A stretch of DNA of 36,669 nt, taken from positions 1-36,669 of IMG/VR virus record IMGVR_UViG_3300045973_000845; one strand, 5' to 3'. Numbering within the stretch: the stretch's first letter is position 1; the number at the start of each line of letters is the position of its first letter. This DNA is from a virus. This document shows, piece after piece, positions 1-36,669 of the stretch. The position numbers were made by a program, and so were the translations under genes. The notes under the pieces are model-generated. The model saw only the letters and a list, made by a program, of their open reading frames with translations, searched no databases and was not told the origin of the DNA.

Positions 1-2
1 TC

Positions 3-443
3 GACTTCGGCCAAAAGCACATCTTTGATGTCCGTGGCGGCCTCCCCTTCGCCGACGGCTCTGTGAACGAAGCGCGCTCGAGCCACTTCGTCGAGCACCT
101 CACCGGCGCCGAGCGCGTGGGCTTTTTCAACGAACTCTGGCGCGTCTTGGCCCCCGATGCGGTCGCCCTGATCGTTACGCCGAACTGGTCCCATTCCTGT
201 GCTTACGGCGACCCCACCCATCAGTGGCCTCCGATGTCGCAGTGGTATCCGCTCTACCTCCACCGGGACTGGCGCGCTGCAAATGCTCCGCACACCAGCT
301 TCACCTGCCACTTCGATCACACGATCGCAGGGTCTTGGGACTCGGCCCTCGAAACCCGCAACCCGGAGGCGCGCAGCTTCATGATGAACCACTACACGAA
401 CGGGTGGCGCGACCTGATCGTGACACTCACAAAGCGAGTTTGA
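3..443 (+). CDS. SAM-dependent methyltransferase, C-terminal part (5' end outside window)
   Basis: The frame is open from the first bases of the window, so the gene begins to the left. The visible 146 residues fit a class I (Methyltransf_11-like) enzyme: LPFADGSVNEARSSHFVEHL near the start corresponds to the acidic loop and post-motif helix after strand 4, and a later FFNELWRVLAP...ALIVTPNW segment is the usual helix-strand pair with 'RVLxPgG'-like wording. The glycine-rich SAM-binding motif I would lie upstream and is not visible. The segment GDPTHQWPPMSQWYPLYL is of a kind I associate with phage-borne methyltransferases. The substrate is unknown. It ends 1 bp before the lipoprotein gene, so the two are probably co-transcribed. 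Confidence 0.75.
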   Translation, partial: DFGQKHIFDVRGGLPFADGSVNEARSSHFVEHLTGAERVGFFNELWRVLAPDAVALIVTPNWSHSCAYGDPTHQWPPMSQWYPLYLHRDWRAANAPHTSFTCHFDHTIAGSWDSALETRNPEARSFMMNHYTNGWRDLIVTLTKRV

Positions 444-444
444 T

Positions 445-753
445 ATGAAGCGGATTGCAATTCTTGGGCTCCTCGCCTGCCTTTCGGCGTGCGCCAGCCC
501 CCCTTCCACCGGCGTTTCTGGTTCTGGCGATCTCGTTGGCCTCGTCCCTGGGCGCAACGGCGCCAAGATTGAGCTCTTCTCGGGTGTCGGCCCCTGCACG
601 CAGCCAGCCATGTATGCCCACTTTACTGGAGCGGGAATGTCGGTCGGGGGCTGCTGGATTCCGATCAACGCCGAGCACATCCAGGTTGCCTTCTTCGACG
701 GGACGGCGCTACAGATTCCTGCGGCCTCGATTCGCAGCGTGCCTTCGCTTTAA
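445..753 (+). CDS. Small predicted lipoprotein
   Basis: This 102-residue protein starts MKRIAILGLLACLSACAS, a classic type II signal peptide: two basic residues, a hydrophobic core and the lipobox LSAC, predicting lipidation at Cys16. The mature part is a small, probably beta-rich domain with two further cysteines (in GPCTQP and GGCW) that could form a disulfide in the periplasm. It lacks the proline-rich or coiled-coil character of a typical outer-membrane spanin, so a lysis role is not supported. A superinfection-exclusion or envelope role is possible but is inference only. It follows the methyltransferase gene by 1 bp. Confidence 0.7.
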   Translation: MKRIAILGLLACLSACASPPSTGVSGSGDLVGLVPGRNGAKIELFSGVGPCTQPAMYAHFTGAGMSVGGCWIPINAEHIQVAFFDGTALQIPAASIRSVPSL

Positions 754-792
754 TCCCACGAGTAATCCGTGAATAACGCCCACGAGAATCCC
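752..792 (+). promoter_or_regulatory. Intergenic element D: tandem CCCACGAG boxes with TAATCC/AATAAC core
   Basis: The element starts inside the lipoprotein stop codon. CCCACGAGTAATCC (755-768) is followed by CCCACGAGAATCCC (779-792), giving a direct repeat with a 24 bp period and GTGAATAAC between the copies. The first copy matches CCCGCGAGTAATCC at 36257-36270 at 13 of 14 positions. It belongs to the family of intergenic elements described in the findings. Its function (operator, promoter part or processing site) is not shown by the sequence. Confidence 0.45.
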
Positions 793-999
793 CAGCGCCC
801 GCTTGCGGCGCGAACGCCCCTCGCGGCAGGCGGCGAGGGAGTGCTACGAACGGCCTCGGGGCCACATGTCAAGGGCGGACGCGAGGGCGTACTCGCCCCG
901 CGGACGAATGAAATGTCCCTTGATATGGGGAAGGGCCGTGAAGTAGGCTCAACCACGCGCACTGCCGCATGGGTTCGCGCTTAACCACCAGGAACCTTT
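754..999. other. Intergenic stretch before the late genes; no convincing gene
   Basis: About 245 bp with no convincing gene. It begins with element D. It is very GC-rich and has a strong hairpin near 881-901 in which GGGCG and CGCCC flank a TACT loop. I see no clear sigma70 promoter: a TTGATA at about 919 has no matching -10 box. A 71-codon GTG-start frame (769-984) lacks a good ribosome site and any recognisable domain. The region is a natural place for late-gene control signals. Confidence 0.4.
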
Positions 1000-1314
1000 A
1001 TGTCTGAGCGAATCCAGCCTGTCAAGCGCATCTCTGACACCATCATTGTCACCTTTGACTTCTCCGATCAGATGATTCCTGGTGAGACAATCGGCAATAC
1101 CGGTGTTTTTTCCGAGCTATGGTCTGGAGTCGATGCCACTCCCTCCGCCATGATCTCTGGAACTGCAACTATTGACGGGCAAACAATCACCCAGAAGATT
1201 ATTGGCGGTGCTTATGGTGCCATCTACACCCTTATAGCTCTCATTGACACCTCCCGCGGTCAAGCCCTTTCCAGCCGCACTAAAATAGTAATCCTCCCCT
1301 ACAACTGGGACTGA
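1000..1314 (+). CDS. Small beta-rich phage structural protein (unknown function)
   Basis: This 104-residue protein starts at ATG after a good AGGAA ribosome site seven bases upstream. It consists almost entirely of alternating beta strands and turns: TIIVTFDFSD, a GETIGNTG turn, DATPSAMISGTATIDG and GGAYGAIYTLIALIDTS. This pattern (DxSPSAMxSG...QxIxGGxxGxxYxL) is typical of small Ig-like or beta-sandwich proteins encoded near phage head genes. It has no similarity to a small terminase that I can see, although it sits directly before TerL. A head fibre or decoration role is inference. The terminase start lies 2 bp after its stop. Confidence 0.65.
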   Translation: MSERIQPVKRISDTIIVTFDFSDQMIPGETIGNTGVFSELWSGVDATPSAMISGTATIDGQTITQKIIGGAYGAIYTLIALIDTSRGQALSSRTKIVILPYNWD

Positions 1315-1316
1315 TC

Positions 1317-2774
1317 GTGTCTGTTAAGCTTACAGCTGCCCTCGTTGAAGCATTTGCGGGAGCCTTCCTCTCCCCGATGTACGACGAGCCTGTCCGTACC
1401 CCCGATCTTCACCGGGAGTGCTGGGACCTGTATTGCTCCGACTCTCCTCAGTGTGCTGTTGCCGCTCCTCGTGGTCACGCCAAGTCTACTGCCCTCACCC
1501 ACGACTTCATTCTCGCCACCGCCCTCTTCCGCGACCAGCAGTACATTATGCTTGTCGGTTCTACGGAAGACATGGCTATTGGCCACCTTGGTGACATCGC
1601 CAAGGAGCTCCGCGATAACGAAGACCTCCGTGCTGAATTCGGTATCGCCTCCCTTCCTACCGACGCAAAGACTGACGTCATCGTTACTTGCTCTGACGGC
1701 TACCAATTCCGCATCATTGCCAAGGGCGCCGGTCAGAAGATGCGCGGCGCTAAGTGGCTCGGCAAGCGTCCCGGCCTTGTCGTTTGTGATGACCTCGAGG
1801 ACGACGAGCAAGTAATCTCCCGCGACCAGCGCGAAAAGTTCCGCCGCTGGTTCTACCGCGCCATGAAGCCTGTCATCCGTAAGGGCGGTAAGATCCGCAT
1901 GCACGGAACCATCCTTCATGAAGATGCCCTTCTTGCTCGCCTAATGGGCGACAAGACTTGGCGCACCCTCCGTTACAAAGCCCACGCCGGCTTCGACGAT
2001 TTCTCTAACATCCTCTGGCCCGAACAATTCCCCGAAGAACGCCTCCGCGAAATCCGCGCAGGCTTCATTGAAGCTCAGGATGCCCCCGGCTACTCCCAAG
2101 AGTACCTCAATGACCCACTTGATAATTCAGACGCTTACCTTCGCAAGGAGGATTTTATCGGCATGTCTGATGCTGACTTTGATCGCCCTAAGCTTGTGGC
2201 TGTTGGTGTGGACTTTGCTATTTCTAAGGCTGATAAGGCTAATCGTACTTCATTTACTGTCGGCGGAAAAGACACCGACAACCTCCTCCATTACCTCGAT
2301 CAGTATGTTGGACGCTGGGACGCCCTCGAAATTATAGAACGGTTTTTCGAGGTCCAAGCTACCCACAACCCCGACTGCTTCTTTGTGGAAGATGGCCAGA
2401 TTTGGAAGGCCATTCGCCCGATGCTCGATCGTGAAATGCTCAATCGCGACTCCTTTATCAATTGCTTTGCACGCACCCCTATCACCGACAAGGCTTCGCG
2501 TGGCCGTTCCTTCCAGCGCCGTATGCGTGCCCGAGCCTGTCGCTTCAACAAAGAAGCCTCTTGGTATCCAGGCTACGAAGACGAACTCCTTCGCTTCACC
2601 GGCCATTCTGAAGCTACCCTCGACGACCAGTTCGACTCCTCCGCTCTTCTATCTCTCGGGTTTGATGACCTCGCCAATGTTGAAGAAGATGACTTCATCG
2701 ACGACGAAGAGTTCGAAGCCCGCTCCAACAACCCCAGAAAGTATTCTGGTCGCTCCAAGGTAACAGGATACTGA
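1317..2774 (+). CDS. terL: Terminase large subunit (DNA packaging ATPase-nuclease)
   Basis: A 485-residue GTG-start protein that drives DNA into the prohead and cuts the concatemer. The ATPase half has a Walker A-like AAPRGHAKST (49-58), a Walker B LVVCDDLED (154-162) and a likely coupling motif MHGT (195-198). The C-terminal RNase H-like nuclease half shows its acidic residues in VGVDFAIS (D299), FFVEDGQ (E358/D359) and the late LDDQFDSSALLS (D437/D440). The length and order are normal for a phage TerL. No partner small-subunit gene is recognisable immediately upstream. The portal gene follows by 1 bp. Confidence 0.95.
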   Translation: MSVKLTAALVEAFAGAFLSPMYDEPVRTPDLHRECWDLYCSDSPQCAVAAPRGHAKSTALTHDFILATALFRDQQYIMLVGSTEDMAIGHLGDIAKELRDNEDLRAEFGIASLPTDAKTDVIVTCSDGYQFRIIAKGAGQKMRGAKWLGKRPGLVVCDDLEDDEQVISRDQREKFRRWFYRAMKPVIRKGGKIRMHGTILHEDALLARLMGDKTWRTLRYKAHAGFDDFSNILWPEQFPEERLREIRAGFIEAQDAPGYSQEYLNDPLDNSDAYLRKEDFIGMSDADFDRPKLVAVGVDFAISKADKANRTSFTVGGKDTDNLLHYLDQYVGRWDALEIIERFFEVQATHNPDCFFVEDGQIWKAIRPMLDREMLNRDSFINCFARTPITDKASRGRSFQRRMRARACRFNKEASWYPGYEDELLRFTGHSEATLDDQFDSSALLSLGFDDLANVEEDDFIDDEEFEARSNNPRKYSGRSKVTGY

Positions 2775-2775
2775 C

Positions 2776-4929
2776 ATGCGCGAACTTCATACTAAGATCA
2801 AGCTTGACAAGTCGGTGATGAATTCGCCGAATCTCTGTGACCGTTTCGAGGATGTAGATCTCACCACCATCTCCGAATGCGCCCACACCGGCTTCGAGCT
2901 CGACCGCCAATCCCGCACAAAGTGGGAGCGTCGCATGTCTGCGGCAATGGACCTTGCCCTCCAGATGACCAAGGGCAAAGACTTCCCTTGGCCTGACTGC
3001 TCCAATGTCGCTTTCCCTCTTGTCACCATTGCCACGATGCAGTTTCATGCTCGTGCTTATCCCGCACTTGTTTCCGGCGGCGAAATTGTTTCTTACAAAG
3101 TCAATGGTCTCGATGATAATGGCGCCGAAAAAGAGCGCGCCATTCGTGTCTCCCAGCACATGAGCTGGCAGGTCCTTGAAGAAGACGAAGATTGGGAAGA
3201 GCAGCACGATCGCCTCCTGATCAACCTTCCTATCGTCGGCTGCGCCTTCAAAAAGACCTACCGCGATACCGTCGAAGACCACAATGACAGCGAACTTGTG
3301 ATGGCCAAGGACTTCGTCCTCGACTACTACGCCAAAAGTGTTGAGGGCTGCTCCCGCAAGACTCACATCATTCCTATGTCCCGCAATGAACTCTGGTCGA
3401 AGATGGCGGCCGGTGCTTACTGCGACTGTCGTAATGACCCCTGGTTCAACCAAAATGCCACTCCTTTTACCCACGCCACCGACCCTGAAGTCGATCGCCG
3501 CTCTGGTGTCTCTGTCCCCCAATCTGATGAATCAACCCCCTTCACCATCCTCGAACAGCACTGCTGGATGGACCTCGACGGTGACGGCTATGCTGAACCT
3601 TACATCGTCTGCCTGGAGTACACCTCTCGCGAAGTCCTCCGAATCGTTGCCCGCTGGGACCAAGAATCCGACATCCAACGCGACCGCAAGGGCAACATCC
3701 TCTGCATTAAATCTACCGAGTACTTCACCAAGTACACGATGATCCCCTCTCCTGATGGAGGCATCTATGATCTCGGACTCGGCATTCTCCTCGGTCCGCT
3801 TAATGAGTCAGTTAATTCGCTTATCAACCAGCTCATCGACTCCGGTACCATGTCGATTGCTGCCGGTGGCTTCATCGGTAAGGGCGCTAAGCTTCGTGCT
3901 GGCAATGAACGCTTTGCCCCATTCGAGTGGAAAAAAATCGAGTCGTCCGGCGATGATCTTCGGAAGAACCTCTTCCCTCTACCGGTCCGCGAGCCGTCCG
4001 CTGTCCTATTCAATTTGCTTAACCTCCTCATCAACTACACCGACCGAATCACCGGCTCCACAGACATAATGGTGGGTGAGAATCCTGGCCAAAACACCCC
4101 TGCTGAGACCTCTCGCAACATGCTGGAGATGGGAGGCAAGGTCTATTCTGCCATCTTGAAGCGCCTTTGGCGTTCGATGCGCGGCGAGTTCCGCAAGCTC
4201 TACACCCTTAACGCCATCTTCCTCCCGACCACTTCCCCTTTCGGCCCAGACGGTACCCGCATTCTCCGCGAGGACTACCTCGGAGATCCTCGCCGCATCC
4301 AGCCTGCCGCCGACCCGAACACCCACACGGCTTCTGCCCGTATGCAGCAAGCCATCACTATCAAACAAGCCGCCGCAGCCACTCCTGGCTATGATCCTGA
4401 GGCCGTCGAGCGCAACTTTCTCCGCTCACTCCAAATTGAAAACATCAACGGCCTCTACCCAGGCCTCGCCAAGTTCCCGCCCGGGAAAGGGGAAAAGATC
4501 ACCCTTAAGGAAATGGATCTTCAACTCAAGACAATGGAACTCAAGCAAGTCCAGCAGCAATTCATTCTCGACCTTATGGAAGAACAGCGCAAAAACTCGG
4601 CGCAGATTACAATGCTCGAGGCTCAAGCTGTCAAGTTCCGCGCCGATGCAGGTGCGGCAGTTGGCAACCAGCAGATCGCTATGTTCGACTCAATGATCGG
4701 TGCACTCAAGGCCCACGACGAAAGTCTGCGCCATCGCATCGAGCTAGTCATGAACGGAAAGGCAAATGCAAAATCCAGTCCCGACGGAGGAGGAGTTCCA
4801 GCTGTGGCTCCACCATCCGGTAACGAAGTGCCATCAAGCCCTCTTGACGCAATGGGTGGAAGCCCTCAAGACGTCATGGGCGGCGGGGAACTTCAGCCAC
4901 GAGAACCCAACCTCGGCGGTAACGCTTAA
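2776..4929 (+). CDS. Portal protein, P22-type size
   Basis: The 717 residues are close to the roughly 725 of P22 gp1. The portal is the dodecameric ring at the packaging vertex. The N-terminal part contains RTKWERRMSAAMDLALQM and DFPWPDCSNVAFPLVTIA, a pattern common to podovirus portals. The middle has the wing/stem region, including GLGILLGPLNESVNSLINQLIDSGTMS. A long helical segment (about 560-650, rich in K, Q, E, M and L) precedes a low-complexity tail full of G, P and S. That tail (from about residue 664) is overprinted by the next gene in another frame. Placement directly after TerL supports the call. Confidence 0.92.
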   Translation: MRELHTKIKLDKSVMNSPNLCDRFEDVDLTTISECAHTGFELDRQSRTKWERRMSAAMDLALQMTKGKDFPWPDCSNVAFPLVTIATMQFHARAYPALVSGGEIVSYKVNGLDDNGAEKERAIRVSQHMSWQVLEEDEDWEEQHDRLLINLPIVGCAFKKTYRDTVEDHNDSELVMAKDFVLDYYAKSVEGCSRKTHIIPMSRNELWSKMAAGAYCDCRNDPWFNQNATPFTHATDPEVDRRSGVSVPQSDESTPFTILEQHCWMDLDGDGYAEPYIVCLEYTSREVLRIVARWDQESDIQRDRKGNILCIKSTEYFTKYTMIPSPDGGIYDLGLGILLGPLNESVNSLINQLIDSGTMSIAAGGFIGKGAKLRAGNERFAPFEWKKIESSGDDLRKNLFPLPVREPSAVLFNLLNLLINYTDRITGSTDIMVGENPGQNTPAETSRNMLEMGGKVYSAILKRLWRSMRGEFRKLYTLNAIFLPTTSPFGPDGTRILREDYLGDPRRIQPAADPNTHTASARMQQAITIKQAAAATPGYDPEAVERNFLRSLQIENINGLYPGLAKFPPGKGEKITLKEMDLQLKTMELKQVQQQFILDLMEEQRKNSAQITMLEAQAVKFRADAGAAVGNQQIAMFDSMIGALKAHDESLRHRIELVMNGKANAKSSPDGGGVPAVAPPSGNEVPSSPLDAMGGSPQDVMGGGELQPREPNLGGNA

Positions 4930-5011
4930 CGCAGCAGCAATCGGCGAGATCACGGGCTACCAATCAGTCCTCGATCTCTCTTACGAGCAATTCAAATCTG
5001 AGCTATCATGA
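4766..5011 (+). CDS. Small conserved-type phage protein overlapping the portal 3' end
   Basis: This 81-residue protein (MQNPVPTEEEFQLWLHHPVT...AAIGEITGYQSVLDLSYEQF) reads in a different frame from the portal. It shares 164 bp with it before running on alone to 5011. I regard it as real because the wording (EEFQLWLxHPVT, ALKxSWAAGNF, YQSVLDLxYEQ) is coherent and familiar from small genes found after phage portals. It also ends in an ATGA overlap with the next gene. In the shared stretch the portal frame is low-complexity Gly/Pro/Ser, so this gene is likely the more constrained reading. It may be a small head-assembly or head-completion factor, but the function is unknown. Confidence 0.75.
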   Translation: MQNPVPTEEEFQLWLHHPVTKCHQALLTQWVEALKTSWAAGNFSHENPTSAVTLNAAAIGEITGYQSVLDLSYEQFKSELS

Positions 5012-5331
5012 ACAACGTTTCCGGACTCAAGCCCCTCGGTCGCGCAGTACTCCTGAAGCACTACGAACCCGAGCGCAAAGTAGGGATGATTGTCATCCCT
5101 GAATCGCACAAGGACCGTCAGCTCATGCTCGAGCAGCGCGCGATTGTCGTGGAACTCGGCCCGCATTGCTGGGTTGACGAACCGACTCCTCGCGCTCAGC
5201 CAGGAGATCGTGTCCTTGTCGCCAAGTTCGAAGGGTGCTTGGCCAAGGGCCCCGCCGACGGGCAGACCTACTGGTTCGTCAACGATCGAGACATTTTCGC
5301 AGCCATCACCAAGGAGAATGACAATGCCTGA
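5008..5331 (+). CDS. GroES-like co-chaperonin (Cpn10 fold)
   Basis: A 107-residue protein with the layout of a 10-kDa chaperonin: LKPLGRAVLLKHYEPE at the N-terminus, then VGMIVIPES (the usual mobile-loop/'GGIxLPxxxxxk' position), an AIVVELGP strand, QPGDRVLVAKFEG (the 'vGDrVlfgkyaG' strand) and a final VNDRDIFAAI (the 'xxExDIlAvi' end). Such proteins cap GroEL. Its place between the portal and scaffold/coat genes suggests a role in folding the coat protein with host GroEL, as T4 gp31 does (inference). Its stop overlaps the scaffold start by 8 bp. Confidence 0.85.
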   Translation: MNNVSGLKPLGRAVLLKHYEPERKVGMIVIPESHKDRQLMLEQRAIVVELGPHCWVDEPTPRAQPGDRVLVAKFEGCLAKGPADGQTYWFVNDRDIFAAITKENDNA

Positions 5332-6163
5332 CACCGAAGCCCCCGATACCCAAGCCCGTTCGCTCGGCTGGGTCCCTCAAGAAGAGTTCCGCGGAGACCC
5401 CGAGAAATGGGTCGATGCCGAAACTTTTGTCGAACGCGGCAAGCAGATCATGCCGATCCTGCGCGCAAACAACAAGCGCCTCCAGGATCAGCTCGCATCT
5501 CAGGCCGCGGAGCTCCAGTCAGTCAAGTCGCTTCTCACCGCCTCTGCGGAAGCCATTGACGAATTGAAGCGCTTCCATTCCGAAGATGCCAAGGCCAAAA
5601 TGGCTGCGGTCAAGCAACAAGTTCTCGAGCAACTTCGTTCCGCCAAAGAAGCCGGCAACGTCGACGACGAGGTACGCCTCACCGATCAACTGACCGATAT
5701 CAAGGCAGCCCAAAAGGCCGAACCCCCTCCAGCCAAGAAAGTCGAACCGCCCGCCGATCAGCCCGATCCTGCCTTCATCGCATGGCAGCAGCAACCGGAA
5801 AACTCTTGGTTCGGCCGGGACATGCGCAAGACCTCCCTCGCCCTCGGCATTGCCCAGGAACTCCGCAACGATCCTGCCAACGCCAACCTCGTCGGACAAG
5901 CCTTCTTCAAGCGGGTTGCCGACGAGGCCGAAGAAACCCTCAACCCTTCTGGCCGCAAGTCCAGCAAGGTTGAGGGTTCTCGCGGCGGTGCCGGTGGTCC
6001 CGGCGGAAGTGACCGAGCCAAGGGTTACGGAGACCTTCCACCTGACGCCAAGGCTGCTTGTGAAGATATGGCCCGCCGACTTGTCGGTGATGGCCGCGCT
6101 TTCAAGGTCAAGGCCGATTGGCAGAAGCATTACGCACAAGTTTATTTCTCTGGAGAAGAATGA
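5324..6163 (+). CDS. Capsid scaffolding protein
   Basis: I chose the ATG at 5324 because AAGGAG lies seven bases upstream; the frame is open further left but is only the shadow of the GroES-like gene. The 279-residue protein opens with GWVPQEEFRGDPEKWVDAETFVERG, a phrase common in phage scaffolds. A long coiled coil follows (about 45-130), then a proline/lysine linker, a glycine-rich segment near 225-235 and a basic helical tail of the sort that binds coat. It lies two genes before the cement and coat genes, in the expected position. The stop overlaps the next ATG. Confidence 0.85.
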   Translation: MPDTEAPDTQARSLGWVPQEEFRGDPEKWVDAETFVERGKQIMPILRANNKRLQDQLASQAAELQSVKSLLTASAEAIDELKRFHSEDAKAKMAAVKQQVLEQLRSAKEAGNVDDEVRLTDQLTDIKAAQKAEPPPAKKVEPPADQPDPAFIAWQQQPENSWFGRDMRKTSLALGIAQELRNDPANANLVGQAFFKRVADEAEETLNPSGRKSSKVEGSRGGAGGPGGSDRAKGYGDLPPDAKAACEDMARRLVGDGRAFKVKADWQKHYAQVYFSGEE

Positions 6164-6678
6164 TGGCCGAAGCTACCGCAACCCCGAGCAAGTCCCTCAA
6201 CCCGGCGAATGCAAAAGAAGTCACCCCTCAAGCTGCTCCCGCCCGCATCCCTATGTCGGTTCCGGTGCAGCGGCTACAAGTTCCTGAGATCCCTGGGTAT
6301 CACACCCACTGGATGCGCGGGACTCCCGAGCGCATGCAGCAGGCTCTCCAAGCCGGCTACGTGCCAGTCAAGAGCGAAGAAGTCGCGGTCAACTACCGTG
6401 GACTTGCCGACAATCCCGAGATTGGTGGCAACACCAGCCTTGGCTCTTCAGTCAGTATTTCCGCCGGCCGGGCTGACGCCAACGGCCAGCCGATTCGCCT
6501 CATCCTCATGAAGCTCCCCAAGGCTTTGTGGGACGAGGACCAGGCAGCAATTGCCGCTCAGCAGGACAAGACGGCGGAAGCCCTCCGATCCGGCAGCGGC
6601 GCGATCCCCCAGGGTGCCGACATCAGCAACCGCTATCAAGGCATCCAGAACCGTAACATCTTCACTCGGAGAACCTAA
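6163..6678 (+). CDS. Minor head-associated phage protein (unknown function)
   Basis: The 171-residue reading starts at the ATG overlapping the scaffold stop (ATGA), with GGAGAAG upstream. After a low-complexity N-terminus come RIPMSVPVQRLQVPEIPGYHTHWMRG, a segment I recognise from phage head operons, and TPERMQQALQAGYVPVK. A Gly/Ser patch (GGNTSLGSSVSISAG), a LRLILMKLPK-like strand followed by a charged helix, and a glycine-rich tail complete it. There is no enzymatic motif. Its position between scaffold and cement suggests a minor virion or assembly protein (inference). Confidence 0.7.
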   Translation: MAEATATPSKSLNPANAKEVTPQAAPARIPMSVPVQRLQVPEIPGYHTHWMRGTPERMQQALQAGYVPVKSEEVAVNYRGLADNPEIGGNTSLGSSVSISAGRADANGQPIRLILMKLPKALWDEDQAAIAAQQDKTAEALRSGSGAIPQGADISNRYQGIQNRNIFTRRT

Positions 6679-6681
6679 ATC

Positions 6682-7284
6682 ATGGCAAACTCTTCTGCGA
6701 TCGCCGGACTCGTTCCGGTCGGTTATCTCGATGGCGGCGCCTGGACCGGCAAAGCCAACATGTACTGCATCCCGTCGTCCGACGGCAACGCCTTCGCCAT
6801 CGGTGACCCCGTCACCCTGGCAGGCTCTGCCGATGCGAACGGCGTACCGACCATCACCCTCGCCACCGCGGGTGCCGGCAATCTCGTTCTGGGCGCGGTG
6901 ATCGGTATGGGCGGCACCGCCTATGGTGCGGCTTCCGGCGATCCGACGAGCCTCAACACCATCGTCATCCCGGCCACCAAGACCAAGGCCTACTACGTCC
7001 TCATTGCCGATAACCCGGACATCATCTACGAGATCCAGGAAGGCACCGACGGCGCTGCCCTGGCCGCCACTTCCATCGGCCTGAACTTCGACCTGAAGTC
7101 CGGGACCAACAACGGTTTTGTGTCCGGCTGGGTCCTCGACAATGACACCGGCGCAACTGGCGTCACCCTCCAGCTGAAGTCGCTCCGTCTGTCTCAGCGC
7201 CGCGACAATGCCTTCGGCACGTCGGCCAAGTGGTTGGTGAAGATCAACCACCACCAGTTCCGTCCCGGCGTCGCTGGCGTCTAA
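6682..7284 (+). CDS. Capsid cement/decoration protein
   Basis: A 200-residue protein rich in beta strands, Gly, Ala and Thr: SSDGNAFAIGDPVTLAGSADANG, NLVLGAVIGMGGTAYG and KTKAYYVLIADNPDIIYEIQEG. The last phrase is typical of cement proteins encoded just before the coat gene in BPP-1-like phages (Bbp16 family). It would sit on the outer capsid surface and stiffen the shell. It lies 30 bp upstream of the coat gene and shares its strongly G/C-ending codon use, as expected for an abundant protein. The call is by context and style, not by a catalytic motif. Confidence 0.75.
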   Translation: MANSSAIAGLVPVGYLDGGAWTGKANMYCIPSSDGNAFAIGDPVTLAGSADANGVPTITLATAGAGNLVLGAVIGMGGTAYGAASGDPTSLNTIVIPATKTKAYYVLIADNPDIIYEIQEGTDGAALAATSIGLNFDLKSGTNNGFVSGWVLDNDTGATGVTLQLKSLRLSQRRDNAFGTSAKWLVKINHHQFRPGVAGV

Positions 7285-7314
7285 GCCCAACCACCACCTC
7301 TCAGGAGAACTTTC

Positions 7315-8229
7315 ATGGCAATCACCAATACCGGCTCCCACCCGAAACTGCTCTGGCCCGGAATCCACGCGATCTGGGGCCAGGTCTACAACGAGCACGC
7401 AAAGGAGTATCCGGAACTCTTCGACCAGCTCGACTCCGACAAGGCGTTCGAGGAAGATGTTCAGGTCACCGGCTACGGTCTGATGTCGATCAAGAACGAA
7501 GGCAACTCCGGTTCCTACGACCGTGAGACCCAGGGTATGATCTCCCGCTACCAGCACATCGCCTGGTCGCTGGGTTACATCGTGACCTTCGAGGAAATGC
7601 GCGACAATCTCTACTCCCAAGTGGGCGAGCGTCGCGCCAAGGCCAACGCGTTCTCGGTCAATCAAACGATTGAGAACATCGCGGCCTTCCTCTACAATAA
7701 CGCCTTCGCGACGACCTACTTCACCACCGGCGATGGCGTTGCTCTGATCAGCTCGGCCCACGTCAACCCGAACGGAAGCACCTACTCCAACTCGCTGACG
7801 CCCGGCGCCGACCTCGAAGAGTCTTCGCTCGAAGACATCTGCATCCAGATGATGGGTGCGACGAACTCCCGCGGCCTCCCGATCAGCGTCATGCCGAAGT
7901 CGCTGCACGTCCCCCGCCAGGAGTTCTTCAACGCGCACCGCATCCTGGAGTCGAACCTCCAGTCCGGTACGGCCAACAACGACATCAACGTCTTGAAGGC
8001 CACCAACGCGTTCCCCTCGGGCGTGAAGCTGAACCACTACTTCACGGCTCCGTCGGCCTGGTTTGTGCGCACCAACTGCATGAACGGCATGACCATGTAC
8101 TGGCGTGATCGCCCGATGTTCGACCAGGACAACGACTTCGACACGAAGAACGCCAAGGCCATGTCCTACATGCGTCTGTCCGTCGGCTGCTCGGACCCGC
8201 TGAGCATCTTCGGCAGCAACGGCCCGTAA
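7315..8229 (+). CDS. Major capsid protein (HK97-type fold, P22/BPP-1-like)
   Basis: The 304-residue product follows a strong AGGAGA ribosome site. The sequence has the usual order for coat proteins of short-tailed phages: LLWPGIHAIWGQVYNEHAKEY near the N-terminus, a hydrophilic E-loop-like region with GYGLMSIKNEGNSGSYD, a long spine helix around MRDNLYSQVGERRAKANAFSVN, the repeated Asn/Ala-rich ATNSRGLPI region, and a late WFVRTN...YWRDRPMF segment near the C-terminus. Codons end almost always in G or C, unlike the terminase and portal, which fits very high expression. A hairpin right after the stop may limit read-through. Confidence 0.9.
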   Translation: MAITNTGSHPKLLWPGIHAIWGQVYNEHAKEYPELFDQLDSDKAFEEDVQVTGYGLMSIKNEGNSGSYDRETQGMISRYQHIAWSLGYIVTFEEMRDNLYSQVGERRAKANAFSVNQTIENIAAFLYNNAFATTYFTTGDGVALISSAHVNPNGSTYSNSLTPGADLEESSLEDICIQMMGATNSRGLPISVMPKSLHVPRQEFFNAHRILESNLQSGTANNDINVLKATNAFPSGVKLNHYFTAPSAWFVRTNCMNGMTMYWRDRPMFDQDNDFDTKNAKAMSYMRLSVGCSDPLSIFGSNGP

Positions 8230-8240
8230 GCGGCCAATCT

Positions 8241-8270
8241 CCCCCGGATTATTTTCGGATTATTCGGGGG
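8241..8270 (+). terminator. Element E: GC hairpin after the coat gene
   Basis: CCCCCG (8241-8246) pairs with CGGGGG (8265-8270). Inside the loop CGGATTATT occurs twice, exactly 11 bp apart. No T-run follows, so it may be a partial terminator, an RNA-stabilising hairpin or a protein site. The repeated ATTAT boxes link it to elements A and B. Confidence 0.5.
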
Positions 8271-8283
8271 GATATCTCCAACG

Positions 8284-8297
8284 CGCCCTACGGGGCG
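8284..8297 (+). terminator. Small CGCCC-TACG-GGGCG hairpin upstream of the lectin-like gene
   Basis: CGCCC (8284-8288) and GGGCG (8293-8297) flank a TACG tetraloop. The stem is short and only two T residues follow, so at most it is a weak terminator or transcript-end stabiliser between the coat and the next gene. Confidence 0.35.
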
Positions 8298-8324
8298 TTC
8301 ACCTGAACGCAATGGAGTTTTCTC

Positions 8325-9029
8325 ATGACCACCCCTTCTCGCTTTCCCTACGGCGTCACCAACCAGTCCAAGCAGTCGATGTATGGGCAGTTCAAGGCGA
8401 TGGTGCCGCCAGTCTACCACCAGTACTTCAATGACTTTGACGTCTATACTGCGGCCGATTGGACCATCACCGCGACTGGCACCGGAACCTCAGCCCTCAC
8501 CAACGTCGATGGCGGCGCCCTGCTCATCACAGACTCTGCTGCGAATGGCGATGCCCGTTTCCACCAGAAGGTCGGCGAGGGTTTTCTGTTCACCTCCGGC
8601 AAGAAGGCATTTTTCGAGGCCCGCTTCACCGTCAGTGATGCAACTCTGACCTCCTGGGTCATGGGGCTGCAGGTCACAGACACGACACCGCTCGACGTTA
8701 CTGATGGCGCTTACTTCCTCAAAAGCACGGCGTCAACTTCCATCTCTTTTATCGTCGGAAAAGATGCCACCACTGGGCGCCTCACCACAGCAGCGGTCTC
8801 GACCAATGCCGCAGCCGGCACCTACATGAAGCTGGGCTTTTACTTCGATGGCGTCCGCTTCATCACCCTGTGGCGTGACGGCGTTGAGATCAGCACCGTC
8901 GACCTCACCACCACCCTCGCCACTTTCCTTCCTGATACCACGCTGACCATTAGCTTTGGTGTCCAGAACGGCGAGGCCGTGGCCAAGACCATGACCGTCG
9001 ACTACATCTTCGCCGCGATGGAGCGCTGA
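8325..9029 (+). CDS. Lectin-like (jelly-roll) structural protein
   Basis: A 234-residue protein made of beta strands that reads like a concanavalin A/LamG-type jelly roll: YFNDFDVYTAADWTITATG, GGALLITDSAANGDARFHQK, KKAFFEARFTVSDA, AAGTYMKLGFYFDG and RFITLWRDGVEISTVD. The last two phrases are typical of the back strands of such domains. It has no signal peptide. It is the first gene after the coat gene, behind its own ATG with GGAG upstream, and is probably a capsid-surface or fibre-like protein. It could bind glycans, but no binding residues can be assigned. Confidence 0.65.
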   Translation: MTTPSRFPYGVTNQSKQSMYGQFKAMVPPVYHQYFNDFDVYTAADWTITATGTGTSALTNVDGGALLITDSAANGDARFHQKVGEGFLFTSGKKAFFEARFTVSDATLTSWVMGLQVTDTTPLDVTDGAYFLKSTASTSISFIVGKDATTGRLTTAAVSTNAAAGTYMKLGFYFDGVRFITLWRDGVEISTVDLTTTLATFLPDTTLTISFGVQNGEAVAKTMTVDYIFAAMER

Positions 9030-9035
9030 TCCCCT

Positions 9036-9051
9036 GGGGGCTTCGGCCCCC
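9036..9051 (+). terminator. GGGGGC-TTCG-GCCCCC hairpin
   Basis: A perfect 6 bp GC stem with a very stable TTCG tetraloop, seven bases after the previous stop codon. There is no T-run after it, so it is more likely a partial terminator or mRNA-stabilising hairpin than a full stop to transcription. Confidence 0.5.
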
Positions 9052-9078
9052 CCACCATAACACTGGCAGGAGATTTTC

Positions 9079-9330
9079 GTGGCACAAGAAACAAACTTCG
9101 ACATGGGGCGCTTCGAAGAAGCGATCGAAACCCTCAAACAGGGTCAGCAAGAAATTCGTCGTGAGCAGTCAGAGATCAAGGACGATCTCAGTACAATCAA
9201 GATCGCTTTTGCTGAAGCCAAGGGAGGGTGGGCTGTTGTCCTCTTCCTTGGGAGCGGACTTGCAATGTTCGTGGGCTTCATCTTCAGCCACTTCCCTTTT
9301 TTCGCTGACTTTTTCGGGCGGACCAAATGA
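9079..9330 (+). CDS. Coiled-coil protein with one C-terminal membrane span
   Basis: An 83-residue GTG-start protein with CAGGAGA upstream. Residues about 10-45 form a heptad-type coiled coil (FEEAIETLKQGQQEIRREQS and onward). Residues about 50-76 are a hydrophobic span (WAVVLFLGSGLAMFVGFIFSH). This topology resembles XhlA/hemolysin-type accessory lysis proteins and several short holin-like proteins, but those assignments rest on layout only. It sits inside the head-tail operon and overlaps the next gene by ATGA, so a virion-associated membrane protein is also possible. Confidence 0.65.
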   Translation: MAQETNFDMGRFEEAIETLKQGQQEIRREQSEIKDDLSTIKIAFAEAKGGWAVVLFLGSGLAMFVGFIFSHFPFFADFFGRTK

Positions 9331-10040
9331 CAGCACCGGCATCCTTCAATACCGCAGCTCGCCTCATCAAGTATGCGATGAGGGATGCCGGCCTTTTGGC
9401 CAAGGGTCAGGAGCCCTCTTCACTCGATTTTGCTGAGAACCTCAACCGCCTCAACGACCTCATCAACATGTGGCAGATCGGAGGTCTCAAGCTTTTCCTC
9501 CTCGACGACATCTCTGTCACCCCGGTAGTCGGCACTCAGACCTACACCTTCGGCACCGGCGGTGAGGTCGACATGACCAAGCCTACCCGCATTGTTGACG
9601 CCTACTACCAGAACTCTTCTGGCGTGATCCGCCCCCTCACTGCTGTAGCCTATCGCGACTGGAATCGCTTGGGCTCCCGCACCACGGTCGGAGCCACCAC
9701 CTCCTACTTCGTTGACAAGCAATCTACCTTCCTCGATGTCAGCGTGTGGCCCAGCCCCGATACCTCTACGGCTACCGGTACCTTTCACTTCATCTGCCAA
9801 CTCCAAGTTACCAACTTCGTTTCCGTCACCGACACATCCGCCTTCCCAATGGAGTGGGCGATGGCGCTCCGCTGGGGCCTTGCTGATGAAATCTGCACCG
9901 GCCAGCCTCAGGCCATCATGAATCGTTGCGCCACTCGTGCAGCTCAATTCAAATCTGCTCTCGAGGATTGGGATACTGAAGACGTCTCCGTCACCTTCAC
10001 TGTCGAACGCCAGGGTACTGGCGGCGGGAGTTTCCGCTAA
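9327..10040 (+). CDS. P22 gp4-like tail accessory factor (head-to-tail adaptor)
   Basis: The 237-residue protein has an all-helical start, AARLIKYAMRDAGLLAKGQEPSS, then LNRLNDLINMWQIGGLKLF, the signature layout of the P22 gp4 family. That family binds under the portal and closes the filled head. Beta-rich middle parts (DISVTPVVGTQTYTFG) and a late helix (ALRWGLADEICTG) are also usual for these adaptors. The next gene is a gp10-like plug protein, the same order as in P22. It overlaps the preceding stop (ATGA) and the next start (TAATG). Confidence 0.82.
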   Translation: MTAPASFNTAARLIKYAMRDAGLLAKGQEPSSLDFAENLNRLNDLINMWQIGGLKLFLLDDISVTPVVGTQTYTFGTGGEVDMTKPTRIVDAYYQNSSGVIRPLTAVAYRDWNRLGSRTTVGATTSYFVDKQSTFLDVSVWPSPDTSTATGTFHFICQLQVTNFVSVTDTSAFPMEWAMALRWGLADEICTGQPQAIMNRCATRAAQFKSALEDWDTEDVSVTFTVERQGTGGGSFR

Positions 10041-11413
10041 TGTCTCAAGCACCGCCCAAGCGCCTACCACTCACAGTGGTAATGTCCAACCGCGACTCGT
10101 CTGCTGACAAAGACGCTCGCATCATCAACGGCTTCCTTGAAAAAGGCCGCGATGGAGACTATCATGTTTATAAGCGTTTTGGTTACTCCGAATCGTATGT
10201 CCCTGCGGTTGGCAGTGGGCGCGGGGTATTTTATTGGCAGGGCAGTATCTACGCTGTCATTGGTGGAACCCTCTACAAGGACTCGGCCAGTAAGGGAGTG
10301 GTTGACGCAACAGGTTTTTATACCTTTACTTCTTGCCTTGGCTCGACTCCAAAGCTATTCCTCCAAAATGGGGTTGCCGGATATTACTACGACGATACTG
10401 GCGGTCTGGTCCAAATAGTTGATGTCGACTACCCGACAACGACGGTTCCTGGGGCAGCGTACCTCGATGGTTCGATCTATGTGATGACCCCGCAGGCTTT
10501 CATCAACAACTGCGGGCTTGAGGATCCTTCCGCCTGGGATCCTCTTGACAGCCTTCTCGCCCAGATCGAACCCGATCCAGGTGTTGCGCTTGCCAAACAA
10601 ATGAGCTACGTGGTTGCCCTCAAAGGATGGTCAACCGAAGTCTTCTACGATGCGGCCAACCCTTCCGGCAGCCCCCTCGGTCGTGTTGAAGGCGCCAAGC
10701 TCAATATTGGCTGTCGCCACGCTCGTACCCTTCAAGACCTTGACGGTACTCTCATCTGGGTGAGTCAGACCCGTTCCGGCGCTGTTGCCGTAACCTCCCT
10801 CCGCGGCGTGAAGGGTACGGAGATTTCCGATCCAGCCATCTGTCGTATCCTCGAAGAAGCTGATTACACCACGGTCTACTCCTGGACCATCAATATCTCC
10901 GGCCACCATTTCTACGTTCTGACCTTAGCGACCCAGAACATCACCCTTGCGTATGACCTCCGTGAAGGTTTGTGGTACCGTTGGACTGACACAAATGGGA
11001 ACTATGTTCCGATCGTAGCGAGTGCTGCAAACTCCAGCCAGCGCGTCCTTCTTCAACACGAATCCACCGGCCAGATCTTCCAGGCGAGCGACCTCCTTTT
11101 CACCGACAATGGGGCGCTTTTCACTTGGGAGCTCTACACCCCGATCTGGGACGCCAATACTGCCCTTAACAAGACGGCCAACATTCTCGAGATCGTCAGT
11201 GACAATGTTGGTGCCGGCATCCTCCAGGTCCGCTTCTCCGACGACGACTACACCAACTGGTCTGGGTTCCGCGACATCGACCTCAACCAGTACCGCTCAA
11301 TGTCCACTGAGTGGGGAACATTCCGGCGCCGGTCCCACCACCTCCGCCAGCGCAGCAACTGCCCTCTCCGTATCGAAGCCATTGACCTTCACGTCGACAT
11401 CGGGACACTGTAA
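10040..11413 (+). CDS. P22 gp10-like packaged-DNA stabilisation protein
   Basis: A 457-residue protein that should form the hexameric tail hub below the gp4-like adaptor. Family features visible are an N-terminal RIINGFLEKGRDGDYHVYKRFG, repeated aromatic beta segments (GVFYWQGSIYAVIGGTLYKD, AAYLDGSIYVMTP), AKQMSYVVALKGWSTEVFYDA, GCRHARTLQDLDGTLIWVSQ and AYDLREGLWYRW. The repeated blade-like segments suit the beta-propeller-like core of this family. Its start overlaps the upstream stop; its stop overlaps the downstream ATG. Confidence 0.85.
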   Translation: MSQAPPKRLPLTVVMSNRDSSADKDARIINGFLEKGRDGDYHVYKRFGYSESYVPAVGSGRGVFYWQGSIYAVIGGTLYKDSASKGVVDATGFYTFTSCLGSTPKLFLQNGVAGYYYDDTGGLVQIVDVDYPTTTVPGAAYLDGSIYVMTPQAFINNCGLEDPSAWDPLDSLLAQIEPDPGVALAKQMSYVVALKGWSTEVFYDAANPSGSPLGRVEGAKLNIGCRHARTLQDLDGTLIWVSQTRSGAVAVTSLRGVKGTEISDPAICRILEEADYTTVYSWTINISGHHFYVLTLATQNITLAYDLREGLWYRWTDTNGNYVPIVASAANSSQRVLLQHESTGQIFQASDLLFTDNGALFTWELYTPIWDANTALNKTANILEIVSDNVGAGILQVRFSDDDYTNWSGFRDIDLNQYRSMSTEWGTFRRRSHHLRQRSNCPLRIEAIDLHVDIGTL

Positions 11414-11793
11414 TGGCTACGTTCGAACCCGCACCAACTTATGCGGACCCGGTCGTTGTAGACGAACATACGGGTAAGCCTCGCTTCAACCCTCTTTGGC
11501 TTCGGTGGTTCCTCAAGGTTGCTTCCTTCATTTCCGCTTCTGGCGGTGGTGCGGGGACTGCCCCAGACCACAACAGCCTCACCGGTCTCCAAGGCGGCAC
11601 GGTTAATGAGTACTACCACCTCACGGCAACCGAGCATACTGCACTCGGCGTGGCATCCAGCTGGCCGATGGTCAAGAACTCCCTCGGCATCACCGAGGAA
11701 CTCACAATCCCGGCCGGCTACCAGTTGATCGTTTCCGGGTCTTTTGATGTTGATGGCATCCTCAACGTAGACGGGGAATTGGTGATCCTATGA
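11413..11793 (+). CDS. Small tail-associated protein with HNxLxGLQGGxxxEYYHLT motif
   Basis: The 126-residue product has FNPLWLRWFLKVASF near the N-terminus. It then has HNSLTGLQGGTVNEYYHLTA, a phrase frequently seen in phage tail-fibre and tail-tip proteins, followed by TEHTALGVASSWPM. The C-terminus is a short beta repeat (TIPAGYQLIVSGSFDVDGILNVDGELVIL) like the 'left-handed ladder' ends of tail proteins. It may be a small tail needle or fibre connector; this is inference from the motif and from its place after the gp10-like gene. Confidence 0.68.
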   Translation: MATFEPAPTYADPVVVDEHTGKPRFNPLWLRWFLKVASFISASGGGAGTAPDHNSLTGLQGGTVNEYYHLTATEHTALGVASSWPMVKNSLGITEELTIPAGYQLIVSGSFDVDGILNVDGELVIL

Positions 11794-13094
11794 TTAAAAC
11801 ACAATCCGCAGCGCAGAGGCTCCAACGCCTCGGTCGAGGGGATGATACTCTTCTTGCCCACATCACAGCTCGCGAAGCCGCTCTGCTGAAGTCCCGCGGC
11901 GGTAGCGGCACTCGCAACCCCAAGACCGGCCTGCTTGAGTTCGACACCAGCGGCGAAGGTCCGGGGGATGCAATAGGTCCGGCTACTGGCGGGAGTGCCG
12001 GGAGCGGCGAAGTTGCTGACCCGTCGATCCCGGTTGCTCCCGCCCTTGAAGGTGTGACAATCACGGGATCAGCGCCCACTAATTCGGTTTCTCCTGGGGA
12101 AGCTGACACCTTCTCCTTCGACATGCCGCAGACAGTCGAGACAGGAATGGCGCCGATTCCGGCTCAATCCGCTCCCCCCAGCTTCATGGAAAATCTGCTC
12201 AAGAAGGGGCAGACCTTCGTGGGGAATCTCGCCCTGGCAAAGGGTGCCGCAATGGCGGCATCTGCGCTTGGGTTACCGGGGGCTGTACTTGGAATGGGGA
12301 TAAGCGCCGCTCATGCCGCCCTTTCCGCCCCCGAAGGCAAAGGTGGTCAGGCTGCTGGTCAAGCAATCGGTAATTCTGTCGTCAACGGTATGGCTAACCA
12401 GGCAACTGGCGGCATGTTCGGAGCTCTTGGTATGAACGCAAACATAGGCCCAGGTATGACGGGCGTCGACAGTAGCGCCGCAAGCAATGGGAGTGGTGGC
12501 GGGGGTTTCGCAAACAACTCCTCGCAATCGCCTACCACCACTCCCCAAGCCTACTCCCCCGCCATCGACTATCTCCGCGGCGGCTATGGCCTCTATCAAG
12601 CCAACAAGCTCTCTCAACTCGCCAAGGGTACTTCCGCCGAGCAAGCGGCGCAGGGCCAACTCACCAACCTCATCAACGACCCCTCTTCGATCACCAAGAC
12701 CCCGGGGTATGAAGCAGGCCTTCAAGCTGTCCAACGAGCTGCCGCCGGCCGAGGCTATCTCGCATCCGGCAATCTGACCGTCGCCCTTTCCAAGTACGGC
12801 ACCGACTTTTACAACAGCTCCCTCTCCACTCTCAATACCCTTGCGAACCAGAATTCGGCTCAACGGTCGCAAGCCCGCACCGATTCCATCCGCCTCGCCG
12901 GCCAGGCCCTGAACTCCCTTGGCTACGGCTACGGCAGGTCAAACCGCCCAGGTGGGTCAGCCGGCGATGGGTCTCCGCTTCAGATGTCCGCCCCCAACTC
13001 CTCGACTGAGGCGACCCCTTCCGCTGATAACTGGTACGACAGCAGCACGCCTGAATCCAACCAAGTTCCTGCCGGAGACTTCTGGTATGAGTGA
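11790..13094 (+). CDS. Putative internal virion/DNA-ejection protein 1
   Basis: A 434-residue protein beginning MIKTQSAAQRLQRLGRGDDTLLAHITAREAALLKSRGGSGTRNPKTGL; the GGSGTxNPxTGL phrase is common in phage ejection-type proteins. Around residues 145-185 an Ala/Gly/Leu-rich segment (LALAKGAAMAASALGLPGAVL...) could insert in or cross a membrane. Long Gly/Ser/Asn-rich stretches alternate with helices such as QANKLSQLAKGTSAEQAAQGQL and LQAVQRAAAGRG. It begins a block of three genes placed where P22 has gp7/gp20/gp16. The function is by position and composition, not by a conserved active site. Confidence 0.65.
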   Translation: MIKTQSAAQRLQRLGRGDDTLLAHITAREAALLKSRGGSGTRNPKTGLLEFDTSGEGPGDAIGPATGGSAGSGEVADPSIPVAPALEGVTITGSAPTNSVSPGEADTFSFDMPQTVETGMAPIPAQSAPPSFMENLLKKGQTFVGNLALAKGAAMAASALGLPGAVLGMGISAAHAALSAPEGKGGQAAGQAIGNSVVNGMANQATGGMFGALGMNANIGPGMTGVDSSAASNGSGGGGFANNSSQSPTTTPQAYSPAIDYLRGGYGLYQANKLSQLAKGTSAEQAAQGQLTNLINDPSSITKTPGYEAGLQAVQRAAAGRGYLASGNLTVALSKYGTDFYNSSLSTLNTLANQNSAQRSQARTDSIRLAGQALNSLGYGYGRSNRPGGSAGDGSPLQMSAPNSSTEATPSADNWYDSSTPESNQVPAGDFWYE

Positions 13095-14226
13095 TTTTAA
13101 TATGTACGGGCCGGAAGCTTCACCGACCCGCCTAATTGAAAATGATGAAGCACAAAACTTCCAGCGGATTGCTGCCGCCCAGCATTCGCAGGCCCTGACA
13201 CAGAAGACAATGGAGGAGCTTGGGCGTGCCAAGAAAATCCGCGATGCTTTTCAGGGGCAGAACTACGACCCGAATGCTCCGGCGTCGCAGCGGATCTTCA
13301 CCGACGCTTCTCGCTTGAGCCAACTAGGCTACCCCCAGGAAGCGGCGAAGATGCTGACCGAAGGCACGCTTGCGGCTTCCCGTGAAGCAATGACTTCTGC
13401 CCATCAAGCTCAAGGCGCTCTCGCCAAGGCCAAGGGGTTTGATGAAATTGCGCAGGCACAAGCCCGCAACTATCAAGGTGTCACCGACCAGAAGACCTTC
13501 GATCTCGCGAATGCTGTCTGGAGTCATCAGACAGGGCAACCGAGTCCCTTCATCGGGATGCAGTATACTCCGCAGCTGAAGGACTACATCATTAGTCAGG
13601 GGCTGAATGCGAAGGACGTTGCCCTGATGGATTATGAAAAGGGGAAGGCGAAGGAAGCTGTTTCGGCAGAGAAGTCGCTGACGGATCTGCGAAATGCGCG
13701 AGCAGAAGCAGCCCGCGCACAGGCCGAGCTTTCGAGGACTCGCGGGGACAAGCTTGAAAAAGTTGGAGGTCCGGGCGCCAAGGATATTGGGATGCCGCCA
13801 AAGGACGCAACCAAACTCGCTATGCGAGCTATCCTTGATGTCGAACCCGAACTTGTTAACGACAGTGTGCGCCGTCTTGCTGATGTCATCACCGGGGAAG
13901 CTCAAGAAATAAAGAAAACTCAGCGGGATCTTACCTGGGATAAGGCGATTCAACGCGCGCTAGAGGCGCACAAATCGGAAATCCTCACCGACGCCATCCC
14001 AGAAAAGGGTGGGATGGCCCAGGTGCAGCGAGCTGTAGGAATTGGTGGCACGAAGCCGGTGAGGGTCTACCGCCCCACAGTTGCTGGTGGCGGGACTGAC
14101 ATCCCGGAGATCGCAACGAAAGGTTCTGCCTATAAACCCGGGAAATCCTACAGGTTCCCTGATGGGCGAGTCGGAGTCTACACGGGCCGTGATGCTGACG
14201 GCAAACTTCTGATTGAGTGGAGATAG
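13087..14226 (+). CDS. Putative internal virion/DNA-ejection protein 2 (helical)
   Basis: I chose the ATG at 13087 (GGAG upstream, overlapping the previous stop). The 379-residue product is mostly alpha-helical and coiled coil: NFQRIAAAQHSQALTQKTME, FTDASRLSQLGYPQEAAKML, ASREAMTSAHQAQGALAKAK and AEKSLTDLRNARAEAARAQA. It ends with a small beta motif, YKPGKSYRFPDGRVGVYTG, resembling a short DNA- or wall-binding barrel end. It is rich in Ala, Gln and Lys and has no membrane span. Its place between two other large internal proteins suggests an ejection-complex component. Confidence 0.65.
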   Translation: MSDFNMYGPEASPTRLIENDEAQNFQRIAAAQHSQALTQKTMEELGRAKKIRDAFQGQNYDPNAPASQRIFTDASRLSQLGYPQEAAKMLTEGTLAASREAMTSAHQAQGALAKAKGFDEIAQAQARNYQGVTDQKTFDLANAVWSHQTGQPSPFIGMQYTPQLKDYIISQGLNAKDVALMDYEKGKAKEAVSAEKSLTDLRNARAEAARAQAELSRTRGDKLEKVGGPGAKDIGMPPKDATKLAMRAILDVEPELVNDSVRRLADVITGEAQEIKKTQRDLTWDKAIQRALEAHKSEILTDAIPEKGGMAQVQRAVGIGGTKPVRVYRPTVAGGGTDIPEIATKGSAYKPGKSYRFPDGRVGVYTGRDADGKLLIEWR

Positions 14227-14227
14227 T

Positions 14228-17200
14228 ATGCCTGCGTATACAGAAGATGAACTGTTTGCTGCTCCGGCTGCTGGCGGTTCCAAAATCTCGGCAGTGTCGG
14301 AGAATGAGCTGTTTGCTGACAACTGGCCAGCAGAACCCCCAGCCGACAAAGCAAAGCCTCAGCTCGGCGCTCGCCCTACCCCCCAGCAGATGGAGGGCTA
14401 TGTCTCCTGGCGCGATACCCACGACGACTTCGGCCGCCCTACCGCCACCAAGCCTGGTCCTCGCCGCGAGTACGCCGCAACCTCTCCGGGCGGACAATTT
14501 TTCGAGGACGTGGCGCATAATACCTTTGATGCTTCCGTTACTGTGACCGATATGGTTCTTGGCGCTCCCGGCCAACTCGCAGCTGTTGGGCGGAATGCGT
14601 CTGCCCGGCTTCAGGCCTACTTTAAGGACCCTTCTCTCGATCGAAGGACAATTGCCGGCATCGGTGCTATTGCGCAGCAGGAAGTTCCGGCCGCTTTTAC
14701 CGCGCCGATCAAGACGCTGACTGACCGTCTTCGCCGCGGGGAGGCTTCCCTCGAAGCCCCACCTGAAGACCTCATTAGCACCGGCATGGGTGCTGTCGGT
14801 GAGGGGATCAAAAGCGGGGCTCGTAAGCTGCAGACCGCCACAGGCGGGGCTGTTATCGAAGAAGACACCCAATTTCTGGCCGATTCCGGAATGGCCCTCC
14901 TCGGCATGAAGGGGTTGACAGCACCACTTGGCCGGGGTAGTGGGCTGAAGTTGACGAATCCGAAGGGAGTGAATGAGCACTTCAGGAACCAGGACCGCAG
15001 AACTGAAACGATCGATCCGCGGGAAGGGCCAGCGCCAACTCCGGAGCAGGCCGACAATTACTTCAAGACCTACAACGAGGTGAAGGCCGTGGAAACCGAT
15101 CTCGGCCGCTCCGACGCCCGGACGAATGCCGAGCAACAAGCCTACGACCTCATGCAGAAGGGTGCCTCGAAGGCTACCGTCGAGTCGATCGTCAAGCGGA
15201 ATCCGCTCGTGGGTGAGGCGATGGCAGCTATTCGCTCGCGCCGTGCGATGGCGAGTGAGTCGGGCTTGGGCCGCGTGCTCCAAGGTGAAGTCCTCGATCC
15301 TGAAACCGGCCTCAAGCCCGACGGCGGCACCCCTGATTTCGGCGATCCGGCTGCCCCTCGCCCAGGCACTGGCCGGGAAGTTGCCCCCACTCCTGGTGAG
15401 CCCGTCGCAGCTGCTGCAAACAGGAATCCTCTCTGGCTCGGTGCTGCCGGCCTCGCAGGAACCGGGCTCGCCCTCTCCCTCGCCTACCCCGAACAGCGCG
15501 ATGAAGCTCTCGCAAGTGCGGGCCTTGCCGGCGCCCTCGTCATTGGAAAGAATCGTGGCCTCAGTCTGGCTGACATTCGCGCACTCCCGGACTCGGCGCC
15601 CCTTGGCCATATCCTCAACAATTCGGCCTACACGTTGAAGGCCCTTGACCGCCTGCCCAGGGGCAAAACAACCTTCGGCGTGCAGGAGATTCTAGATCAG
15701 GCCAAGCGCTCGGACATTGGGGATGCCGAGAAGACGCTCATTCGTGATGCCCTCGACCTTTCGACGGGGGATGGCAAGACCATCACTGCGAAGGAGCTGG
15801 TTGCGAATATCAAGGAACTGGCGGAGCATCAGGAGCTTAAGGGGGCTGACTCCCACGGGGAGAACTACTCGGAGTATGGGCTGGAGCGCATTGACCGCAA
15901 TCCGAAGTCTGTGGGAGACGATGTGGATCCTTGGAATATTTGGGAGGATGGGCCAAGTAGCCGAGCTGAGATAGAGAAGATGCAGGGATCGGCTGTCGAA
16001 GACATCACGACTCTCTGGAAGGCTCCCAAGCTCGAATTCAACGGCAGCCACTTCACCGACTCCGACGTCTTTGGCCACACACGGAGCTTCCTCCAGGACG
16101 GCATCCGCCATGTGGTTGAGGTGCAGAGTGACTTCGCCCAGAAGGGAATGAAGAAGGTTGATCCGAAGGCGCTGGAGAGCGCGCGGGAGGCGCTGCCGAG
16201 GAACCGAGAGCAGATTGCGCTGTTCGATCAAAGGGACCCCAACATAAACGTGGAAGGGTATGCAGTTGAAGCACAGAAGCTTCTAAACAAACTCCAGAAG
16301 ATTAACCCTGACGTTCGCATGATGGTTGGGGAAAATCTTAAAAGAGACAACAGTCATTACTTCCCCGAAGGGGCTGATCCAGAAGTTGTACTGGAGCACT
16401 TCCTCGCTACTGCAGCGGATGATGTGTCTGCTCGAGGTATCCCGGCTCGCCGTGAGATTAGCAAAGCCCTCAGTGCTTACAGGGGGCGGGTTGAACAGCT
16501 TATTGATCAACAAGTTTTTGACCTTCGGCAGCACGCCCAACAAATTCGCTACTCCGGCATGGTCAAGACCTGGCCGAAGCGCCTCGTCCGGGAAGAGCTT
16601 GCAAGAGGGGCGACTCCGAAGCTGAATCCGGAGTGGGTGAAGGAAGCTACTGCCCTTCAGCGCGCCCAGAAGGTGCTCGATGATAGAATAAGTATGGCTG
16701 AAGAGGGCGGCCTAAGGGAAAAAGAGTTTACGGCTGCTGCTCGCGAAGATGTGGATTTCTTTAGAGGGCGCCTCGCCGAAGTCCCCAAGAATCTCCCCCC
16801 CGAACCCTATGTCCGCTTTGCTACGGCAGACACTGTGGCGAAGGTGGAGGGGTGGGCGACAGACCTACGCGGAGCCCGAGAGCGGGCTACTGATGCTGTG
16901 ATCAGGGCGGAAGACTACATTGGCGATCTTCGGCTGACTCTTCGCAATGCCAGCAGTACCGCTATGGCTAAGGCTGACGCCCAAAGTCTGCTTCCTGTCG
17001 CAGAAAAGGAACTGCAAGCAGCGAAAGAAAAGCTTGCCGAACTCAGCAAACCCGATGCGCGAGTCCCTTTTCTCGATCCCGCCCACCAAGGCCTCTACGA
17101 CCGTCACGCCAAGGAGGTCGACAAGTTCAACCTTTCCCTCGGCGGCAAGCCCTACACCGACGCTTCCGGCCACACCTGGATCGAAGTCCCGACGAAGCCC

Positions 17201-19384
17201 TTTGCTGGCCCAACGCAGATGTATGGTCGGACCACTTCTGAATTTCAGATGCTTCTCGGGGGCGCGGCCGCTGGCGCAATCGCCGGTGCCTACCTCGCAA
17301 ACCCCGACAACAAGTTCATCGGCGCCTCTCTCGGCCTCGCGCTCGGCGCAGCCCTCGCCCGCCCTGGCACCCTCAAGGGCCTCTCTCAATCAGCTGAAAA
17401 TGCGCTCGGCGCCCCCTCTACCAACATCCTCAACCAATCCCCTCCCATTCTCCGCCGAGCTTACCAGCGGGAACAGCTCTGGCGCAAGCATTCCTACGAA
17501 GCGATTACCGCGGCCGAACCACTCCGCAAGGATCTGGCCTCTCTCCCGAAGGCCCAGCGAGAAGCACTCGAGATCGCTATTCTCGACAACTCTCCTGAGA
17601 AGATCAAGGCCGCAATCGCAGCTACCGGCCGTCCGGAGATCGCGACGTCCCTCGCTGCCGCAATGAAGATGCAACAGGATCTTGGGCAGCAACTGGTGAA
17701 GCTCGGGATCGTTAGTTCGCTGCGCCCTAACTACTTTCACCGTTCAGTGAGGGATTACCCCGGACTTGCCGCCCACCTAGGGAAGGAAGTCGGCGGTCGA
17801 CTTGAAGAAGCTGTTGCTGCTGCGGACAAGCGTGCCTTTAACAAGCGGGGCTATGGCCTGTCTCAGGCCGAGCGCGATATCGTCACGAACAACTTCCTCC
17901 AAGGCCGTGAAGTCATGGGCGGGAAGAAGGGGTTTGCGAAGGAACGGAAGCTCGACGAGGTGACTGCGGAGACTCGCCCATTCTACGACGACCCCGTTGC
18001 CGGCCTCCACTCCTACATTGAGTCCGCAACGAAGGCGATTGAAACTGCCCGGCTCTTTGGGAAGGACCTCAAGCTTGCAGTCGGGGACGGCCAAACCACC
18101 TTCGACCTGCAGAAGTCAATTGGCGCCCTGATCAATCGGGAGCTCGATGCAGGGAGGCTCACTCGTGAAGGCGCTGACATCGTGGAGAACAATCTCCGGG
18201 CAGTGCTGCTCGATGGAGAAAAGGCTGCCCATAAGTACCTGCAAGATGCGCGCTCGATCATTAACTCTTCCCTCCTCGGCAACCCGGTTTCGGCTGTCGG
18301 GCAGTTCGCCGAAATTGGCTCGATCGCCTTCCTCCAGGGAATCCTCCCCACCATCCGAGCAGCTGGGCGGAGGCTTACTGGTCGTGGGACCGTGAATGTG
18401 AGGGACACTGGTATCATTGAGCACGCGGCTATGGAGTTCTCTGGGGAACGCCCACTCGCCAAGGTGGTGAAGAAGCAGTTTGAACTTTCGGGCTTCACCG
18501 CCTCCGATATCTCGATGAAGAACTTGGCGCTTGAAGCGCGCGCCATCCGCTACTCCCAGCTCAACAACCCAAAGAAAGCGCAGGCCTTCCGCGAGAAGTA
18601 CGAGGCCTTTTTCGGGGATGACTTCCCCAAAGTTCTCGACGATCTCAAAAGCGGCCGGACAACCCCCCTTACGGACGAAGTCGCTTGGTACGAGCTCGCC
18701 CAAAACCAGCCCACCTCGAATCTCGAGATCCCGATGTCGCTGCTGAGGAACCCGAATGGGCGGATTGTCGCTTCGCTCAAGACCTTCATGCTCAAGCAGA
18801 TGGACGTGGTGCGCCGAACCGCCTGGAAGGAAATGCGAGAAGGTAAGCCGCTTAAGGCTACTGCCACCCTCTCTCGCTACGCCCTCCTCCTCGGTGTCGC
18901 CGGGGTGCCGGTCGCCGCAATCCAAGCGATCATGCTGAATCGAGCGCCCGAGGGTTACAGCCTTGGTAACATCCTTTCCGCTGCTGCCAAGACTTTCATG
19001 TGGAGTAACTACATGGTGGATCAAGCAGAGAAGAAAGGACCTATGGCCCTTGCCTGGGAGAATGTATTGAAGCCGCCTGTTGCTGTCTTCGATGACCTGA
19101 TCTTCAGCCGATTTAAGAACCCGCCTACAGAGCGGGAGCAAGAAAAGCTCGACCGAGAGTTCATGAAGAAAGTTCCTGGCGTCGGCAAACTTTATGAAGC
19201 CTGGGCCATGGGTGGAGGGGAACTTGCGGACGAAGGTAGGGCGAAGGCTGAGTCGAAGAAGGTTAGCCGTCAGGCTATCAAGGACCGGGCGGAAGAGGCC
19301 GGCCACCCACTCTCCGCCGATGAGATTAAAGCCATCCGCCAAGAGATTCGTGAACGCAAGCAACTCCAAGGAGCCCGACCATGA
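14228..19384 (+). CDS. Giant internal virion protein with large-polyvalent-protein-type domains
   Basis: I chose the ATG at 14228. At 1,718 residues this is the longest gene here. Residues about 518-640 contain a block I recognise from large polyvalent proteins of phages and mobile elements: ITAKELVANIKE, GENYSEYGL (544-552), then SHFTDSDVFGHTRSF and HVVEVQSDFAQKG (to 640). Hydrophobic Ala/Gly segments occur near 400-440, 1010-1050 and 1550-1575. The C-terminal helical region has IPMSLLRNPNGRIVASLKTF, similar in style to the LPD38 domain (low certainty). No lysozyme or transglycosylase motif is apparent. It is probably ejected with the DNA to form a conduit across the host envelope, like gp16 of other podoviruses (inference). 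Confidence 0.72.
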   Translation: MPAYTEDELFAAPAAGGSKISAVSENELFADNWPAEPPADKAKPQLGARPTPQQMEGYVSWRDTHDDFGRPTATKPGPRREYAATSPGGQFFEDVAHNTFDASVTVTDMVLGAPGQLAAVGRNASARLQAYFKDPSLDRRTIAGIGAIAQQEVPAAFTAPIKTLTDRLRRGEASLEAPPEDLISTGMGAVGEGIKSGARKLQTATGGAVIEEDTQFLADSGMALLGMKGLTAPLGRGSGLKLTNPKGVNEHFRNQDRRTETIDPREGPAPTPEQADNYFKTYNEVKAVETDLGRSDARTNAEQQAYDLMQKGASKATVESIVKRNPLVGEAMAAIRSRRAMASESGLGRVLQGEVLDPETGLKPDGGTPDFGDPAAPRPGTGREVAPTPGEPVAAAANRNPLWLGAAGLAGTGLALSLAYPEQRDEALASAGLAGALVIGKNRGLSLADIRALPDSAPLGHILNNSAYTLKALDRLPRGKTTFGVQEILDQAKRSDIGDAEKTLIRDALDLSTGDGKTITAKELVANIKELAEHQELKGADSHGENYSEYGLERIDRNPKSVGDDVDPWNIWEDGPSSRAEIEKMQGSAVEDITTLWKAPKLEFNGSHFTDSDVFGHTRSFLQDGIRHVVEVQSDFAQKGMKKVDPKALESAREALPRNREQIALFDQRDPNINVEGYAVEAQKLLNKLQKINPDVRMMVGENLKRDNSHYFPEGADPEVVLEHFLATAADDVSARGIPARREISKALSAYRGRVEQLIDQQVFDLRQHAQQIRYSGMVKTWPKRLVREELARGATPKLNPEWVKEATALQRAQKVLDDRISMAEEGGLREKEFTAAAREDVDFFRGRLAEVPKNLPPEPYVRFATADTVAKVEGWATDLRGARERATDAVIRAEDYIGDLRLTLRNASSTAMAKADAQSLLPVAEKELQAAKEKLAELSKPDARVPFLDPAHQGLYDRHAKEVDKFNLSLGGKPYTDASGHTWIEVPTKPFAGPTQMYGRTTSEFQMLLGGAAAGAIAGAYLANPDNKFIGASLGLALGAALARPGTLKGLSQSAENALGAPSTNILNQSPPILRRAYQREQLWRKHSYEAITAAEPLRKDLASLPKAQREALEIAILDNSPEKIKAAIAATGRPEIATSLAAAMKMQQDLGQQLVKLGIVSSLRPNYFHRSVRDYPGLAAHLGKEVGGRLEEAVAAADKRAFNKRGYGLSQAERDIVTNNFLQGREVMGGKKGFAKERKLDEVTAETRPFYDDPVAGLHSYIESATKAIETARLFGKDLKLAVGDGQTTFDLQKSIGALINRELDAGRLTREGADIVENNLRAVLLDGEKAAHKYLQDARSIINSSLLGNPVSAVGQFAEIGSIAFLQGILPTIRAAGRRLTGRGTVNVRDTGIIEHAAMEFSGERPLAKVVKKQFELSGFTASDISMKNLALEARAIRYSQLNNPKKAQAFREKYEAFFGDDFPKVLDDLKSGRTTPLTDEVAWYELAQNQPTSNLEIPMSLLRNPNGRIVASLKTFMLKQMDVVRRTAWKEMREGKPLKATATLSRYALLLGVAGVPVAAIQAIMLNRAPEGYSLGNILSAAAKTFMWSNYMVDQAEKKGPMALAWENVLKPPVAVFDDLIFSRFKNPPTEREQEKLDREFMKKVPGVGKLYEAWAMGGGELADEGRAKAESKKVSRQAIKDRAEEAGHPLSADEIKAIRQEIRERKQLQGARP

Positions 19385-19701
19385 GTCGCGATTTCTTCGA
19401 ACCCGGGCAGTGGAACGTCCGCTGCTCTCTCTGCAACCGGAAACGTAAATCCGGAAGCGTGGTGAAGAACTGGCAGGGCCAGTGGCGCTGTCCCGAACAC
19501 AACGAACCCAGGCACCCCCAGGACTATGTGCGGGGAATCGCGGTCGAAAAGCCCCCACAATGGGTCCAACCGGGCGCCACGGACGAGTTCATCGAGCAAT
19601 GCACCCCAAATGGTATCTCGGCCATCGCGGGGTTTGCCGTGGCCGGCTGTGTCCGAACTGGGTATGTTTCCCCCATGTTTGATCCTAACGTAACTGACTG
19701 A
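19381..19701 (+). CDS. Zinc-ribbon phage protein before the tailspike
   Basis: A 106-residue protein with WNVRCSLCNRKRKSG and, about 18 residues on, WRCPEH: cysteines at C15 and C18 plus a later C-x2-H pair make a zinc ribbon. HPQDYVRGI follows, then a proline-rich middle and a hydrophobic end. The CxxC...CPxxxxxRHPQDF arrangement is familiar from small proteins beside phage tail-fibre genes. Its role is unknown; assembly or attachment of the spike is possible. AAGGAG precedes the start, which overlaps the giant protein's stop by 4 bp. Confidence 0.7.
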   Translation: MSRDFFEPGQWNVRCSLCNRKRKSGSVVKNWQGQWRCPEHNEPRHPQDYVRGIAVEKPPQWVQPGATDEFIEQCTPNGISAIAGFAVAGCVRTGYVSPMFDPNVTD

Positions 19702-19708
19702 GGCGAGA

Positions 19709-21559
19709 ATGGCTGACACAACTTTTGTAGACCAACAGACTGTCATTCCGGCCGCCTGGCTGAACGATGTCAATAAGGATACTTACGGCGGTAAGTTTCG
19801 GGACGTGAGGAGCTTTGCTGGCATCGTCGCTAATGGAACGACTAACGATATGGCCGCCTTCAGGACGGCTGTTGCAACGGCCATAGCTGGGGAATACGGC
19901 ATCTGGTTTCCCGAGGGGGTTTACTTGCTGCTCGAATTTCCGACAGCCCTTTCCCAGGTTTTCATCACGGGCGGGCTTTGCCTCCTTGGCGCAAACCCAC
20001 AGAATTGCGGCTTCATCCTCGACAAGAAGGTAAATAACAGCCCCGTGATTCACGACCCACTGTTCTGCTTTGGTATCTCTTCTAAGGGGAGTGCTGTCAC
20101 TGCCTGGACAGGGCGCATGGAAAAGATCGGCTTTGTCCTCAAGGCCGGCTGCAAGACGTTCGAACGGTGCTGCCACTTCTATGAATGGCAACAAGCTACT
20201 GTCAAAGATTGCTGGTACGACGGGCGCGCCGTCACGTTTACGCTTGCACAGTTCGCTGGCGGCTTCCTGTCCAGCAACGAACAATCAACCTGGGCAACCG
20301 GACAGTCGGCGGCCTATTACGGCATTAACATCCTCGGGAATGAAGGTCACGCAAGTGCCTACTACCAGAACTCGGAGTCGATTGCGTTTACAAACCTGCG
20401 CGATTCCACCCTCGACAACAACCGGATGTACGGTTTTGCTGATGACATGGCAGTTCACGGGGGCAGCAATGTCACCATGACTAACAACATCAACAAGCCT
20501 GTGCTGGGGCGCATCTACGCAGAGGATGTAACCGGCATCTTGATTTCCGGCAACACCCTGGAACACTGCAAAGACCCCTCTGGTGCGTATACAGTGGGCT
20601 CTGGTGTCACAGGCATCCGCATCTCGCACACAGCGACCTACGCAATAAACAATACGGCTCCAGCAAACAACGATGTCATCATCACGAACAACAGGGTGAT
20701 AATGCCCGAAGGTTCGTATATGGCTACTCCGATCTACATCGAAAACGTACAGGACGGTTTGATCTGTCGCGGCAATATCCTTGAGAATCAGGGCACCGGC
20801 ACACTGGATGCTGCAACAGGAAGTATTTCGCTGATTCAGGCGGCGACTCTTGGCGCTTGGACCGGTCCGACTGGTAACCCGGACTTCGCTGCCGGTGGTG
20901 TGGTTCGCTGTCGTAGTGCCATCATCGAGGATAATGTCTGCTGCGGGACCGGCTGGTCTGCAACGGAAGGGAGCTGCGGTGTGTCGTTTGCTGCTGGCTC
21001 AACTGCGGTGATTGGCCCGATTGAGGTCAGGGGCAATATCTGCGGCGCCTACTTCATGCCGTATCAAACTATCAACTTCGCTGCGAGCAATCGGGCGATG
21101 GCAGTAAGTACGGATGCATTCAAAAATGTTTCAATCGTTAGCCTGCTGCGCACCAAGCCGGTGGAGCATCGGTCGGTGATGACGGCAGCGATGACCCTTA
21201 CCTTTGCCGGCCACCCGATTGGAGCGCCGGCTGATCTGCTGGACGACAGCGGCCTCGACTTCCTGGCGAACAGCGCCGGGTCAATCCGTGGCCTGCGCAT
21301 CAGGGTCAAGACTGCGGCCACTGCGTCGAACTTCTGCCTGATCCGCATCCTCAAGAACGGCGTGCAACTTGGCGCTGATACAGCATTCGCCACCATCACA
21401 CCGACGACTAACTTCGTTAGCTACACGGTGAACTTCTTTAATACGGTGATGACGTTTGCCGCACAGGATAAGCTCAAGATTCAGGTCTACTTCACCGCAG
21501 GCCAAATTGTTGCGCTTGAAGGTACGGCCGAAGTATTTGTCCTGTATAATGGGACTTGA
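19709..21559 (+). CDS. Tailspike with right-handed parallel beta-helix (receptor binding, possible depolymerase)
   Basis: A 616-residue protein. The N-terminus (ADTTFVDQQTVIPAAWLNDVN) is the short particle-binding type seen in many podoviruses. RSFAGIVANGTTNDMAAFRTAV corresponds to the GAxGDGxxDDTxAIxxAi start of pectate-lyase-like beta helices, although here the acidic residues of that loop are partly changed. Rungs rich in NN, TN and SG follow (TLDNNRMYGF, VTMTNNINK, ILISGNTLEH, VIITNNRVIM, LICRGNILEN, AIIEDNVCCG, IEVRGNICGA). From about residue 470 the C-terminus changes to a jelly-roll-like beta domain, probably for trimerisation or glycan binding. Catalytic residues cannot be assigned. 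A terminator follows. Confidence 0.82.
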   Translation: MADTTFVDQQTVIPAAWLNDVNKDTYGGKFRDVRSFAGIVANGTTNDMAAFRTAVATAIAGEYGIWFPEGVYLLLEFPTALSQVFITGGLCLLGANPQNCGFILDKKVNNSPVIHDPLFCFGISSKGSAVTAWTGRMEKIGFVLKAGCKTFERCCHFYEWQQATVKDCWYDGRAVTFTLAQFAGGFLSSNEQSTWATGQSAAYYGINILGNEGHASAYYQNSESIAFTNLRDSTLDNNRMYGFADDMAVHGGSNVTMTNNINKPVLGRIYAEDVTGILISGNTLEHCKDPSGAYTVGSGVTGIRISHTATYAINNTAPANNDVIITNNRVIMPEGSYMATPIYIENVQDGLICRGNILENQGTGTLDAATGSISLIQAATLGAWTGPTGNPDFAAGGVVRCRSAIIEDNVCCGTGWSATEGSCGVSFAAGSTAVIGPIEVRGNICGAYFMPYQTINFAASNRAMAVSTDAFKNVSIVSLLRTKPVEHRSVMTAAMTLTFAGHPIGAPADLLDDSGLDFLANSAGSIRGLRIRVKTAATASNFCLIRILKNGVQLGADTAFATITPTTNFVSYTVNFFNTVMTFAAQDKLKIQVYFTAGQIVALEGTAEVFVLYNGT

Positions 21560-21578
21560 TTCAAGTCAGCGAATGGAG

Positions 21579-21602
21579 AGCCCCGAGAGGGGCTTTTCTT
21601 TT
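21579..21602 (+). terminator. Rho-independent terminator of the late operon
   Basis: AGCCCC (21579-21584), loop GAGA and GGGGCT (21589-21594), then TTTCTTTT. A strong stem followed by a T-rich run, 20 bp after the tailspike stop. Confidence 0.85.
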
Positions 21603-21608
21603 GGGCGT

Positions 21609-21631
21609 AAAAAAGCCCGCGCGAGGCGGGC
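21609..21631 (-). terminator. Rho-independent terminator of the leftward operon
   Basis: Read on the - strand: GCCCGC, loop CTCGC, GCGGGC, then six T residues. It lies 18 bp after the stop of the hendecad-repeat gene and back-to-back with the late terminator, so the two operons are insulated from each other. Confidence 0.85.
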
Positions 21632-21648
21632 CCGAGGAGTGCAGTTGG

Positions 21649-22293
21649 TTAGACTGGCAGCCCACGTTGAATGGCTTGGAGTTGCAGCAGCTGCACCTGA
21701 CCAGCCAGCACGGTGGATTCGCGCTCGGCCCGACGAATATCCAGGTCGCGGACCAGTTCACGCGTACGCCCAGCTTCGTCGGAGATCTTTTCCTTGATCT
21801 CGCAGCAACACTCGGCCTGGGCAGCCAGGATCGCAGCGGTGCTCTGGGCAGAAGCCAGGGCGGCAGCCGCGGCATTCTTGGTTGCTTCGAGCAGGCCGGC
21901 AGCTGACGCGCGCTCGACCGCCAGCAGGGCTGCTGCGGCCGTCTTCTCGATTGCCAGATTGGTGGCCGCCGAGGTGCGCTCGACCGCTACGCCCAGGCCG
22001 GCGCTCGCCACGTTGGTGGCCAGGACACCGGCTGCGGCAGTCTTCTCCGTTGCGAGTTCGCCGGCTGCCCCATGGCGTTCGATGGCATCGCGGATTGCTT
22101 GGTGCTGACGATCCGTGGCAGCAGCATCAGCGTCGGAACGCCGGTGACTTGCTTCGAGGGAGGTTGCTTGGTTCTGGTAGAATCGGGCAGTGTCGCCAGA
22201 AGTCCAGCCGTTGTTGTGGTGTCGATCATGATCCTGGCTCGTGACAAAGCCAGTGGCGGAAACGCCTGCGGGCGGAACGAATACGTCGCTCAT
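21649..22293 (-). CDS. Ala-rich protein with nine 11-residue repeats
   Basis: I chose the ATG at 22293 (GGAG seven to ten bases upstream), giving 214 residues. Residues 70-168 are nine tandem 11-residue units, for example AIERHGAAGEL, ATEKTAAAGVL, AVERTSAATNL, AIEKTAAAALL, AVERASAAGLL, with consensus A-[IVT]-E-[KR]-x-x-A-A-x-x-L. Such hendecads form right-handed coiled coils or 11/3 amphipathic helices. The last unit contains ECCCE, a triple cysteine; a charged helix rich in R and E follows. It has no signal peptide. It has its own promoter region and lies last in the leftward direction. Similar Ala-rich ECCCE proteins occur in other phages to my recollection; the function is unknown. Confidence 0.75.
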   Translation of the reverse strand: MSDVFVPPAGVSATGFVTSQDHDRHHNNGWTSGDTARFYQNQATSLEASHRRSDADAAATDRQHQAIRDAIERHGAAGELATEKTAAAGVLATNVASAGLGVAVERTSAATNLAIEKTAAAALLAVERASAAGLLEATKNAAAAALASAQSTAAILAAQAECCCEIKEKISDEAGRTRELVRDLDIRRAERESTVLAGQVQLLQLQAIQRGLPV

Positions 22294-22317
22294 GGGAAGC
22301 TCCAGTTGTGGAGCCCT

Positions 22318-22346
22318 ATTATAGCTTGAGGGTAAGTGGGATGTAT
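22318..22346 (-). promoter_or_regulatory. Promoter candidate for the hendecad-repeat gene
   Basis: On the - strand a perfect TATAAT (22323-22318) lies about 25 bp upstream of the start codon, so the predicted leader is short. The best -35 candidate is CATACA with an 18 bp spacer, which matches the consensus only in its last three bases. A weak -35 and an inverted-repeat arm in the spacer suggest an activator- or repressor-controlled promoter. Confidence 0.5.
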
Positions 22347-22379
22347 GTATGCTGGCGGACACAATTAACACCCACTTAC
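22332..22379. promoter_or_regulatory. 9-bp perfect inverted repeat (operator candidate)
   Basis: GTAAGTGGG (22332-22340) and its exact complement CCCACTTAC (22371-22379) are separated by 30 bp. One arm lies inside the promoter spacer of the hendecad-repeat gene and the other lies upstream of its -35, a spacing close to three to four helical turns centre to centre. This suits a looping or paired regulator site; the regulator is unknown. Confidence 0.45.
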
Positions 22380-22394
22380 AATTGAGGTTTCATC

Positions 22395-22422
22395 ATGGGG
22401 TTATTCGCGGATTATCCCATGG
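22395..22422. promoter_or_regulatory. Intergenic element A
   Basis: A near-palindrome bounded by ATGGGG and CCCATGG, starting 2 bp after the helicase stop codon. It contains TTAT at 22401 and again at 22412, 11 bp apart, and ends in ATTATCCCATGG, a 12-mer also present at 34340 and 36275. See the findings for the whole family. Confidence 0.55.
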
Positions 22423-22423
22423 A

Positions 22424-23626
22424 CTAACTCCCCTCGAACCCCCCCACATACTGCAGCACGAAGGCTCCGCCCTCCTGGAGGAGCTTCACATAACCCGCCT
22501 TGATGACACCGGAGAGCACGCCCTCGTAGTCCTTGGCGTTCGGGAAGTGGGTATGGACTACGCGATAGGCTTGGTCGTAGGGAATCTTGCCGTGCCGCTT
22601 GATGATTGCAAGGAGCTTGTCGACCTCGATCGAGTCCTCGGACTTGCCGATGTTGGAGAAGACTTTCGGGATGTCCTTCTCGAGGTTCTCGAGCATGAAG
22701 GTGGCGAGCTCGAGGTCGCCTTGGGCGATGACGCGATCGTCGCTTCGGGAGAGGGAAAGGATCGTGGCCGTCTTACACATATGGGTTTGCTTCCGGGCGA
22801 GATACCCTTCGGCCATTGCCGACCCGACAGTTTTGACTGCATTCTCCCACTGCAGCTGATAGATCGGACGGTACCACTCGCGCGCATCCTTGGTGATCGT
22901 CATCGGACCGACAATTTTGGTAGAGATATACTCGAGATCCTGGATGAGTTTCAGCCGGAGGTCATCGTCATCGTTGGAGATCTTCTCATCCACCCAGGGA
23001 ACATACTGCTCCTTCTCACTCCCATAGACGAAGACGCAGCGGGAGGTGAAACCGCCCCCAACAGCAGCCTCGGGGACATTGGTCTGGAGCCAGGACGGCG
23101 TGGTGCAGCCGATCATGTTGATCCAGGGACTCTCAATCAGCTCGCTTCCTGAGGTCTTGGTCGTCTTATCAAAGACCCTGCCGCCGTCCCAGAGGCTGAT
23201 ATAGGCGTCAATCTGCGCCTGATCTGTCGGGTCAATGAGGTTGCCGAGTTCGCCCGATGCACAGGTGATCGCACTCATGGGGTGGTATTCATCTTCGTAC
23301 TCGAACTGCTCGGCGCACGCGCTGAATGCCACCACGAGCGACTGCCACGTGCATACCTTGGGGCCGAAGTTAATGCCAGGGACCTTCTTCAAGAGGTCCA
23401 TCCCGATGTCCATAGTGGTGGTCTTCGAGACGATGCCGGGCTTGGCTACGAAGATAATATAAAAATTAGGGTACCATTGGAACCTTTTCATGTCTATCCA
23501 GACCTTGCGGCGGATTGCCCCAGCCAGGACCGAGACGCCGCACCAGAAGTGCATGCGGCGAGGCGCTTCCGTGACTGCGGCATAATCTACATACGCGGTG
23601 AGCCAGTCGCTGAAGTTGCGGGCCAT
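22424..23626 (-). CDS. DUF3987-like phage helicase/primase ATPase
   Basis: I use the ATG at 23626 (AAGGA seven bases upstream; ATG at 23629 is possible), giving 400 residues. The N-terminus (WLTAYVDYAAVTEAPRRMHFW..GVSVLAGAIRR) matches the lead of phage DUF3987-type proteins. Walker A is AKPGIVSKTTTM (about 61-72) with a lysine-threonine pair; a Walker B-like AITCASGELGNLI follows near 117-130. Then come FDKTTKTSGSELIESPWINMIGCTTPSWL and VGGGFTSRCVFVYG, the sensor and arginine-finger region. Members are thought to unwind DNA for phage replication. The C-terminal 70 residues look like a winged helix. It lies next to the DNA polymerase, separated only by a homing endonuclease. Confidence 0.8.
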   Translation of the reverse strand: MARNFSDWLTAYVDYAAVTEAPRRMHFWCGVSVLAGAIRRKVWIDMKRFQWYPNFYIIFVAKPGIVSKTTTMDIGMDLLKKVPGINFGPKVCTWQSLVVAFSACAEQFEYEDEYHPMSAITCASGELGNLIDPTDQAQIDAYISLWDGGRVFDKTTKTSGSELIESPWINMIGCTTPSWLQTNVPEAAVGGGFTSRCVFVYGSEKEQYVPWVDEKISNDDDDLRLKLIQDLEYISTKIVGPMTITKDAREWYRPIYQLQWENAVKTVGSAMAEGYLARKQTHMCKTATILSLSRSDDRVIAQGDLELATFMLENLEKDIPKVFSNIGKSEDSIEVDKLLAIIKRHGKIPYDQAYRVVHTHFPNAKDYEGVLSGVIKAGYVKLLQEGGAFVLQYVGGFEGS

Positions 23627-24072
23627 CATCCATTCCTTACGTTTACTTCCCAGGATTTTCTGGCGCAAGCAGCTTCGAAAAAGTCCTGCCCGTAGTAGAG
23701 AATGATACGCGGCCCGCCGTGAAATCCGTAGGAAGCCCAGAGACCGCGATCGCCTAAGAAATAAACGCCGACAACTCCAGAGGTGTTGCACTTACCCAAC
23801 CTACCTACTTTACCCTCTTTCCGATTAGAGCGCTGCTCTTTCGCCGTAGCCCACCTGCAGTTTTCGGGGGTGTAGTCCCCGTCGCTATCTTTGCGATCAA
23901 GGGTATAACCCTCAGGCCTTCTCCCCATATCCGCACGGAAATTGGCATAGGAGAGTAGCCAGCGGTCACAGATCTTTACACCCCTTCCGCCGTAGATCGG
24001 GTATTTTTCGTGCTGCGGGTCGCAGCAGCGAGCTTTCATAGCTCGGTAAGAAATTTTAGTTGGTGACATCAT
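23626..24072 (-). CDS. HNH homing endonuclease with AP2 DNA-binding domain
   Basis: The 148-residue protein has the freestanding-HNH phage layout: MKARCCDPQHEKYPIYGGRGVKICDRW, YANFRADMGRRPEGYTLDRKDSDGDYTPENCRWAT (TLDRKDxDGxYxPxNCRWAT is the core) and EQRSNRKEGKVGR. The C-terminal SGVVGVYFLGDRGLWASYGF...DFFEAACARKSWE matches an AP2 domain, which is often fused to such enzymes. They cut a specific site and copy themselves into genomes lacking them. It sits between the DNA polymerase and the helicase with only 21 bp to the former, and its stop overlaps the helicase start. Its base composition looks slightly less GC-rich than the neighbours. Confidence 0.88.
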   Translation of the reverse strand: MMSPTKISYRAMKARCCDPQHEKYPIYGGRGVKICDRWLLSYANFRADMGRRPEGYTLDRKDSDGDYTPENCRWATAKEQRSNRKEGKVGRLGKCNTSGVVGVYFLGDRGLWASYGFHGGPRIILYYGQDFFEAACARKSWEVNVRNG

Positions 24073-24093
24073 CGTACCCTACGAATTAAAAGT

Positions 24094-25482
24094 TTAACAA
24101 TCGCCCCAGCTCTTTTCCGACGTCTTGAGCTCGATGGGGATGATCAGGGTGTCCGGGTAGGGCACTACGATCCTGGACAGGCGAGCAAAATCTTCATGAC
24201 ACTCGGCAGAACGGTGAGTTGGGAACTGGCCGGCGAGGGAGTCGTGAACTTGGAGGAGGACCTGAATCTGTGGCGCTTGATCGTACAGGTTCTTCCAGAC
24301 CCGATTGATAACACAGGCAACGGTGGATTGCGGCAGCCAGGCGATTGCCTCGCGGCAGGTTGACTCGCTGACTCGATCGAAGTAAACCCGCGTGTAGCCG
24401 AAGGCATTCTTGACGCGCCGCGTGCGACGGATCTCGTCACAGAAGCGCTCTTGCCATTCCTTAATCTTAGGATACTTACCGAAGTACCACCTTTGTGTAC
24501 GTTCTGCCTGATGCACAGTGAGTCCAAGGCGTTGGGAAAGGCCAACAGCGGTCCCCAGATAATGCGTCCCATGTGCGAAACTTTTGAAGGTTTTATATTT
24601 AGGATTATCTTGCCCATTGGGAAGCCTCTTGGTGATGGTTGGGTCGGAATAGAATTCGCGCGCCGTTTCGATGTAGGGGTCACGGCCCTCATTCAGCATG
24701 GCCTTCATCTCGGTTTCGTCCGACTCCCAGATCACGACCCGCAAGTCGGCCTTGGAGAGGTCGGTATCGAAGAACGTGAAGCCATGATCTGGGACAAAGA
24801 TCGTGCGCATGTTCGGCAGCACAAGATCGCTCTCGTCATCTTCGCCGCCCTTTGGGATGTTCTGGAGATTGCCGCCGGAGTCGAAAGCGTTTTCGCTCGA
24901 GCTCAGACGGTAGGTTTCTGTGCCGCAGATGTTGTAGCTTGTGCGCATCCGATCGTCGATGTCGAGGGGCATGCGAATGAATGTCGACAGGAAGACGCGG
25001 ATCGTGCGATACTCCTGGATCTGGTGGATGAGCGGGCGGAGAAGGGGGTTCTTGAGGGCGATCGTCGCGAGCGCCGAGTCGTCGCAGGTGATGTGTGGGA
25101 CTTCGCCCTTCTTCGCGCGCGACATGATCGGCTTGAGGTTGAAGTCACCGTAGAAAAGCTCTTTCATCTGCTTGTTCGAGTTGACGTTGAGCTTGTGGCC
25201 CAGGACATACTCGAAGTAGGCGAGGCGCTTGGCGAGCTCGGTCTCCATCTTCTTGTCCATCCAGGCGCGCTCAACCTTGTCGATCCGCACACCCCGCTGC
25301 ATGGCCTGAAGGACTGGCCAGAACATTGACTGCTGGAAATCCTCGACTTCTTGGAGGCCCATCGCGGGGATGGCGCGCTGGAGGGCTTCGCCCGATTCCC
25401 GTGTGCGAACACAATCGACGCAGTTGTATGACCAGAGCTGGTCTTCGCCAACACTCTTCGACCAGACTTTATCAAGCTCCAT
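24094..25482 (-). CDS. Family A DNA polymerase, polymerase half (with last proofreading motif)
   Basis: A 462-residue product if started at the ATG at 25482, which has GGAG six bases upstream; earlier in-frame ATGs (25536, 25518, 25494) are alternatives. Exo III (Y19-x3-D23 in SYNCVDCV) is present at the very N-terminus. Then come TETYRLSSSENAFDSGGNLQNIP (about 188-210), motif A FFDTDLSKADLR (D241; the usual glutamate is D246 and the usual glutamine is K244), motif B KSFAHGTHYLG (K300, Y308) and motif C QVHDSL (H413, D414). These are the palm and fingers of Pol I-type replicases. The N-terminal half of the exonuclease is encoded separately upstream in another frame. Confidence 0.88.
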   Translation of the reverse strand: MELDKVWSKSVGEDQLWSYNCVDCVRTRESGEALQRAIPAMGLQEVEDFQQSMFWPVLQAMQRGVRIDKVERAWMDKKMETELAKRLAYFEYVLGHKLNVNSNKQMKELFYGDFNLKPIMSRAKKGEVPHITCDDSALATIALKNPLLRPLIHQIQEYRTIRVFLSTFIRMPLDIDDRMRTSYNICGTETYRLSSSENAFDSGGNLQNIPKGGEDDESDLVLPNMRTIFVPDHGFTFFDTDLSKADLRVVIWESDETEMKAMLNEGRDPYIETAREFYSDPTITKRLPNGQDNPKYKTFKSFAHGTHYLGTAVGLSQRLGLTVHQAERTQRWYFGKYPKIKEWQERFCDEIRRTRRVKNAFGYTRVYFDRVSESTCREAIAWLPQSTVACVINRVWKNLYDQAPQIQVLLQVHDSLAGQFPTHRSAECHEDFARLSRIVVPYPDTLIIPIELKTSEKSWGDC

Positions 25483-26536
25483 GACCGGCTCCATTCGTCT
25501 TATACCAGGTAGCGCCATCGTCTTTCCAGTATACATACTCCTCGCAGTACATGGACGCGATAAAATCCAACGACTTTCTGAGACCCGCGAACAACGTATG
25601 TTGGCTGATCATTGTGTCTTGTTTGACGTTCGGGACGAAGTGCCAATGGCGATAGGTATACTGCGCGTCGTACAGGAGGTTCTGCCCGCGTACCTTTACA
25701 GCACGGTGCGTGAGGAGCTTATACAAAAGGTAAACAATTTCTGCTTCAGCATCCGGACCCCAAAAACCTTCACGATCTTCCACGCACATAAGTGGAATAC
25801 ATATCGCGTCGTCGCGGGACCAGCTGAGTCCAGCGCAAGCAATGTGACCGGCTCGCGTTTCCAGGTCAAAGTCCAGCCAAAAACTTTCAGACTCCGCTCG
25901 CTCGAGGAGGCTGTTGAGGGTGTCGAGGACTGCGGCATATGAGGGGCGGAGGAGGAAACGCCAGGTGTTGGCGGGCATCTCACGAGAGTCGCGGTGCTTG
26001 GCGACTCGCTTGAGATCGAGGACAGTGATGGCTCGGTTTTCCCACTGAGCAAAGATGGCTGCGGGAGTGATGATGGGGATCAGGAGTGGCTGGTCGTTGC
26101 GGGGAAGCTGGTCTGCACGCAGGAGGGAGCCACGCCACTTCATCGCACCCTCGGCGGACGACAGAGCCCACAGAGCGAGGTTTCCAGCGGCGACGATGAT
26201 GTTGGGCTTGACCTCGCGGACCTCGCGGTGGAGCTGTTCTACCCCGGCGACAATCTCGGGAGCGACCCACTTCCCGCGCACGAACTGGTGGTACTGATAG
26301 ACCACATCCATCTTCTTCTTGGGCAGCCACTTGGCGATTTGGCCGTTCGGAGGGCGAGCATTCACGACGTTCGTGAGATAGCACTCCGAGCGCATGATGC
26401 CCGCTTCGTGGAGCATGCGATTGAATTCCTTTCCTACCTCTCCTGAGAAAGGTTCCTGGGTGTGGTAGTCGTCTTGGGAGTAGTACTCTCCAACGACAAG
26501 AATCTTGGCGGGGGATGGTCCGCTTCCTCGGTTCAT
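25472..26536 (-). CDS. Family A DNA polymerase, N-terminal half: degenerate UDG-like domain plus Exo I/Exo II
   Basis: A 354-residue product behind GGAG and ATG. Residues about 10-180 read like a family 4/SPO1-type uracil-DNA glycosylase: ILVVGEYYSQDDYHTQEPFSGEVGKEFNRML, GIMRSECYLTNVVNARPP, PNIIVAAGNLALWAL and a late IITPAAIF. The usual GEAPG is GEYYS and the usual histidine of the HP(A/S) motif is T157, so activity is doubtful. Then Exo I DFDLET (D224, E226) and Exo II GQNLLYDAQ (N286, D290) of a DEDDy proofreading domain. Exo III lies in the next frame. The reading stops at 25472, overlapping the downstream gene by 11 bp, so the polymerase is split inside one domain. Confidence 0.82.
   Translation of the reverse strand: MNRGSGPSPAKILVVGEYYSQDDYHTQEPFSGEVGKEFNRMLHEAGIMRSECYLTNVVNARPPNGQIAKWLPKKKMDVVYQYHQFVRGKWVAPEIVAGVEQLHREVREVKPNIIVAAGNLALWALSSAEGAMKWRGSLLRADQLPRNDQPLLIPIITPAAIFAQWENRAITVLDLKRVAKHRDSREMPANTWRFLLRPSYAAVLDTLNSLLERAESESFWLDFDLETRAGHIACAGLSWSRDDAICIPLMCVEDREGFWGPDAEAEIVYLLYKLLTHRAVKVRGQNLLYDAQYTYRHWHFVPNVKQDTMISQHTLFAGLRKSLDFIASMYCEEYVYWKDDGATWYKTNGAGHGA
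25489..25492 (-). promoter_or_regulatory. GGAG ribosome site inside the split polymerase
   Basis: GGAG lies six bases before the ATG at 25482 and inside the 3' end of the upstream half. It favours re-initiation or coupled translation of the second half rather than a frameshift, and it decides the start chosen for that gene. Confidence 0.5.
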
Positions 26537-26553
26537 AAGGGCTCCAAAGGAGT

Positions 26554-26880
26554 TTAGAAGTTTAGGTCGCGCTTGAAGACCGCACGGAACTGCGGGGGTG
26601 CGTCGATACGATCTAGGTGGCCGTGGCGCTCCATATCCCGAAGTTGTTCGATCAGGCCGACAAGATCTGCCTCACGAAGTATGTAGGTCTGCACGTAGTC
26701 GGACCCCCTGTATCGGCCTACTACTACCGCATAGTTTTTTTCACGAAAACCCAGATCGACCGAGATTTCCGTGCGGTCACGCACCAGCGTTTCAAGGGCT
26801 GCCAATTTTTCGCGGGTGCGAAGTAAGTCTGTGTGGTAGGCATCAACAATCAGCCTTAGCTTTTTCAGCCACTTAAACAT
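26554..26880 (-). CDS. Small phage protein (unknown function)
   Basis: A 108-residue protein from the ATG at 26880 (GGAG upstream). It starts MFKWLKKLRLIVDAYHTDLLRTREKLAALETLV, a basic amphipathic helix leading to a coiled coil. A beta pair, NYAVVVGRYRGSDYVQTYILREADL, follows, then LIEQLRDMERHGHLDRIDAPPQFRAVF. This layout is common in small phage proteins, but I know no function for it. It lies between the exonuclease gene (with a terminator-like hairpin between them) and the polymerase gene. Confidence 0.7.
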   Translation of the reverse strand: MFKWLKKLRLIVDAYHTDLLRTREKLAALETLVRDRTEISVDLGFREKNYAVVVGRYRGSDYVQTYILREADLVGLIEQLRDMERHGHLDRIDAPPQFRAVFKRDLNF

Positions 26881-26905
26881 TCTCGGCTCCGGATAAAGGG
26901 CGAAA

Positions 26906-26919
26906 GGGGCCGAAGCCCC
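26906..26919 (-). terminator. GGGGC-TTCG-GCCCC hairpin with short T-run
   Basis: On the - strand a perfect 5 bp GC stem with a TTCG tetraloop is followed by TTTCGCCCTTT. It lies 4 bp after the exonuclease stop, so it is a probable (perhaps leaky) terminator ahead of the small gene before the polymerase. Confidence 0.6.
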
Positions 26920-26923
26920 AGGA

Positions 26924-27607
26924 TCACTTGCCGGCGAGCTTGAACGCCTTGAGGAGGTAGGGATCGGGATCGGGCTGTGCGCGATACCACTTGGCGTAGC
27001 CGTAGGGTACATCGGCAACGAGCTCGCCGCGATGCTTACCAAAGGTCATGGTGACTGGAATGCGTGCATGCTCGCTGAAGGCATAAAGTTCGTCAAAGGA
27101 CTTGACGCCAGAGGCCTCGATGCAGCGGCCCAGGACGGAGGCGCAGAGCGACACATCCTCAGCTGCGGAGTGGGCGCCGCGGAGCCTCGCTCTGGTGGTG
27201 GCGTTAGCACCGAAGAGGAAGTAGACCATCGCGCTCAGATTGTGGGCGTCGCACTCCGGCCACAGTTTGCGCGACATCGCCAGGGTGCAGATGCGTGGGA
27301 TGGTGGGGCAGCCAAGCGCCTTCCAGTCGAAGTCGATGTTGTGGCCGATGAGGTAGTCGGTGACTGAGGAGATGTAGCTTGCGGCGCCTTCGCTCGGGGG
27401 GAGTCCGACGAGGTCTTCGGGCAGGATGTGGTGAACCGCCATTGCGCCGAAGGCAGGTGGCTTGAGCGGCGTGAAGCGCTGATGGAGGCGGTCGACGGTG
27501 CTGTGGGAGGCGAGTTGGCTGAAGGTGTCGAAGCGTTCCCAGGCGAGTTCAATCACCTCGGCGTCTTCGATGGTGGTAGTTTCGGTGTCAAGGATGATGG
27601 CAGTCAT
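26924..27607 (-). CDS. DnaQ/ExoX-type 3'-5' exonuclease with C-terminal DUF3820-like domain
   Basis: A 227-residue protein. DTETTT (D7, E9) is motif I of the DEDDh family, GHNIDFDWKAL (about 88-98) motif II, and RGAHSAAEDVSL (about 144-155) motif III, with the histidine of the DEDDh type. The C-terminus TMTFGKHRGELVADVPYGYAKWYRAQ matches the DUF3820 'GKhkGxxlxdVPxxYLxWl' pattern. It could trim DNA ends or take part in repair or recombination. Its ATG overlaps the methyltransferase stop (ATGA), so the two are coupled. A hairpin terminator follows. Confidence 0.82.
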   Translation of the reverse strand: MTAIILDTETTTIEDAEVIELAWERFDTFSQLASHSTVDRLHQRFTPLKPPAFGAMAVHHILPEDLVGLPPSEGAASYISSVTDYLIGHNIDFDWKALGCPTIPRICTLAMSRKLWPECDAHNLSAMVYFLFGANATTRARLRGAHSAAEDVSLCASVLGRCIEASGVKSFDELYAFSEHARIPVTMTFGKHRGELVADVPYGYAKWYRAQPDPDPYLLKAFKLAGK

Positions 27608-28947
27608 ACGAGTTCTTTCTGGGCCGAAGCGGCATTGCGGATGGTTTCGAGGCGGGTCACGGAAATTCCGTATGCTTGGGCGTCCTGTTCGAATGCAGTT
27701 GCACTACATTTGCAGAGGTGGGCAGCTTCGAGGATGCCCCCAGTTCCAGCAAAAAAATCAGCCACTCGGTCACCAGCTCCACAGGAACGAGAAAGCAGAT
27801 CTCGGAGCAGTTCGACGGGCTTTTGAGCTGGGTGACCCAGGTTGGCATCGGTGGAACAGGTGACAAGGTCCGGAGCGATTCGAGTAACCTTGCGATCTCC
27901 TTTAATTGCATAAAGGATGGTCTCATACTTTCGCTGGGGACCGTGCTCTGGCCACGGACTACGGAAATTTCCCGGCTTGTGCCATATGAGTGGTGTGCGA
28001 TGTACCTTCCACCCTGCCACCACCATACGCTCACGCAGTTCACTGAAGCGATCAATGTCGCAAAAGACGTAGGCGTGGGCATCGGGCTTGGTGAGTCGGA
28101 AGGTTTCGGGACAAAACCAGTCCATAAGCTCTTGCCAGTGTTCGTAGCTGTCATCATAGAAGTGCTCGCCCATCACAGTGCCCTGGCCGGCATCCCCAAA
28201 AGTGTCCGCACCCATGCCGTAAGGCGGGTCAGTGAGGATGCAGTCGAAGGTGCCGGACGGGAGGAGCGCTGCAAGATTTTCTGAGTCTCCGAGCTGGAGA
28301 GTGTGGCTGGCGGCGAGAACTTGCGGCCCCACGGCTTGCGCGATTGAGACATTGCGAGCTCCTTGCTCTTTCTTTTGGAGGATCTTAAAAGCGTCCTTGA
28401 GGTTGGCGGCTTTCTTGACATCCGGGTCGTTGAGATGCTTGGCGACGATCACTTCCTGGCGAGTCTTGGTGTGGTAATCGCCGACAGAGGAGCCGCGAAC
28501 TTCCTTGGCGATGTCAGCGATGGAGGGAGGCGGAAGGTTGGAAGCCTCGGCTTGAGCAGTTCGGAGCTGAAGAAGCGAGGTGGTTGCACGAGCATTCTCT
28601 TGCCACGTGAGATCCATCCGACGAGCATTTTCTTCATACTCGGCTTCAAGCCGAGCCAGAGGACTAAGTTCGCCGATGTCTGTATAAGGGATGCTGCCTC
28701 CTGGTACAAGTACTGCCCCGTGGAGGAACGTGAGTCCCAGATCATGCAGGTCCTGGACGGCCCGGAGTCGGCGCTCACCTGCCACCAGATAAAAGTCGTT
28801 GAGTTCACGCCGTAGGACGATGGGGTGGAGTAGGCCGATGTTCTGGACGGAGTCACGGAGTTCCCCTAGAGCGACGGGATCGAATTCCTGGCGCTGCCGA
28901 TTGGCTGCGATCTTGATGGAAGAGAGGGGAAGGAAGTGGGCGGTCAC
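27604..28947 (-). CDS. ParB-N domain fused to a DNA methyltransferase (N4-C/N6-A type)
   Basis: A 447-residue GTG-start protein with GGAG upstream. Residues about 5-120 are a ParB/Spo0J-like N-domain: SIKIAANRQRQEFDPVALGEL, then HPIVLRRELNDFYLVAGERRLRAV (GERRLRA at 57-63). Methyltransferase motif IV, TDPPYG, lies at 239-244. HPAQKPVELLRDL (about 372-384) and the SAM-binding VADFFAGTGGILEAA (about 395-409) come afterwards, which is the beta-class order. The middle helical region may give DNA target recognition. Such fusions are often solitary phage methyltransferases that protect against host restriction or mark the phage genome. No partner nuclease is seen. Confidence 0.88.
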   Translation of the reverse strand: MTAHFLPLSSIKIAANRQRQEFDPVALGELRDSVQNIGLLHPIVLRRELNDFYLVAGERRLRAVQDLHDLGLTFLHGAVLVPGGSIPYTDIGELSPLARLEAEYEENARRMDLTWQENARATTSLLQLRTAQAEASNLPPPSIADIAKEVRGSSVGDYHTKTRQEVIVAKHLNDPDVKKAANLKDAFKILQKKEQGARNVSIAQAVGPQVLAASHTLQLGDSENLAALLPSGTFDCILTDPPYGMGADTFGDAGQGTVMGEHFYDDSYEHWQELMDWFCPETFRLTKPDAHAYVFCDIDRFSELRERMVVAGWKVHRTPLIWHKPGNFRSPWPEHGPQRKYETILYAIKGDRKVTRIAPDLVTCSTDANLGHPAQKPVELLRDLLSRSCGAGDRVADFFAGTGGILEAAHLCKCSATAFEQDAQAYGISVTRLETIRNAASAQKELV

Positions 28948-29310
28948 TCAGGACTCCAGATGGTTGAGGCCGCCCTTGTCCGCGCGAGCTTCGGCGGCGG
29001 CGGTGCTGAACTTGTCGGGGAAACGGAGGCAGAGCTTGGCGATGTTGTTCTCAGCAAGCTCGGAGAGATTGACTTGGAGTGCTGTCGCCGCAAGCGCCAC
29101 ATACCAGAGGATGTCGCCGAGCTCTTCGCGCATGTGGGCATGCATCTCGATGGTGAGTGGCTTGTCGTAGAACGCCATCCGCTTTACTTCAGAAGCGAAT
29201 TCGCCCAGCTCGGTAGTCATTCCGGTCTGGGCGTGGAGGAGCTCGATCTGGGTAGGCTGGCCTTCGGGGGCGGTGCGATAGGCAGCTGCTTGGTACTGGT
29301 CGAAGTTCAT
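28948..29310 (-). CDS. MazG-like nucleotide pyrophosphohydrolase
   Basis: A 120-residue protein with the all-alpha NTP pyrophosphohydrolase signature: TTELGEFASEVKR (E34-x2-E37) and REELGDILWYVALAA (E63-x2-D66), where the four acidic residues bind magnesium. The family hydrolyses NTP/dNTP to the monophosphate and PPi. In phages it may clean the nucleotide pool, or degrade (p)ppGpp or modified dNTPs; which applies here is unknown. Its stop abuts the GTG of the methyltransferase, so translation is probably coupled. Confidence 0.85.
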   Translation of the reverse strand: MNFDQYQAAAYRTAPEGQPTQIELLHAQTGMTTELGEFASEVKRMAFYDKPLTIEMHAHMREELGDILWYVALAATALQVNLSELAENNIAKLCLRFPDKFSTAAAEARADKGGLNHLES

Positions 29311-29328
29311 AAAAACTTTCTCGTAAGA

Positions 29329-29349
29329 GCAGCCCCCGAAGGAGCTGCC
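29329..29349 (-). terminator. GCAGCTCC-TTCG-GGGGCTGC hairpin
   Basis: On the - strand an 8 bp stem (one T-G wobble) with a TTCG loop lies 18 bp before the MazG-like start. It is followed by TCTTACGAG rather than a clean T-run, so it may act as an attenuator or mRNA-processing hairpin. Confidence 0.45.
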
Positions 29350-29354
29350 GTAGG

Positions 29355-29375
29355 GTCAGTGGATCAGGGACTGAC
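29355..29375 (-). terminator. GTCAGT/ACTGAC hairpin after the possible ssDNA-binding gene
   Basis: GTCAGT and ACTGAC flank a 9-base loop directly after the stop codon of the preceding gene. It is the first of two hairpins in this gap. It has no T-run. Confidence 0.3.
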
Positions 29376-29377
29376 GA

Positions 29378-29839
29378 TCAGGAACGCGCGACCGCTGCGA
29401 CCTTTTCCTGGATCATGTCCTGGTAGGGTTCGTGGCGGATGCGCACCTTCACGACGGTGCCCTGCATCTTGCGGGGGGCGAAGACGTCGCCGGGCTTGTT
29501 CATGTCGCAGGCCTCACGATAGAGGCGCAGGCGGCTGTTCTTACCCTGGGAATTGTCGATGCCGCCCGCCGGGGTCAGGTCGAGCATGATGCTGTCGCGG
29601 ACGGTGAGGTTGGTGGGAAGGTTGAGGCTGGACTGGAGGTCGGCGGGGATCTCGATCAGGAGGGGGACATCGAGGGCAACGCCCGACTTGGAGCCGTCCT
29701 TGCTGGCCCAGGTGCGCGAGGTGATTTCGCCGATGACGGCGATGTACTCGTCGACAGGGAGGGGAGCACGGCGCTCGGTCGGAGCATCGAGGGTGGCATC
29801 GAGGAAGAGGGAGGGATCGAAGTTGGAGATGTCGGTCAT
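29378..29839 (-). CDS. Possible ssDNA-binding-like phage protein
   Basis: A 153-residue protein beginning with a flexible NFDPSLFLDATLDAP tail. A beta-rich core follows: PVDEYIAVIGEITSRTW, VALDVPLLIEIP, TVRDSIMLDLTPAG, a helical LRLYREACD and MQGTVVKVRIRHEPYQDMI. The layout (N-terminal DPxxFL, strands ending in KVRIRHEPY) fits the OB-fold-like proteins found beside RecA-fold ATPases and replication genes in podoviruses. No acidic C-terminal tip typical of bacterial SSB is present. The function is inferred from context only. Confidence 0.6.
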   Translation of the reverse strand: MTDISNFDPSLFLDATLDAPTERRAPLPVDEYIAVIGEITSRTWASKDGSKSGVALDVPLLIEIPADLQSSLNLPTNLTVRDSIMLDLTPAGGIDNSQGKNSRLRLYREACDMNKPGDVFAPRKMQGTVVKVRIRHEPYQDMIQEKVAAVARS

Positions 29840-29881
29840 GGTAAAGGTTCCAGTTGGAGGGTGAATCGGCAGACGACTGAC

Positions 29882-29923
29882 TTAGGACTTCCCGCGGGCC
29901 TGCCAGCCACGAGATTTCTGTGA
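29882..29923 (-). other. In-frame 13-codon extension beyond the stop of the gp49/gp66-like gene
   Basis: After the TAA at 29926-29924 the same frame stays open for 13 codons, encoding SQKSRGWQARGKS, before the next TAA at 29884-29882. GGCTGGCAGGCCCG here also occurs at the 3' end of the DUF7220-like gene (protein end HGWQARNPR). It is either a remnant of a longer C-terminus or coincidence. Confidence 0.25.
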
Positions 29924-30319
29924 TTACTTGGCGAGGCGCGTCTTCAGCTCGTAGCCCATCAACGGCCAGATCTTGTTGACGGCGTTGGTGCGAGCGATCT
30001 TGCGGCCGATGTCAGCGTCGAAGTTCTCAGGGCTGGCGCAGGCGCTTTCACCAGTGACGGTGAAGCCGTTCTTGAGCACCAGCACGCAGAAGGTGAGGAG
30101 ACCAAGCGCAGGCGGGGAATTGTGGGGGCCGATTTCATGACCCCCACTTTCCGACGTGGCAGCCGCGCCAGCAGCACCATCGGCAGCGGTGAAGTAGTGC
30201 TCGCTGACGATATTCGCCTCGATGTCGGCTGGCGTGATGCGCGGCGCAATCAGGTCCTTGGACTTGATTTCGGCCTCGATGGCGCTATCGTTGGTTTGAG
30301 GAGACTCAATGTGATTCAT
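29924..30319 (-). CDS. N4 gp49/Sf6 gp66 family protein
   Basis: A 131-residue protein. The C-terminal half contains PPALGLLTFCVLVLKNGFTVTGESACASPENFDADIGRKIARTNAVNKIWPLMGY, which is the well-known signature of the N4 Gp49/Sf6 gene 66 family. The N-terminal 30 residues are variable, and ADIEANIVSEHYFTAAD is also usual for the family. Its function is not established; the genes travel with phage early modules. GAAGG lies seven bases before the ATG. A small hairpin lies in the leader. Confidence 0.88.
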   Translation of the reverse strand: MNHIESPQTNDSAIEAEIKSKDLIAPRITPADIEANIVSEHYFTAADGAAGAAATSESGGHEIGPHNSPPALGLLTFCVLVLKNGFTVTGESACASPENFDADIGRKIARTNAVNKIWPLMGYELKTRLAK

Positions 30320-30339
30320 AGTTAACCTTCAAATGGTCT

Positions 30340-30356
30340 GCTAGTAACCGACTAGC
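30340..30356 (-). terminator. GCTAGT-CGGTT-ACTAGC hairpin
   Basis: A perfect 6 bp stem that includes the TAG stop codon of the DUF7220-like gene and lies in the leader of the next gene. It is AT/GC mixed and lacks a T-run, so it is at most a weak terminator or translation-modulating hairpin. Confidence 0.35.
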
Positions 30357-30582
30357 GCGGATTCCGGGCCTGCCAGCCGTGGAAAAGGTTGAAGACTCGG
30401 CGGACCCAGTAGCCGCGAATGAAGGAGATGACGGTGAAGATGAGACCGATCTGGAGGCTGTGGGAGACGGTCACAGGGTAGCCGAAGAGGGGGAGGACGA
30501 AGTGGTTGGCGAGGACGGCTACGACGAAGCCGATCCAGGTGGAGGCGATGGCTTCAACAAGGGACCAAAGGCGGGGCTGCAT
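30352..30582 (-). CDS. Small two-span membrane protein, DUF7220-like
   Basis: I chose the ATG at 30582, one base after the previous stop. The 76-residue protein starts MQPRLWSLVEAIASTWIGFVV, then LANHFVLPLFG, HSLQIGLIFTVISFIRGYWVRRVFN. Two membrane spans joined by a short loop, and the SLxEAxxN/T-x-x-x-G-F...FPLFG...IGxIFTxxSxxRxYxxRRxFN pattern, match the DUF7220 family of phage proteins. The molecular role is unknown; host-membrane modification early in infection is possible. Confidence 0.8.
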   Translation of the reverse strand: MQPRLWSLVEAIASTWIGFVVAVLANHFVLPLFGYPVTVSHSLQIGLIFTVISFIRGYWVRRVFNLFHGWQARNPR

Positions 30583-30583
30583 C

Positions 30584-30703
30584 TTATGCCCCGCAAAGCC
30601 AGATGGCAATCTTAAGCAGGCCGACGAGAGCGGCAACCGCCAAGGCGCTCATGGCAATGTCGCAGCAGCCGCGGAAGAAGCCCTGTATGAAAGGTTTGAA
30701 CAT
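30584..30703 (-). CDS. 39-residue single-span membrane protein
   Basis: MFKPFIQGFFRGCCDIAMSA followed by LAVAALVGLLKIAIWLCGA. The ATG at 30703 follows the ATPase stop by 1 bp, with a strong AGGGGGG ribosome site, and the stop is 1 bp before the next start, so the spacing supports a real gene. Most of the length is one hydrophobic helix with three cysteines and a charged N-terminal face. The role is unknown. Confidence 0.6.
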   Translation of the reverse strand: MFKPFIQGFFRGCCDIAMSALAVAALVGLLKIAIWLCGA

Positions 30704-30704
30704 C

Positions 30705-36669: not shown

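Follow-up and report, generated by a model that had tools for sequence, protein, structure and literature searches.

Gene organization and domain content

The window analyzed here is a virus record of 36,669 bases that may be a fragment; its minus strand carries a family A DNA polymerase distributed over two genes. Gene A (25472..26536, minus strand, 354 aa) starts with a uracil-DNA-glycosylase (UDG) domain (Pfam PF03167, 2.3e-18) and continues into the ExoI/ExoII half of a DEDDy exonuclease, with the ExoI D-x-E (D224, E226) at 25859..25867 and the ExoII aspartate D290 at 25667..25669 of the same strand. Gene B (24094..25482, minus strand, 462 aa from its ATG) contains the ExoIII half, with YNCVD (Y37 and D41, P0002 numbering) at 25414..25428, also on the minus strand, and the thumb, fingers and palm of the polymerase (Pfam PF00476, 2.3e-40). 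The motif order of UDG-fused phage family A polymerases, that is, UDG, DEDDy exonuclease and polA, is thus observed across two genes, with every catalytic residue in place. The preliminary description, which placed ExoI and ExoII in the first frame, and ExoIII with the palm in a second frame entered at +1, agrees with the ORF coordinates and motifs, and the break indeed lies within the exonuclease domain, D224, E226 and D290 being in gene A, and Y37 and D41, in gene B. It left out the N-terminal UDG domain of gene A, as well as the HNH endonuclease gene (23626..24072, minus strand; phrog_374, 9.2e-38; phrog_3377, 3e-37) located 21 bp after gene B.

The stop codon of gene A is TGA (25474-25472), followed by an in-frame TAA to form a double stop. 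The frame of gene B, +1 relative to gene A, is open from 25536, with the best start being the ATG at 25482-25480. The resulting overlap of 11 bp (ATGGAGCTTGA, 25472..25482, minus strand) spans the gene B start codon and the gene A stop codon, and a Shine–Dalgarno-like GGAG is found at 25489..25492 (minus strand), with a 6-nt spacer to the ATG; the GGAG, the start codon and the overlap had all been described before and are present in the sequence. Gene A ends approximately 10 aa past the last conserved tryptophan, and gene B starts less than 20 aa before the sequence flanking ExoIII.

Recurrence of the split among relatives

Scans of IMG/VR and phage records yielded about 200 non-identical related contigs. 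In single-frame relatives, the region of the break reads YWKDDGKTW-xxxx-EDQLWxYNCxDC without interruption, while the window has 43 additional nucleotides between the two W codons (25462..25504, minus strand). This segment, overlooked in the preliminary description and with no counterpart in single-frame relatives, contains the TGA TAA, the Shine–Dalgarno-like site and the new start.

The gene is a single ORF in approximately 180 relatives, and 16 contigs besides the window are split at the same exonuclease loop (6 of about 135 in the first alignment scans); because split forms served as seeds for the later scans, these proportions do not reflect prevalence. The split contigs are L015 (Caulobacter phage Kuura), L042, L073, L075, L103, L126, L155, L173, L179, L184 (a contig covering only gene B and the preceding HNH gene), L224 and its near-copy L225, L286, L293, L308, and L314. 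In most of them a Shine–Dalgarno-like site precedes the second start, often within the Gly-Gly-stop end of gene A (GGAGG). Across the approximately 2.4-kb gene, all frame breaks in the set of about 200 contigs fall in a few loops, mostly the exonuclease loop, and none is at a random place. Outside this loop, L008, L009 and Vibrio phage L014 are interrupted in the palm behind NLQNIPKG, L027 and L173 in the UDG region or the linker belonging to it, and L318 immediately past ExoIII. A search of bacterial genomes gave only one distant relative, which is fused.

The palm split, just before motif A, is a second recurrent site (4612-5166 in L014, near 5640 in both L008 and L009); in Vibrio phage VS-ABTNL-3 (L014) it holds a gene of 184 aa (phrog_8380, function not known), much like in MEP401. 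In L173 the polymerase gene is in three pieces (11450-13280), with an HNH gene in the UDG domain and an unrelated ORF of 114 aa at the exonuclease-loop split.

In a phylogeny built from the polymerase part, the split requires 12 changes, at least nine of them forced by well-supported branches, and the nearest neighbors of the window, L126, L173 and L184, are likewise split. Seven splits share the junction WKPDxxxWKxGG*/xHETxEDxW. The polymerase and UDG parts reject a single clade for these seven, the exonuclease part not clearly so (p 0.07-0.64), while the same test rejected matched fused controls in eight cases out of eight. This pattern is suggestive of the split having spread together with its flanks by co-conversion.

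These data bear on the possibility that the window contains a sequencing or assembly error and that the true gene is one frame with a longer loop. The exact junction comes from one contig, no second instance being found among the contigs searched, and any change of one base in either direction could join both frames. Still, the missing base considered in the preliminary description does not fit, as the difference is not a net one-base change: a double stop, a Shine–Dalgarno-like site and a start within 43 extra bases are not what a one-base slip produces. About 200 homologues lack random frame breaks, 16 others are broken at the same loop, and the nearest neighbors L126 and L184 are also split. 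A one-base error is ruled out by the extra bases and the recurrence of the split, and we regard an error of any kind as very improbable.

Programmed frameshifting, yielding one fused protein from both frames, is given an even smaller chance. Although gene B lies in the +1 frame right at the stop of gene A, the GCT TGA site contains no slippery codon capable of prfB-like re-pairing, as had been pointed out from the sequence; the layouts and the distances between the two genes vary among split relatives, and in five of them a whole HNH gene intervenes, so slippage fusion cannot be the shared mechanism. With 16 other splits, varied stop/start layouts and five complete HNH genes between the halves, the splits in general cannot be put down to frameshifting or to a lost base. 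Hence, of the options initially listed, that of two separate polypeptides is supported, their reassembly being discussed below. Intact single-frame homologues, proposed as a sign of an error or a recent lesion if accompanied by no conservation of the split, number about 180, yet the split has recurred and persisted.

No Rfam match to a group I intron was found in the window or in eight split relatives, and the window has only 43 extra nucleotides. A split intein is likewise unsupported: gene A extends only about 10 aa beyond its last conserved tryptophan, gene B has less than 20 aa ahead of the ExoIII-flanking sequence, and Pfam detected no intein domain in either.

HNH endonuclease genes at the split

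In five contigs (L042, L155, L184, L293, and L308) an HNH ORF of the phrog_374/phrog_3377 family is located between the halves. The HNH protein of the window belongs to the same family, with 36-45% identity to those of L042 and L155. Overall, 7 of 13 split contigs, compared to 10 of 167 fused ones (Fisher p 2e-5), have an HNH gene either in the split or no more than 300 nt behind the polymerase. A query taken from a contig was not scored for that contig, and all queries were drawn from this phage group, so that other endonuclease families could be missed in split and fused contigs alike.

Two pairs of close relatives differ in this respect. L314 has the same flanks as L293 and both ends of the HNH gene, with the middle deleted, and its polymerase is still split. 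Gene B of L126 and L184 is 99.8% identical, and the HNH gene is present in L184 only.

Homing-endonuclease genes in pieces, of the Aeh1 NrdA type, are recognized by a gene contiguous in relatives, an endonuclease gene at the split, and two products that reassemble into an active enzyme. The first is observed here, given two ORFs in the window and about 180 single-frame relatives; for the third, conserved residues and purifying selection give indirect support. The second is absent from the split of the window, the HNH gene being behind gene B, and we therefore classify the window as a derived endonuclease-free form rather than a full member. Local alignment of the 43 extra bases did not yield an HNH remnant, similarity being not above background for six of seven reference genes, and within the range of shuffled sequences for the seventh. 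The history of the window itself is therefore inferred from its relatives.

An alternative is that small indels in a tolerant loop produced the split, HNH and other small genes having landed later at a gene boundary already in place, without homing endonucleases having caused the fission. L286, L073, L179 and L224 are split without any insert, hence HNH insertion is not established as the origin of each split; the boundary holds the unrelated 114-aa ORF in L173 and, in Kuura, two small ORFs that match no family with confidence, and the same doubt has been raised for gp43 of phage 25 (PMC2988022). On the other hand, HNH genes of one family occupy the same codons in different lineages, L173 and L318 carry related HNH genes elsewhere as well, the former within its UDG part and the latter past ExoIII, and, judging by the L293/L314 and L126/L184 pairs, the absence of an HNH gene can be secondary or recent. 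We consider this alternative to be the less likely account, albeit one with an appreciable chance of about one in a few.

Conservation of the two halves

The residues of the putative composite exonuclease site, D224, E226 and D290 from gene A, and Y37 and D41 from gene B, are conserved in every split copy covering them, and the polymerase residues D259, K318, H431 and D432 are likewise retained in all split copies that cover them. The dN/dS values are 0.064 and 0.048 for the two halves in L293/L314, 0.046 for gene B in L126/L184, and 0.07 for the polymerase part in L126/L173; for the palm split in L008/L009 they are 0.12 and 0.08. Purifying selection thus acts on both halves in split relatives.

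The fused relative L017 was modeled with AlphaFold (mean pLDDT 92); in this model the break maps to a coil of low order connecting helices, and the stretch of least confidence is where the palm split occurs. The best matches among solved structures are Pol I/Klenow. Kuura and VS-ABTNL-3, both cultured phages, have a split gene, and no other DNA polymerase is annotated in either. As the break falls between ExoII and ExoIII, the products of genes A and B would have to join to rebuild the proofreading site and a Klenow-type polymerase. The conserved residues, selection, the L017 model, the Pol I/Klenow matches and the cultured split phages support such reassembly, albeit without proving it.

Close upstream of the split polymerase, two genes away, is a gene encoding a DnaQ-like 3'-5' exonuclease (26924-27607, minus strand; phrog_192, 4.2e-45), a second possible proofreader, also found in 16 related contigs from one part of the group, either split or fused. 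It allows for a different scenario, with no reassembly at all: gene B would encode an exonuclease-deficient polymerase, gene A, a separate UDG, and the DnaQ-like exonuclease would proofread in trans. This seems unlikely. The D-E-D and Y-D residues are kept in all covering split copies, and both halves are under strong purifying selection; moreover, the DnaQ-like gene is present in only four of the split contigs tested. As its distribution follows a subset of the phage group that includes fused members, rather than the split, we rejected it as a partner of the split.

Several other features of the locus are worth mentioning. The gene at 27604-28947 (minus strand) encodes a ParB-N domain fused to an N6/N4 DNA methyltransferase, and the order methyltransferase, polymerase, primase-like (DUF3987) gene is conserved in most relatives. 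In the O-helix of gene B, H322 (P0002 numbering; KSFAHGTHYLG) occupies a position that appears to be His in the group (HGTNY), as assigned by eye; in known family A polymerases it is Phe or Tyr. The Glu of motif A is Asp in the group (DLSKADLR). Both substitutions are possibly relevant to nucleotide selection.

Proposed origin of the split polymerase

Taken together, these observations make it probable that fission linked to a homing endonuclease has produced a lastingly split, two-chain polymerase. A gene encoding UDG, exonuclease and polymerase would have been broken in the flexible ExoII–ExoIII loop when a free-standing HNH gene of the homing type inserted there, complete with a stop and a start signal. 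Loss of the endonuclease gene may have followed with the split retained, and the window, where a related HNH gene lies directly downstream, would represent this state without an endonuclease. We infer HNH insertion as the cause in the lineage of the window itself. The two overlapping genes are probably translationally coupled, gene B being presumably translated by reinitiation or coupling, and the proofreading site would be rebuilt from D-E-D of gene A and Y-D of gene B.

A broader generalization is offered tentatively, and we would not yet favor it: the exonuclease loop might be a fission hot spot, where one HNH family has split the gene repeatedly throughout a phage group. The endonuclease genes would then have disappeared or relocated to the neighborhood, and what is left would be durable two-chain polymerases in which two proteins share the proofreading site. 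The adjoining HNH endonuclease may cut intact alleles in trans, with the split spreading together with its flanks as a cleavage-resistant allele.

Only a few phages are known to have enzymes split by homing endonucleases, and most of these are isolated examples. In the present group, one position in many related phages presents an intact gene, a split occupied by an endonuclease gene, a decaying endonuclease gene, and an empty split, which makes the course of gene fission readable and testable. Natural two-part polymerases cut through the proofreading site may also be useful for studies of split-active-site reassembly and for split-polymerase design.

Comparison with known systems

No report of this split site was found in the literature covered, most subscription papers being outside its scope. 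The cultured phage Kuura (genes 029 and 026, OQ067476.1) has the same division into UDG–exonuclease and ExoIII–polymerase, with its gene A annotated as hypothetical only. It differs from the window in having two small ORFs of no known function between the halves, and is distant (approximately 29% identity).

In OM43 phages MEP401 and MEP402 a family A polymerase is encoded in two ORFs (PMC10580990). As here, the division of a phage PolA recurs among the members of a group, and cultured phages show it; unlike in the window, the split lies within the polymerase domain, with PF00476 on both sides and a small ORF of unknown function in between. It resembles the palm split of L008, L009 and L014, and not that in the exonuclease loop.

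In Aeromonas phage 25 a family B polymerase is split into gp43A and gp43B, which co-purify and show activity; a homing endonuclease gene separates the two genes in phage 25, and an untranslated spacer does so in 44RR (PMC2988022). As in the window, a DNA polymerase is encoded by two genes, but these belong to family B and T4-like phages, and have no overlapping stop and start.

In Aeromonas phage Aeh1, where nrdA is split by insertion of the HNH gene mobE, the products of both pieces come together as an active enzyme (PMC2988022). As in relatives of the window, a free-standing HNH gene splits the gene of an essential enzyme; that case, however, is a single one, concerns ribonucleotide reductase, and retains the endonuclease gene in place, whereas here a family A polymerase is cut through the exonuclease site in many independent cases, with no endonuclease gene in the split of the window. 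The split in the window is real, and differs from the known cases in the break inside the exonuclease domain and in having no endonuclease gene left.
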